64,000 nucleotides of DNA, from positions 1 through 64,000 of the forward strand of contig LJTT01000011.1 in the NCBI GenBank assembly GCA_001303585.1, read 5' to 3'. Under the pieces are notes generated by a model, which searched no databases, was not told where the DNA came from, and saw only the letters and a program-made list of their open reading frames with translations. The position numbers and the translations under genes were made by a program. The stretch is from Betaproteobacteria bacterium SG8_41. Lineage in GTDB: Bacteria > Pseudomonadota > Gammaproteobacteria > Burkholderiales > SG8-41. Below are positions 1-64,000 of this stretch, one piece after another; the first letter of the stretch is position 1; the number at the start of each line of letters is the position of its first letter.

Positions 1-189
1 CGGTTAAATGAACGCCCGAGGAAAACGCTAAACTTCGAAACACCGGCTGAACGATTTGCCCAATGTGTTGCGTCGATCGGTTGAAATCGCAGTCAGGAGC
101 GGACATGGTCTGTCAGATCAAATGGGAGCTGCTACGAATTACAGGCCTAGCTACTCATCACGCATGGCCCATTACCCGTGACGCGAAGA

Positions 190-1737
190 TCAGGCGCGCT
201 GCGCGCCGGGTTTTCCGTCCTCCACTGCGTACGACCGGGACGTCCGGATTCCCGATTGCGGGTCTTTCACGTCATCGAGCGTGCGCAGTTGGACAAGGCA
301 ACGTTGCCGCGAGAGCTCGGCCACGGTGTAGCCGCGACGCGTCGGATTGGCATATTTGATGTGCGGGCTGTCCGTGAGCCAAGTCTCGACGCGACGGCGC
401 GGCAGACCCTGGGACGAAATGGAAGTGCCGACGAACTCGGTTGCGACGATAGGCGCGCTCGGATCGTCGAAATCCGTCTTGAGGTCGGCCACCACGGACA
501 TGTGCACGTCCCCGCCGATTACGACCGGATTCGTGACATGCCGCTCCGCGATGACGCGCAGCAACCGGCTTCGCGCTAGCGGATAGCCATCCCAGCCGTC
601 GGTCCAGAACGACTGTCCGTCGCCCGGGCTGCGATCGCTCTGCGCCATGAGGGACTGCTGCGCGATCACGTTCCAGCGCGCGTGCGACGTGCTGAGCCCA
701 TCGGCGAGCCAGCGCTCCTGCGCGCGGCCGAGGTAGGTGCGGTCCGGGTCCAGGCGCTCGTGGCAGTCTCCCGCTGCGACGAGGTTGCTTCCGCCGCGAC
801 CCTCGCGCGGGCACGGCTGGTGCGAGCGGTACTGGCGGCCGTCCAGCACGTGAAACTGCGCGAGCGTGCCGTACGGCCAGCGGCAGTAGAGTTGCATGTG
901 AGGCCCCTGGGGTCGCGCCCATTTCGGCAGCGGCATGTGCTCATAATAGGCCTGATAGGCGGCGGCGCGCCGCAGGAGAAAAAGCGCCGGCGGATCGAGG
1001 TCCTGCGAGCGATCATTCGCGTAGTCATTGTCCACCTCGTGATCATCCCAGGTGACGAGCCACGGGTGGGCCGCGTGCGCGGCTTGCAGGTCCGGATCGC
1101 TTTTGTAAAGCGCATAGCGGTTGCGGTAGTCCTCGAGCGCGATTGGCTCGGGCGCGCCATGGGAGCGCACGTGATGGCGGCCCCAGGACGATTCGTAGAT
1201 GTAGTCGCCGAGGTGAACCACAAGGTCGAGATCGTCGGCGGCCATGTGACGGTAGGCGGCGTAGAAGCCCTGCTCGTACTGCTGGCACGAGGCGTACGCG
1301 AACCGAAAGCGCTCGACCGGTGCGCCTGCGGCCGGCGCCGTCCGGGTTCGGCCGACCGGGCTCACGGCGTCTCCGGCGTGAAACCGGTAGAAGTACGACT
1401 GTGCAGGATCGAGCCCTCGGGCTTCGACGTGCACTGAATGGGCCAGGTCCGCAGTCGCCCTCTCCTTGCCGCTGCGCACGATGCTGCGAAAGGCTTCGTC
1501 CACCGCCATTTCCCAGCCCACTTCCACCGCCGCCCGCGGCATGCCGCCACCCGCAAGCGGCTCGGGCGCCAGCCGCGTCCACAAGACAACGCCCTCCGGC
1601 TGCGGGTAGCCCGAGGCGACCCCGAGCGTGAACGGGTCACGCTGGAATACCGGTTTGGCCCACAGTTGCGGCAGCGGCAGCACCGCTCCGGCAAACGCCG
1701 CGGTACAGCCCAGGAAGTCTCGGCGCGAAAAAGGCAT
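190..1737 (-). CDS. phoD: alkaline phosphatase D (PhoD)-family phosphodiesterase, Tat-type signal
   Basis: 515 aa ORF; N-terminal SRRDFLGCTAAFAGAVLPL twin-arginine signal; LGDYIYE, TWDDHEVDNDYAND and GGDVHMS metal-site motifs of PhoD. Confidence 0.9.
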   Translation of the reverse strand: MPFSRRDFLGCTAAFAGAVLPLPQLWAKPVFQRDPFTLGVASGYPQPEGVVLWTRLAPEPLAGGGMPRAAVEVGWEMAVDEAFRSIVRSGKERATADLAHSVHVEARGLDPAQSYFYRFHAGDAVSPVGRTRTAPAAGAPVERFRFAYASCQQYEQGFYAAYRHMAADDLDLVVHLGDYIYESSWGRHHVRSHGAPEPIALEDYRNRYALYKSDPDLQAAHAAHPWLVTWDDHEVDNDYANDRSQDLDPPALFLLRRAAAYQAYYEHMPLPKWARPQGPHMQLYCRWPYGTLAQFHVLDGRQYRSHQPCPREGRGGSNLVAAGDCHERLDPDRTYLGRAQERWLADGLSTSHARWNVIAQQSLMAQSDRSPGDGQSFWTDGWDGYPLARSRLLRVIAERHVTNPVVIGGDVHMSVVADLKTDFDDPSAPIVATEFVGTSISSQGLPRRRVETWLTDSPHIKYANPTRRGYTVAELSRQRCLVQLRTLDDVKDPQSGIRTSRSYAVEDGKPGAQRA

Positions 1738-1801
1738 GAGGCACTATATAACGCTCGAGCGTTTCAGTGCGTTGACAATGGGGGCGGGGCAAGGGGATAG
1801 A

Positions 1802-2110
1802 ATGAAACCAATGGATTACAAGGATTTCCGGCATTCACTGAAGGGCTCCCGTCCGCCGCGGGGGCTTCCGGTGCTGCTGCGGGCCCTGTGGTACGACGCC
1901 AAGGGCGACTGGGATCGCGCGCACGGCCTCGCGGCGGCGGAGCGCAATGCGGCGGCGGCGCGGGTCCACGCCTACCTTCACCGGAAGGAGGGCGACTCGG
2001 ACAATGCGAACTACTGGTACGCGCGCGCGGACGCCGAGCGACCGCATGCCAGCGTTGGCAAGGAGTGGGAGGCGCTCGTGCGCAGATTGCTGGAAAAGGG
2101 CGAGTCTTGA
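1802..2110 (+). CDS. conserved hypothetical protein (~102 aa)
   Basis: MKPMDYKDFRHSLKGSRPPRGLPVLLRALWYDAKGDWDRAHGLA..., start inside the 1628..2110 ORF; resembles a widespread small 'KGDWDxAH...VHAYLHRxEGD' hypothetical family. Confidence 0.7.
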   Translation: MKPMDYKDFRHSLKGSRPPRGLPVLLRALWYDAKGDWDRAHGLAAAERNAAAARVHAYLHRKEGDSDNANYWYARADAERPHASVGKEWEALVRRLLEKGES

Positions 2111-2114
2111 TTAG

Positions 2115-2378
2115 AACCTATTTCATATATAGGCGCGTGATGCGTTGTAGCCAGGACGGAGCGGATGCAAGGCGCCCGACGAAGGCCATATGTCGATATG
2201 GTCCAGGAGGGCAATGACGCAGCCGACTGTCCTGGCAGCAACCCGGAGGGACGGGGCGATCCGGGCGCATTTCTTCGTCGGGGACCCTCGAAATATCGAC
2301 ATATTCCTTCGGGCCCTCCTCCTTGAACTGCATCCCACATCGCCTCCGTCGCACACGTGCCTATATATGAAATAGGTT
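2115..2378. mobile_element. MITE-like non-autonomous palindromic element, 264 bp
   Basis: 20-bp perfect terminal inverted repeat AACCTATTTCATATATAGGC (25 bp with one mismatch); flanking TTAG on both sides (2111-2114 and 2379-2382); internal inverted core ATATGTCGATAT (2188-2199) / ATATCGACATAT (2293-2304). Confidence 0.8.
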
Positions 2379-2489
2379 TTAGTGAGCGGTGAGTCGGGTA
2401 ATCCCGCTCCTTGGAATTCTGGGCGCCGCAGCTCCTCGCCCCGGGTTTCCCGACATGCGTTGCATTCTCGGCGGTGATATTAGGGTGGC

Positions 2490-3380
2490 TTGGCGATGAG
2501 CACGCTGAACATTATTGGTGCGGGAAGGGTGGGCCGCGTCTGCGGGCGCCTCTGGGCAAAGGCGGGCGTCTTCGAGATCCAAGACGCGCTTACCCGCTCC
2601 CTGGAGAGCGCCCGTGCTGCGGTGCGATTCATCGGGACCGGGCGGGCGGTCGGGGCGCTGGGCGAGATGCGTGCTGCCGATGTCTGGATGATTTCCACGC
2701 CTGACGATGCGATCGCAAGGACCTGCGAGGCACTGGCCAGATCGGGGAAGCTGGCCCCGGACAATATCGTGTTCCATGTCAGCGGCGCGACGCCCTCATC
2801 CGAGCTTCGATCGGCAAGGCAGCTCGGAGCTCTGACCGCGAGCGTGCACCCGATCAAGACTTTTACCGAGGCCGAGCCCGCAGCGCAAACATTCGACGGG
2901 ACCTATTGCAGCGCCGAGGGCGATCAGCAGGCGCTGCGGCTGCTCAAGCCCGCTTTCGAGCGCATTGGTGCACGGCTCTTTGATATTGCGCCCGATCTGA
3001 AGAGCATTTACCACGCCGGGGGAGTCTTTGCCTGCAACTACCTGACGGCGCTGATCGAGGCGGCCCTGAGATGCCATGAGAAGGCCGGCATTCCGCGTGC
3101 CGCGTCGCTGCAGGCGCTCGAGCCGATGGTACGCGAAACCTTGGACGCGATCTTCAAACAAGGCCCCGGGGCGGCGCTTTCGGGCCCGGTCTCTCGCGGC
3201 GATGTGGCGACGATCCAGCGCCAGCTGGCGGTGGTGGAGGACTGGGATCGGCACCTGGGCGGCTTGTACCGCGGCCTCGGCCTGCTGACGGTCGCGCTTG
3301 CCGAGGCCGACGGCCGCCTCGACGCAGCGCGCGCGGCGGCGTTGCGCCAGGCGTTTTCGATTGAGGGCAAGGTGAAATAG
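2490..3380 (+). CDS. Rossmann-like / DUF2520-domain protein (NADP oxidoreductase-like)
   Basis: N-terminal NIIGAGRVG; HVSGA..., SVHPIKTF and YHAGGVFACNYLTAL motifs typical of DUF2520 proteins; start may be 2490 or 2496. Confidence 0.85.
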   Translation: MAMSTLNIIGAGRVGRVCGRLWAKAGVFEIQDALTRSLESARAAVRFIGTGRAVGALGEMRAADVWMISTPDDAIARTCEALARSGKLAPDNIVFHVSGATPSSELRSARQLGALTASVHPIKTFTEAEPAAQTFDGTYCSAEGDQQALRLLKPAFERIGARLFDIAPDLKSIYHAGGVFACNYLTALIEAALRCHEKAGIPRAASLQALEPMVRETLDAIFKQGPGAALSGPVSRGDVATIQRQLAVVEDWDRHLGGLYRGLGLLTVALAEADGRLDAARAAALRQAFSIEGKVK

Positions 3381-3430
3381 GGGGCGGGAATTTGTGACTG
3401 GGCAGTGCAAATCCTGAGCTTGCTCTTCCT

Positions 3431-3469
3431 CGATTCACGATTCACCATTGATGATTCACGGAATTCAAG
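3431..3469 (+). repeat. heptad repeat leader (GATTCAC units) abutting a start codon
   Basis: C GATTCAC GATTCAC CATTGAT GATTCAC GGAATTCAAG then ATG at 3470; 7-bp period. Confidence 0.85.
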
Positions 3470-4558
3470 ATGCCGCTCAAGACTCTCACCGGCAGGCACG
3501 CTGATCCGCGCAAGGGCCGCGGAGCCGGCATTAACCCCGAGGGCCGCTTCGAGACGGAGCGGCGCGAGGCGTTCGACGACGGCTGGGACACGCCGGCCGA
3601 CGACTTGCCGAGGCTCAAGACGCAGGTCACTGCGGAGCGCGTGAAGAGCATCATCGCGCGCAATGATTCGCCCGACGTCCCGTTCACGCAGTCGATCAAT
3701 CCTTATCAGGGTTGCGAGCACGGCTGCATTTATTGCTATGCCCGACCGACGCACGCGTACCGGAATCTGTCTCCCGGCACGGACTTCGAGACCCGTCTGT
3801 TTGCGAAGGTGAATGCCGCGGAGAAGCTGAGAGAGGCGCTTTCACAGCCGGGCTATCGCTGCGAGGTGATCTCGCTTGGCGCGAACACGGACCCGTATCA
3901 ACCCGTCGAGCGGGAGTGGAGGGTGACGCGGGGCATCATCGAGGTGCTGGCCGAGTTCAATCATCCGTTCGGCATCGTTACCAAGAATGCATTGGTCGAA
4001 CGCGATCTGGACATCCTTGCCCCGATGGCGCAGAGAAACCTTGTCAACGTCTTCCTGTCGGTCAATAACCTCGACCACGAGCTGGCGCGCCGGCTGGAAC
4101 CGCGCTGTTCCGCGCCCGCCCGACGCTTGCAGGCAATGAAGACGCTCTCCGAAGCAGGAATTCCCGTCGGCGTGGTGGTTGCCCCGGTCATCCCGTTTTT
4201 GACGGACCATCAGATCGAACCGGTGCTCGAGGCCGCATGGGCGCACGGCGCGCGCGCGGCGGGCTACATCCTGATGCGCCTGCCGTGGGAGGTGAAGGAC
4301 CTGTTCAAGGACTGGCTCGAGCGGCACTATCCGCTCAAGGCCGGGCATGTCATGAGCCGCGTGCACGCAATGCGCGGGGGGCGCGACAACGATCCCGGTT
4401 TTGGCAGCCGGATGCGCGGCCAGGGCGAGCTTGCCCGGCTGCTCGAGCAGCGGTTCGACAAGGCGTGCCAGCGACTCGGATTCAACGCGGGCCGCCGCAA
4501 TCGTGCGCTCGATACCACGCAGTTCAGGGTGCCGACGCAACAGATGAACCTGTTCTAG
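3470..4558 (+). CDS. PA0069-family radical SAM protein (SplB-like)
   Basis: GCEHGCIYCYARPTH CxxxCxxC radical SAM motif; overall organisation like PA0069 proteins. Confidence 0.9.
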   Translation: MPLKTLTGRHADPRKGRGAGINPEGRFETERREAFDDGWDTPADDLPRLKTQVTAERVKSIIARNDSPDVPFTQSINPYQGCEHGCIYCYARPTHAYRNLSPGTDFETRLFAKVNAAEKLREALSQPGYRCEVISLGANTDPYQPVEREWRVTRGIIEVLAEFNHPFGIVTKNALVERDLDILAPMAQRNLVNVFLSVNNLDHELARRLEPRCSAPARRLQAMKTLSEAGIPVGVVVAPVIPFLTDHQIEPVLEAAWAHGARAAGYILMRLPWEVKDLFKDWLERHYPLKAGHVMSRVHAMRGGRDNDPGFGSRMRGQGELARLLEQRFDKACQRLGFNAGRRNRALDTTQFRVPTQQMNLF

Positions 4559-4598
4559 AACCGGCCCCGGACACTCTCTGAATGCCGGGAATTATTAA

Positions 4599-4685
4599 CC
4601 ACGGAACCGCACGGAGCTACAGCGACGAATACCTAAACCAGGAAGCGCGCTGTAGTGCGAGAACAATTTCCGTGTGGTTCCGTGG
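4599..4685. repeat. nested intergenic inverted repeat
   Basis: CCACGGAACCGCACGGA (4599-4615) vs reverse complement of TCCGTGTGGTTCCGTGG (4669-4685), 16/17; nested CTACAGCG (4617-4624) / CGCTGTAG (4648-4655). Confidence 0.85.
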
Positions 4686-4742
4686 CCGGTGATTTGGCGG
4701 TTTCGGGAAGGAAGCAGACGTAGTGCAGCGAGGAGTAGTTCA

Positions 4743-5690
4743 GTGAAGAACGAGGTGAAGCTTTACGTTGGTGAATCGCTCGGCAAATACGGCTTCCCCG
4801 ACGGTCATCCCTTCGGTCCCGACCGCCAGGCGGCTTTCTGGAAAGAAGCCGTCAGGCAGGGGCTCGACAAGCGCGCGGCCATCATGGATCCGCGCATGGC
4901 CTCACTGGAAGAGCTCCATCGTTTTCATACGCCGGAGTACGTCGCGTGGGTAAAGGAAAGATCGGACGAGGGCGGCGGCCTTATCGACTATGGCGATACG
5001 CCCGCCTATCCCGAAGTCTATGAGGCGTCGGCGACTGTCGCGGGCTCAGCCTTGCACGGCCTCGACACGATCATGAGCGGGGGGGCTTTTCGCACGTTCC
5101 AGCCGATCGGCGGGTTGCATCACGCACGGCGCGGCAACGCTGCGGGTTTTTGTGTTTTCAACGATATCGGCGTCGTGATCGATACGCTACGCGCCCGATA
5201 TGGCATCCGCCGTATCGGGTATGTGGACATCGACGTGCATCACGGCGACGGCCTTTTCTATCCCTATGAGGAGGATCCAGACGTCATCTACGCGGATATT
5301 CATCAGGACGGGCGCACCCTCTACCCGGGCACCGGCCATACGCACGAGACGGGCAAGGGCGCGGCCAAGGGGATGAAACTCAATATTCCATTGCCGCCGG
5401 GAATGGGCGATGAGGAATTTCTCAGAGTATGGGACCGCGTCGAGCAGCACCTGCGCCAGTTCAAGCCCGAGTTCATCTTGTTCCAGTGCGGCGCTGACAG
5501 CTTGGCGGGCGATCCGCTGGCCATGCTGCAATACACGCCGGCGGCACACGCTCACGCGGCCAAACGCCTGTGCGCGCTCGCAGGCGAAATGGCGGGAGGG
5601 CGCATCATGGGCTTTGGCGGTGGCGGGTACAACCGGGCCAACCTTGCCGCCGCATGGTGCGCGGTGCTTGACCAGTTCATCAGGGCCTGA
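4743..5690 (+). CDS. histone deacetylase / acetoin-utilization (AcuC-like) family protein
   Basis: GGLHHARRGNAAGFCVFNDIGV, DIDVHHGDG and GFGGGGY motifs; likely GTG start in the 4674..5690 ORF. Confidence 0.88.
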   Translation: MKNEVKLYVGESLGKYGFPDGHPFGPDRQAAFWKEAVRQGLDKRAAIMDPRMASLEELHRFHTPEYVAWVKERSDEGGGLIDYGDTPAYPEVYEASATVAGSALHGLDTIMSGGAFRTFQPIGGLHHARRGNAAGFCVFNDIGVVIDTLRARYGIRRIGYVDIDVHHGDGLFYPYEEDPDVIYADIHQDGRTLYPGTGHTHETGKGAAKGMKLNIPLPPGMGDEEFLRVWDRVEQHLRQFKPEFILFQCGADSLAGDPLAMLQYTPAAHAHAAKRLCALAGEMAGGRIMGFGGGGYNRANLAAAWCAVLDQFIRA

Positions 5691-5788
5691 CGCCCGGGAG
5701 AGCGCCAGGGCGTGAGATGGAACGGTTTTCCCGATCTCACGACCGCCCGCTCTGACGATCTCGCGGAATCTGTGCTCGCGCGGTCTTC

Positions 5789-5794
5789 TATAAT
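5789..5794 (+). promoter_or_regulatory. candidate sigma70 -10 box
   Basis: TATAAT 13 bp before ATG at 5807. Confidence 0.5.
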
Positions 5795-5806
5795 CCGCCT
5801 TAGGCC

Positions 5807-6841
5807 ATGGATAACACCTTGCGTATCAGCGTTCTCGATCAGTCCCCCGTCATCAGCGGCTACACGCCGGCGCAGGCGGTGCACGAGACCATCCGCCTGG
5901 CGCGCGCGGCCGAGCGGCTCGGCTATCACCGCTACTGGCTCGCGGAGCACCATGCGCTCGCGGCGTTGGGGGATCCCTGTCCCGAGATTCTCGTCACCCG
6001 AGTTGCTGCGGAGACGTCGACGATTCGCGTCGGCACGGGCGGGGTGCTGTTGCCGTATTACAGCCCGTTCAAGGTGGCCGAACAGTTCCGCATGCTCGAG
6101 GCGCTCTACCCCGGGCGCGTTGACCTCGGCATCGGGCGCGCGCCGGGCGGTGACCGGGTGACGGCGCTCGCGATGGGGGAGGGACGCTATCCGGCGGCGG
6201 AGCATTTTCCGGAGCAGGTGCAATACCTCGTTGCCTATCTGGACGACGCGGTGCCGCCCGAGCATCCTTTCGCCGGCGTAAAGGCGATGCCGGCCGGTCC
6301 CACCGCGCCGCAAGTATGGCTGCTCGGCTCATCCGACTACAGTGGCGCTCTCGCCGCGCAACTGGGCCTGCGCTTCGCTTTCGCGCACTTCATCAGCAGC
6401 GACGGCGGGGATGTCGTGATGCACGATTACAAGCGGCGCTACCAGCCATCAGCGCGCGAGCCAGAGCCCCGCGCCCTGCTTTGCGTCTTCGTGATCTGCG
6501 CGGACACGGGCGAGGAAGCCGAACGGCTCACGGGAAGTATCGCCTTGCGCCGTCTCAACACCGACTACGGCGTCAACGCGCCCGTGCCCAACCACGAGGA
6601 AGCGCGAGCCTATCCCTATACGGATGCCGATCGCAGGCGCATTGCCCATCACCAGCGGCGCGTAGTGCGGGGCACTCCGGATACGGTTCGCGGTCGCCTG
6701 CTCGAGCTGAGAGAGCAATACGGGGCGGACGAACTGATGGTGATCACGATTACCGGCGACTACGAGAGCCGCCTGAGGTCATACGAACTTCTGGCCGGCG
6801 CGTTCGATCTGTGTCAGCCGGCCGCCTCTCCCGTGCGTTAA
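5807..6841 (+). CDS. LLM-class (luciferase-like) flavin-dependent oxidoreductase, MsnO8-like
   Basis: LRISVLDQSPV...YHRYWLAEHH and RVDLGIGRAPGGD motifs. Confidence 0.88.
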   Translation: MDNTLRISVLDQSPVISGYTPAQAVHETIRLARAAERLGYHRYWLAEHHALAALGDPCPEILVTRVAAETSTIRVGTGGVLLPYYSPFKVAEQFRMLEALYPGRVDLGIGRAPGGDRVTALAMGEGRYPAAEHFPEQVQYLVAYLDDAVPPEHPFAGVKAMPAGPTAPQVWLLGSSDYSGALAAQLGLRFAFAHFISSDGGDVVMHDYKRRYQPSAREPEPRALLCVFVICADTGEEAERLTGSIALRRLNTDYGVNAPVPNHEEARAYPYTDADRRRIAHHQRRVVRGTPDTVRGRLLELREQYGADELMVITITGDYESRLRSYELLAGAFDLCQPAASPVR

Positions 6842-6895
6842 ACCGTCGTCGGGTCCGCCCGACATCATGTTTAACAACCGGGAAAGGAGAGCGTC

Positions 6896-7144
6896 ATGAA
6901 AGAGTTGATCGCCGTGCTGTGTCTTGTGCTCGCGACATCGCCCATTGCATTTGCGCAGGAGAAGGCTGGGGACGGGGCGGAGAACGCCGTCAAGGCGGAG
7001 AAGCGAGTGAAAACCAGGAAGCCGCCCACGGAGAAACAGCTGGCCCACCAGCAGCGGATGAGAGATTGCAGCAGAAAGGCGGCTGATCAAAAACTTAAGG
7101 GCAACGACCGCAAGCAGTTCATGAAAATCTGCCTGAAAGGCTGA
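6896..7144 (+). CDS. PsiF-family small secreted protein
   Basis: signal peptide MKELIAVLCLVLATSPIAFAQ; PsiF-like QQRMRDCSRKAADQKLKGNDRKQFMKICLKG. Confidence 0.8.
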   Translation: MKELIAVLCLVLATSPIAFAQEKAGDGAENAVKAEKRVKTRKPPTEKQLAHQQRMRDCSRKAADQKLKGNDRKQFMKICLKG

Positions 7145-7188
7145 TTGATTCCACGGGGTCTCCGGGGGCATACTGGATTCAATCGGTA

Positions 7189-7962
7189 ATGCCCCTGGTT
7201 TTTATGGAATCGGCCCGTCGTGGCGTTTGGGTATTGCTTGGCATCCTCGTGCTCGTGTCAGGGGGTGATATGACCGCGGAGGCGCAGGACACGTACGCAA
7301 ACGAGCGCGCGCGCATGGTCGAGCACATCGCGATGCTCACGCGCGAGACGCGCTTCGAGACCGGGCGGGCGGCGCTTTCGGAACGCGTTACCGCGGCGAT
7401 GTCAAAGGTGCCGCGGCACGAATTTGTGCCGGAGTGGGAGCGCCGGAGCGCCTATGCGGATCGTCCGCTGCCGATCGGCCATGGCCAGACGATCTCGCAG
7501 CCCTTCATTGTCGCGCTGATGACCGATCTCATCGACATTGAGCCGGGGGACACGGTGCTCGAGGTCGGCACCGGCTGCGGCTACCAGGCTGCAGTGCTTG
7601 CGGAGCTGGCGAAGGCGGTCTACACGATTGAGATCGTGGAACCGTTGGGGCGCGAGGCGGCGGAGCGTCTCAAACGCCTCGGGTACGACAACGTCACGAC
7701 GAAGACAGGCGATGGCTACCAGGGCTGGCCGGAGCACGCGCCCTTCGACGCTATCATCGTGACGGCCGCGCCGCGGGACGTGCCGCAGCCGCTCGTCGAT
7801 CAGCTGAAACCGGGCGGGCGACTGGTTGTGCCGGTCGGCGGCCAGATCTTGGGGCAGACGCTTCTGGTACTGGAAAAACAGCGTGACGGCACGATCGAGC
7901 GGCGCGAAGTGCTGGCTGTTCGTTTCGTGCCGCTGGTTGATGAATCAGGAAAACAGCAATAG
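7189..7962 (+). CDS. pcm: protein-L-isoaspartate O-methyltransferase, apparently exported
   Basis: VPRHEFVPE, ISQPFIVALMTDLI, VLEVGTGCGYQAAVLAELA; N-terminal hydrophobic segment ending AEAQ. Confidence 0.88.
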   Translation: MPLVFMESARRGVWVLLGILVLVSGGDMTAEAQDTYANERARMVEHIAMLTRETRFETGRAALSERVTAAMSKVPRHEFVPEWERRSAYADRPLPIGHGQTISQPFIVALMTDLIDIEPGDTVLEVGTGCGYQAAVLAELAKAVYTIEIVEPLGREAAERLKRLGYDNVTTKTGDGYQGWPEHAPFDAIIVTAAPRDVPQPLVDQLKPGGRLVVPVGGQILGQTLLVLEKQRDGTIERREVLAVRFVPLVDESGKQQ

Positions 7963-8017
7963 CCGTGCGCGCCCGGCCGCAGGCGGCTGTCTTCTTACAG
8001 AAACGGAACGCGCTGGA

Positions 8018-8854
8018 TCAGAACCGGTAGCGCACGCCCAGGCGCAGGCCCTGAACTCGCATCGAGCCTCCCGGCTCGTCGGAGAGAAGGTCATAGCTCA
8101 AGCCCCATTTCGGCGTGAGCCAATGTTGCCCGGTGAACATGAGTTGGCGCTCACCGTTGGCCGCTGTGTCGAGGCCGGGTGTCAAGGTTTCCAGATCGCG
8201 GCCCAGCGCCAGCCCAAACGAGCTGGACGCGCTGTGCTGGTAACGCAGGCGGACTTCGTAACTCGGCCCCGTATAGAGCCCAGGCAAGGCCGATGGGGCC
8301 AACTCATATCCGCCGGACCGTTCCAGGGGCTCGCTGCTGTAGAGTCCGCCACGGCGGGGGAGACCACCCGCCTCGTATTGGCGGTATTTGAGCCCGACGC
8401 TCACGCCGCGTTCGCCGGACAATGCGGTCCGCAGCTGGCCCGCGAGGGAGTAGCGCCGCGGCACGCCCGCTGATTCTGGCGTTACCCCGGCTTCCAGTGA
8501 CGATTGCCATTTGCGCGAAAACGAATACGCCACGCCGCTGTAGGCTTCGGACACGGACGTCCCGAGTCGCGGCAGTTCGCGTGCGCCGCTGTAGAGCTCG
8601 TAGGATTTGGAAGGCTTGCCGGGGACGTCAAGCTCGGTGTGGGATGTCGCAGGCAATAAGGCTGACTCCCGCTGTAACGGCTTGAGTCCGAGCCCGCCTC
8701 GATCATCCCACAGGCCCGTTTGAGCGACGGCCACCCCGCCTAGACCGATGGCGCCGAGCCCGATGAAGACCTGGAACACACGTCTCATCAAACAATGTAC
8801 TCGTTCGCGCTGCATCGCAAAGTTAAAGGTGCCAAACAACGATTCAAGCGTCAT
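8018..8854 (-). CDS. putative outer-membrane beta-barrel protein
   Basis: signal-like N-terminus; alternating YSGVAYSFSRKW / VSVGLKYRQYE / YEVRLRYQHS strands; C-terminal LGVRYRF (terminal Phe). Confidence 0.6.
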   Translation of the reverse strand: MTLESLFGTFNFAMQRERVHCLMRRVFQVFIGLGAIGLGGVAVAQTGLWDDRGGLGLKPLQRESALLPATSHTELDVPGKPSKSYELYSGARELPRLGTSVSEAYSGVAYSFSRKWQSSLEAGVTPESAGVPRRYSLAGQLRTALSGERGVSVGLKYRQYEAGGLPRRGGLYSSEPLERSGGYELAPSALPGLYTGPSYEVRLRYQHSASSSFGLALGRDLETLTPGLDTAANGERQLMFTGQHWLTPKWGLSYDLLSDEPGGSMRVQGLRLGVRYRF

Positions 8855-9104
8855 TTTACTCCTTCCGCCCGAGACTTGCGCTAGCTCCCAAACGGCGCTT
8901 GAGCGTGACCTTGTTCACGTTTTCGTCAATGTGCCCGAAGGGCGGAGGGCGCCATACGGCAACACGCATAGACGTGCACCCCAGGCGAGGCGCGGGGCGT
9001 CGTGGCAATCAAAATCGGGGGCTTAGGTAGGCCTAGGTCGGCGGCGGCCTACCAGTAACACCATGACCTAAAACAGAAAAATAGATGAGTAAACTTATCA
9101 ACCA

Positions 9105-9133
9105 TTGCTGGGACGTCTGGAAGGCACTAGAAT
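9105..9133 (+). promoter_or_regulatory. candidate sigma70 promoter
   Basis: TTGCTG, 17-bp spacer, TAGAAT upstream of the small membrane ORF at 9175. Confidence 0.55.
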
Positions 9134-9174
9134 AGCGCCCGGGTAGCCGTTAAAACGACGCTGGAGGAGTAAAA

Positions 9175-9270
9175 ATGAAAAATCCGCTCGATACGCTGTG
9201 GGGAACGGTCATCAGTGGCCTCGTACTCACGTTCGTCCTGTTCTACATCGTTAAGTTTGCAATGCAATAA
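9175..9270 (+). CDS. 31-aa predicted single-pass membrane microprotein
   Basis: MKNPLDTLWGTVISGLVLTFVLFYIVKFAMQ; GGAGGAG Shine-Dalgarno 12 bp upstream; first ORF behind a good promoter; below the ORF-track cutoff. Confidence 0.7.
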   Translation: MKNPLDTLWGTVISGLVLTFVLFYIVKFAMQ

Positions 9271-9283
9271 GGGGAAGCCAGCC

Positions 9284-9784
9284 ATGGAATTTCTACAACT
9301 CGGAATCGGACGCTGGCTCCACGTGGTCGCGGGCGTGATGTGGATCGGTCTACTGTATTACTTTAATTTCGTCCAGGTTCCCGCGCTCGCGGCGGCGGCA
9401 AAGGACAATACCGGCGCTGGCATCACCAAGCATGTGGCGCCGCGTGCGCTTTTCTGGTTTCGCTGGGGCGCGGTGGCGACTTGGGTTTTTGGCGCCGTCA
9501 TTCTGGGCCAGCATTTCCTGGAGGCCTTCCTGTTCTTGAAGCCCGCGTATTATCCGATCGGAGTCGGCGCGTGGCTCGGCACCATCATGTTCTTCAATGT
9601 ATGGGTATTGATCTGGCCCAACCAGAAGAAGATCTTGGGCATGGTGCAGGCTAGCGACGAAGAGAAAGCGAAGTCGCGCCGCATTGCTTTCCTTGCCTCG
9701 CGCACGAACACGATGCTTTCCATCCCGCTGCTGTTCTTCATGACGGCATCGGGCGGTTTGTTCCGGACAGCGGTCTGGGGCTGA
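9284..9784 (+). CDS. urate hydroxylase PuuD-like / urate oxidase N-terminal-domain membrane protein
   Basis: WLHVVAGVMWIGLLYYFNFVQVP...HVAPRALFWFRWGA...GAWLGTIMFFNVWVLIWPNQKK...ASRTNTMLSIPLLFFM. Confidence 0.8.
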   Translation: MEFLQLGIGRWLHVVAGVMWIGLLYYFNFVQVPALAAAAKDNTGAGITKHVAPRALFWFRWGAVATWVFGAVILGQHFLEAFLFLKPAYYPIGVGAWLGTIMFFNVWVLIWPNQKKILGMVQASDEEKAKSRRIAFLASRTNTMLSIPLLFFMTASGGLFRTAVWG

Positions 9785-9792
9785 CCTGTCCC

Positions 9793-9836
9793 CGCGCAAA
9801 AAAGCCCGAGAGATTCTCGGGCTTTTTTTTTGCGCG
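9793..9836. terminator. rho-independent terminator
   Basis: AAAAAAGCCCGAG AGATT CTCGGGCTTTTTTTTT hairpin with poly-T. Confidence 0.92.
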
Positions 9837-9890
9837 TTACAGGTTCAAGGTTTAATGTTGGCGCCAGTCGAAATCGAGGTTCCGCGCTTT

Positions 9891-9911
9891 GAACCTTGAA
9901 CCTTGAACCCC
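9891..9911. repeat. heptad repeat GAACCTT x3
   Basis: GAACCTT GAACCTT GAACCCC. Confidence 0.7.
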
Positions 9912-9923
9912 GAATGGCGCGCG

Positions 9924-10424
9924 TTAGCGCGCCGGCGGCGCTCGCTCGATGCCTTCGACGCGCATGCCCGCCTTGACGTCGTGTTTGGCAAACCAGCCGC
10001 GATTGACTTCCAGAGCATATTTCGCGGGCCGCGCAGCCGAGTGTGTTGTGCGCGTGTGGGGTTCCATGTCGGCAATGTTGATGATGACGCCCCGCTCATC
10101 GATGAAAGCGACCGATAGCGGAACATAGGTGTTCATCATCCACATGCCATGAAGGGCGGGTTCGCGGAATACGAAGAGCATGCCTCGGCTCTCCGGCAGC
10201 ATGCGCCGGTACATGAGTCCCTGCATGCGGGTCGCCTCGGTATGAGCGACTTCCACCATGAGGTGTTGGTCATTGACCATCAGCGTGATCTCGGGCTGTT
10301 GGGCCGGGGCGCCTGTTGCCGACAGCGCCAACAGCGCTCCGATCAACGCATGGCCTGCCTGTCGCAGAAGATCTCGACGGTTATTTTCTGGTGTGCCTGG
10401 TGTCATGGCGGCTTCAACATTCAA
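9924..10424 (-). CDS. DUF192-domain exported protein
   Basis: MVEVAHTEATRMQGLMYR...GMLFVF...MWMMNTYVPLSVAFID...YALEVNRGWFAKH. Confidence 0.85.
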   Translation of the reverse strand: MNVEAAMTPGTPENNRRDLLRQAGHALIGALLALSATGAPAQQPEITLMVNDQHLMVEVAHTEATRMQGLMYRRMLPESRGMLFVFREPALHGMWMMNTYVPLSVAFIDERGVIINIADMEPHTRTTHSAARPAKYALEVNRGWFAKHDVKAGMRVEGIERAPPAR

Positions 10425-10828
10425 TTGCGAGGCGTGCTGTTGACGAGCCAGTCGGAGATTGCATTCAGCAACTCGGCGACTTCGCCAATCGCAGGAAGGA
10501 CATTAACTTCAATTGAAGGATACTGGGCGCGAAAGCCTGTGACCAGGCGGGGCAGGTCCTTCTTGACGTGCCCTCCCTGAGCCAGAAACAGCGGCGCGAT
10601 GGTACTGGTGGCGCAGCCAGATCGCGCGAGTTCCGCGACGCAATCGTCCAGTGCGGGCTGCATCAGCGCCAGGAAGGCGAGCTCGACCGTCAGGTCCGGT
10701 TGCCGCTCGGCAACCGTCTGCCGAATCGCGCGAAACGGTTCGCTCCATTGGGCGTCGCGGGCGCCGTGAGCAAACAGAATCAGTGCCGAGTGTTTGGTGT
10801 TGAGTTTTGATTTGGCGGTGGCAGACAT
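10421..10828 (-). CDS. CbiX/SirB-like chelatase-family protein
   Basis: ALILFAHGARDAQWSEPFRAI, VELAFLALMQPAL, IAPLFLAQGGHVKKDLP. Confidence 0.85.
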   Translation of the reverse strand: MSATAKSKLNTKHSALILFAHGARDAQWSEPFRAIRQTVAERQPDLTVELAFLALMQPALDDCVAELARSGCATSTIAPLFLAQGGHVKKDLPRLVTGFRAQYPSIEVNVLPAIGEVAELLNAISDWLVNSTPRN

Positions 10829-10867
10829 TGGATTCGAGGTGCTTCAGTCAAAATTCAACGCTCAACA

Positions 10868-11317
10868 CTACCCATTGCCGGTGCTGCCAAAACCGCCCGC
10901 GCCGCGGTGGCTGGCATCGAAATCGTCCACCACGTTGAAGCCGACCTGCAGTATCGGGACGACGACGAGCTGGGCAAGCCGTTCCATTGGATTGACCGTG
11001 AAGGCCGCGCCGCCGCGATTCCACGTCGAGACGAAGATCGGCCCCTGGTAATCCGAGTCGATGAGGCCGACGAGATTACCCAGCACGATGCCGTGCTTGT
11101 GGCCGAGGCCAGAGCGGGGAAGGATCAGGGCCGCCAGCCCTGCGTCGGCAAGGTGAATGGCGATTCCCGCGGGAATCAGCTCGCTCTGGCCCGGTTGGAG
11201 AACAAGCGGGGCGTTGATACAGGCGCGAAGGTCGAGGCCAGCCGATCCAGGCGTCGCGTAATGCGGCAGCTGGTCGCGCAGCCGCTCATCGAGGATCTTG
11301 ACGTCAATTGTTCTCAT
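10868..11317 (-). CDS. dut: dUTP diphosphatase
   Basis: [52 protein letters not shown]-terminal motif. Confidence 0.95.
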
Positions 11318-11536
11318 GGTCTCGAAAAAAGCTCCGACAGCCGGGAACGCCAGGGAGATGCAGAAGACCGCGCACTAACCGCCAAGGCGCTCGTTGCAGC
11401 CCGGGCCGAGGTTCTCAAATGACCTCACCAAACGAAAAGACCCGGACGGCCTGAGCCCATGCCCGTAAAGGAGCGTCTCTCCGGCGACGTCCTTTTGCGC
11501 ATGTGTTCGAAAAATCTTTCTTGCTGCCTTGGCGAT

Positions 11537-12725
11537 TCAGGACGTTCGCTTTTTCTTCTTGGCGTAGAGCTGCGCGATGTGGGCGATGAGCTGTCGGGCC
11601 ACCGCGTCCTTCGGCGCGCGCTCAAATCGATGCTTGCCGCGGTCATCCAGCACCGTCACCTCGTTCTCATCCGATCCGATGGCATCCTGCGCGAGATTGG
11701 CGACCATCATGTCCACTTTTTTTCTGCGGCGCTTGGCGTCGGCGTAGGCATCCAGGTTGCGGCTCTCGGCTGCAAAGCCCACGCAGAATGGCGGCTTTGG
11801 CCGGCTGGCGACCCAGGCAAGAATGTCCGGATTCGGCACGAGCCGCAGCTGCAGCTGGCGCTCATCGGTCTTTTTGATCTTGTGCGCGCGCGGTTTGTCG
11901 ACGCGGTAATCCGCAACCGCCGCAACGCCGATGTAGATGTTAGCGCGCGCCGCCTGCCGTTTCACGGCATCAAACATCTGCGCGGTCGTCTCGACGTGCG
12001 TGATCTCGGCGCCCGCCGGGACGGGCAGGGTGACCGGCCCGGTGATCAGGCTTACCTTGGCGCCCGCATCGAGCGCGGCACGTGCGACGGCGTACCCCAT
12101 TTTCCCGGAGCTGCGGTTGGTGATGCCGCGGACCGCGTCGATCGGCTCGAAAGACCTGCACGCCGCGCAGCAACTTGGGTGAGAGCTGCATCACGACGGC
12201 CTCGGCGATTTCCTGCGGCTCGAGCATGCGGCCCAGCCCGACCTCGCCGCAGGCCTGATCGCCGCTCCCCGGTCCCAGGATGTTCACGCCGTCGCGCAAC
12301 AGGCGTTCCACGTTACGGCGTGTCGCCGGGTTGTCCCACATCTGGCGGTTCATGGCCGGAGCGACGAGGAGCGGGCACTCGCGCGCGAGGCACAGGGTGG
12401 ACAACAGATCGTCGGCCAGTCCGTTAGCGATCTTTGCCAGGAAATCCGCTGTCGCGGGCGCCACCACGATCGCTTCCTTGCCGCGCGACAGCTCGATGTG
12501 CCCCATGTTGTCCGCGATGCGGGGATCCCACAGGTCGGAGAAAACCGGCTTGCCCGAGAGCGCCTGGAACGTGGCGGGGGTAACGAGGCTGCCCGCGGCC
12601 CGTGTCATGACCACCTGAACGTCGAAGCCTTTGCGCTGCAGCTCGCGCGTCAGCTCCGCCGCTTTGTAGGCGGCGATACCGCCCGTGATGCCGAGCACGA
12701 TTTGCTTGCGCGAGATGTTTGCCAC
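11537..12725 (-). pseudogene. coaBC: bifunctional phosphopantothenoylcysteine decarboxylase/phosphopantothenate-cysteine ligase, frameshifted
   Basis: CoaC part (GTG start ~12725, IVLGITGGIAAYKAAEL...PAMNRQMW) and CoaB part (EPIDAVRGITNRSSGKMGYAVARAAL...) lie in different minus-strand frames; junction near 12150-12156. Confidence 0.85.
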
Positions 12726-12850
12726 GTCGTTGTTTTCAGGGAATAAGTTGAAAGAGTGTAACCGCAAACCCCGTGCGTCGTAAATCGCAATTCGCACATT
12801 TGCGCGGGTTCGCGTAAACGCTACGCGGGAACCGAGCGTTAAGGGGTTAT

Positions 12851-12878
12851 CGATTGACCGATCACCAATCACCGCCTT
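12851..12878 (+). repeat. heptad-like leader upstream of radC
   Basis: CGATTGA CCGATCA CCAATCA CCGCCTT then ATG. Confidence 0.65.
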
Positions 12879-13553
12879 ATGGCAATCACCGACTGGCCAC
12901 GCGAAGATCGTCCACGGGAGAAGCTGCTGCGCAAGGGGGTCGAGTCCCTGTCCGACGCGGAGCTCGTGGCGATACTCCTGCGCACTGGTGTCAGGGGCAA
13001 GAGCGCGGTCGAGCTCGCGCGCGGGACGCTGAAGCGTTTCGGCTCGTTATCAGCGCTTCTGGCGGCGGACGTGACTGCACTGAGCGCATCGCCCGGCATG
13101 GGCGTGGCAAAATCCGTCCAGCTTCAGGCAGTGCTCGAGATGGCGCAGCGGGCGTTGCGCGAGAGGATCGACCGCGGCCCCGCGCTGAGCTCGCCGCAGG
13201 CCGTGCGTGATTATTTGCGCCTCAGGCTCCAGGAGCGGCCCCACGAGGTTTTCGGGGTCGTGTTCCTGGACGCGCAGAACAGGGTTCTGGCCGTGGAGGA
13301 GCTTTTTCGCGGGACCCTCATCCAAACAAGCGTTTATCCGCGCGAGGTCGTCAAGCGCGCCCTGGCTCACAACGCCGCCGCAGCCATATTTGCCCACAAT
13401 CATCCGTCGGGCATCGCTGAGCCGAGCCGCTCCGACGAGGCGCTCACGGTCGCGCTGCGCCAGGCTCTCGCCCTCATCGACGTCAGGGTGCTGGACCATT
13501 TCGTAATCGGCGGCGGAACGGCCATGTCGTTTGCCGAACGGGGCCTGTTGTAA
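12879..13553 (+). CDS. radC: RadC/JAB-domain DNA repair protein
   Basis: [38 protein letters not shown] motif. Confidence 0.95.
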
Positions 13554-13686
13554 CAGGCTGTTCAAGGTTCAAAGTCCAGGGTTTAACGTTGCGAACACAC
13601 TGATTTCCCGGGAGGAGCATGAATGGCGCGGATTGAGAACGTTCAACGTTGAACGCCAAACCCGGAACCGGGGACCGCCCCATGGG

Positions 13687-13715
13687 TTGAGCGGGCGGTG
13701 AAAAGGCTGTAAAAT
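13687..13715 (+). promoter_or_regulatory. candidate sigma70 promoter for rpmB
   Basis: TTGAGC, 17-bp spacer, TAAAAT, 32 bp before rpmB ATG. Confidence 0.6.
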
Positions 13716-13746
13716 CCGACGCTTTCGAAATTCCGGAGTTGCCGTC

Positions 13747-13983
13747 ATGTCTCGCGTATGTCAAGTTACCGGCAAGAAGCCGGTCCTAGGGAACAACGTA
13801 TCCCACGCCAATAACAAGACGCGGCGGCGTTTCCTGCCGAACCTTCACAATCGTCGGTTCTGGGTGGAAAGCGAGAACCGTTGGGTGAGCCTGCGGGTCT
13901 CTCATGCGGGCCTGCGCACTATCGACAAGAAAGGCATCGATGTTGTGCTCGCCGATCTGAGGGCGCGGGGCGAAAAGATCTAG
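13747..13983 (+). CDS. rpmB: 50S ribosomal protein L28
   Basis: [33 protein letters not shown]. Confidence 0.98.
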
Positions 13984-14113
13984 AGAAGCGGTGGCCCGTA
14001 GCGCCGCGGCTCAATACAGATCATCGAAGCTCGAAGTTCTGGTCAGAGATGGGTTTCATCCAGTTCGTTTGCGTCCATCCGCGGTTGCATGAACGATTTT
14101 GAGGAGTTAAGAC

Positions 14114-14269
14114 ATGCGTGAAAAAATCAAGCTCGAATCGACTGCCGGCACCGGCCACTTTTACACGACCACCAAGAACAAGCGCACGACTCCGGACAAG
14201 ATGGAGATCAAGAAATTCGACCCGGTGGCGCGCAAGCACGTGATCTACAAGGAAGGCAAGATCAAGTAA
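14114..14269 (+). CDS. rpmG: 50S ribosomal protein L33
   Basis: 51 aa [51 protein letters not shown]; not in ORF track. Confidence 0.98.
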
Positions 14270-14322
14270 CGACAAAGCCGGCCACGCCGCTGAACCCTGT
14301 TCGGCACAGGGCCAAGGCACGC

Positions 14323-14358
14323 AATAAGAAAAGCCCGCCATACGGCGGGCTTTTCTTA
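14323..14358. terminator. bidirectional rho-independent terminator
   Basis: AAGAAAAGCCCGCC ATAC GGCGGGCTTTTCTTA between convergent rpmG and desaturase. Confidence 0.9.
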
Positions 14359-14416
14359 CGTACCTAAGCAGAACTGCCCAGGTCGGGATTTTCTAACCTT
14401 GAACCTTGAACTGCCG

Positions 14417-15580
14417 CTAGGCGTAGCAGCGCAGCCTGCGAGAGAACTGCTCCAGCGCCTCGATTCCGCTTCGCTCGGCGCGCGCGCACCAGTCTTCGAG
14501 CTGGTGCACCAACTGCTCTTTGGATGCGTTGGAGCGTTGCCAGAGGGCGGCCAGCTCTTGGCGCATCTGGTACACCGTCTCCAGCACCTTGCTATGACGC
14601 AGAGCTTCGTGCACGGCATCCTGCTCGGACGACGGCAGCGCGTTCGCGCCTCCGTGCAACATGCGGCTGATCGCGCCACGGTCGATGCGTACTGCTCGCG
14701 ACCGCATGGTCTGGATCTCGGCGGCGCACGTCTGACGAAGTGACTTCGCGTATTTCGCGAGCACCTCGTAGCGGTGCGTGATGACGGCTTGCAGGGTTTC
14801 CAAATCGCAGGAAGTCTTGGCTTTGTCGAGCTTGACCTGCGGCGCCACTTTCTTGACTTGCGCGAGCCCCGCGGCTTCTAGCAGCCGGATGTAGAGCCAG
14901 CCGATGTCGAATTCGTACCAGCGATTGGAGAGCCGGGCGGAACTGGCGTAGGCATGATGGTTGTTGTGCAATTCCTCGCCGCCAATGAGGATACCCCACG
15001 GCACGATGTTCGTGCTGGCATCTTCCGGTTGAAAGTTGCGATAGCCCCAGTAGTGGCCCAGTCCGTTGATGACGCCTGCGGCAAAAAACGGGATCCACAG
15101 CATCTGCACGGCCCAGATCGTAAGACCGATGGGGCCGAACAAAACGAGGTTGATCGCCATCATCACGTAGATGCCCAGCGAATCACGCTTGGAGTAGAGG
15201 TTGCGCTCGATCCAGTCTTCCGGCGTGCCCCGGCCGTAGCGCTCGAGGGTTTCCTGGTTCAGCGATTCCTTGCGATAGAGTTCGGCGCCCTGTAGAAGCA
15301 CTTTTCGAATACCGAACATCTGCGGGCTGTGGGGGTCCTCCACCGTCTCGCACTTGGCGTGATGTTTGCGGTGAATCGCGGCCCACTCCTTTGTCACCAT
15401 GCCGGTGGTGAGCCACAGCCAGAAGCGGAAAAAGTGGCTGACAGCGGGGTGCAGGTCGAGGGCTCGGTGCGCCTGGCAACGGTGCAGGAAGATCGTAACG
15501 CCGGCAATCGTGATGTGGGTAACCACTAACGCGTACGCGACCAGACCCCACCACGGCAGATCCCAAACCCCTGTAAGCAT
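14417..15580 (-). CDS. acyl-CoA/fatty-acid desaturase (delta-9 type)
   Basis: FLHRCQAHRALD, IHRKHHAKCE and HNNHHAYASSA histidine boxes. Confidence 0.92.
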   Translation of the reverse strand: MLTGVWDLPWWGLVAYALVVTHITIAGVTIFLHRCQAHRALDLHPAVSHFFRFWLWLTTGMVTKEWAAIHRKHHAKCETVEDPHSPQMFGIRKVLLQGAELYRKESLNQETLERYGRGTPEDWIERNLYSKRDSLGIYVMMAINLVLFGPIGLTIWAVQMLWIPFFAAGVINGLGHYWGYRNFQPEDASTNIVPWGILIGGEELHNNHHAYASSARLSNRWYEFDIGWLYIRLLEAAGLAQVKKVAPQVKLDKAKTSCDLETLQAVITHRYEVLAKYAKSLRQTCAAEIQTMRSRAVRIDRGAISRMLHGGANALPSSEQDAVHEALRHSKVLETVYQMRQELAALWQRSNASKEQLVHQLEDWCARAERSGIEALEQFSRRLRCYA

Positions 15581-15816
15581 CAGTTTCCTCGAATGCTAAG
15601 TCGAATGTCGCCGCAGTGTAGCGAAATTACCTCACCGGGCATAGTGACTTTGCCCTTGAGCACGCCGCGAAAGGCGGTGAAGTCGGCTTTTAGTTTATTG
15701 ATTATGTAGAAAATTCCAATTATGCCGACGCGGAGGCGCGCGTGCGGCGCGCCACTTCTCAGAGACCTGAATTGAACGCGATCGTTCACCCCGTTTGGCG
15801 CGGCATTAATGGCGAC

Positions 15817-17076
15817 CTAGGTGCTGGCGCGCTCGAGTACGGCGGCGAAGAACCCGTCGGTTGCGTGAAGGTGAGGGCGCAGCTGCAGGAATGCGCCGGT
15901 GTCGAGCGCAATGCGCTGCTGCGTGAGGAGGTCATTACACGGTACGGACCGGAAATGGGCGTGCTCATCCATAAACCGGCCGATGATGTCCTCGTTTTCC
16001 TCGCGCAGGATGCTACAGGTGGCATAGACGAGGCGCCCGCCGGGCTTTACCAAGCGGGCAGCCGCGCGCAGGATGGCAGCCTGTTTCAGGGTGAGCTCGG
16101 TTACAGATTGCGGGGACTGGCGCCACTTCAGGTCGGGGTTCCGGCGCAGAGTGCCGAGGCCGCTGCACGGTGCGTCGACTACCGCCCGGTCGATCTTGCC
16201 TGCGAGGCGTTTGACTCGAGCATCGTTTTCACTGCCGATGGCCTGAGGATGGACGTTCGAGAGGCCGGAGCGTTTGAGCCTGGGCTTCAAGCGGGCAAGG
16301 CGCGCCGCGGACACATCGAAGGCATAGATGCGCCCGTGCGAATGCATCAGTGCGCCCAGGAGCAGTGTCTTGCCGCCAGCGCCTGCACAAAAGTCGACAA
16401 CGAGATCATGCCGGCGCGGCGCGACCAGAAAGCCGAGCAGCTGGCTGCTTTCGTCCTGCACCTCCACGGCGCCACGAACGAATAGCGGATGACGATTGAT
16501 CGCGGGCTTGCCGCGTACCCGCACGCCGAGCGGTGAATAGGGTGTCGGTTCGGCCAAGATCGCATCGGCAGCAAGCTCGCTCAGCACGTCCTCGCGCTTG
16601 GCCAGTAGCGTGTTGACCCGCAGATCGAGCGGCGCCGGCTCATTCAGTCCGCGGGCGAGCGCCACCAGCTCGGCTTCGGAGAGTGACGCGCTCAACTTTT
16701 CCACTACCCAGTCTGGCAGCTCCAGCCTGGCGGCGAGCGGTAGCTCGCCCAAGGATATTGCCTTGACGCCTGCAAGCCATGTAGCTTCCTCCGCATCCAT
16801 AAGGGACGCGAGGTCCCGTACGCTGGTCCCCGCGCAGCGTGCAAGCCACGCGAGCAGCATGCGCCGCGGCGCGCGTCCGGGTGCCAGGTAGTCAACCGTG
16901 CGCATGCGCCGCAGCACGCCATAAACGGCGTCCGCGACGAATCCCCGATCGTGGACGCCCAAGGCCCGGTGGGCGCGGAAGAAATCGTGCAGAACGGAAT
17001 CGGCCGCGCGGTCGAATGCCAGAACGAGATCGAGCGCCTTCGTTGCAGCCTGGAATTGCGGGCGCGAGGGGTGCAT
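15817..17076 (-). CDS. RsmB/NOP-family RNA (cytosine-C5) methyltransferase
   Basis: VQDESSQLLGFLVAPRRHDLVVDFCAGAGGKTLLL; DAPCSGLGTLRRNPDLKW; YATCSILREENE; start MHPSRPQFQ within the longer ORF. Confidence 0.9.
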   Translation of the reverse strand: MHPSRPQFQAATKALDLVLAFDRAADSVLHDFFRAHRALGVHDRGFVADAVYGVLRRMRTVDYLAPGRAPRRMLLAWLARCAGTSVRDLASLMDAEEATWLAGVKAISLGELPLAARLELPDWVVEKLSASLSEAELVALARGLNEPAPLDLRVNTLLAKREDVLSELAADAILAEPTPYSPLGVRVRGKPAINRHPLFVRGAVEVQDESSQLLGFLVAPRRHDLVVDFCAGAGGKTLLLGALMHSHGRIYAFDVSAARLARLKPRLKRSGLSNVHPQAIGSENDARVKRLAGKIDRAVVDAPCSGLGTLRRNPDLKWRQSPQSVTELTLKQAAILRAAARLVKPGGRLVYATCSILREENEDIIGRFMDEHAHFRSVPCNDLLTQQRIALDTGAFLQLRPHLHATDGFFAAVLERAST

Positions 17077-17310
17077 CTGCAGGGCTTCAGGGTGGCGTTT
17101 TTTTGATGGCGTGGCGGGCCGGGTTGCGCTAGCAGCTGCTTTTAAGGACGTTTCTCTCAAGAGCCCAAGACCGTGCTGCGAACCAGCGTGGGCACAGGCA
17201 AGCCCGGGCTCCACTCACGATTTACCATTTGCGCCTCTCTGGCGTTGGCTTTTATCTCTGGGGCTGATGGTGCTGTCCCGATTCCCGAGGCATGCCCTGC
17301 GAATAGCCGC

Positions 17311-18387
17311 TTACCGGCTCGCTATGTCTTCATTATCGCCCATGCGGATCTCGAGAGCGACTTGTTCGCCCGAGTAGGACCCCTTGCGGTCATAGTGACG
17401 GATCCGAACCGGCAGATAGTTGTGTTGAACAGCGAGCCATATTTCGAAGTGCTCCTTGCCGGGGCGCGGCATCTGCTTGACGGGCAGTGTCCGCAGCTGG
17501 CCGATCGGCGTGTCGATGACTTCTTCCGGAAAGACCTCGACGTCGTAGGTATCGAAACGTTTGCCGCTTGTCACCGGAACGCGGAGGCGTCCCGGTTCAG
17601 GTGCGGGCACGAGCGCGAACTGATACGCAAGCGTCATCAAATCCTGTGCGCCTTCCGTCAGGGCCGCGACCTTCCGGTCATGGGCGTAGCCGTAAACGAT
17701 TTGCTGTTTGTCCCATTCGAAGAGCGCGCGCGCCGCCTCGGTCTTGCCGCGCCGCGTGCGGGCAATGAAGAAAGAGTCCGGCTTCAAGCCCTGCGGCGTA
17801 ATTTTCCCCTGGCTGACGTATCGCAAATTCTGCGGGCTAAACAGCTCGACCAGCCCCGTGGTTTCGGCGTCGCTTGCGAGCAGGTAACGGCCATTTTTCA
17901 TATTCCAGGAGTGCACGACTTTGCCGACGGGCAAGCCGTCGCCGCTGCCGTAGAGCACGAGGTACTCAATGCGCCCCTTTGATGGCAACGGATTTTCCGG
18001 AACCGCCGCGACTGGCTCCGGGGAGACGGCCGGACCCTCGACTGGCGGCGGGCCTGCAGCGGCAACCGGCTCTCCCTCCAGTTCCGGCACGGGCCCAAAC
18101 TCCAGTTCTGGCGGCACGAACAGCGGGGGCGCGGTCCTTACCGTGCGGACAGGCGGCGCAGGAGGCTTGGCCGACGCGCGCCGCGTAGGGGGCTTGCGTG
18201 CCGGCGCGGCCGCAGGTGCCGGCTGCTCCAACCTGGATGGCGGTGCGGGCGCAAGTCGTGCTTCGAGCGGGGGAAGTTCGGCCTGCGGCGGGGCCGCCAA
18301 CTCCAGGCGGGCGCTCGATATCACCAGTGCATGAAGCGCGAATGACACGACAATGGCTAGCGCCAAGCGCGTCGTCGTAGCCTGCAT
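17311..18387 (-). CDS. DUF3108-domain protein with N-terminal TM and Pro-rich linker
   Basis: RIEYLVLYGSGDGLPVGKVVHSWNMKNGRY...; Pro/Ala-rich region after TM. Confidence 0.75.
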   Translation of the reverse strand: MQATTTRLALAIVVSFALHALVISSARLELAAPPQAELPPLEARLAPAPPSRLEQPAPAAAPARKPPTRRASAKPPAPPVRTVRTAPPLFVPPELEFGPVPELEGEPVAAAGPPPVEGPAVSPEPVAAVPENPLPSKGRIEYLVLYGSGDGLPVGKVVHSWNMKNGRYLLASDAETTGLVELFSPQNLRYVSQGKITPQGLKPDSFFIARTRRGKTEAARALFEWDKQQIVYGYAHDRKVAALTEGAQDLMTLAYQFALVPAPEPGRLRVPVTSGKRFDTYDVEVFPEEVIDTPIGQLRTLPVKQMPRPGKEHFEIWLAVQHNYLPVRIRHYDRKGSYSGEQVALEIRMGDNEDIASR

Positions 18388-18435
18388 TCTCAAGGCATTA
18401 TCCAATGAAAAAGGGCTTGTTTCCGGTGCCTTTGT

Positions 18436-19083
18436 TCACCTTTCGACCGCCGGACACACCAAAACGTTCTCAGGTGCGCGCGCGCTTTGCACGACTGCTT
18501 TTCCATTGGCCGCGAGCGCCAGCCTGCCTTCGCAGAACCACCGGATTGCCTGCGGGTAAATGCGATGCTCCTCGCGCAGGACGCGCGCAGCGAGTGTCTC
18601 CTCGCTGTCGCCGGGCTGCACCGGCACGGCGGCCTGCACGATGATCGGCCCGCCATCGAGCGCGGGCGTCACGAAGTGAACGGTGCAGCCATGGATGCGG
18701 ACGCCTGCGGCAAGCGCATGACGGTGCGTCTGTAATCCGGGGAACGCGGGCAGCAGCGAAGGATGGATATTCATGAGTCGGCCCGCGTAGCGGGCGACGA
18801 AATTGTCGGTGAGGATGCGCATGAAACCGGCGAGCACCACCAAATCGGGTTGATGGACGTCTATCGCCGAGGCGAGAGCCGCGTCAAATGCGGCCCGGTC
18901 CGGAAAGTCGCGATGTGGCACGACTGAAGTCGTAATTCCGTGTGCGCGTGCGGTCGCGAGGCCTTTCGCCTGCGGCTCATTGCTGATCACCGCTGCAATC
19001 CGGGCCGGCAGCCGCGCCTCGAGGATTGCTTCCATGTTGCTGCCGCGGCCGGAGATGAGTATGAGGATCGATTTTTCAGCCAT
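18436..19083 (-). CDS. purN: phosphoribosylglycinamide formyltransferase
   Basis: LISGRGSNMEAIL; LAGFMRILT; NIHPSLLPAFPGLQTHRHAL; GCTVHFV. Confidence 0.96.
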   Translation of the reverse strand: MAEKSILILISGRGSNMEAILEARLPARIAAVISNEPQAKGLATARAHGITTSVVPHRDFPDRAAFDAALASAIDVHQPDLVVLAGFMRILTDNFVARYAGRLMNIHPSLLPAFPGLQTHRHALAAGVRIHGCTVHFVTPALDGGPIIVQAAVPVQPGDSEETLAARVLREEHRIYPQAIRWFCEGRLALAANGKAVVQSARAPENVLVCPAVER

Positions 19084-19098
19084 GCGCCGCGGGTGGAC

Positions 19099-19119
19099 GG
19101 TAAACGGTAAACAGTAAAC
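19099..19119. repeat. heptad repeat GGTAAAC x3
   Basis: GGTAAAC GGTAAAC AGTAAAC upstream of purN start. Confidence 0.7.
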
Positions 19120-19191
19120 TGCGGAAAACGCCCCGCAAGGTTTTGCGCAAGGCAGGGTCGGGCAGGCTTTTGGCGTTCACTGTTCGTGCCT

Positions 19192-20343
19192 TTAAACGAT
19201 GATGGTCTGCGGGCCGTCCGGCACGCGTGTCTCGATGTGCCCGATGCGCCAGGCGGTCTCGCCGGCGGCCCGTAAAGCCCGGAGCGCCAGGTCGGCATCG
19301 CCCTGTGCGACTACGATCGCCATCCCGACCCCGCAGTTGAAGACGCGAAAGAGCTCCTCGTCCGCGACGTTTCCCTGGCTTTTGAGCCAGGCGAGCAAAG
19401 GCGGCATCGTCCAGGCCCGGCGCTCGATTCGGGCCGCAACCGTATCCGGGAGCATCCGGGGAATGTTTTCCAAGAGGCCGCCGCCAGTAATATGCGCGAT
19501 CCCTTTCACGTCGAGCTCGGCGGCGAGCTTGAGAACCGGTTTCACGTAAATCCGGGTTGGTTCGAGTATCAGCTCGCTCAGTGCCCGTCCGGAGAGCCGG
19601 CTCGAAAGGTCGACGCCTTTCACGGCGATGATCTTGCGGATGAGCGAATAACCGTTGGAGTGCGCACCGCTCGAGGCGAGGCCCAGCACAACGTCCCCCG
19701 GCGCGATCCGGGAGCCATCGATGATGCGGCTTTTCTCCACGATTCCCACTGCGAAGCCCGCAAGATCGTACTCACCCGTCGGGTACATTCCCGGCATCTC
19801 CGCCGTCTCACCGCCGATGAGCGCGCACCCGGCCTGCTCGCAGCCTGCGGCGATGCCGCGCACCACCTCGGTCGCGGTCGCCACGTCGAGCTTGCCGCAG
19901 GCGAAGTAATCGAGGAAGAAGAGGGGCTCCGCGCCAAGCGTCAGGATATCGTTCGCGCTCATTGCGACAAGGTCGATGCCGATGGTGCCGTGGTGATTGA
20001 GCTCGAATGCGAGCTTGAGCTTGGTGCCTACGCCGTCGGTCCCCGAGACCAGCACCGGTTCGCGGTAGCGGTCGCGCGCGATCTGAAAAAGCGCGCCGAA
20101 CCCGCCGATGCCGGTCAGGACGCCCTCGCGCAAGGTTTTCCGCGCAAACGGCTTGATGTTCTCGACCAGTTGCTCGCCGGCGTCGATATCCACGCCGGCG
20201 TCGCGGTAGGTGAGCGGCTCCCGGCGGCGTGGCGTCCGGGCGCGCGGCGTGGCGGGGCCGGCGCGTCGGGTGCCGCGTCGTGAGGTGGGCTTGCGTTTAG
20301 AGGGCGGCACGGGGATTTGAGCTAAGATATGCGCGCAGGCCAT
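19192..20343 (-). CDS. purM: phosphoribosylformylglycinamidine cyclo-ligase
   Basis: [67 protein letters not shown]. Confidence 0.96.
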
Positions 20344-20445
20344 CGCGACAACAGGCACGTGCTGGCGCTCTAGGTCCTCGGCGCTGTCCGGGGTCAGCCG
20401 AATTTTACCGTAAATGGAACCGCTGCGTTCGCTCCCGCCCCAGAC

Positions 20446-21165
20446 GTGAGACAGCTCGCGCTTGATTTCGCCTTGCCGCCCGCGCCGACCCTCGACAATT
20501 TCGTCCCGGGGCGGAACGCGGAGTTGGTGGTGAACCTCCGACGGCTTGCCACGGGCGACCCTCAGGAGCGCATTTTCTATCTCTGGGGCGAGCGTGGCAG
20601 CGGCCGCACGCACCTTCTCAGGGCGACGGTTTCCGAGGCGCGTCGCGCGGGGGCCAGCGCCGCCTATGTCGCATGCGGGCTGAAGAAGGATCTGGGGGAC
20701 GGGCTCGACCGCATGGATTGCGTGGCATTGGACGATGTGGACCAGCTCGACGCGGAAGCGCAGGAGGCCATCTTTCATCTCTACAACGCGCTGCGCGAGC
20801 GCGGCGGAGCGCTGCTTGCCAGCGGCGCCGCGCCACCGGTTCAGTTGACCCTACGCGACGATCTGGTGACGCGTCTCGGCTGGGGGTTGGTCTACCGGGT
20901 GCACGGGCTGATCGATTCGGAGAAAGTGCGCGCGCTCATCGATCACGCCGCCGCCTGCGGTTTCCCGCTATTGCCCGAGGTCGGGGACTACCTGCTCGGG
21001 CACGTGCGCCGCGATATGCCGTCGCTGCTTGCAGTGGTCGACGCGTTGGACCGCTACTCGCGGGAGACGAAGCGCCCGGTTACGGTGGCGCTGGTGCGCG
21101 AGCTGGTCCGCGCGGCGGGCGCGCAGGCTGCGGGATCCGCGATAGAGGGCGGCCGGCTTGAGTAA
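20446..21165 (+). CDS. hda: DnaA regulatory inactivator Hda-like
   Basis: [40 protein letters not shown] start. Confidence 0.9.
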
Positions 21166-21820
21166 CCAACTGGCCCTGTTCGACCTGGACAACACGCTGC
21201 TCAGTGGCGACAGCGATTTCGAGTGGGCGCAGTTCCTGATCGAGAAAGGCGTGCTGGACCGAGAGTTGTACGAAGCGCGTAATCAGGAATTCTATGAGCA
21301 ATACAAGGCTGGCACGCTCGATATTCACGCCTTTCTGGATTTTCAGTTAAAGCCGCTTTCGCGCCATCCGCGCACCGAGCTCGATGCCTGGCATCGCGAG
21401 TTCATGGAACGCAGGATCCGGCCGATCATTCGTCAGAGGGCGCGCGCGCTTCTCCAGGGCCACAGCGGCGAGCTGCGCGCCGTGATCACGGCGACCAACA
21501 GTTTCGTGACCGCGCCCATCGCGCGCGAGCTTGGAATAGAGATCCTGATCGCTACCGAGCCCGAGCAGGTGCATGGCGAGTTCACCGGTGCCGTGCGCGG
21601 GATCCCGTGCTTTCGCGAAGGCAAGGTCACGCGGCTCGAAGCGTGGCTGGCGTCCCGGGGCACCTCTCTGGAGGCGTTCGATGCGTCATGGTTTTACAGC
21701 GATTCATTGAACGACCTGCCCCTGCTCGAGCGGGTCACGCATCCGGTCGCCGTCGATCCGGACGATACGCTCCGCGCGCACGCTGAGAGCCGCGGCTGGC
21801 CCATAATCAGCCTCGACTGA
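21158..21820 (+). CDS. HAD-IB family hydrolase
   Basis: ALFDLDNTLLSGDSDFEW; ITATNSFVT; YSDSLNDLPLLE. Confidence 0.9.
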   Translation: MSNQLALFDLDNTLLSGDSDFEWAQFLIEKGVLDRELYEARNQEFYEQYKAGTLDIHAFLDFQLKPLSRHPRTELDAWHREFMERRIRPIIRQRARALLQGHSGELRAVITATNSFVTAPIARELGIEILIATEPEQVHGEFTGAVRGIPCFREGKVTRLEAWLASRGTSLEAFDASWFYSDSLNDLPLLERVTHPVAVDPDDTLRAHAESRGWPIISLD

Positions 21821-21827
21821 GGCCGAA

Positions 21828-21909
21828 GTGATGAGTGATAAGTGATGAGGGAAAACCGCGCATTGTGACATCGCCCGACAATTCATCATTCATCACCCAT
21901 CATTCATCG
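21828..21909. repeat. inverted pair of heptad arrays
   Basis: G TGATGAG TGATAAG TGATGAG ... ATTCATC ATTCATC ACCCATC ATTCATC. Confidence 0.8.
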
Positions 21910-21920
21910 TTGCATCTTCC

Positions 21921-22898
21921 ATGTCCCGCCCGGTAGCGCTTGCCGCAGCGTTGATTGCAGCCTCCTTGGCGAGCCTTCTCATTGCGCTCGTCTCGGGGCC
22001 ATTCCCGATCTCGGCGCGCGTGGTGCTCGACAGCCTGCTGTTTCCCATGCCGGGAGTGGTGCACGACATCATCTGGCAATTGCGGGCGCCGCGCGCTCTG
22101 GCGGCATTCGCCTGCGGCGGGCTGCTCGCGCTCGCGGGCGCCCTGTTACAGGCATTGCTGAGAAACGCGCTGGCAGATCCCTACGTGCTGGGGGTCTCGA
22201 GCGGCGCGGCGGTGGGTGCCCTGTTTGCGCTCGCCGCCGGTGCGGGAGCCACGCTCATTCACATGGGGGCCCTGGCCGGCGCTGCAAGCGCAATCGTGAT
22301 CGTGTTCGGCCTGAGTTTCCGCACTGGCGAGTGGGACGTATACCGCCTGCTGCTCACCGGCGTCGTGCTCGCTGCGGGCCTCTCGGCGCTCGTGAGCCTG
22401 ACGTTGATAACAGCGCCCCAAGTGCAAGTGAAGGGAATGCTCTTTTGGCTGATGGGGGACCTGTCCTATGCGGACGGCCCGCTGGCTTCGTGGATTGTGC
22501 TCATCGCCGGCGCGGCGCTGGCCACCAGCGGCGCGCGCGGGCTCGACCTGCTTTCGCTTGGTGAAACCAAAGCCCGCTCGCTCGGGCTGCCGGTCAAGGC
22601 ATTGCAGGTCGCGGTGTTCGGCGTGGCCGCCGCCTCGACAGTCGCAGCCGTGATGCTCGCCGGCAGCGTCGGTTTCGTCGGCCTGATGGTTCCGCATGCC
22701 GTGCGCTTGATGGGCGTGGCGGCCTATCGCTGGTTGCTTCCGCTCTCCGTCCTGCTGGGCGGCGTCTTTCTCACGGCGGCCGATACCGTGGCGCGGACGG
22801 TGCTCGCGCCGCAACAGCTTCCCGTCGGCGTGCTCACGGCGATCATTGGGGTGCCTCTGATGCTCTGGCTGCTCGGCAGAAAACGTCTACCGACATGA
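21921..22898 (+). CDS. FecCD/BtuC-type ABC transporter permease
   Basis: LRAPRALAAFACGGLLALAGALLQALLRNALADPYVLGVSSGAAVGA; GFVGLMVPHAVRL. Confidence 0.92.
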   Translation: MSRPVALAAALIAASLASLLIALVSGPFPISARVVLDSLLFPMPGVVHDIIWQLRAPRALAAFACGGLLALAGALLQALLRNALADPYVLGVSSGAAVGALFALAAGAGATLIHMGALAGAASAIVIVFGLSFRTGEWDVYRLLLTGVVLAAGLSALVSLTLITAPQVQVKGMLFWLMGDLSYADGPLASWIVLIAGAALATSGARGLDLLSLGETKARSLGLPVKALQVAVFGVAAASTVAAVMLAGSVGFVGLMVPHAVRLMGVAAYRWLLPLSVLLGGVFLTAADTVARTVLAPQQLPVGVLTAIIGVPLMLWLLGRKRLPT

Positions 22899-22907
22899 CG
22901 GGCGCGC

Positions 22908-23696
22908 GTGAGACGGCCGTGGAGGGGGGGTCCCTTGCTAAAGTGTGACGGGCTTACGCTCGCGGTGCCGGGTCGCGTGCTCGCGCGTGAGGTCCGGTTC
23001 GAGGCCAACCGCGGCGAAACCTGGGCTGTGCTGGGCGCAAACGGCAGTGGCAAGACGACGCTGATGCACGCGCTCGCGGGACTGGCGCCGGCGATGCGTG
23101 CCGAGATTGCCCTGGACGGAAAGCCGCTCGGCGGGCGAGGAGCGCGCGAACGCGCGGCGCTGTCCGGGATCCTGCTGCAACAGGAGGACGCGGCATTTTG
23201 GGGCGAAGTGCTCGAGTACGTGTTGCTCGGCCGCTTCGCGCACGCGCGCACGGTATTCGGCTGGAGCCGCGAGGACGAGGACGCATCGCGCGCGGCGCTG
23301 GCCGCGGTCGGGCTGGATGGCTTCGAGCGACGCAGCTACCGAACGCTCTCCGGGGGCGAGCGTCAACGCGCGCGGATCGCCCAGCTGCTCGCCCAGGACC
23401 CGCAGTTGTTTCTGCTCGACGAGCCGCTCCAGCATCTCGACCTGCGTCATCAGGTGGCCGTGCTGCGCTTATTCGGCTCGCTGGCGCGCAAGCGCGGCAA
23501 GGCCGTGATCATGGTGCTCCACGATGCGCTCTGGCCGGCGCAGGCTTGCAGCCACGCGCTGCTGCTCTACGGGAATGGCGTTATGGAGTCCGGCGCGGCA
23601 AGCGCCATGCTCACGCGGGACCGGCTCGAGCGTCTTTACGGCTGCCCTCTGCGCGAGATCGCGGTAGAAGGCACGTCGTTCTTCGCTCCCGTATAA
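22908..23696 (+). CDS. ABC transporter ATP-binding protein (FecE/BtuD type)
   Basis: LGANGSGKTTLMHAL Walker A; LSGGERQRARIAQLLAQDPQLFLLDEPLQHLD signature/Walker B; true start may be downstream of 22908. Confidence 0.92.
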   Translation: MRRPWRGGPLLKCDGLTLAVPGRVLAREVRFEANRGETWAVLGANGSGKTTLMHALAGLAPAMRAEIALDGKPLGGRGARERAALSGILLQQEDAAFWGEVLEYVLLGRFAHARTVFGWSREDEDASRAALAAVGLDGFERRSYRTLSGGERQRARIAQLLAQDPQLFLLDEPLQHLDLRHQVAVLRLFGSLARKRGKAVIMVLHDALWPAQACSHALLLYGNGVMESGAASAMLTRDRLERLYGCPLREIAVEGTSFFAPV

Positions 23697-23764
23697 TGGC
23701 TGCCGCCACAAATCCGGGTGGTGGCGCCGTTCGGGCAGCCGCGGGGTTTGTCGGAAAATAACAG

Positions 23765-25141
23765 ATGATTACGCGATTCCTCGGCCGCGTCTTTTCAGGG
23801 CAGTTGTTCAAGCCGCCACAGCCGAAGATCATTCCGTTCGGCCGCCACGGGATCGCCCGTGATTCGATCAGTGCGTGCGCTCTGCGCGTAACGCAAACGT
23901 TGCAGCACCACGAATTCTCGGCATTCGTCGTGGGCGGCGCGGTGCGTGATTTGTTGCTGGGGGGCAGGCCCAAGGACTACGACGTGGCGACTGATGCCAC
24001 ACCGGAAGAGGTGCGCGCGCTCTTTCGCCGCTCCCGCGTCATCGGGCGCCGTTTCCGCATCGTGCACGTCATGTGCGGCCCCGAAATCGTGGAGGTATCG
24101 ACGTTTCGCGGCGCGAATCCAGCGGACGAAAGCGATGGGCGGGTAGCCGACGAGCACGGCCGCATACTGCGAGATAATGTGTTCGGCACGCAGGAGCAGG
24201 ATGCCACCCGCCGCGACTTCAGCATCAACGCTCTGTTCTACGATCCGGCCACCCAAGAGATCTGGGATTACCACGATGGTGTCGCCGACCTGAGGCGGCG
24301 GCGCCTGCGAATGATCGGCGAGCCCGAGGCACGCTATCGCGAGGATCCGGTGCGGATGCTGCGCGCTGCGCGACTGGCGGCCAGCACGGGTCTCGAAATC
24401 GATCCGCGCGCGCGCAAGCCCATACGCCGGCTCGCCCCGCTGCTCGCCAACGTTCCGGCGGCCCGTCTCATGGACGAGCTGTTAAAGCTCCTGTTGTCGG
24501 GCCATGCGGCGGACGGCATCGCGCATTTGCGCCGGGAAGGACTGCAGCATGGCGTGCTGCCGCTGCTGGATCGCGTCATGTCGGAGCGCGCGGGGGAGCG
24601 CCTGGTCGCGGCCGCGCTCAAGGCGACGGACCAGCGTGTGCTGGCGGGCAAGCCGGTGTCGCCGGGATTTCTGTTCGCCTCGCTGCTGTGGCGCGAAGTG
24701 CTCGCGGCCTGGAAGCGCTTCGAGGAGAAGGGCGAGCCTGCCGTGCCGGCCCTGTATAGCGCGATGGATCACGTCCTCAAGCGGCAGGCGGAGAAGCTCC
24801 CGATCCATAATCGCTTCACCGCGGACATGAAGGAAATCTGGGCAATGCAGCCGCGCTTTCTGCATCGCTCCGGAAAACGGCCGTACCGCCTGCTCCAGCA
24901 TCCGCGCTTCAGGGCCGGCTACGACTTCCTGCTGCTGCGGTGCGAGAGCGGTGAAGTCGAATCTGCGATTGGCGAGTGGTGGGAGCGCTTTCAGAACGCC
25001 GGGGAAGCGGCACGGTCCCAGATGCTCGTGCAAGGCGCGGAACCCGGCCGACGCCGGCGACGCCGCAGAAGACCCAGAGGCAGGAATGACGAACGCGGGA
25101 AAAGCGAAAAGCCCGCTTCTACCCGTGGCACGAATTCGTAG
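23765..25141 (+). CDS. pcnB: poly(A) polymerase I
   Basis: FVVGGAVRDLLLGGRPKDYDVATDATPEEVR; FRIVHV; RRDFSINALFYDP; C-terminal Arg-rich tail. Confidence 0.95.
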   Translation: MITRFLGRVFSGQLFKPPQPKIIPFGRHGIARDSISACALRVTQTLQHHEFSAFVVGGAVRDLLLGGRPKDYDVATDATPEEVRALFRRSRVIGRRFRIVHVMCGPEIVEVSTFRGANPADESDGRVADEHGRILRDNVFGTQEQDATRRDFSINALFYDPATQEIWDYHDGVADLRRRRLRMIGEPEARYREDPVRMLRAARLAASTGLEIDPRARKPIRRLAPLLANVPAARLMDELLKLLLSGHAADGIAHLRREGLQHGVLPLLDRVMSERAGERLVAAALKATDQRVLAGKPVSPGFLFASLLWREVLAAWKRFEEKGEPAVPALYSAMDHVLKRQAEKLPIHNRFTADMKEIWAMQPRFLHRSGKRPYRLLQHPRFRAGYDFLLLRCESGEVESAIGEWWERFQNAGEAARSQMLVQGAEPGRRRRRRRRPRGRNDERGKSEKPASTRGTNS

Positions 25142-25153
25142 CTGGCGGATGCC

Positions 25154-25675
25154 TTGACACCATTGAGCGAAAACCATTCACCCATCACCGCCTTTATCGC
25201 GCTCGGCAGCAATCTGGAAGATCCGGTCGCGCAGGTGCGCGCCGGCTTGGGCGCGCTGGCCGCCCTGCCGCAGACCCGGCTGATCGCCGCATCGTCACTC
25301 TACCGGAATCCGCCCGCGGGTTACCGGGACCAGCCTGACTTCGTGAACGCGGTGGCCCAGATCGAAACGCGTCTTGCGCCACGCGCGCTGCTGGACGCGT
25401 TGCTGGCGATAGAACGTGCGCATGGGCGTTTGCGCGATTTTCCCAACGCGCCGCGCACGCTTGATCTGGACATCTTGATCTACGGCGAGCAGGCGGTTTG
25501 CGAGAATGGACTGACGATTCCGCACCCGCGCATGCTCGAGCGCGCGTTCGTGCTCGTGCCCCTCGCCGAGATCGCGCCGGCAGCAGTGGTCCCGGGCGCG
25601 GGGACCGCGGCGCGACTTGCCGCGAAGGTGGATGCCACGGGCATGGTGAAGCTCTCCGGCGAGCGCGTGACATGA
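25154..25675 (+). CDS. folK: 2-amino-4-hydroxy-6-hydroxymethyldihydropteridine pyrophosphokinase
   Basis: FIALGSNLEDP; SLYRNPPAGYRDQPDFVNAVAQIET; RTLDLDILIYG; TTG start proposed. Confidence 0.94.
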   Translation: MTPLSENHSPITAFIALGSNLEDPVAQVRAGLGALAALPQTRLIAASSLYRNPPAGYRDQPDFVNAVAQIETRLAPRALLDALLAIERAHGRLRDFPNAPRTLDLDILIYGEQAVCENGLTIPHPRMLERAFVLVPLAEIAPAAVVPGAGTAARLAAKVDATGMVKLSGERVT

Positions 25676-26319
25676 CGCGCCTGCCCGACAAGTATCGTTA
25701 CATCGTTGTCGAGGGACCTATCGGCGCGGGCAAAACAAGCCTGGCGCGGGTAATGGCCGAACGCAGCGGCAGTTCGCTGCTGCTCGAGGAGCCGGACACT
25801 AATCCGTTTCTTCCCGGTTTCTATCAGGATCGCACCCGTTATGCGCTGCCCGCGCAGCTTTACTTTTTGTTCCAGCGCGCCAAACAGGTTCGCGCGCTCA
25901 ACCAAAGCGATTTGTTCACGAGCGTCACTATCGCCGACTTCATGCTGGAAAAGGACCCGCTATTTGCCGGCCTGACGCTGAGCGACGATGAGTTGACGCT
26001 CTATGACCAGGTCTACGCCAGCCTCAAGCCCCGGGCCCCGGCACCGGATCTCGTGATCTATCTGCAGGCTTCCCCGGAGACGCTGGTCGAGCGCGTGCGA
26101 CAGCGCGGCGTCGCGTACGAGCGCGGCATTCCCGACGAATACCTGGTGCGTCTCGCCGAGACCTATGCGCGTTTCTTTTATCAGTATGAGGCGGCGCCGG
26201 TGCTCACCGTCAACTCCGAAAACCTCAATTTTGTTGATCAGCCCGGCGATTTTGATTTATTGTTGGAGCGCATCCACGCAATGCGCGGTCCGCGCGAGTT
26301 CTTCAACCTCGGGAACTAG
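25672..26319 (+). CDS. deoxynucleoside kinase
   Basis: YIVVEGPIGAGKTSLARVMAE P-loop; ATGA overlap with folK; LVERVRQRGVAYERGI lid. Confidence 0.9.
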   Translation: MTRLPDKYRYIVVEGPIGAGKTSLARVMAERSGSSLLLEEPDTNPFLPGFYQDRTRYALPAQLYFLFQRAKQVRALNQSDLFTSVTIADFMLEKDPLFAGLTLSDDELTLYDQVYASLKPRAPAPDLVIYLQASPETLVERVRQRGVAYERGIPDEYLVRLAETYARFFYQYEAAPVLTVNSENLNFVDQPGDFDLLLERIHAMRGPREFFNLGN

Positions 26320-26323
26320 TATT

Positions 26324-26466
26324 GAACCGCCGAGACACTGAGATGCCGAGAGCGCCAGCCGCCATCGCACCGCGCGATGCGATTTAGGCAGCATTTCTCG
26401 GTATAATGCGTGCCCGCAAATCGTGCTCCGGTTCTAATCTCGTAATTCTCGGCGTCTCTGCGGTTA
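26324..26466. repeat. inverted-repeat pair (AACCGCCGAGAC type)
   Basis: GAACCGCCGAGACACTGAGATGCCGAGAG (26324-26352) vs ATTCTCGGCGTCTCTGCGGTTAA (26444-26466). Confidence 0.75.
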
Positions 26467-26479
26467 AAAGAGGAAGCTC

Positions 26480-27271
26480 ATGCGAATCACGCTCAGCACG
26501 TTGCACAGGATGGCGCAGGAGGGCAATCGGATCGCGATGCTTACCTGCTATGACGCCAGCTTCGCCGGCCTGCTCGAAGCGGCGGGGGTCGAGTCCTTGT
26601 TGGTCGGTGATTCGCTCGGCAATGTGCTGCAAGGTCACGAGACAACGCTGCCGGTGACGCTGCGCGACATGGTGTATCACACGCAATGCGTCGCGCGCGG
26701 CTCCAAGCGCGCGTTCATCATCGGCGACATGCCGTTTGGCACGTTTCAGGCGGGGCCGCAGGACGCGTTTCGGAATGCCGCTGAAATCATGGCTGCCGGC
26801 GCGCATATGGTTAAGATCGAGGGCGGCGCTCCCATGCTCGAGACGACCGAGTATCTCGCCACGCGCGGTGTGCCGGTCTGCGGGCATCTCGGGCTCACGC
26901 CGCAGTCGGTCCATCAATTTGGGGGATACAAGGTCCAGGGACGCAGCGAGGGCGCGGCCGAACGTCTGCTGGAAGACGCAAAGCTGCAGGAGCGGGCGGG
27001 AGCGGGCATGATCGTTCTGGAGGCGGTTCCCGCTGCGCTGGCCCGCGAGATCACCGCCTCGGTGACGGTACCCACGATCGGTATCGGCGCGGGTGTAGAC
27101 TGTCACGGACAGGTCCTCGTGCTGCACGACATGCTCGACATTTTTCCAGGACGAAAGGCAAAGTTCGTCAAGAATTACATGCGTGCCGCCGGCTCAATTC
27201 AAGGGGCTGTCGAGTTGTACGTGAAGGAAGTGAAGGCGCGAACCTTCCCGGGTCCGGAGCACTCGTTCTGA
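26480..27271 (+). CDS. panB: 3-methyl-2-oxobutanoate hydroxymethyltransferase
   Basis: [56 protein letters not shown]. Confidence 0.97.
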
Positions 27272-27389
27272 AGAACGAGCGCTCAGCGTTCAAGGTTTAA
27301 AGTTCAAGGTTCCGTGGTCGAGGTTCAAGGCGCGGAACTTTATATTCAGCGTTCATCCAGGATTGCTCGAGACTCGAAACGGCTGTCGC

Positions 27390-28226
27390 ATGGACATCAT
27401 CTATTCTGTCTCGGAACTGCGCGAGCGGTTGCGGCGCGAGCCTGACAATGTCTTTGTGCCGACGATGGGCAACCTCCACGATGGGCATATCGATCTCATC
27501 CGCGTTGCCAAGCCGCGCGGGTCGTGCACCGTCGTCAGCATTTTCGTGAACCGCCTGCAGTTCGGGCCCCGGGAGGATTATGAGCGCTATCCGCGCACGC
27601 TCGAGACCGATTGCGCGCGCCTGAAGCAGGCAGGAGTCGACGTGGTGTTTGCGCCGGATGAGCGGGAAATCTATCCCGAGCCGCAGACGTACGTCGTCGA
27701 GCCTTCGGATTTGCAGCATATTCTGGAAGGCGCACACCGCCCAGGGCACTTTCGCGGCGTGGCGACCGTGGTGCTCAAGCTTTTCAATCTTGTCATGCCG
27801 CACTCGGCGATCTTCGGCAAGAAGGATTATCAGCAGTACCTGGTCCTGCGCGACATGGTGCGCCAGCTGGCGCTGCCGATCGAAATCATCCCGGCGGACA
27901 CAGTGAGAGCCCCCGACGGCCTGGCGCTGTCCTCGCGCAACGCGTATCTCTCTCCCGACGAGCGGCGCGAGGCGCCAAGGCTCTACCAGGTGCTGCGCGA
28001 ATCGCAAGACGATATAGCAGGTGGCGCGCGCGACTTCCAGCGCATCGAGTTGAACGGGATGTCCAAGCTCGCGGACGAGGGCTGGAAGCCGGACTACGTG
28101 GCGGTCCGGCGACAGGCGGACTTGCAGCCACCGGAGCCGGGTGATAGCGCGCTTGTGGTGCTGGCAGCCGCGCGGCTCGGCCGCACGCGGCTCATCGACA
28201 ACATCGAGGTGACGGCGCCGCACTAG
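27390..28226 (+). CDS. panC: pantothenate synthetase
   Basis: VPTMGNLHDGHIDLI; SIFVNRLQFGPREDYERYPRT; IFGKKDYQQYLVLRDMV. Confidence 0.97.
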   Translation: MDIIYSVSELRERLRREPDNVFVPTMGNLHDGHIDLIRVAKPRGSCTVVSIFVNRLQFGPREDYERYPRTLETDCARLKQAGVDVVFAPDEREIYPEPQTYVVEPSDLQHILEGAHRPGHFRGVATVVLKLFNLVMPHSAIFGKKDYQQYLVLRDMVRQLALPIEIIPADTVRAPDGLALSSRNAYLSPDERREAPRLYQVLRESQDDIAGGARDFQRIELNGMSKLADEGWKPDYVAVRRQADLQPPEPGDSALVVLAAARLGRTRLIDNIEVTAPH

Positions 28227-28294
28227 CGGCAGGCCGCTGTTCCGGGTTCCAAGTTAAGAGCAGGGAACTTCGCGTTCGCGAGTCGTCCAACTTC

Positions 28295-28381
28295 ACTCGA
28301 AACTCGAAACTCGAAACTCGAAACTCGAAACTCGAAACTCGAAACTCGAAACTCGAAACTCGAAACTCGAAACTCGAAACT
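28295..28381. repeat. perfect tandem heptad array (ACTCGAA)12 plus partial
   Basis: 12 uninterrupted copies (84 bp) between panC stop and tRNA-Leu 3' end. Confidence 0.97.
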
Positions 28382-28387
28382 TATTGG

Positions 28388-28475
28388 TGGTGCCGGGAGC
28401 GAGAGTCGAACTCGCACGCCTTTTGAGGGCGCGGGATTTTGAGTCCCGTGCGTCTACCAATTCCGCCATCCCGGC
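28388..28475 (-). tRNA. tRNA-Leu (anticodon CAA), CCA encoded
   Basis: GCCGGGATGGCGGAATTGGTAGACGCACGGGACTCAAAATCCCGCGCCCTCAAAAGGCGTGCGAGTTCGACTCTCGCTCCCGGCACCA; class II variable arm; anticodon loop CTCAAAA. Confidence 0.97.
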
Positions 28476-28504
28476 AGGAATGCGGGAATTATCCCGCATT
28501 CCTG
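28475..28504. repeat. perfect 13-bp stem / 4-nt loop hairpin flush with tRNA-Leu 5' end
   Basis: CAGGAATGCGGGA ATTA TCCCGCATTCCTG. Confidence 0.9.
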
Positions 28505-28549
28505 TATCGCCAACAATTCAGCGAGAGGGTGAGTCGAAGCGGGTTCTCC

Positions 28550-28577
28550 GTCACCCATCACTCATCACCCATCACGC
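28550..28577 (+). repeat. heptad repeat upstream of queA
   Basis: GTCACCC ATCACTC ATCACCC ATCACGC. Confidence 0.8.
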
Positions 28578-28581
28578 CTCT

Positions 28582-28587
28582 TATAAT
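28582..28587 (+). promoter_or_regulatory. candidate -10 box of queA
   Basis: TATAAT; ATG of queA at 28595. Confidence 0.5.
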
Positions 28588-28594
28588 CGAGGCG

Positions 28595-29626
28595 ATGCGT
28601 CTCGATGATTTTGACTACGAGCTGCCACAGGAGCTGATCGCACAGACGCCGCCCGCTGAGCGCGGTGCGGGTCGCTTGCTGCACGTCGATGGGAGGACGG
28701 GGGCATTCACGGATCGGCAGTTTCGGGACATCCTCGGGCTGGTCGGGCCCGATGACGTACTGGTGTTTAACGACACCCGCGTCATCAAGGCGCGGCTCCG
28801 GGGCCGCAAGGCGACGGGGGGGCGCGTCGAGGTCATAATCGAGCGCATTCTCGGACCCGCGGAGGTGCTTGCGCAGATCGGCTCGAACCGTCCGCCCCGC
28901 GCCGGCACTACGCTTGTGCTGGCGGATGCGCTCGCCGTTACAGTGCTCGGCCGCGATCGGGAGTTCTTTCATCTGCGCTTCGAGGACTGCTCGGATATCT
29001 TTGCCTTGCTGGAGCGCCACGGGAGCGTGCCATTACCGCTTTACATCACGCGCCCGTCCGACGCGGCCGATGCCGAGCGCTACCAGACGGTCTACTCACG
29101 ATCGCCAGGTGCGGTTGCGGCCCCGACGGCCGGGCTGCATTTTGATACCGAGGTGATGCGCCTGTTGCAGGAGCGCGGCACCAGGCTGGCCTATCTTACG
29201 CTGCATGTTGGCGCCGGCACGTTCCAACCGGTGCGGTCGCAGGACCTGTCGCAGCATGTCATGCACAGCGAATGGTATGAAGTGCCGCAGGCCAGTGTCG
29301 AGGCAATCACCGCCGCCCGCGAGCGGGGTGGTCGCGTGCTCGCGATCGGCACAACAACGTTGCGGGCATTGGAGAGCGCCGCGGCAACCGGGACGCTCAC
29401 CGCGGGGCTGGGCGAGACGCGGCTGTTCATCCTGCCGGGGTTCCGGTTCAGGGTCGTCGAGCGGCTGCTGACGAATTTTCACTTGCCGAGGTCGACACTG
29501 CTCATGCTGGTTTCAGCTTTCGGCGGCATGGATAATATCCGCAGGGCTTACCGCCACGCGATCGACCAACGCTACCGCTTCTACAGCTACGGCGACGCGA
29601 TGCTGATCGAAAGGCAAGATCTCTAG
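28595..29626 (+). CDS. queA: S-adenosylmethionine:tRNA ribosyltransferase-isomerase
   Basis: [45 protein letters not shown]...APTAGLHF. Confidence 0.97.
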
Positions 29627-29851
29627 CCGCCGATGCACGCCGATCACAGTTCAGCGGCGAATCCGCAGGGCTCGGGGAAAGCGAGCACGATCGGCAAAGC
29701 GAAGCTCTGACTAAAGCGCCGCAGAGTAACCGGGGGCGGGATGCACTACAGGAGGAACATGGCAAAAAGTGCCGCAAACAGCAACTCGCGGATGAGCGCG
29801 AGTGAGACCACACGCGCGGAATACGCGCCCCGATCGCAAGGTGTTGCCTGA

Positions 29852-31015
<1,164 letters not shown>

Positions 31016-31071
31016 AGTTCAACATTTTTCGGGGCGCGACAGCGCCATTTTGAGAGACGGAGACGCGCGAT

Positions 31072-31407
31072 ATGTGGATGTTGATCAATTCGGCGTGGGC
31101 CCAGGGGTCCGGAGCAGCCGCTCCGGGCGGCGGCTTGGAAAGCATGCTGCTGATCGTGTTGATGTTCGTGGTGCTCTATTTCCTCATGATCCGTCCCCAG
31201 ATGAAGCGCGCGAAAGAGCACAAGCAGCTGATCGAGGCGCTGCAAAAGGGCGATGAGGTCATTACTGCAGGCGGCGTGGTCGGGCGCATCAGCAAGGTCG
31301 GCGAGGGCTACCTCACGCTCGAAGTTGCCGAGAACGTGGAAATCCACGTCCAGCGCCCCTCGGTGCAGCTGGTGCTGCCAAAAGGCACCATCAAGGGCCT
31401 CGAGTGA
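31072..31407 (+). CDS. yajC: preprotein translocase subunit YajC
   Basis: LLIVLMFVVLYFLMIRPQMKRAKEHKQLIEALQKGDEVITAGGVVGRI. Confidence 0.96.
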   Translation: MWMLINSAWAQGSGAAAPGGGLESMLLIVLMFVVLYFLMIRPQMKRAKEHKQLIEALQKGDEVITAGGVVGRISKVGEGYLTLEVAENVEIHVQRPSVQLVLPKGTIKGLE

Positions 31408-31478
31408 CTGCTCGGCCGCAAATTGCAGATCGCGAGCCGTAGATCGATGAGCTTCTGCGTGCGAGAAGGCGGTCCTGC

Positions 31479-31514
31479 GATTCACGATTCACGAGTCATG
31501 ATTCACGGCTTCAA
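31479..31514 (+). repeat. heptad repeat leader (GATTCAC units) abutting secD start
   Basis: GATTCAC GATTCAC GAGTCAT GATTCAC GGCTTCAA then ATG at 31515. Confidence 0.88.
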
Positions 31515-33374
31515 ATGAACCGCTACCCCCCATGGAAATACGCGATCATCGCGGCAGCGATGGTGCTGGGTTTCTTTTTTACCCTGCCGAATTTTTTTGG
31601 CGAGGTGCCGGCGGTGCAGGTCTCGCCGCTGCGCGCGACGCTCAAAGCCGACACCGCCCTCATGAGCCGGGTCGAGCAGATCCTAGGAAAGGGCGGATTC
31701 AAGCCGGACGCGGTGTTTCTCGACCCGCAGAGCGTCAAGGCGCGCTTCGCTGACACTGATACCCAGATCCGCGCGAAGGACGTGCTGCAGTCCCAGCTCG
31801 GCGAGGACTACATCGTTGCGTTGAACCTGCTGTCGAACAGCCCGGATTGGCTCACTGCCATCGGGGCGCTGCCGATGTATCTGGGCCTCGACTTGCGCGG
31901 CGGGGTTCACTTCCTGCTTCAGGTGGATATGCGGGCGGCGCTTGCCAAGAAGGTCGAGTCGCTCGCCAGCGATATCCGCAGCGGGTTGCGCGAGAAGCGC
32001 ATTCAGTACACTGGTATCGCTCGCACGGGCCAGACGCTGACGATCCGGTTCCGCGATGCGGCCACGCTGGAGCGGGCGATCGCCGAGCTCACCCGCACCG
32101 TCACCGATCTCGCGCTCAAAGGCGAGGAGACGGCGGACGGTTACCGGATCATTGCGACCTTGAAACCGGACGCGCAGCGCCGCACGCGGGATTTCGCCCT
32201 GCAGCAGAACATCACCACGCTGCGCAACCGCGTTAATGAGCTCGGGGTGGCCGAGCCCATCATTCAGCAGCAGGGTGCCGACCGCGTGGTGGTGCAGCTG
32301 CCCGGCGTGCAGGACACTGCCAAGGCCAAGGACATCCTTGGCCGCACCGCCACGCTCGAGGTGCGCATGGTGGCGGAAGAACACTCCGACCCTGCAACGC
32401 TGCAGGCTGCCGTGGCCGGCCAGGTGCCGTTTGGCGACGAGCTCTACTACGAGCGCGGCGGGGTTCCGATCCTCGTCAGAAAACAGGTCGTCCTCACCGG
32501 CGATCGAATCAACGACGCTCAACCCGGGTTCGATCAGCAGACCAACGAACCGGCGGTGCACATTACTCTCGATGGCGTGGGTGCACGCATCTTTCAGCAA
32601 GTCACCCGGGAAAACGTGGGCAAGCGCATGGCCATTCTGCTCTTTGAAAAGGGCAAGGGAGAGGTTGTCACGGCGCCGGTGATCCGCTCTGAAATTGGCG
32701 GTGGGCGGGTGCAGATCAGCGGCCGGATGAACACGCAGGAGGCGCGAGACATCGCGCTGCTTCTGCGGGCGGGCGCGCTGGCTGCGCCGATGGAGATCAT
32801 CGAGGAGCGCACTGTGGGTCCCTCGCTCGGCGCTGAGAATATCCGCGTCGGCTTCCGTTCCACTTGGTACGGGTTCGGTGTGCTGACCGTGTTCATGATC
32901 GCCTACTACATGCTGTTCGGCGTTTTCTCGGTTATTGCGCTGGCGTCCAACGTGCTCTTCCTCGTCGCGCTGCTTTCTTTGCTCCAGGCTACGCTAACGC
33001 TGCCTGGAATGGCGGGTATCGCGCTTACGCTTGGCATGGCGATCGATGCCAACGTGCTGATCAACGAGCGCATACGTGAGGAGCTGCGTGCCGGCAACAC
33101 GCCACAGGCCGCCATCCACTCGGGCTACGACCGCGCCTGGGGCACGATTCTGGATTCGAACATCACGACGCTGATCGCGGGGCTCGCCCTGTTCGCGTTC
33201 GGCAGCGGGCCGGTCAAGGGTTTCGCGGTGGTGCTGTGTCTCGGGATCCTTACCTCGATCTTCAGCGCCGTGGTGGTGTCCCGCGGCATGGTGAATCTCT
33301 ATTACGGCAGCCGTCGCCGACTCGAGGGTGTCTCGATCGGCCAGGTGTGGAAGCCGGCGGCCCAGGGGAAATAG
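31515..33374 (+). CDS. secD: protein translocase subunit SecD
   Basis: MNRYPPWKYAIIAAAMVLGFFFTLPNFFGEVPAVQVSP; LGLDLRGGVHFLLQVD; GMAIDANVLINERIREELR. Confidence 0.97.
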   Translation: MNRYPPWKYAIIAAAMVLGFFFTLPNFFGEVPAVQVSPLRATLKADTALMSRVEQILGKGGFKPDAVFLDPQSVKARFADTDTQIRAKDVLQSQLGEDYIVALNLLSNSPDWLTAIGALPMYLGLDLRGGVHFLLQVDMRAALAKKVESLASDIRSGLREKRIQYTGIARTGQTLTIRFRDAATLERAIAELTRTVTDLALKGEETADGYRIIATLKPDAQRRTRDFALQQNITTLRNRVNELGVAEPIIQQQGADRVVVQLPGVQDTAKAKDILGRTATLEVRMVAEEHSDPATLQAAVAGQVPFGDELYYERGGVPILVRKQVVLTGDRINDAQPGFDQQTNEPAVHITLDGVGARIFQQVTRENVGKRMAILLFEKGKGEVVTAPVIRSEIGGGRVQISGRMNTQEARDIALLLRAGALAAPMEIIEERTVGPSLGAENIRVGFRSTWYGFGVLTVFMIAYYMLFGVFSVIALASNVLFLVALLSLLQATLTLPGMAGIALTLGMAIDANVLINERIREELRAGNTPQAAIHSGYDRAWGTILDSNITTLIAGLALFAFGSGPVKGFAVVLCLGILTSIFSAVVVSRGMVNLYYGSRRRLEGVSIGQVWKPAAQGK

Positions 33375-33383
33375 GAGAGCGCC

Positions 33384-34331
33384 ATGGAATGGTTCCGGAT
33401 CTCGCGCGACATCCCGTTCATGCGCCATGCGCGGATCTTCAACATAATTTCGATCATCACATTCGCCGTTGCCGTGGGCTCGCTCTCGATACGAGGACTC
33501 AATCTCGGCGTTGATTTCACGGGCGGCACGGTGATGGAAGTGGCCTACGCCGACGCCGCTGACCTCGGCAAGATCCGCGAATCTGCTGCCCGGCTGGGAT
33601 TCAGCGACGCATCGGTGCAGAATTTCGGGACCTCGCGCGACGTCCTGATCCGGCTGCCGGTGAAGCCAGGGGTTACGAGCGCCCAGCTCTCCGAGCGCGT
33701 TATGGACGAGCTGAGGAAAGACGACCCCAAGGTCGAGATGCGCCGCGTCGAATTCGTCGGGCCGCAGGTGGGCAAGGAGTTGTTCGAGAACGGGGCGCTC
33801 GCGCTGCTCTTCGTGTCGATCGGGATCGTGCTCTACCTGTGGCTGCGCTTCGAATGGAAGTTCGGGGTTGCCGCCATCGTCGCCAATCTTCACGACGTGA
33901 TTATCATCGTCGGCATATTTTCACTTTTTCAGTGGGAGTTCTCGCTGCCGGTCCTCGCCGCGGTGCTGGCGATCCTCGGCTACTCGGTCAACGAGTCGGT
34001 GGTCGTGTTCGACCGCGTGCGCGAGACTTTCCGAAATCGCAGGATGCGCAGTCTTGCAGTTCCGCAGGTCATCGACCACGCGATCACGCGCACGATGTCG
34101 CGCACCATCATCACGCATGGATCGACGCAGATCATGGTGTGCTCAATGCTGGTCTTCGGAGGAGAGGCGCTGTTCTACTTTGCGCTGGCGCTCACGATCG
34201 GCATTCTCTTCGGTATTTACTCCTCGGTGCTGGTCGCAAGCCCGATCGTCATGTACCTCGGGGTGTCACGCGAAGATCTTGCCAAACCCGAGCCTGTGAG
34301 AAAAGCCGACGAGACCGGAGCGGTTGTCTAG
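33384..34331 (+). CDS. secF: protein translocase subunit SecF
   Basis: GLNLGVDFTGGTVMEV; GYSVNESVVVFDRVRE; stop TAG is part of the CTAG flanking the next element. Confidence 0.97.
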   Translation: MEWFRISRDIPFMRHARIFNIISIITFAVAVGSLSIRGLNLGVDFTGGTVMEVAYADAADLGKIRESAARLGFSDASVQNFGTSRDVLIRLPVKPGVTSAQLSERVMDELRKDDPKVEMRRVEFVGPQVGKELFENGALALLFVSIGIVLYLWLRFEWKFGVAAIVANLHDVIIIVGIFSLFQWEFSLPVLAAVLAILGYSVNESVVVFDRVRETFRNRRMRSLAVPQVIDHAITRTMSRTIITHGSTQIMVCSMLVFGGEALFYFALALTIGILFGIYSSVLVASPIVMYLGVSREDLAKPEPVRKADETGAVV

Positions 34332-34688
34332 TGTGCTGTCCCGCACGCGACCAGCGAAAGTCCTCGCGATAATCGGCGGCGCGCCTAAGCGAGGAGCAGG
34401 GGCCCCTGGTCTTGGGGATGCGACCGAGCAGGCGCGTGTGAGTCCCGCGTTCAATGGCGCTCTGATGTCCCGCTCCGGGGGCGCATCCAAGCACACACCG
34501 CTTGGAACCTGCTCCGACCTGCGCGGGACGCTTTGTCGAACATCTCCGCCAGGTGTCCAGCCCGGCTCTGGTTTGCTCCGCGACTGGCGCCGATTTCGCG
34601 GGACTTTCAACGCAGACGGCGTAAAGAACGCAGCAAACTCACTCGGCGTTTGCTTCCGACTTGTGCGCGGTGTTTACGGGACAGCACG
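34332..34688. mobile_element. MITE-like palindromic element, 357 bp
   Basis: terminal inverted repeat TGTGCTGTCCCG / CGGGACAGCACG (11/12), flanked by CTAG (34328-34331 and 34689-34692); inner arms AGCGAAAGTCCTCGCGATAATCGGCGGCGC / GCGCCGATTTCGCGGGACTTTCAACGC. Confidence 0.72.
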
Positions 34689-34704
34689 CTAGCACGGACC
34701 GCTC

Positions 34705-35346
34705 GTGGAGCTCTTCGCCACTCTCGTCGATATCGTCCTGCATCTTGACCAGCATCTTCAGTGGCTGGTGTCAAACTACGGGTCGTGGATTTACGCGATC
34801 CTGTTCCTGATCATTTTCTGCGAGACCGGGCTCGTACTGACTCCCTTTCTCCCCGGTGACTCGCTGCTCTTCGTCGCGGGGACCGTTGCCGCAGCCGGGG
34901 AGATGTACGTCCATGGGCTTTTTGCGGCGCTGGCGGCCGCGTCGTTCCTCGGTGACAACACGAATTACTGGATCGGCCGTTTTGTCGGACCGCGCGTGTT
35001 CAGGCGGGAGAAGTCGCTTCTTTTCAATCCCGAGCACCTGGTTCGCACCCAGCGGTTTTACGATCGATACGGGGCGAAGACCGTCTTCCTCGCGCGCTTC
35101 GTGCCTATCGTCCGCACCTTCGCCCCGTTCGTGGCGGGTATTGGCCGGATGCACTATCCGCGGTTCGTTTTCTACAGCTTCTCGGGAAGCGTCGTCTGGG
35201 TGGGCTCGCTGACCTATGCCGGTTTTTATTTCGGCAACGTCCCGCTGGTGAAGCAGAATCTTTCTATCGTCATCGTCATTATCATCCTCCTCTCAATCAG
35301 CCCGGGTCTCGTCGAGTACCTGCGCCACCGCGCGCGAGCGCGGTGA
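34705..35346 (+). CDS. DedA/VTT-family membrane protein
   Basis: FCETGLVLTPFLPGDSLLFVAG; GAKTVFLARFVPIVRTFAPFVAGIGRM; GTG start. Confidence 0.93.
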   Translation: MELFATLVDIVLHLDQHLQWLVSNYGSWIYAILFLIIFCETGLVLTPFLPGDSLLFVAGTVAAAGEMYVHGLFAALAAASFLGDNTNYWIGRFVGPRVFRREKSLLFNPEHLVRTQRFYDRYGAKTVFLARFVPIVRTFAPFVAGIGRMHYPRFVFYSFSGSVVWVGSLTYAGFYFGNVPLVKQNLSIVIVIIILLSISPGLVEYLRHRARAR

Positions 35347-35347
35347 G

Positions 35348-36445
35348 TCAGGCGGCCTGGCCTAAGGCCTGCTCGACGCCGAGCAGCAACTCCTCGAAGT
35401 CCTCAAGGGAGTTGAAGCGCGGAGCGGCTGCGAGATGAGGTGTCACGATCGCGTTATCAAAGGCCAGCAAGGGATCGTCCGGCCGACCCGGGGCATCGTA
35501 GTGCGGGTCGAGCCCGAAGCCGCCAAGCCGGCCTGCACGCATGGTCTCGAGCAGCGCAGTCCGGTCGACAAGCTGGGGGCGCGAGACGTTGACCAGGATC
35601 GCGCCAGGCTTGATCCGGGCCAGCTCGCGCGCACCGATGATGCCGCGCGTCGCATCCGTGGCTGGAAGATGGATGGACACGAAATCGCTCGTGGATAGCA
35701 GTTCGTCCAGCCCGATAAAGGTCGCCCCGTAGCGCGCCTCTTCATCGGGCGCGAGCGCGCGCCGCTGCGTATAGGCGAGGCGCATGCCGAATGCCGCTGC
35801 GCGCAGGGCGAGCTCCCGTCCGATTTCACCCAGCCCGAAAATACCGAGCTGCTTTCCGTACAAGGTGCGGGTTCCCGTCACCCGTGCCCAGTTGGCGTTC
35901 GCCGTGTGCGCGCGGTCATACTGCGTTGGCGAAAAGCCTGCAGCGCGCAGCTGCTCGATGCCAACCAGGCCGTTGGTCTGCGGGATTTTTCGCGCCAGCG
36001 CGAGCATCATCGCGAGCGCGTGTTCGGCACAGGCGATGTTGGCGCGCCTGCGCAAGGTCAGCACGTGCACCCCCGCGGCTCGGCACGCGTCCCGATCGAC
36101 GTTCGAGAGCACTGTGCCGTATTTCTGGACAACACGCAGTGAGCCTCCCGCTGCGCCAATCGCGCGCGAATCGATCGGGAGAGACTCCACGACGATGATG
36201 CGCGCGCCGCGCGCCGCGGCGCGCAGCGCGCCCTCGTCGGATACAAGGCGGACCATGGCCGGATAAAGCCGCGGGAGCCGTTCGCGCAGGCGGTCGCACC
36301 AGGCGGGAAAATCGGGCACCTCATGAGCGAAAAAGTGCGCAAACGCCGCGCGACGCGCCTGGGGCGTGGCTGGATCGAGCACGACCTGGATCAGCCGCGG
36401 GAACGGGTCGTCTTCGACGACGATAACCGGGGGTGGCGCCGCCAT
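35348..36445 (-). CDS. D-2-hydroxyacid dehydrogenase family protein
   Basis: YGKQLGIFGLGEIGRELALRAAAFGM; VSIHLPATDATRGIIGARELARIKPGAILVNVSR. Confidence 0.88.
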   Translation of the reverse strand: MAAPPPVIVVEDDPFPRLIQVVLDPATPQARRAAFAHFFAHEVPDFPAWCDRLRERLPRLYPAMVRLVSDEGALRAAARGARIIVVESLPIDSRAIGAAGGSLRVVQKYGTVLSNVDRDACRAAGVHVLTLRRRANIACAEHALAMMLALARKIPQTNGLVGIEQLRAAGFSPTQYDRAHTANANWARVTGTRTLYGKQLGIFGLGEIGRELALRAAAFGMRLAYTQRRALAPDEEARYGATFIGLDELLSTSDFVSIHLPATDATRGIIGARELARIKPGAILVNVSRPQLVDRTALLETMRAGRLGGFGLDPHYDAPGRPDDPLLAFDNAIVTPHLAAAPRFNSLEDFEELLLGVEQALGQAA

Positions 36446-36650
36446 CAGGAGCTCGGGGTGAATTCAAGCGCGCCTGCCGGGAAGACCGCGAGGCATGCTG
36501 AGGATGGCAAACCGGGATGATCTGAGGTGCCAGGACGCCACGAACGCCAGTCATTCCCGCAAACGAACGCTTTAATGTTCTCGGTGAATGGCCGGCCGGC
36601 CGGCAGCAACGTTGCCGCAAAGCGCTTCGCTGCGATCGTGTGACGGGCCG

Positions 36651-37304
36651 TCATCTGTTTCCTCGAGTCGAATGCAGGGCTTGATGCACCATGCTCGCCA
36701 TCGCTGCAGCCGCATCCGTGCCGTCTCGCTTCAATCCCTCAATGACGCCCTCGCGGTCTCTGGGCGGTCGGTTCTGACTCACCTTCCACTTACCGACGAG
36801 TTGCGAGACCGGGATTTCAAGGCCGACAATCGCCGCAATCATTTTTTCAATATAGTCGACGGGGGCGTCCGTCACTTTCCAGGGGGCAGGCCGTTCTGCC
36901 TCATGCCGGTTCGTCAGTCCTTCAACGTGCGCTCGCAACCACGCTGGGTCCTCGATGACGCGGATGTGTCCCCTTGCGTGGACGACCGCGTAGTTCCAGG
37001 TCGGCACCACTTTCGCGGTTTCTTTCTTGCTCGGGTACCAGGAAGGCGAGACAAAGGTCTGCGGCCCCTGAAATATCACGAGTGCCTGAACATCGCGCGC
37101 GAAGTCGTGCCACAGCGGATTTGCGCGCGCGATATGGGCGTGCAGCGTGCCATAAGGCGGCGGATCCGCTTGTAACAGGAAAGGGACGTGGTTCGCCTCA
37201 AGGCCGCTCGCAGCCAGCGTCACCAACGCCCCAAACGGATGCGCGCGAACCAGCTGGTGAAGCACTTCTACATCTGTTTCTTCGAAATGCCTTGGGAGGT
37301 ACAT
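36651..37304 (-). CDS. PaiB-like FMN-binding negative transcriptional regulator
   Basis: MYLPRHFEETD; FVSPSWYPSKKETAKVVPTWNYAVVHARG; VGKWKVSQNRP. Confidence 0.93.
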   Translation of the reverse strand: MYLPRHFEETDVEVLHQLVRAHPFGALVTLAASGLEANHVPFLLQADPPPYGTLHAHIARANPLWHDFARDVQALVIFQGPQTFVSPSWYPSKKETAKVVPTWNYAVVHARGHIRVIEDPAWLRAHVEGLTNRHEAERPAPWKVTDAPVDYIEKMIAAIVGLEIPVSQLVGKWKVSQNRPPRDREGVIEGLKRDGTDAAAAMASMVHQALHSTRGNR

Positions 37305-37452
37305 TTTTCGTCTCCGTATTGCCGGATGGAGGAGGCTGGTCTCTGATCGCTCACGCTTGAATTGATCCGCTTCCGCGGCCTTGCGCGGAGGTCTGATGCA
37401 ATGACGGATTGAGCCGCTATGCGGGGCTTTCGCAACGCGTTGGGGTTCGCGA

Positions 37453-38313
37453 TCAATACATGGCGCTTGCAAGGCGCCGACGGTACTCGTCGACCAGTTC
37501 GTTATCCGGCCCGAGCAGGGAGAACACCTCGAGCATGGTCTTACGGCCGGCGTCGTCCTTGAATCCCCGGTCGCGTTTTACGATCTCGAGCAACTCGTCC
37601 AGCGCGTCGCGGTGCCGCTTGCCCGCGACATAAAGGCTGGCGAGCTGCAGCCTCGCGTCCAGATCGCCGGGGTCGCGCGTGATGCGTGATTGCAGCGAAG
37701 GCATGTCGCCCGCCTGCGCGGCGCCCTCGGCGAGATCGAGGCGGGCGCGGAGCGCCGTCACCCGCTCGTCCATCTGCGTGAGACCGCTCAGCGAATCCAG
37801 CGATTCGCGCGCGGCCGAGAACTGTCCAAGATCGAGGTAAATCCCGGCCCGGTCGATCCGGACTGCCTCATTCGCGGGGTCGCTTTTCGCCGCTTGATCG
37901 AGCAGTTCGAGGGCCCTGGCGGCATCGCGTTTCGTTGAGTAGATCTCCGCTGACTGCAACCGGAGCTCATCCGATGCGGATGGCAGCACCCGCTCAATGA
38001 ATTCACGCACCATCGGCTCCGGAAGTGCGCCGGCAAACTCGTCTACCAACTCCCCGTTGACGACTGCTTTGACGCTGGGAATGCCGCGCACGCCGAACTG
38101 CGCCGCGAGCCCCGGGCTGTCGTCTGAATTCACTTTGGCAAGCGTAAAGCGCCCGGCGTACTCCGCGGCAAGCCGCTCCAAAACCGGGCCGAGCGCACGG
38201 CACGGAGCGCACCATGGCGCCCAGAAGTCGACGATGACGGGGGCCTGCTTCGAGCCCTCGAACACGACTTGCTGGAAATTCGATTCATTGACCTCAACGA
38301 CGTGGGAATCCAT
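37453..38313 (-). CDS. thioredoxin-TPR protein (CnoX/YbbN-like co-chaperedoxin)
   Basis: VIVDFWAPWCAPCRALGPVLERLA followed by TPR-like tail. Confidence 0.85.
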   Translation of the reverse strand: MDSHVVEVNESNFQQVVFEGSKQAPVIVDFWAPWCAPCRALGPVLERLAAEYAGRFTLAKVNSDDSPGLAAQFGVRGIPSVKAVVNGELVDEFAGALPEPMVREFIERVLPSASDELRLQSAEIYSTKRDAARALELLDQAAKSDPANEAVRIDRAGIYLDLGQFSAARESLDSLSGLTQMDERVTALRARLDLAEGAAQAGDMPSLQSRITRDPGDLDARLQLASLYVAGKRHRDALDELLEIVKRDRGFKDDAGRKTMLEVFSLLGPDNELVDEYRRRLASAMY

Positions 38314-38373
38314 GGCCCTGATCCAGGATAAACCGAAAAGGTGTCAAGAGCACCGAGAACACCATGTCAACAA

Positions 38374-39896
<1,523 letters not shown>

Positions 39897-39965
39897 TCAA
39901 TATGAACGCACAGCGCTATTTTATCAAACGTGAGTTGCCCCGGCTCCGGTTACGAAGGAAATTTC

Positions 39966-41312
39966 ATGACAAGCGCATCGCAGGCCCTGGCCGAATTCGC
40001 GGTCGGCCTGAGCTATGAACGTATTCCGCCCGAGGTCATTGAACGTGCCAAGGATTGCCTTATCGATACCGTGGGTGCTTGCGTGTTCGGGGCCGAGTTG
40101 CCCTGGAGCAAGACCGTGATCGGCTATGCCGAGCGCAATAGCGCGCCCGGGCAATGCAGCGTTTTGGGCACAGGCATCAAGCTGCGGGCGCCGTTTGCGT
40201 GCCTGGCGAACGGCGCGACGGCGCACGCATACGAGCTCGATTGCCTCTGCGAGCCGAGCGTCGGCATCCATCCCAGCGCCGCGCTGGCGGTGCCCGGCCT
40301 GGCGGTGGGCCAGGGGCGAAAGAGGGCTGGCGCGGATGTCCTGGCCGCCGTGGTGGCGGGCTACGAGGTGCTCTACCGCATCGGGGATGCGGCCCGCCAT
40401 TCCATCGAGAAGCTCGGGTTTCACTCACCCGGCATCGTCGGCGTGTTCGGAACAGCAGTCGTGGTCGGCAGGCTGTTCGGGCTGAACGCGCAGCAAATGG
40501 CAAATGCGTTCGGCATCGCCGGCTCGCTCAGCTCAGGGCTGATGGAGTTCTCGCGTACGGGGGGAATGGTGAAGCGACTGCATCTGGGGCGTTCAGCCGA
40601 GGGCGGCTTTCTGGCCGCGGTGCTCGCTCGTGATGGCTACACGGGACCGGCGGGCGTGTTCGAGGGCAAATTCGGAGTCCTCAACACCTTCTGCCGGGAC
40701 GCGGATCCCGCGCGCCTGACGCGAGACCTGGGGTCGGACTGGCATGTGCTGAAGACCAAGATCAAGCGCTACGCGTGCCACTCGACGGCTCAGATTCCAG
40801 TGACGGTTGCGCTCCAATTGAAGAAGACCCACGGAATATCGGGCGATGACGTCGCCGGCATGACCATTGCAGCCAACGAGAAAACGGTTAACCAGCATGC
40901 CATCAACGAGCCGAAAGATCTCACGATGGCGCAATACAGCGCGCCGTTCTGCACGTCGCTGGCGCTCTATCTCGACCCGACCGACCCGCGGGTGTTTTCC
41001 GAGGAGAGCCTCAACCATCCCGGGATTCGCGCGCTCGCGAAGAGTGCGCGCGTCGAACTGCACAAGACGGGGTCAGGCTTTTACACGCCAGCGTGCCGGG
41101 TGACGCTCAGGCTCAAGAATGGCAAGGAAGTCTCGGCAGAGGGCGATGATTTCAAGGGAACCCCTACGATGCCGCTCACGCGACCGGAGCTCCTCGAGAA
41201 ATTCCTGAAGCTCACGGCACATCATGAACGGTCGCGCGCCGAGCGGCTGTTCGGTCAGCTCGCAGCGGCGGACAAGCTTGCGGATATGAGCGCGCTGGAT
41301 TTTGCCATTTGA
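39966..41312 (+). CDS. MmgE/PrpD family protein
   Basis: ALAEFAVGLSYERIPPEVIERAKDCLIDTVG...; LHLGRSAEGGFLAAVLARDGYTGP. Confidence 0.88.
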   Translation: MTSASQALAEFAVGLSYERIPPEVIERAKDCLIDTVGACVFGAELPWSKTVIGYAERNSAPGQCSVLGTGIKLRAPFACLANGATAHAYELDCLCEPSVGIHPSAALAVPGLAVGQGRKRAGADVLAAVVAGYEVLYRIGDAARHSIEKLGFHSPGIVGVFGTAVVVGRLFGLNAQQMANAFGIAGSLSSGLMEFSRTGGMVKRLHLGRSAEGGFLAAVLARDGYTGPAGVFEGKFGVLNTFCRDADPARLTRDLGSDWHVLKTKIKRYACHSTAQIPVTVALQLKKTHGISGDDVAGMTIAANEKTVNQHAINEPKDLTMAQYSAPFCTSLALYLDPTDPRVFSEESLNHPGIRALAKSARVELHKTGSGFYTPACRVTLRLKNGKEVSAEGDDFKGTPTMPLTRPELLEKFLKLTAHHERSRAERLFGQLAAADKLADMSALDFAI

Positions 41313-41687
41313 CGGGTGGACGCGTCGCGCGGACCTGACCGGCTTTTCAATATTTCAACCGCCGAGCTGCCGAGAAAGACCAGATTCACGAATCACGGTA
41401 CTGCGTGAAACGCCAGAACGCCAAGACCACCGAAGTAGGCCGATCCAATATCGATGCTCGAGCGACACAACGAGCGAGCGAAAGCGCGCTCAGGTCATGC
41501 GCCCCCGAGGGCTTGATCAGCGACGTGGGTGTATTCTTCCTTCTCCCTGTCGAAAAACAGAGGCACTGAGAGGGGGGCGCATTGGATTTCGTCGCGTTTA
41601 TTTGGGTTCATCGGCGCTTCCATTTGAGCCTGAACCATGGTCTTGGCGCTCTCGGCGCCGCAATGGTTGATTGTTGCGGTAGCTGAC

Positions 41688-42575
41688 ATGGGGTCCCGCA
41701 CACTCAGGGACTGGGCGCTGCTGGGGATCCTGGTCGTGCTGTGGGGCTCGAACTTCATGTTCGTCAAGCTCGGCGTTGCAACGGTGCCGCCCGCGACGCT
41801 TGCAGCCGGGCGCCTCCTTGTCGGCGCGGTGATGCTGGTCGCGGTGATCCGCGCACTCGGGTACCGCTTCCCGCCGCCTGGCCCGATCTGGGTTCCCTAC
41901 ACAATACTGGCGGTGGTGGGCAACAGCATGCCGTTCTGGCTCATCAGCTGGGGCCAGCAGACGATCGACAGCTCCCTCGCCGGCATACTCATGGCCATCA
42001 TGCCGCTCGCGACGCTCGTCATGGCGCACGTATGGGTTACCGGCGAGCGCCTGACGCGCAACCGCGCGCTGGGGTTCGTGCTGGGTTTTGTTGGAATCGT
42101 CGTTTTGATAGGCCCGGCGGCGCTTGCCGGACTCGGCGGATCGGCGGCCCGGGTCCTGGCCCAGCTGGCGGTGCTGGGCGGAGCGCTCTGCTATGCAAGC
42201 CAAAGCGTACTGGTGCGTATCACCTTGAAGGACGATGTGATGGTGGCATCGGCTGCGATCGTGGCGATTGCCGCTGCGATCAGCCTGCCGATAGCGTTTG
42301 TCGTCGACCAGCCCTGGAACCTATCTCCCAGCGCGACATCGGTCTGGGCCGTGATCTGGATGGGCATCGGCCCGACCGGGATCGCCACTCTGGCGTTTAT
42401 CAAGCTTATCGGCTCGGCGGGCCCGACGTTCATGTCCCTCGTAAACTACGGCGTCCCGGTAGTTGCCGTTTTTCTGGGTGTGGTGATGCTCGGGGAAGCG
42501 CCAAACGCCAACGCTTACACCGGATTGCTGCTTATTCTGACCGGCATCGCGGTGAGCCAGCTGCGTCGCCGTTGA
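41688..42575 (+). CDS. EamA/DMT-family transporter
   Basis: ten hydrophobic segments; LLGILVVLWGSNFMFVKLGV; start uncertain (41637 or 41688). Confidence 0.85.
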   Translation: MGSRTLRDWALLGILVVLWGSNFMFVKLGVATVPPATLAAGRLLVGAVMLVAVIRALGYRFPPPGPIWVPYTILAVVGNSMPFWLISWGQQTIDSSLAGILMAIMPLATLVMAHVWVTGERLTRNRALGFVLGFVGIVVLIGPAALAGLGGSAARVLAQLAVLGGALCYASQSVLVRITLKDDVMVASAAIVAIAAAISLPIAFVVDQPWNLSPSATSVWAVIWMGIGPTGIATLAFIKLIGSAGPTFMSLVNYGVPVVAVFLGVVMLGEAPNANAYTGLLLILTGIAVSQLRRR

Positions 42576-42596
42576 CCGCGACGGAACCTGCTTGCG

Positions 42597-43694
42597 CTAG
42601 CGGCGCGGCGCGCCCAGACCGATGGACGGAAAAATCGGCGGGAAATCGAGCCCCAGATCGGGGTCGATCAGGAAATCGGGCTCGAACAGCAGCACATAGG
42701 TGCCGCCTCGCACGTCATCGGTTTCGAGCTTGTGGCGGTCCGCCCAGATTTTGCGGCCGTCGAGATGCCGCAACGTCCGTACCCCGAAATTCATCACGAC
42801 GATAGGATTCTCGCGGGCGCGGTTGATGCCTTTCTGCCAAGCGCGCAGCCGCAATTGCAGGGCCGCCGCGCGGTCACGCATTACGACGTCCTCGGATTCG
42901 TAGAGCCGGGCCAGGTTGATGAATGCGGGCGCGAAATCGGCTTCAGCGCTTTTCGCGTACCAATTCATTGCCGCGAGCAGGCTGCGGTTGATGCCGAGAC
43001 CCCGCTCGTGCATGACGCCGAGATTGAACTGGGCGACGACAACGCCTTGCTCGGCGGCTGCCCGAAACCAGCGCAATGCCTGAAGCTCATCCCTTCGACC
43101 GAGGTTGTCGGCGGGACCCGGCAGCCGCGTGAGTGGCGCGGCCTCGAAGCCTCGCCAGGATGGCGGACCGCCGGTCAGATAACCGCAGGCGAGGTTGAGT
43201 TGGGCGAGGGGGTGTCCCCGTTCGGCCGCTGCCTGGAGCCACGAGAGCCCCTCCGCGAAACCGATCTCACGCTCGCGGCCGAAAAAGTGCAGCGCTCCGA
43301 GGTCGGACTGCGCCTGGGGCAGCCGCATTCCGGCGGCGGCACGCAACCAGCGCACGCCCTCGCGCTCGTCGCGCTCCGCGCCGATTCCCACCAGCAGCAT
43401 CAGGCCCAGGTTGTACTGCGCGTGCGCGTTGCCCTGATCAGCGGCCCTCTTGAACCACTGCGCGGCCTCGGTGTCGCTCTGCCCGATGCCAAGTCCGGCA
43501 GCGTAAAACAGGCCGAGGGCAAGCTGCGATCCGGCATGGCCCGCGCGCGCGTCTTCCGCGAACTGGCGCACAGCCTCGCTGAAATCGCCCCGTCGCCCGG
43601 CAGCTTTGCCGTCCTCGTAGCCAGCGTGGCAAACAAGGGGCGCGAAAAGCAGCAGACCTGCGAGGATGGCGAAGCGTAACGACCCCCTATCCAT
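42597..43694 (-). CDS. Sel1-like repeat protein
   Basis: repeats of type AAQWFKRAADQGNAHAQYNLGLMLL and ALRWFRAAAEQGVVVAQFNLGVMHERG. Confidence 0.92.
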   Translation of the reverse strand: MDRGSLRFAILAGLLLFAPLVCHAGYEDGKAAGRRGDFSEAVRQFAEDARAGHAGSQLALGLFYAAGLGIGQSDTEAAQWFKRAADQGNAHAQYNLGLMLLVGIGAERDEREGVRWLRAAAGMRLPQAQSDLGALHFFGREREIGFAEGLSWLQAAAERGHPLAQLNLACGYLTGGPPSWRGFEAAPLTRLPGPADNLGRRDELQALRWFRAAAEQGVVVAQFNLGVMHERGLGINRSLLAAMNWYAKSAEADFAPAFINLARLYESEDVVMRDRAAALQLRLRAWQKGINRARENPIVVMNFGVRTLRHLDGRKIWADRHKLETDDVRGGTYVLLFEPDFLIDPDLGLDFPPIFPSIGLGAPRR

Positions 43695-43917
43695 TGCGCT
43701 AGAACGCTCGCTTTTCCATTTGTTTCTTGACTATAGCGTAAGCACGCCCTGGCGGCGTGGACATTGGCTTGAAATCGGCGTTGTGATGCCCCAAGTACCA
43801 GGGAAGTGAAGCGTTATGTGACAAATTTGGTGGCGTTGACCGTGAGGAATTTGACGTCGGGCCCCAATTCCAATCTTCTGCGCGACCACGCGGTGCTGAG
43901 TAACTTGACCGGGGCGG

Positions 43918-44184
43918 ATGCCCGTTGATCATATGAACATCATTTACAGCAGCGACAACTACTATGTGGTGGAGTATCCCGCCCAGCATGGCTTCGAGCT
44001 GGTGGACAGGCGCGTCCAGCGCGGGACTTTTCTCCAGGGCGACGTCGCAGAGCGTTTTGCTCAGGCCATGCAGGAAGCGGTCGCGAGCGAGGCCTCCGTC
44101 GAGCGCGTTGACGCGTTTTGCTTGACCTTCCCCTCGTCTACCACTGACGCCCGCACAAGCGGTGCCTCGCCGGGGAAATTGTGA
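43918..44184 (+). CDS. DUF3567 family protein
   Basis: MNIIYSSDNYYVVEYPAQHGFELVDRRVQRGTFLQGDVAERFAQAMQ; initiation may be 43933. Confidence 0.8.
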   Translation: MPVDHMNIIYSSDNYYVVEYPAQHGFELVDRRVQRGTFLQGDVAERFAQAMQEAVASEASVERVDAFCLTFPSSTTDARTSGASPGKL

Positions 44185-44220
44185 GCGGTAAACGCTCGAG
44201 CGCCCTGTCGGCTGCCCGGG

Positions 44221-44865
44221 CTAATTTTCCTGTTCGCTGAGGCCGATCCCGGTTGCGGTCTCGATCCGCGCCGCCATTTGCTCCATCGCGGCGCGGCCCG
44301 GCAGACTTTCCGCGATCACGAGATCGGCCTGACCCTGCCTGCGGCTGCGCGCGATCAGCTGATAGCGCGGCTCGGCGCTGAACTTGCTTTGAATCTGGGC
44401 CGCGATTAGTGGTGCCATCGCGGCAATGTCGGTGCGGGAAAGCGCGCGTCGAGCCAGCGTCAAGCCGAACAGTCGGCGTACTGTCACAATGCGATCGGGT
44501 CCTGCTGTGACGGTCAGCGAGTTGGCGAGCAGGTAGACCGCCAGCGCGAGAAACACGACACCGAAGGCCAGAACCGGGAGCGCGAAGCCTCCCACCAGGA
44601 CCATCGCTACCCATCCCTGCGCGTCCGGTCCGTCCGCGAGTCCAAGGCCGGCCGCGGCGGCGATGGGCAGTGCAATACTCACGGCGCCGAAGGCGCCGTA
44701 ACCAGCGGCGGCCCCTCGATTGCGGAACGGCGGGAAATGGAACTCGAGACCTTCGGGCCCCTCGCTCACGCGGACAATGCGCCGCGGAAGCGGTGCATGC
44801 GAGGTGGGGCTCGGTGTAGGGTGGTTCAACAAGCTGTTCCGGGGTTCCAATAGTCGGCGACTCAT
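44221..44865 (-). CDS. hypothetical membrane protein
   Basis: two TM segments then soluble C-terminus; good coding continuity. Confidence 0.6.
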   Translation of the reverse strand: MSRRLLEPRNSLLNHPTPSPTSHAPLPRRIVRVSEGPEGLEFHFPPFRNRGAAAGYGAFGAVSIALPIAAAAGLGLADGPDAQGWVAMVLVGGFALPVLAFGVVFLALAVYLLANSLTVTAGPDRIVTVRRLFGLTLARRALSRTDIAAMAPLIAAQIQSKFSAEPRYQLIARSRRQGQADLVIAESLPGRAAMEQMAARIETATGIGLSEQEN

Positions 44866-44878
44866 GATGCCGGCGCCC

Positions 44879-46273
44879 TCATCCCGGCAGGGGGATCACT
44901 AAGCAATGGCGATGCGCCGAGCTGAAGAAGCGCGTCAATATGCGATAGGTGTCGAGATCGAACACGGGCTGCGTGTCACGCGCCGAGAGCTCTTGCAGGT
45001 CTGTCTCCGAGCGCGCGGTGCCCAGGTAACACCACCGGTCGAGCACGATCAGAGGATCGGCTGGGTTGCCGGACTCGCGTATGCCGACACGCCCGGTAAA
45101 TGGCCACGGGCGCATCTTGAGCCGCGAGAGCGCCTGTCCGAGCCGCAAGCCGTGAACGGCGGGGCTTTCCTTTCCGACGCAGGCGCCGCGGCAGCGCCGG
45201 ATTTGATGACCAAAGCACGGCCCGCGGCCCTTCTCGAGACCGAGGAGAATGAGGCACAGCCCGTGCTCGCTCGCGAGCGCGCGCAGTGCTTCCAACGCCG
45301 CGCGGCGCGATCGGAACAGACCGTGAAGCTCGGCAAACCGGGAGCAATCGAGATCGCGGGCGCTCAGCAGCTGCGGGGGCGCGTCGGGCGTCTGCGCCTG
45401 CCATTGCCAGGCGCAAAGTTCGTTGGTGCGGCGCAGCCGGCGGTTATGGACCGGCGCAAGCTGCTTGACGAGCCTTGCTTCCTCTATCAAGGCGCCGAGC
45501 TCGCCGCTCGTCTCGATCCAGTCAACGCGCCGTACCTGCTGCACGATTTTCATGTCGCGGCCGTCGCGGTAGTCGCTGGAAAAATGCGACATGACGCGCG
45601 CGCGCAGGTTCACGCTCTTTCCAACGTAGAGAACGACGTCGTTCTCGCCGTAGAAAAGGTAGACGCCGGGCCCTTCCGGAACGTCTTCCAGCGCGCCTTC
45701 GGGAAGGCCTGCGGGGACCGTCGGGGCCTTGACCAGACGGTTTACGGCCGCCGCGATGACGTCGGGCTCAAATTCGTGCTGCCAGCGGTTTGCGAGGAGC
45801 CACAGAGCCCGCGCATCGCCGAGCGCGCGGTGCCGCTGCTCGCACGCGATGCCGTGCCGCGCTGTCAGGGCGTCGAGGTTGTGGCGTGCCTCGTGCGGAT
45901 ACAGTTTGCGCGAGAGCTTCACCGTGCACAGCACCCGGCTCGCGTAGTTCAGACCCGCGCGCCGGAACTCGTTGCGCAGAAAACCGTAATCAAAGCGGGC
46001 ATTGTGCGCGACCAGAATCCGGCCCTCGAGCCGCCGGTGGAGCTCGCGCGCAATCTCGCCGAAGCTCGGGGCGAGCGCGACCATTTCATTGGTAATGCCG
46101 GTAAGGGACTGTATTGCGGGCGGGATGCTTACGCCCGGATTCAGGAGCGTAGACCACTCGGCCGCGACCCGTCCGCTCTCAACCTCAACGAGGCCGACCT
46201 CGGTGATGCGATCGTAAGCAGGATGGGCGCCTGTGGTCTCGACGTCCAGGAAGACGAGGGGCTGATCAAGCAC
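44879..46273 (-). CDS. DnaQ-like 3'-5' exonuclease fused to a GIY-YIG (UvrC N-terminal-like) nuclease
   Basis: LVFLDVETTGAHPAYDRITEVGLVEV + HNARFDYGFLRNEF (exo); PGVYLFYGENDVVLYVGKSVNLRARVMSHF (GIY-YIG). Confidence 0.92.
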   Translation of the reverse strand: MLDQPLVFLDVETTGAHPAYDRITEVGLVEVESGRVAAEWSTLLNPGVSIPPAIQSLTGITNEMVALAPSFGEIARELHRRLEGRILVAHNARFDYGFLRNEFRRAGLNYASRVLCTVKLSRKLYPHEARHNLDALTARHGIACEQRHRALGDARALWLLANRWQHEFEPDVIAAAVNRLVKAPTVPAGLPEGALEDVPEGPGVYLFYGENDVVLYVGKSVNLRARVMSHFSSDYRDGRDMKIVQQVRRVDWIETSGELGALIEEARLVKQLAPVHNRRLRRTNELCAWQWQAQTPDAPPQLLSARDLDCSRFAELHGLFRSRRAALEALRALASEHGLCLILLGLEKGRGPCFGHQIRRCRGACVGKESPAVHGLRLGQALSRLKMRPWPFTGRVGIRESGNPADPLIVLDRWCYLGTARSETDLQELSARDTQPVFDLDTYRILTRFFSSAHRHCLVIPLPG

Positions 46274-46278
46274 TACCA

Positions 46279-46374
46279 GACTCGTGACCCGTGACCCATG
46301 ACCTGTGACCAGGAGAGGCCGTGAAGGTAGAGCGCGTTCAACCAGTTACTGGTCACCGGTCACCGCTCACTATC
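46279..46374. repeat. inverted pair of heptad arrays
   Basis: CTCGTGA CCCGTGA CCCATGA CCTGTGA CCAGG ... GTTACT GGTCACC GGTCACC GCTCACT. Confidence 0.8.
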
Positions 46375-47149
46375 GTTGGTAGCCGATGGCGCGCGAAATG
46401 TTATGGGCGGTTTGCTGCACCTGGGCGGCCCATGCCCGGTCGAGGCGGTCGGATGGTGCCGAGACCGAAAGCCCGGCCACGAGCCGATTGTCGTCGTTAT
46501 AGATTCCGGCCCCGATGCACGACACGCCTTTCTCGGCCTCCTCGTTGTCGAACGCGTAGCCGTTGCGTCGAACCCGGTCGAGCTCCTTTGAGAGCTGCTC
46601 GGCATCCGTCAGGGTGTTTTCCGTATAGCGCGGGAGGCCAGTGCGCCGCGCATAGTCCAGCCATTGCTCGGGGCCGTCCTCGGCGAGGAAGACCTTGCCC
46701 ACGGCGGTAATGTGAAGGGGTGCGCGCGCACCGATGATCTGAACCACACGCATCATTGAACTGCTACCCGCGGTGCGCTCAACGTAGACGACCTCGTCAT
46801 CGCGGCGCACCGAGAGGTTGATTGTCTCGCCCAGTGCCTGATGCAGCACCTGCATATGGGGCAGGGCTTCCTGCCGTACGCTGATGCGCGATTTGACCAG
46901 GCTGCCCAACTCGAGAAGGCGGATCCCGAGGCGGTAGGTCCCGGGCTCGATGCGATCGACGAGGCGGTTATCGACCATCACGGAGAGGATGCGGTGCGCG
47001 GTAGAGGGGTGAAGTTCCGTTTCGGTGGCGAGCTGCTTGAGGTTGACCGGCGCCGTGTGCCGGGCGAGGGCCTTGAGCAGGCTCATCATGCGCTCGATAA
47101 CCTGTATGGAGGATTTGGCTTCGGTCTGTGCCACGGCACGGCTGTCCAT
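46370..47149 (-). CDS. IclR-family transcriptional regulator
   Basis: VIERMMSLLKALARHTAPVNLKQLATETELHPSTAHRILSVMVDNRLVDR; C-terminal VSAPSDRLD. Confidence 0.93.
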   Translation of the reverse strand: MDSRAVAQTEAKSSIQVIERMMSLLKALARHTAPVNLKQLATETELHPSTAHRILSVMVDNRLVDRIEPGTYRLGIRLLELGSLVKSRISVRQEALPHMQVLHQALGETINLSVRRDDEVVYVERTAGSSSMMRVVQIIGARAPLHITAVGKVFLAEDGPEQWLDYARRTGLPRYTENTLTDAEQLSKELDRVRRNGYAFDNEEAEKGVSCIGAGIYNDDNRLVAGLSVSAPSDRLDRAWAAQVQQTAHNISRAIGYQR

Positions 47150-47300
47150 CGCAAACTTTGGGGGGCGATTTTATATGATGAAATGCGCCGGAACAACTAA
47201 ATACCCCGCCGTTACAGAAAGATGGGGGCTTAACACGACCGTCGCCAGTAATGCTTTGTTTTTGCTATACTATGCCGCTCAGAAATTTCCGTGGTGTCCA

Positions 47301-47855
47301 ATGAGCAAGTCAGCTGCCCGTAATCGCAATGGCCGTCATGCGGCCGCACTGCAAGAACAGTCCCAAGACACAAAGAACTACATGACGCCACAGGGGTATG
47401 CCCGGCTGAGGGCCGAGCTCACTCGCCTGCTCGATGTCGAGCGGCCGGAACTGGTGAAAGTGATTTCCTGGGCAGCGTCGAACGGCGACCGGTCGGAGAA
47501 CGGCGACTATATCTATGGCAAGAAGCGGCTTCGCGAGCTCGATCGCCGCATCCATTACCTCACGAAGCGCCTCGACAATGCCTCGGTGGTCAACCCGGCG
47601 CGGCGCGGCGACAGCGACCAGATCTTCTTTGGCGCGACGGTCACGTATGCCTATGTCCACGGCGGCGGCGAAGAGCGGACGATCACCATCGTCGGCATGG
47701 ACGAGGTCGATACCAAACGCGGTCACGTCAGCTGGCAATCGCCCATTGCCAGGGTCCTGCTGAAGCGGCGTTCCGGCGACGTGGTGACACTCGCCACTCC
47801 GTCGGGCGAGGCTGAAATCGAAATCATTACCGTGCGTTACGCGAGCGAGGCGTAG
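47301..47855 (+). CDS. greB: transcription elongation factor GreB
   Basis: NYMTPQGYARLRAELTRLLDVERPELVKVISWAASNGDRSENGDYIYGKKRLRELDRRI. Confidence 0.96.
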   Translation: MSKSAARNRNGRHAAALQEQSQDTKNYMTPQGYARLRAELTRLLDVERPELVKVISWAASNGDRSENGDYIYGKKRLRELDRRIHYLTKRLDNASVVNPARRGDSDQIFFGATVTYAYVHGGGEERTITIVGMDEVDTKRGHVSWQSPIARVLLKRRSGDVVTLATPSGEAEIEIITVRYASEA

Positions 47856-47968
47856 ACTGCCGCCTCCGGGGGCCCCGTTGCTGTGCGGGGGGCACCCCGA
47901 TAAGATTGACCGTGGGCGCCAGGCCGTTCGGCGCCTGCGCCAGACCCACACTGCCTGACTTTCCTACT

Positions 47969-48943
47969 GTGACAGTCTCGTTTTTCGCAGCCACGCTTTC
48001 TTCCTGGCGCGCCGCACATGTGGCGGTACCTGACTTGCGCGCAGACGCGCTGCCGCTCGACGCAGTCGTAAAGCTGAGTATCAAAACCGTGCCCGAGGCC
48101 CGGACTGCGGAGAACCTGGGCGCCGAGCGCGAAGGCAGCGGGGTCGTGATCGATGACAGGGGCCTCATCCTGACCATCGGTTATCTGATCCTGGAGGCGG
48201 AATCGATCCTTGTTGTCACGGGAGACGGTCGCGTATTTCCGGCGGGCGTGGTGGGTTACGACCACGGTTCCGGGTTCGGTCTCCTGCGCGCGGCCCTGGA
48301 TTGCCGCCCGGTCGAGTTCGGTAACTCCGGCGACCTGGCGGAGCTGTCCACGGTCCTCGTCGCTGCGCACGGCGCTGCCGGCGGGGCCTCGCGCGCTTGC
48401 GTTGTCGCGAGGCGCCGTTTCACCGGATGGTGGGAGTACATGATCGAGGACGGCATCTTTACAGCGCCGCCCCGCTTCGAGCACAGTGGGGCGGCACTGC
48501 TGGACGCCGATGGGCGGCTCGTCGGCATCGGATCGCTTTGGGTAAGCGACACGCTGGAAATCGGCGCCGCCTTTCCCGGCAACATGTTTGTCCCGATTGA
48601 TCTGCTCAAGCCGGTGCTTGACGATCTGCTGACGACGGGTCGGCGGCGTGAGGCGCCGAGACCCTGGCTGGGCGTGTATTCCGAGGAGATCGAAGGCCAC
48701 GTGGTGGTCACGCGCGTGCTGCCCGGTTCGCCCGCGGCCCAGGCGGGCCTGTCCCGCGGAGATATCATTCTCGGGATCGCGGGCCAGGCCATCGGTCATC
48801 AGAGCGATTTCTACCGGCGGCTGTGGGCGAGCGGGGAGGCTGGAACCGCGGTGGTGCTTCATGTTCTGCAGAAGAAGATGGTGCGGCAGCTGGTCGTGCG
48901 CTCTGCGGACCGGATGGAGTTCCTTCGTCCCTGGCGCGCCTGA
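47969..48943 (+). CDS. trypsin-fold (S1C-like) protein with PDZ domain; predicted catalytically degenerate
   Basis: GSGVVIDDRGLILTIGYLILEAE (His position is Tyr), YDHGSGFGLLR (Asp position is Gly), FEHSGAALLDADGRLVGI; PDZ VVTRVLPGSPAAQAGLSRGDIILGI. Exact start uncertain in the 47906..48943 ORF. Confidence 0.8.
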   Translation: MTVSFFAATLSSWRAAHVAVPDLRADALPLDAVVKLSIKTVPEARTAENLGAEREGSGVVIDDRGLILTIGYLILEAESILVVTGDGRVFPAGVVGYDHGSGFGLLRAALDCRPVEFGNSGDLAELSTVLVAAHGAAGGASRACVVARRRFTGWWEYMIEDGIFTAPPRFEHSGAALLDADGRLVGIGSLWVSDTLEIGAAFPGNMFVPIDLLKPVLDDLLTTGRRREAPRPWLGVYSEEIEGHVVVTRVLPGSPAAQAGLSRGDIILGIAGQAIGHQSDFYRRLWASGEAGTAVVLHVLQKKMVRQLVVRSADRMEFLRPWRA

Positions 48944-49170
48944 AGGCCGTGATTCGTGAATCGTGCGTGGTAAATCGATTGAACCGCTAATGCGATTGCG
49001 TTATCCCTCGTCTTGCGCGGTCGCCGCGTTGCTCATGCTACGCATCGACGCTTTTGGAAGGGAGCGGGCGCGCGGCCTTTTTCTGCGATAATCGCTGGCG
49101 CGGAGACTTGTCCGCCTAGCACCCAACGCCCGTTAGCCGCCATCTTTTGCCAGTCACGCTTTTTCCACAG

Positions 49171-49929
49171 ATGCGCGTCGGTCTTTTCGTTACCTGTCTC
49201 ATTGACCTCATGCGGCCACGCATCGGTTTCGCCGCGTTGAGGCTGCTGGAGGCGGCGGGTTGCGAAGTGGTCGTTCCCGCGACGCAGACTTGTTGCGGGC
49301 AGCCGGGCTACAACGCAGGCGCGCGCGGGGCGGCTCAGGCGCTCGCGCGCAAGGTGCTCGATGAGTTCGATGCATTCGAGTATGTCGTCGTGCCTTCCGG
49401 CTCGTGCGCCGGCATGATCCGGACCCATTACCCCGAGTTGCTTGCGGACCAGCCCGCAGAACTTGCGCGCGTGCAACGGCTGGCAAGCCGCACTTACGAG
49501 CTCACCGACTTTCTGCTGAATGTCGTCAAGCTCGAGAAAGTGCCAGGGGCGTACAATGGGACGGTTACGTACCATGACTCGTGCTCCGGCCTGCGCGAGC
49601 TCGACATCAAGGCGCAACCACGAGCGCTGCTCGCCAAGGTGGCCGGGTTAAAGTTGAAGGAAATGAACGAAGCGGAAACCTGCTGCGGCTTCGGCGGCAC
49701 GTTCGCGCTCAAGTTTGGCGAAATCTCGGCGCATATCGCGGAGCGCAAATGTGGAAACATCTCGGCCAGTGGTGCCGATGCGGTGGTGCTGGGCGATCTG
49801 GGCTGCATGCTTAATATCGAAGGCCGGCTGCGGCGCCGTGGCGACATGAGCACGAAGGTGCTCCACGTTGCCGAAGTCCTCGCCGGGGTTGAGGAGAGAC
49901 CGCATATAAACGCAAATACGCGCGGTTAA
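49171..49929 (+). CDS. lutA: (Fe-S)-binding protein, LutA/YkgE-like
   Basis: LFVTCLIDLMRPRIGFAALRLLE; TCCGQPGYNAG; YHDSCSGLREL; ETCCGFGGTFALKF. Confidence 0.92.
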   Translation: MRVGLFVTCLIDLMRPRIGFAALRLLEAAGCEVVVPATQTCCGQPGYNAGARGAAQALARKVLDEFDAFEYVVVPSGSCAGMIRTHYPELLADQPAELARVQRLASRTYELTDFLLNVVKLEKVPGAYNGTVTYHDSCSGLRELDIKAQPRALLAKVAGLKLKEMNEAETCCGFGGTFALKFGEISAHIAERKCGNISASGADAVVLGDLGCMLNIEGRLRRRGDMSTKVLHVAEVLAGVEERPHINANTRG

Positions 49930-50051
49930 GAACGCACTCATTCAGGCTGTTCGTGAGCTCGGATGAAGTTCGGACTTGAAAGAAAAAACAGCGCGGAAAC
50001 ACGGCGCGTTACGATTTCCACTCACGATTCCAGATTCATGGTTCAAGCGTT

Positions 50052-50981
50052 ATGAAAATATTGGTGATGGGCTCCGGCGGTGTGGGGGGCTTCTATGGCG
50101 GGCGCCTCGCGCACGCCGGTTTCGATGTCACCTTCGTCGCGCGCGGGGCGCATCTCGAAGCCATGCGCGAGCGTGGGCTCGTCATCGAGAACGAGGTGCA
50201 GGGCGACATCCGGTTGCCGCGAGTGAAGGTGACCGATGATCCCGCCACGGTTGGCCCGGTCGACGTAGTGTTGATTGCCGTCAAGCTGTGGGATACGGAG
50301 ACGGCCGCGCGTGCCGTGAAAGCCAGCGTTGGCCCCAATACCGCCGTGCTTTCCCTCCAGAACGGCGTCATCAAAGACGACATTCTGCGCACCGAGCTGG
50401 GCGACGCCGCCGTTATCGGTGGCGTGGGTTATGTCGCGACGCGTATTTCGCGACCTGGCGTGATATTGCAGACCGGAGCGCTACAGCGGGCGTTGATCGG
50501 AGAGTACGACGGGCGCCGCACGCCTCGTGTCGAGGCGTTGCTCGAGGCCTTGGTTCGGGCCGGGATCCAGGCCGAGATCGTGCCCGACATTCGGCGCACG
50601 CTGTGGGAAAAATATACCTTCCTTGTGGGGCTGTCGGCGACCACTACGACGATACGCATGCCAATCGGCCCGATTCGCTCGAATTTGCAGACACGAGCAT
50701 TTCTGCTCGAGATCATGAAGGAAACGGTTGCGGTGGGCCGCGCACTGGGCGTGGCGCTCCCCGAGAACTATGCCGAGGACCGCCTGCGTTTTGCCGACAG
50801 CGTTCCGGCCGACATGACGTCCTCGATGCACCACGATCTCGAGCGGGGCAGCCGTCTCGAGGTCGAGTGGCTCTCCGGCGGCGTCGTGCAGCTCGGCGTC
50901 AAGTCGGGTGTGCCAACGCCCACCAACCGGGCGGTGTGGGACATTTTGGTTCTGCACGCGCAGGGCCGCCGCGAACACTAA
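50052..50981 (+). CDS. ketopantoate reductase (PanE/ApbA) family protein
   Basis: MKILVMGSGGVGGFYGGRLAHAGFDVTFVARG; C-terminal SSMHHDLERGSRLEVEWLSGGVVQLG. Confidence 0.92.
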   Translation: MKILVMGSGGVGGFYGGRLAHAGFDVTFVARGAHLEAMRERGLVIENEVQGDIRLPRVKVTDDPATVGPVDVVLIAVKLWDTETAARAVKASVGPNTAVLSLQNGVIKDDILRTELGDAAVIGGVGYVATRISRPGVILQTGALQRALIGEYDGRRTPRVEALLEALVRAGIQAEIVPDIRRTLWEKYTFLVGLSATTTTIRMPIGPIRSNLQTRAFLLEIMKETVAVGRALGVALPENYAEDRLRFADSVPADMTSSMHHDLERGSRLEVEWLSGGVVQLGVKSGVPTPTNRAVWDILVLHAQGRREH

Positions 50982-51137
50982 CAGCCGTGAATCGGAAATC
51001 AGGAATCCTTCGAACGTAGCATCACGTGAAAATACGCGAAGATTCAAGATCAGGGTGCCTCTGATTCCATGTGGTTCCGGGCGTTTTCGTGATGAAGCAT
51101 TTCTATCTATGCGTCTCCGTGCGCTTTCCTGGCTGGA

Positions 51138-52292
51138 GTGCTGTTGAGGCGGCGTGCAGTCATCGGCGGTTCCAGTGCTTTCAGCATGTCTCCTAGCGTG
51201 AACGGGCCACGACTTACGGTCCGTGACGTCCGGGCGGTCGGGGTTCTGGTCCCCATGACTTACGTGCTCGGCACCAGCGCCGCCGCGGTGCGCTCGGCGC
51301 CGCTGTTGCTGGTGGATCTCGAGACCGAGGAGGGTGTCACCGGGCGGTCGTATCTCTTTTGCTACTTGCCGGCTGCGGCCCCTGCGATCACGAGCCTCCT
51401 CGCGGAAGTGCTGAGCGTTGTCAAGGGCGATCGGCTGGCGCCGGCCGAGCTGTGGGCCAAGCTCTACAAGCGCTTCACGCTGATTGGGGTGCAGGGCATC
51501 GTGCGCATGGCGATGGCGGCGTTCGATATCGCGTGCTGGGACGCGCTTGCAATCGCCGCAGGCCAGCCGCTCGCGGCCTACCTGGGCGCAGAGCCGCGGC
51601 CGGTGCGGGCGTACAACAGCTGCGGGCTGGGACTGATGGCGCCGGAAGCGGTCGCGGATGAGGCGGAGAAGCTGCTGGCAGGCGGATTTCGCGCGGTCAA
51701 GCTGCGCCTGGGCTACCCCTCTCTGGAGGCCGACCTTGCGGCGCTGCGGGCGGTGCGCCGAAGAATCCCGGAAGATGTCGAGATCATGGTCGATTTCAAC
51801 CAGGCGCTGTCGGTCGACGAAGCCGTGAAACGCGGGCGCGCGCTCGACGCGGAAGGCGGCATCTGCTGGATCGAGGAGCCGATTCGCCACGACGACTATG
51901 CGGGGTGCGCCGCGCTTGCGCGCGAGCTTACGACGCCGGTTCAGATCGGCGAGAATTTTTCGCTCCCGTTCGGGATGGAGCAGGCGCTGGCGGCCGGGGC
52001 GTGCGACTACGTAATGCCCGACCTCGAGCGCATTGGCGGCGTCACTGGCTGGCTGCGCGCGGCCCAGCTTGCCTCCGCCCGCGGCATGCAAATGTCCTCG
52101 CACCTGTTCCCGGAGGTCAGCGCGCACCTTCTCGCGGCGACCCCGACCCGGCACTGGCTCGAGTATGTGGATTGGGCCAACGTGCTGCTGCAGGAGCCGT
52201 TGCGGATCGCAGACGGTCTGGCTGTCCCCTCTGCGCGCCCCGGCAATGGGCTCGCCTGGAACGACGACGCGGTGCGTCGCTTCCGGCTCTAA
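51138..52292 (+). CDS. mandelate racemase/muconate-lactonizing enzyme (enolase superfamily, MR-like)
   Basis: FRAVKLRLGYP; IMVDFNQ; WIEEP; IGENF; MPDLERIGGVTGW; SSHLFPEVSAHLLAATPTRHWLEYVDW. N-terminal start uncertain. Confidence 0.92.
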   Translation: MLLRRRAVIGGSSAFSMSPSVNGPRLTVRDVRAVGVLVPMTYVLGTSAAAVRSAPLLLVDLETEEGVTGRSYLFCYLPAAAPAITSLLAEVLSVVKGDRLAPAELWAKLYKRFTLIGVQGIVRMAMAAFDIACWDALAIAAGQPLAAYLGAEPRPVRAYNSCGLGLMAPEAVADEAEKLLAGGFRAVKLRLGYPSLEADLAALRAVRRRIPEDVEIMVDFNQALSVDEAVKRGRALDAEGGICWIEEPIRHDDYAGCAALARELTTPVQIGENFSLPFGMEQALAAGACDYVMPDLERIGGVTGWLRAAQLASARGMQMSSHLFPEVSAHLLAATPTRHWLEYVDWANVLLQEPLRIADGLAVPSARPGNGLAWNDDAVRRFRL

Positions 52293-52325
52293 GGCGCTCG
52301 AACAGCCAGCAAGACCAGGCGAGAG

Positions 52326-53186
52326 ATGAAGGATCCGTTGGTGCTGCGCGGAGTGTTGGCGATGGTGGCGGGTGCCGGCCTCCTGACTCTCAATGATGCC
52401 GTGTCCAAGCATCTGACGCAGCATTACCCGATTGGCCAGGTGATCTGCCTGCGGCAGCTGGCCGCTCTCATGTTCATAGTGCCGTACGCGGTGAGCGTGA
52501 CCGGGCTGGGCGCTTTGAAAGTTGTCAACCGGGGCGGGCAGTTCCTGCGGGGGCTGCTCTTTGTCGCCGGTAGTGGCCTCATCGTGTGGAGCTTGAGCCT
52601 TCTCCCGCTCTCGCTCGTGACCGTTGTGCTCTTCTCGAGCCCGATTTTTGTTGCGCTGTTGTCGGCGCCGCTGCTCGGTGAGCGGGTGGACGCGCGCCAA
52701 TGGCTGGCGATCGGGGGTGGTTTCGTGGGGGTGATGCTGATCGTGCGGCCTGGCGGAGGCGAATTTGTGTGGGCGGCGCTGCTCCCCGTTCTTGCCGCCT
52801 TTACCAACGGTTTCCGCGATGCGTTCACACGGCGCCTGTCGCGAACCGAGAGTTCGATCTCGGTGCTGTTCTGGTCCGGTTTCATCGTTATGGCGGCGGG
52901 ACTTCTGACCAGTGCGTTTGGCTGGCAGCGCGTCGATGCGGCGGGGGCGGCGTGGTTCCTCGCCGCGGGGCTCTTCAACGCGTGCGCGCACTTCATGGTC
53001 ATCGAAGCGTTGCGTCTGGGTCGCGCGGCGATCATCGCGCCGTTCCGGTATTCCGGTCTGCTCTGGGCGATGCTGGTCGGGTTCCTGGTTTGGGACGAAA
53101 CGCCGGATGCCTGGGTGCTGGCCGGCGCGGCAGTTGTGGTCGCCAGCGGCATCTACATGATCCGGCTCGTGGCGCCGAGGGCTTGA
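52326..53186 (+). CDS. EamA/DMT-family transporter
   Basis: ten hydrophobic segments; LNDAVSKHLTQHYPIGQVICLRQL. Confidence 0.88.
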   Translation: MKDPLVLRGVLAMVAGAGLLTLNDAVSKHLTQHYPIGQVICLRQLAALMFIVPYAVSVTGLGALKVVNRGGQFLRGLLFVAGSGLIVWSLSLLPLSLVTVVLFSSPIFVALLSAPLLGERVDARQWLAIGGGFVGVMLIVRPGGGEFVWAALLPVLAAFTNGFRDAFTRRLSRTESSISVLFWSGFIVMAAGLLTSAFGWQRVDAAGAAWFLAAGLFNACAHFMVIEALRLGRAAIIAPFRYSGLLWAMLVGFLVWDETPDAWVLAGAAVVVASGIYMIRLVAPRA

Positions 53187-53199
53187 GCCGGCACCGCGC

Positions 53200-53205
53200 T
53201 ATAAT
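53200..53205 (+). promoter_or_regulatory. candidate -10 box upstream of lutB
   Basis: TATAAT after the transporter stop codon. Confidence 0.4.
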
Positions 53206-53249
53206 CGGGCGCTCGGATCTACTGCCCCCAAGTTTTCCAGATACGGCCA

Positions 53250-54649
53250 TGCAAGTTGCCTCCATGCATTTCAAGTCCCGGGCTCGCGAGAAGCTCGTGA
53301 ACCGCAACCTGCAGAACGCGCTGAACAAGTTGCAGGGCAACTTCGTGCGCGGTCGCGCCCAGCGCGTCGCCGAGATGGACAACTTTGAAGCCATTCGCGA
53401 TGCGGCAAGCGCGATCCGTGATCGCGTGCTCGATCGCCTGGATGTCTATCTCGAGGAGTTCGAGCGCAACGCAACGGCGCGCGGCGCGGAGGTGCACTGG
53501 GCCGAGACCCACGAGGATGTCAACCGGATCGTGTGCGAGCTCGCGCGGCGCCATGGCGTGCGCAAGGCGGTCAAGTCCAAGTCAATGGTCACCGAAGAGT
53601 GCGCGCTGAACGACGCGCTCGAGGCGGCGGGCATAGAGGTGTTGGAGACGGACCTCGGCGAGTACATCCTGCAGCTTGCGAAGGAGCCGCCCTCGCATAT
53701 CGTGGCGCCTGTCGTGCACAAGACGCGCGATGAGGTCTCCGACCTGTTCGAGGAGAAGCACGGCACGCCACGCAAGACCGACATCGCGGAACTCACGCGC
53801 GAGGCGCGCGAGCGGCTGCGCGGGCATTTCATCAGCGCGGACATGGGCATCTCCGGCGCCAACTTTGCGATCGCCGAGACGGGCTCGACGCTGATCGTCA
53901 CCAACGAGGGCAACGGCCGCATGGTGACGACGCTTCCGCGCGTGCACGTTGCGATCACGGGAATCGAGAAGATCCTGCCTACGCTCGAGGACGTTGCAAC
54001 GTTGATGCGGCTGCTGCCGTCGCACGGTACCGGGCAGTCGATCTCGAACTACATCTCGGTGACGACCGGCGTGAAAGGCGAGCGCGAGCATGACGGCCCG
54101 GAGCACTTCCACGTCATTCTGTTCGACGGAGGCCGCACAAGCCTTGTCGGGACCGAGTTGCAGCCGATGCTGCGCTGTATACGCTGCGGCGCCTGCATGA
54201 ATCACTGCCCGGTGTACCAGAGCGTCGGCGGGCACGCGTATGGTTGGGTCTACCCGGGCCCAATGGGCTCGGTGCTGACGCCGGCCTACGTCGGGCTCGA
54301 GAAGGCGCTCGATCTGCCGAATGCCGCAACGATGTGCAACCAGTGCGGCGTTGTCTGCCCCGTGAAGATCCCGCTCCCTGATCTCATGCGAAAGCTGCGC
54401 GAGCAGCAGTTCGCTCGCAAGCTGAAGCCCTGGACTGAGCGGGCCGCGTTCGGCGCCTGGTGCTGGACGGCTCAGCGGCCGGCGATCTATGCGGCTGCGG
54501 CAGCGATCGGTGCGCGGCTGCTTGCCCTGATGGGCGGCCGCGACCGTCTCATCCATAGTATTCCACTTGCTGGCGGCTGGACCGCCAGCCGTGACATGCC
54601 GGCGCCCCAAGGCGTCACCTTCCGAGAGTTGTACAGGAGACAACGATGA
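53250..54649 (+). CDS. lutB: LutB/LldF-like iron-sulfur oxidoreductase
   Basis: ARGAEVHWAETHEDVNRIVCELARRHGVRKAVKSKSMVTEE; MLRCIRCGACMNHCPVY; MCNQCGVVCPVKIPLPDLMRKLR. Confidence 0.94.
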
Positions 54650-56166
54650 GCAAGCCAGTCGAAGCGCGCGGTGCGGGTACCGTCGAGTTGTGGATTGAAG
54701 GCAAGCGCAAGGGCGCCACGGCCACTCGTTACGGCGACGTCACCAATCCCGCGACCGGTGCGGTCACGCGCCGAGTGCCGTTTTGCAATGCAGCCGACAT
54801 CGATGCCGCAGTAAAGGCTGCCGCAAAAGCGTTTCCTGAATGGCGCGACACACCGCCGCTGCGACGCGCGCGTGTCATGCAGAAGTTTCTCCAGCTGTTG
54901 CAGGCGAACCAGCAGGAGCTCGCGCGCCTCGTCACCGAGGAGCACGGCAAGACGCTGCCGGATGCGATGGGTTCCGTGCAGCGCGGCCTCGAGGTGGTGG
55001 AGTTTGCCTGTGGCATTCCGCATCTCCTCAAAGGCGAGCATTCGGAGAACGTCGGCACTGGCGTCGATTGCCACACGGTGCGCCAGGGTGTCGGCGTGTG
55101 CGCGGGTATCACGCCCTTCAACTTCCCGGTGATGGTGCCGCTCTGGATGTTTCCAGTGGCGATCGCCTGCGGCAACACGTTCGTGCTCAAGCCCTCCGAG
55201 AAGGTGCCGTCGGCCTCGATGCGGATGGCGGAACTGTTCAAGGAAGCCGGGCTACCCGACGGCGTTTTGAACGTTGTACACGGCGACAAGGAGGCGGTGG
55301 ACGCGATTCTCAACCATCCCGGCATCCACGCGGTCAGTTTCGTCGGCTCGACCCCGATCGCGAAGTACATCTATGAAACCTGCGCGAAGAACGGCAAGCG
55401 CGTGCAGGCGCTCGGCGGCGCCAAGAACCACGCGGTGGTGCTGCCGGACGCAGACCTCGAGTTCGCGGCGGACGCGCTGATCGGCGCGGCCTACGGCTCT
55501 GCGGGAGAACGCTGCATGGCGATCTCGGCGGTGGTCGCGGTCGGCGCGGCGGCGGATCCGCTGGTGTCGCTGCTCAAGAAAAAGGCCGAGGCGATCATGG
55601 TTGGCCCGGGCGACAAGGAGGGCGTCGAAATGGGGCCGCTCGTCACCCGCCAGCATCGGGACAAGGTCGCAGGCTATGTCGATCAGGGCGTAAAAGAGGG
55701 CGCGAAACTCGTGCTGGACGGCCGTGGCTTGAAGGTACCCGGACACGACGGCGGCTTCTTCTTAGGCACGACACTTTTCGACGGCGTCAAGGCTGACATG
55801 AAGATCTACCAGGACGAAATCTTCGGCCCGGTGCTCGTTGTGCTGCGAAGCGAGACGCTGGAGGACGCGATCGCGCTCGTCAATCGCAATCCCTACGCCA
55901 ACGGCACGGCGATTTTCACGGAATCAGGTGGCGCCGCGCGACGCTTCGAGAACGAGATCCAGGTGGGTATGGTGGGCGTCAATGTGCCGATTCCGGTCCC
56001 GGTCGCGTTCTATTCCTTCGGCGGCTGGAAGAACTCGCTCTTTGGCGACCTCCATGTACATGGCATGGAGGGCGTGAAGTTTTATACGCGCACCAAGGTG
56101 ATCACGACCCGCTGGCCGCACCAGGATACGCCCGCGCCGGGGCTGAATATGCCCACGTTAGGCTGA
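54646..56166 (+). CDS. mmsA: CoA-acylating methylmalonate-semialdehyde dehydrogenase
   Basis: ELARLVTEEHGKTLPDAMGSVQRGLEVVEFACGIPHLLKGEHSENVGTGVD; NHAVVLPDAD; SAGERCMAISAVV. Confidence 0.94.
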   Translation: MSKPVEARGAGTVELWIEGKRKGATATRYGDVTNPATGAVTRRVPFCNAADIDAAVKAAAKAFPEWRDTPPLRRARVMQKFLQLLQANQQELARLVTEEHGKTLPDAMGSVQRGLEVVEFACGIPHLLKGEHSENVGTGVDCHTVRQGVGVCAGITPFNFPVMVPLWMFPVAIACGNTFVLKPSEKVPSASMRMAELFKEAGLPDGVLNVVHGDKEAVDAILNHPGIHAVSFVGSTPIAKYIYETCAKNGKRVQALGGAKNHAVVLPDADLEFAADALIGAAYGSAGERCMAISAVVAVGAAADPLVSLLKKKAEAIMVGPGDKEGVEMGPLVTRQHRDKVAGYVDQGVKEGAKLVLDGRGLKVPGHDGGFFLGTTLFDGVKADMKIYQDEIFGPVLVVLRSETLEDAIALVNRNPYANGTAIFTESGGAARRFENEIQVGMVGVNVPIPVPVAFYSFGGWKNSLFGDLHVHGMEGVKFYTRTKVITTRWPHQDTPAPGLNMPTLG

Positions 56167-56170
56167 TGAC

Positions 56171-56260
56171 CGAACCGCAAAGACGCAAAGACGCAGAGCG
56201 TGCGCAAAGTAAATCTTAAAAATGATCTTCGCGTCCTTCGCGCATCCTTTGCGGTCCTTG
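56171..56260. repeat. inverted repeat of CGCAAAGAC-type units
   Basis: CGAACCGCAAAGACGCAAAGACGCAGAG... / TTCGCGTCCTTCGCGCATCCTTTGCGGTCCTTG between mmsA and lutC. Confidence 0.7.
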
Positions 56261-56282
56261 CATTGATGCGTTACGGCTCGAC

Positions 56283-56939
56283 ATGAACGCACGTGAAAAC
56301 ATTCTGGCGCGGATTCGCGCGCGTCAGGCAAAAAGCGCGCTGACCGATGCGGGCGAGCGCGAAGCGGTGCGCGCCCACATTGCGGCGCACCCGCAGAACC
56401 CGCGCCCCGCCGCCACCTGGGATCCTGTCGTTCGTTTTCGCGAGGAAGCGCTGAAACTCGCGAGCACGGTCGACGAGGTGGAAGCGCTGGATGCCGCGCC
56501 GGCAGCAATCTCGCGCTACCTGGACGCGCAGCGCCTGTCGCGAGAGGCGGTATGCTGGGAAGCCTTTGCCACGCTTGACTGGCGCGCGGCGGGAATCGTG
56601 ATCGCGGTGCGCGCAGCGCACGAGAGCGATCTCGTGGGCGTCACCGGCACATTCTGCGCCATCGCCGAGACCGGAACCTTGATGATGCTGTCGGGCCCGC
56701 AAACCCCAAGCGCTGTCAGCCTGCTGCCGGAGACTCATATCGCCATCATCGACGCGTCGCGCATCGTACGCGGCATGGAAGAGGCGTGGGAGCTCGTGCG
56801 GTCCGAGCGGCGAGTGCTGCCGCGAGCGGTGAATTTCATCTCCGGTCCGTCGCGAACCGCCGACATCGAACAGACCGTGACGCTGGGCGCGCACGGACCG
56901 TACCGGGTGCACATCGTGATTGTTAAGAATGGCTTGTGA
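56283..56939 (+). CDS. lutC: LutC/YkgG-family lactate-utilization protein
   Basis: GVTGTFCAIAETGTLMMLSGPQTPSAVSLLPETHIAII; FISGPSRTADIEQTVTLGAHGPYRVHIVIV. Confidence 0.93.
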   Translation: MNARENILARIRARQAKSALTDAGEREAVRAHIAAHPQNPRPAATWDPVVRFREEALKLASTVDEVEALDAAPAAISRYLDAQRLSREAVCWEAFATLDWRAAGIVIAVRAAHESDLVGVTGTFCAIAETGTLMMLSGPQTPSAVSLLPETHIAIIDASRIVRGMEEAWELVRSERRVLPRAVNFISGPSRTADIEQTVTLGAHGPYRVHIVIVKNGL

Positions 56940-56976
56940 ACGCCCCGTTTCACTCGGGATGCGATGTCGCATGCTG

Positions 56977-57318
56977 TATAATCGGGCAACTGCGTCGCGA
57001 TTCGAATAGATCCGGGTGTTATAACGCCCTGGATATAATGGTTTTTTCTGTGCTGAAATGCACGGGAAATTGCCTAGGGCGCGCGCTCGGTAGGACATAA
57101 GACCTAAAATCTCAACAATGTCGCGTGCGGTCGCGGGCCATGCACGGGACGCTCTCCGTAAGACCGTGTGGAACCGTGAGCGCGAAAAGGCCGTCGCGCT
57201 CACTCGTTGCCATTGAGTCAGTCTGCCGCCGCAACCAGGACGTCGAAAGATGACACGTCTTTACATGTTTCTCGGTCGCCATTTCTAACCAGACACTAAC
57301 GACGGGATAGAGCAAAAG
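56977..57318 (+). promoter_or_regulatory. long promoter/leader region of otsB cluster
   Basis: TATAAT at 56977 and 57034; 10-bp perfect stem GTGAGCGCGA (57176-57185) / TCGCGCTCAC (57194-57203). Confidence 0.5.
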
Positions 57319-58131
57319 ATGAGGGTGCTGACGCCGAGCGTCGATCTCGATCAGTTCTACGCGACGCTTTCGAACTCGAGCGAGCGGGTGCTGATGCTCG
57401 ACTACGATGGGACGCTGGCGCCGTTCAAGATCCGCCCAGAGCAGGCTGTGCCATATCCCGGTGTTGTCGATTTGCTGGACGCAGTGATGCAACAGGCCGA
57501 TACGCGCGTCGTGATCGTGAGCGGCCGGCGCGCGTCCGAGGTTGCCGCGCTGCTGTCATTGCGGCGATCCCCCGAGATCTGGGGCGCGCACGGCTGGGAG
57601 CGCATGTCTGCCGATGGCGTGGTTGGCGTGCAGGAACCCGCGGAGGAGGTGCGGCGGGCGCTCTCATTGGCTGAAGCTGCTGCCGAGGAATTCCGCCGTG
57701 CGGGGGCGCGAATCGAGTGCAAGCCAGCGAGCGTTGCGCTGCACTGGCGGGGGCTGCCGGCGATCAAGATCGCCCGGTTGAGAGAGCAGGTGAAGTCCGC
57801 TTGGGAACCCTTCGCTGCGGACGACGCGCTCGAGCTGATCGCGTTCGATGGCGGCCTGGAACTGCGCGCGCGCGGCACCAACAAGGAGCACGCCGTGAGG
57901 ACCGTGCTTTCGGAAAGCGGGGCTGCGTGTGTCGCGGCCTATTTTGGCGACGATATTACGGATGAGGACGCGTTCCGAGCAATCAAGGGCCACGGCCTTG
58001 GCGTGCTCGTGCGCTCGGAGCTGCGGGAGACGCTCGCTGATCTTTGGCTCAGGCCGCCTCGGGAGCTGATTGCTTTCCTGCAGCATTGGCTTCGCCCGGG
58101 GAACAAGTTGACTCGTCGCGCGGGTGCGTAA
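57319..58131 (+). CDS. otsB: trehalose-6-phosphate phosphatase
   Basis: VLMLDYDGTLAPFKIRPEQAVPYPGV; VIVSGRRASEV; GAHGWERM; YFGDDITDEDAFRAI. Confidence 0.94.
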   Translation: MRVLTPSVDLDQFYATLSNSSERVLMLDYDGTLAPFKIRPEQAVPYPGVVDLLDAVMQQADTRVVIVSGRRASEVAALLSLRRSPEIWGAHGWERMSADGVVGVQEPAEEVRRALSLAEAAAEEFRRAGARIECKPASVALHWRGLPAIKIARLREQVKSAWEPFAADDALELIAFDGGLELRARGTNKEHAVRTVLSESGAACVAAYFGDDITDEDAFRAIKGHGLGVLVRSELRETLADLWLRPPRELIAFLQHWLRPGNKLTRRAGA

Positions 58132-58213
58132 GCGCCAGGGGAGGCTCGCATGGAGATGCGCCAATCGATGCCGGCAGGAAATTTTTCGGACGGGTTGACG
58201 GAGGATTAAGGAG

Positions 58214-60190
58214 ATGCCAGCGAAACCCAAATCGACTTCGCAACGGGCGGGGCCACCGCGAGCTGCAGGCGGCGAGCGGCGAAGGGCAGGCTCCATCCTG
58301 ACCGAACACGATATCTACCTCTTCAAGGAGGGAAGCCACGTCCGTCTGTACGAAAAGCTGGGTGCGCATCCCGCCGAAATCGATGACAAGTCCGCGACGC
58401 GCTTCGCCGTGTGGGCGCCGGGCGCGGCATCGGTCGCAGTCATTGGTGATTTCAACGGCTGGGATCCGGGACGCAATCCGCTGCAAGTGCGCCAGGACGG
58501 CTCCGGAATCTGGGAAGGGGTCGTCCCCGGCGTGGCGCAAGGCGCCTACTACAAATACCGTATCCGCTCTCACGCACACGGGCACGAGGCGGACAAAGGG
58601 GATCCTTTCGCGTTCTACTGGCAGCTTCCGCCGGCCACGGCCTCTCGTGTCTGGAACCTCGAGTACGAGTGGGGGGATCACGAGTGGATGACGCGGCGGG
58701 CTGCGGCGGCGGCGCGCAATGCACCGATGTCGATCTACGAGGTGCACATCGGTTCCTGGCGCCGCGTTCCGGAGGAGGACAACCGCCCCCTCACTTACCG
58801 CGAGCTTGCCGAGCCGCTTGCCGCGTACGTGCGGCACATGGGATTCACGCACGTCGAGTTGATGCCGGTCATGGAACACCCGTTCTACGGCTCGTGGGGC
58901 TACCAGACAACGGGCTATTTCGCGCCGACCGCGCGCTACGGCACGCCGCAGGATTTCATGTATCTGGTCGATTACCTGCACGGCCAGGGCATCGGCGTGA
59001 TACTGGACTGGGTGCCGTCGCATTTTCCGAACGACGGTTTCGCGCTCGTTTATTTCGACGGCACGCATCTGTTCGAGCACGCGGACCCGCGTCAGGGCTA
59101 TCATCCCGAATGGAACAGCTGCATCTTCAACTACGGGCGTCACGAGGTGCGTGCTTTCCTCGAGAGCAGCGCGCTGTTCTGGCTCGACAAGTATCACATT
59201 GACGGACTGCGCGTTGACGCGGTGGCGTCCATGCTCTATCTCGACTATGCCCGCAAGGAGGGTGAGTGGATACCCAACGAGTACGGGGGTCGTGAGAACC
59301 TGGCAGCGATGAGCTTTCTGCGCCACATGAACGAAGCGGTTTATCGTGATTTTCCCGACGTCCAGACGATCGCGGAGGAATCCACCGCGTGGCCGATGGT
59401 CTCGCGCCCGGTCTCGGGAGGCGGCCTGGGTTTCGGCTACAAGTGGAACATGGGCTGGATGCACGACACGCTCAAGTACCTCTCGCGCGACCCGATCTAC
59501 CGCACGCACCACCACGACCAGCTCACGTTCAGCATCTGGTACGCCTTCGACGAGAATTTCGTGCTGGCGCTGTCGCACGACGAGGTGGTTCACGGAAAGG
59601 GATCGCTCATCGGCAAGATGCCGGGCGATGAATGGCAGCAGTTCGCCAACCTGCGGCTGCTCTTCGGCTACATGTGGGCGCATCCGGGCAAGAAGCTGCT
59701 CTTCATGGGCGGCGAATTCGGCCAGCGGCGCGAGTGGCAGCACGAGGAGAGCCTAGAGTGGCACGTACTGGGCTATCCGCTGCACGAGGGCGTGCGTGAA
59801 TGGGTAGCCGATCTTAATCGCTGCTACCGCGCAGAGTCCGCGCTGGCCGATTTCGATTGCGAGCGCGGAGGTTTCGAGTGGATCGAGGCCAATGACCGCG
59901 ACAACAGCGTGCTGAGCTTCATTCGCCGCAACGCCCGCGGCGACGAGGTGGTGCTGGTCGTGCTCAACTACACGCCAATCGTGCGGTCCGGCTACGTGCT
60001 GGGCGTGCCGCGAGGCGGCCGCTGGCAGGAGATCCTGAACAGCGACGCGGAGCGTTATGGCGGCTCGGGCGTGGGCAACCTGGGCGGTGTCGAGGCGCAG
60101 CCGCATGCGGCGCATGACCGGGACTGGTCGCTGCGGCTAACGCTGCCGCCGCTGAGCGCGCTATTCTTCAAGAGCACTGGCCGCCCCTGA
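58214..60190 (+). CDS. glgB: 1,4-alpha-glucan branching enzyme
   Basis: [37 protein letters not shown]-type [51 protein letters not shown]. Confidence 0.97.
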
Positions 60191-60219
60191 AGGGCTTTTT
60201 CCTTACGGAGGAAACAAGG

Positions 60220-62220
60220 ATGTCGAAAAAGGACGTTCCAGGCGAGGGACGCTGCCGAGCCGTCATCGAGGGGATCTACCCGGCGGTTGACGGCGGGCGG
60301 TTTCCTGCAAAGCGGGCTGCCGGCGACCGCCTGGTGGTGGAAGCGGACGTGTTTGGCGACGGCCACGACACGTTGCGCTGCATGCTACGTTATCGCAGGG
60401 AAGAAGCGGCGGCCTGGACCGAGGCCGAGATGCGGTTCGAGGACAACGACCGTTGGCGCGGCGAATTTGAAGTGGGAGCGCCGGGGCGTTGCCGTTATAC
60501 CGTAACCGCCTGGGTCGACGTTTTTCTAACGTGGCGCAAAGACTTTGCGAAGCGCGTCGAGCCGTCTGACGTGGCGCTCGCACTGCAGAGCGGTGCGGAG
60601 CTCGTCGCGCAAGCCGCCGCGCGGGCGAAGGGCGCCGATGCACGGACGCTGTCGGGCATTGCGGACAAGCTGAAAGGCGCGGGCAAGCTCGAGGCTCGCC
60701 AGGAGCTCGCCCTTGGCGATGAATTGCTGACGCTGATGAATCGCTATCCCGACCGTAGCTTCGCCGATACGTATTCGCCCGAGTTGCGATTGACGGTCGA
60801 TCCGCGGCGCGCGCGTTGCAGCGCGTGGTACGAGATGTTCCCGCGTTCGACAGCGGATGCGCCGGGGCGCCACGGCACCTTCCGCGACTGCGAGATGCGG
60901 CTCCCGTACGTGGCCGAGCTCGGCTTCGATGTGCTCTATCTGCCGCCGATTCATCCGATCGGGCGCGTGAACCGCAAGGGCCGGAACAATGCGCTCAAGG
61001 CGACGCCCGACGATCCCGGCAGCCCGTGGGCGATCGGCTCGCACGAGGGCGGGCACAAGGCGGTCAATCCCGCGCTGGGCACGCTCGATGATTTTCGGCG
61101 CCTGGTGTCGGCGGCGCGCGAGCTCGGCATCGAAGTCGCGCTCGACATCGCTTTCCAGTGCGCGCCGGACCACCCCTACGTGCAGCAGCATCCGCAGTGG
61201 TTCCGCTGGCGCCCGGACGGAACGGTGCAGTACGCCGAGAACCCGCCCAAGAAATACGAGGACATCTATCCGTTCAATTTCGAATGCGACGACTGGCCGG
61301 CACTATGGCAGGAGCTGAAGAGCGTGTTCACGTTCTGGGTGGAGCACGGGGTCACGATCTTCCGGGTCGACAATCCGCATACCAAGCCGTTCGCCTTCTG
61401 GGAATGGCTTATCGCGGAGATCCAGCGCGATCATCCGGAGGCGATGTTCCTGTCAGAGGCGTTCACGCGGCCCAAGGTGATGCATCGGTTGGCGAAGATC
61501 GGTTTCACGCAGTCGTACACCTACTTTCCATGGCGCAACACGAAGCTGGAGCTGAGCGATTATTTCAGCGAGCTCGCGAGCCACGCATCGCGCGAGTACT
61601 TCCGGCCCAATCACTGGCCCAACACGCCCGACATTCTGACCGCCTATCTCCAGCACGGCGGCCGTCCGGCCTTCATGACGCGGCTGGTGCTGGCGGCCAC
61701 GCTTGGCGCGAACTACGGCATTTACGGGCCGGCGTTCGAGCATTGCGAGAACGTGCCGCGCGAGCCGGGCAGCGAGGAGTACCGCAACTCCGAGAAGTAC
61801 GAGGTGCGGTTCTGGGATCTGGCGAAGCCCGACAGCCTGCGCACGCTCGTCGCCGCGGTGAACCGCGCGCGGCGGGAGAACCCTGCATTGCAGCAGGAAT
61901 GGAACATCCAGTTCATACCGGTCGACAATGACGAGCTCATCTGTTACACGAAGTACACGAATGACCGCTCGAATGTCGTCATTATGGTCGTCAATCTCGA
62001 CCCGCATCACCGGCAGTCGGGCTGGCTCGAGGTGCCGCTCGACCAGCTGGGCATCGATCGTGAACGCTCCTACGAGGTCGAGGACCTGCTCAGCGGAACG
62101 AGCTATCTGTGGCAGGGCGCGCGCAACTACGTGGAACTCAACCCGCAGGCCTGTCCGGCGCACGTCTTTAAGGTGATAAAGCGCCTGCGCTCCGAGCGTG
62201 ATTTCGAGAACTTCGCCTGA
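60220..62220 (+). CDS. glgE: alpha-1,4-glucan:maltose-1-phosphate maltosyltransferase
   Basis: RCSAWYEMFPRSTADAPGRHGTFRDCEMRLPYVAELGFDVLYLPPIHPIGRVNRKGRNN; TIFRVDNPHTKPFAFWEWLI. Confidence 0.97.
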   Translation: MSKKDVPGEGRCRAVIEGIYPAVDGGRFPAKRAAGDRLVVEADVFGDGHDTLRCMLRYRREEAAAWTEAEMRFEDNDRWRGEFEVGAPGRCRYTVTAWVDVFLTWRKDFAKRVEPSDVALALQSGAELVAQAAARAKGADARTLSGIADKLKGAGKLEARQELALGDELLTLMNRYPDRSFADTYSPELRLTVDPRRARCSAWYEMFPRSTADAPGRHGTFRDCEMRLPYVAELGFDVLYLPPIHPIGRVNRKGRNNALKATPDDPGSPWAIGSHEGGHKAVNPALGTLDDFRRLVSAARELGIEVALDIAFQCAPDHPYVQQHPQWFRWRPDGTVQYAENPPKKYEDIYPFNFECDDWPALWQELKSVFTFWVEHGVTIFRVDNPHTKPFAFWEWLIAEIQRDHPEAMFLSEAFTRPKVMHRLAKIGFTQSYTYFPWRNTKLELSDYFSELASHASREYFRPNHWPNTPDILTAYLQHGGRPAFMTRLVLAATLGANYGIYGPAFEHCENVPREPGSEEYRNSEKYEVRFWDLAKPDSLRTLVAAVNRARRENPALQQEWNIQFIPVDNDELICYTKYTNDRSNVVIMVVNLDPHHRQSGWLEVPLDQLGIDRERSYEVEDLLSGTSYLWQGARNYVELNPQACPAHVFKVIKRLRSERDFENFA

Positions 62221-62228
62221 GCTCCGCG

Positions 62229-64000
62229 ATGGCTGAACCGATTCGCAACCGCAAGACCGAGCTGGAAGACGATCCGCTCTGGCACAAGGACGCGGTCATC
62301 TACCAGGTGCACGTTCGCGCCTTCAATGACAGCAACCGGGACGGGATTGGCGACTTCCGCGGGCTTACCGAGAAGCTAGAGTACGTGCGGGACCTGGGTG
62401 CGACCGCTATCTGGCTGCTGCCGTTCTATCCTTCTCCGCTGAAGGACGACGGCTACGATATTTCCGACTACCACAACATTCACCCCGACTACGGCACCCG
62501 CGCCGACTTCCGGCAGTTCATGCGGGAAGCACACAGCCTCGGGCTGCGTGTGCTCACCGAACTGGTAATCAACCACACCTCGGACCAGAATCCCTGGTTC
62601 CAGGCCGCGCGGCGGGCGCCCGCGGATTCGAGCAAGCGCAATTTCTATGTCTGGAGCGAGACGGACCAGAAATGGCCGGAGACGCGCATCATCTTCACCG
62701 ATACCGAGAGTTCCAATTGGGCCTGGGATCCGGTCGCCAAGTCCTACTACTGGCACCGCTTCTTCTCGCACCAGCCGGATCTGAACTTCGACAACCCGCA
62801 CGTGGTGAAGGCGGTGCTGCGCGTAATGCGGTACTGGTTCGACATGGGGGTCGACGGAATGCGGTTGGACGCGATTCCGTATCTCATCGAACGCGACGGC
62901 ACGAACAACGAGAACCTTCCGGAAACGCACCGGCTCTTGAAGCGCATCCGCGCCGAGCTCGATAGCCGCTACCGCAACCGCGTGTTCCTCGCTGAAGCCA
63001 ATCAATGGCCGGAGGACGTGTCCGAATACTTCGGCCAGGGCGACGAGTGCCACATGGCCTATCATTTCCCGCTGATGCCGCGCATCTACATGGCCATCGC
63101 GCAGGAGGACCGCCATCCCGTCGTGGAAATCATGCGCCAGACGCCCGATATTCCCGAGAGCTGCCAGTGGGCGATCTTTCTAAGGAACCACGACGAGCTG
63201 ACGCTCGAGATGGTGACGCACAAGGAGCGCGACTACATGTACCAGATGTACGCGGCCGACCCTCGGGCGCGTATCAATCTCGGCATTCGCCGCCGGCTCG
63301 CACCGCTGATGCAGAACGACTCCGACTGCATCAAGCTCATGAACAGCCTGCTCTTGTCGATGCCCGGTTCCCCGATCATCTACTACGGTGACGAGATCGG
63401 CATGGGCGACAACATCTATCTGGGCGACCGCAATGCGGTGCGCACACCTATGCAGTGGAGCCCCGACCGCAACGCAGGTTTCTCGCGCGCCGACCCGCAA
63501 CGGCTCTTCCTGCCGCCCATCATGGACTCGATCTACGGCTACGAAGCCGTCAACGTGGAGTCGCAGCTGCGCGATCCGTCCTCTCTCCTGCACTGGATGC
63601 GGCGGATCCTGGCGGTGCGCAAGACGAGCCGGGCGTTCGGGCGCGGCAGGATCACATTCCTGAGGCCGGGCAACCGCAAGGTGCTCGCGTACCTGCGGGA
63701 ATACGGTGAGGAGGCGATCCTGTGCGTGGCCAACGTGTCGCGATCGGCGCAGCCGGTCGAGTTGGACCTCGCGCGCTACCGCGGCCGCGTGCCGGTCGAG
63801 CTGCTGGGCCGAAATCCGTTCCCGCCGATCGGCGAGCTTCCGTACCTGCTCACGCTGCCCGCGCACGGTTTCTTCTGGTTCCGGCTGGCTGCGGACGTCG
63901 AAGTACCGAAGTGGCACGAGGAGCGCCTCGCGCGCGAGGATCTGCCAGTGCTGGTCCTTTTCGATGGCTGGACGAGCTTGTTCCGCGACCGCGTCGTGCC
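62229..64000 (+). CDS. treS: trehalose synthase (maltose alpha-D-glucosyltransferase), partial at window end; may continue into a maltokinase domain
   Basis: HKDAVIYQVHVRAFNDSNRDGIGDFRGLTEKLEYVRDLGATAIWLLPFYPSPLKDDGYDISDY; open reading frame to end of window; not in ORF track because no stop. Confidence 0.96.
   Translation, partial: MAEPIRNRKTELEDDPLWHKDAVIYQVHVRAFNDSNRDGIGDFRGLTEKLEYVRDLGATAIWLLPFYPSPLKDDGYDISDYHNIHPDYGTRADFRQFMREAHSLGLRVLTELVINHTSDQNPWFQAARRAPADSSKRNFYVWSETDQKWPETRIIFTDTESSNWAWDPVAKSYYWHRFFSHQPDLNFDNPHVVKAVLRVMRYWFDMGVDGMRLDAIPYLIERDGTNNENLPETHRLLKRIRAELDSRYRNRVFLAEANQWPEDVSEYFGQGDECHMAYHFPLMPRIYMAIAQEDRHPVVEIMRQTPDIPESCQWAIFLRNHDELTLEMVTHKERDYMYQMYAADPRARINLGIRRRLAPLMQNDSDCIKLMNSLLLSMPGSPIIYYGDEIGMGDNIYLGDRNAVRTPMQWSPDRNAGFSRADPQRLFLPPIMDSIYGYEAVNVESQLRDPSSLLHWMRRILAVRKTSRAFGRGRITFLRPGNRKVLAYLREYGEEAILCVANVSRSAQPVELDLARYRGRVPVELLGRNPFPPIGELPYLLTLPAHGFFWFRLAADVEVPKWHEERLAREDLPVLVLFDGWTSLFRDRVV

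Follow-up and report, generated by a model that had tools for sequence, protein, structure and literature searches.

A multicopy MITE with a predicted two-armed fold, inserted at YTAR sites across several families within a single order of betaproteobacteria

The locus and its element

The window analysed in this study is a 64,000-nucleotide stretch of contig LJTT01000011.1 from Betaproteobacteria bacterium SG8_41. Near its start, a short MITE-type element separates two genes, and the following features were assigned:

1802..2110 (+): upstream gene encoding 102 aa that match no Pfam family, with its TGA stop at 2108-2110
2112..2113 (no strand): left-hand TA of the target-site duplication, within TTAG (from copy comparison and the empty site of a related copy)
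2114..2134 (+): left TIR, GAACCTATTTCATATATAGGC (from inverted-repeat matches and copy alignment)
2135..2143 (+): left extension of the outer stem, predicted to pair with the right end (helix 1: both sides changed in 15 of 30 pairs)
2144..2243 (+): predicted first hairpin arm, GTTGT-AGCCAGGACGG ... CATATGTCGATATG tip ... CTGTCCTGGC-AGCAAC (limits approximate)
2244..2348 (+): predicted second arm, GACGGGGCGA ... AATATCGACATATT tip ... TCGCCTCCGTC, together with a small CCCGGAGGG hairpin (limits approximate)
2358..2379 (-): right TIR, the outermost base (2379) being T
2380..2381 (no strand): right-hand TA of the target-site duplication (from copy comparison)
2496..3380 (+): downstream gene, DUF2520 / Rossmann-like protein, which adjoins the upstream gene, element-free, in relatives

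The upstream ORF has 71-75% nucleotide identity in six relatives, and this conservation indicates a real gene. A single base separates its stop codon from the target TA, in agreement with the first-pass annotation, which had placed the element directly after that stop with TTAG starting at 2111. The terminal repeats described there were likewise found: AACCTATTTCATATATAGGC occurs in perfect copies at 2115-2134 (+) and 2359-2378 (-), an inverted repeat for which shuffles of the window predict 0 matches, and the TIR is perfect over 20 bp and 93% identical over 28 bp. The TTAG letters on each flank (2111-2114 and 2379-2382) and the 264-bp interval between them were read correctly, although the comparison of copies below places the ends of the MITE at 2114 and 2379, giving a length of 266 bp. 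No transposase is encoded inside, as had been claimed, with no Pfam domain above threshold in any ORF of the MITE and one sub-threshold chance match. An AT-rich composition is a usual, if not essential, trait of bacterial MITEs; it was not found in this element, which has a GC content of 57% (62% in its interior and 33% in the TIR, compared to 63% for the window).

Copies and distribution of the family

A BLAST search of the source genome recovered three full copies and one solo end, the window copy included, with the other two full copies being 93% and 92% identical. The solo end (G000:C10:10577-10607, or L012 1578-1608) immediately follows the TAA that ends a beta-ketoacyl-synthase-like gene, and its interior is replaced by a short palindrome. 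Related copies were detected in 23 of the 100 genomes searched by BLAST. In a congener, G001 (matching record VGID01, a Betaproteobacteria MAG, in contig numbers and coordinates), 56 exact ends were counted versus 0 for the reversed pattern, and the collected set from it comprises 18 full close-type copies, a diverged one and two shortened derivatives. Diverged full-length copies (approximately 70-77% identical) occur throughout the host family, and related elements are present in other families of the same order (genomes G095, G116, G218 and G284). The TIR core of the multicopy family is GARCCTRTYTCA. Overall, the window element is a genuine multicopy MITE with copies in relatives, and the non-autonomous, MITE-type nature proposed in the first-pass annotation is supported.

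In total, 68 distinct insertions of 34 to 680 bp were collected at dispersed, unrelated sites; most measure 268-272 bp with both TAs counted, and a bare hairpin form of 50-60 bp recurs. Long elements in G218 and in G053 have inner hairpin modules in common. The longer relatives (412-680 bp) hold extra nested hairpin modules (L242 838-1517, L237 1501-2047, L241 1106-1517, L136 1050-1465), and one such module, GGAGCAGGGGCCCC...GGTCGCATCC...CCTGCTCC, is common to different host families. At the other extreme, derivatives of roughly 27-34 bp are essentially a pair of TIR tips abutting each other between TAs (L147 616-649, L060 5617-5643). No copies of the MITE were found on plasmids or, in an exact 18-mer search, on viral contigs. 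The family is apparently undescribed so far in betaproteobacteria: apart from two chance matches, the TIR appears in no relevant paper of the library searched.

Target site

The first-pass annotation had interpreted the flanking TTAG as a 4-bp target duplication, and this interpretation was ruled out by the comparison of copies. The end 4-mers of the copies in the source genome are TTAG/TTAG (window), TTAG/CTAG and CTAG/CTAA, and equal 4-mers were seen in only 12 of the 37 distinct insertions that have TA at both ends. Of 26 aligned copies, 25 have C as the final base of the TIR and only the window copy has T; therefore, the apparent TTAG repeat of the window results from a change of C to T at 2379. 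The general pattern is YTA-GAACC...GGTTC-TAR, with hyphens at the element boundaries, the constant parts being TA, G...C and TA. In the 37 insertions the outer bases are distributed as cTAg (11), tTAg (10), aTAg (5), cTAa (4), tTAa (3) and others (4). Judged from these alignments, the target duplication is a 2-bp TA in a YTAR context.

An empty site, the further check proposed for the element, was resolved to the base for one related copy. The site of a 54-bp copy in G218 is empty in G284, where a single TA is present and the alignment gap of 52 bp falls exactly there; in the filled site the left TA now reads GA. For the window copy the evidence is syntenic, since the two neighbouring genes lie side by side, element-free, in four relatives; relatives are about 74% identical here, and their intergenic DNA is too diverged for base-level alignment. 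Two more empty-site candidates (L243/L292 and L234/L285) fit a TA at a divergence that precludes a base-exact reading.

Landing at stop codons

When elements were removed in silico, the target TA often proved to belong to a stop codon, TAG or TAA. Because the element starts with G after the TA, such a stop is rebuilt as TAG and the protein is unaltered. The exact stop-codon position accounts for 11 of 29 non-coding insertions versus 71 of 425 (17%) background YTAR sites (p = 0.01), and for 11 of 25 long elements (p = 0.002), all counts resting on a simple home-made gene caller. Relative to the gene, 5 elements have the same orientation and 6 the opposite one. The enrichment is moderate, about threefold, and is partly due to YTAR containing TAR; purging of intragenic insertions is expected to account for another part. 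The window copy itself has its target one base past the TGA stop, not within it.

Two-armed fold and covariation

The interior of the element had been described as self-complementary, with the whole folding as one long hairpin. The complementary tracts are present, ATATGTCGATAT and ATATCGACATAT being located at 2188-2199 and 2293-2304, and the single hairpin was ruled out: both the predicted and the covarying fold consist of a TIR stem bearing two separate arms, each of which is closed by its own tract of the ATATGTCGATAT type. Folding is far more favourable than in shuffles for both strands (z = -9.4 and -10.4). Across 26 aligned copies, 95.5% of the cells in 92 pairs are paired, and 54 of the 92 pairs changed on both sides, including 20 of 33 in the first arm (helices 2-5) and 19 of 29 in the small hairpin and second arm (helices 6-10). 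The structure was derived from the same sequences, which biases the paired-cell share more than the double changes. Double-change cells numbered 260 versus 32-49 in slid structures; shuffles averaged 70, and 0 of 500 shuffles matched the observed alignment on any covariation measure; relatedness of the copies inflates the shuffle control and is retained in the slid controls. Combined, these comparisons indicate that the predicted two-armed fold is conserved, and unusually well so, across many genera despite sequence change.

How the fold is maintained was considered from the kind of changes observed. Among pairs in which a Watson-Crick state is the commonest, 240 double-change cells stand against single-sided intermediates of 81 wobble (42 G-U and 39 A-C) and 62 other cells. 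Since G-U and A-C intermediates are equally common, the fold does not appear to be kept as a one-strand RNA. Selection at the DNA level, templated correction, or transcription from either strand (copies occur in both orientations) could each maintain it.

Two alternative explanations bear directly on this fold. The strong covariation over genera and the location at or just past stop codons would also suit a structured RNA or 3'-end element, such as an mRNA stabiliser or RNase III site, that was conserved and spread for its fold. This reading is very improbable, however, given the TA at both ends with clean insertion at a TA, the nearly even orientations relative to the gene, the strand-neutral intermediates noted above, and the length range of 34 to 680 bp; additionally, the window element has no Rfam match, and terminator-like or promoter-like sites were looked for in it and none were found. 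A quite different possibility concerns the fold only, namely that the covariation is unselected and that template switching in a quasi-palindrome rewrites mismatches from the opposite arm. The large, strand-symmetric excess of double changes over single-sided intermediates is what such rewriting would leave, and the idea is a serious, if tentative, contender; against it, unpaired columns and bulges persist at fixed positions throughout the family, whereas unrestricted correction should have removed them.

Partner transposase and proposed mechanism

An IS with the same TIR had been suggested as a further check, and none with the whole TIR was found: among the PF01609 and PF13358 loci of MITE-bearing genomes, no element combines the full TIR with a transposase gene. 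G095 and G116 have no PF01609 match at all, suggesting that mobility there may be past or that the partner is of another kind. The comparison with coresident IS gave no full match; L117, a member of the NF033580 group in a host-family genome, has a tip, GAGCCTGTTATGGAC (GAGCCTGTT compared with GAGCCTGTTTCAT in MITE variants), with about nine bases in common with those variants. NF033580-type IS5 elements (relatives of L117 and L125, on annotated plasmids) follow the same YTA-G...C-TAR grammar with a 2-bp TA duplication, including cases with unequal 4-mers (L311 CTAA, L313 TTAA, L248 CTAA, L308 ATAG). G001 itself holds an NF033580 element, L125, with matching flanks; its exact CTAG target means that 2-bp and 4-bp duplications are not separable there. 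The transposase of L125 (1099-1920) is split near an A9 run, possibly a programmed frameshift, and the element sits at the base of a hairpin.

Several other candidates were rejected. The IS5 copies of the source genome, L118 and L123, were ruled out by their ends, since their TIR is GAGCSCCTAACAAAATGA and their target duplication appears to be 3 bp long (TNA). Both (L123 1451-2352 on contig C29, L118 162-1063 on contig C35) belong to the IS5 family and encode DUF4096 and DDE, seemingly split over two frames. DDE_Tnp_1 transposases of G218, G284 and others were also looked at and rejected. One transposase ORF in G284 lies beside a MITE end; it is attributed to a scaffolding artefact because 100-N gaps stand between the two and because the orthologous element of G218 occupies the same site without the ORF.

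The preference for an IS5-type partner, which rests on the shared target grammar and tip similarity of NF033580 elements, has to be weighed against mobilisation of the same MITE by a transposase of the IS630 / Tc1-mariner type (PF13358). IS630 / Tc1-mariner transposases are the classical makers of TA duplications. In the IS630 family (ISY100, IS630) TA is duplicated, and IS630 prefers TA in CTAG (PMC2170065); the 2-bp TA duplication and YTAR/CTAG preference of the MITE would fit. However, the IS630-type loci of the host family and of f19 have other inverted repeats (e.g., TAGTGTGCCGTCCCGTTA, TAGCAGCCTGTCGG), the MITE TIR is in none of the IS630-type loci fetched, and G000 and G053 hold copies yet have no PF13358 match. 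An IS630-type partner is considered the main rival, though an unlikely one.

The preferred explanation, to which a probability of roughly 0.7 is given, is a non-autonomous, two-armed TA/YTAR MITE moved in trans, most likely by a transposase from the NF033580 group of the IS5 family. A DDE transposase recognising GARCCTRT tips would cut and paste the MITE in trans, and the NF033580 group is the probable source because its own elements use YTA-G...C-TAR. Where a TAG or TAA stop supplies the target TA, insertion would leave TAG and the same host protein, and this rebuilding, together with purging of intragenic insertions, would lead to copies at or just past stop codons. The fold would be kept at the DNA level or regardless of strand, rather than as a one-strand RNA, through selection on the mobile lineage or templated repair between the arms. 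A more ambitious version is doubtful: that the fold itself is needed for mobility (e.g., with cruciform or single-strand forms being recognised), with compensatory change across the order and a stop-codon safe harbour provided by the first-base G.

Comparison with known systems

With this element, a large and apparently undescribed MITE family, found across several families within a single order of betaproteobacteria, joins the TA-ended repeats already on record. Correia/NEMIS, ERIC and RUP elements (PMC2229807) are similarly small, multicopy and TA-ended, with TIRs and stable stem-loops; they differ from the MITE in sequence, host and size (about 100-200 bp vs. 266 bp), and the MITE, unlike them, has a GC-rich interior (62%) and a two-armed fold that covaries over many genera. 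The CIR repeats of Caulobacter and Brucella are also TA-ended and have 5' and 3' parts that form independent long stem-loops, whereas they are listed without TIR and come from unrelated hosts (PMC2229807). MITEAba12 (PMC6382973) resembles the MITE in having only the TIR in common with its proposed IS, and differs in its 113-bp length, 9-bp duplication, named partner (ISAba12) and near-identical copies. The IS630 / Tc1-mariner elements (ISY100, IS630; PMC2170065) share the TA duplication and CTAG preference, and differ in that the MITE TIR was in no IS630 locus fetched from these hosts.

The points worth following are the wide, strand-neutral covariation of an element without genes and its landing at stop codons. 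The former raises the question of whether a gene-less mobile element that keeps an RNA-like fold with no strand preference does so by selection or by templated correction, and the latter whether stop codons serve as harmless landing places for G-starting, YTAR-targeting elements. Together, the TIR and the target grammar provide a concrete handle for finding the missing transposase.

The NF033580 group of IS5, which we take to be IS427-like from the ISfinder grouping, is close in target and ends, with a YTAR target, a duplicated TA, a G start and a C end as in the MITE; its elements differ in carrying a transposase, in being about 830-870 bp long, and in their inner TIR (ATGGACTT vs. TCATA in the MITE). 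Additionally, a deposited 869-bp circular 'plasmid' of Sphingomonas parapaucimobilis (L245, NZ_CP155770.1) was observed to be a bare IS5 whose ends abut as CTAG/CTAG, and is possibly an IS circle.
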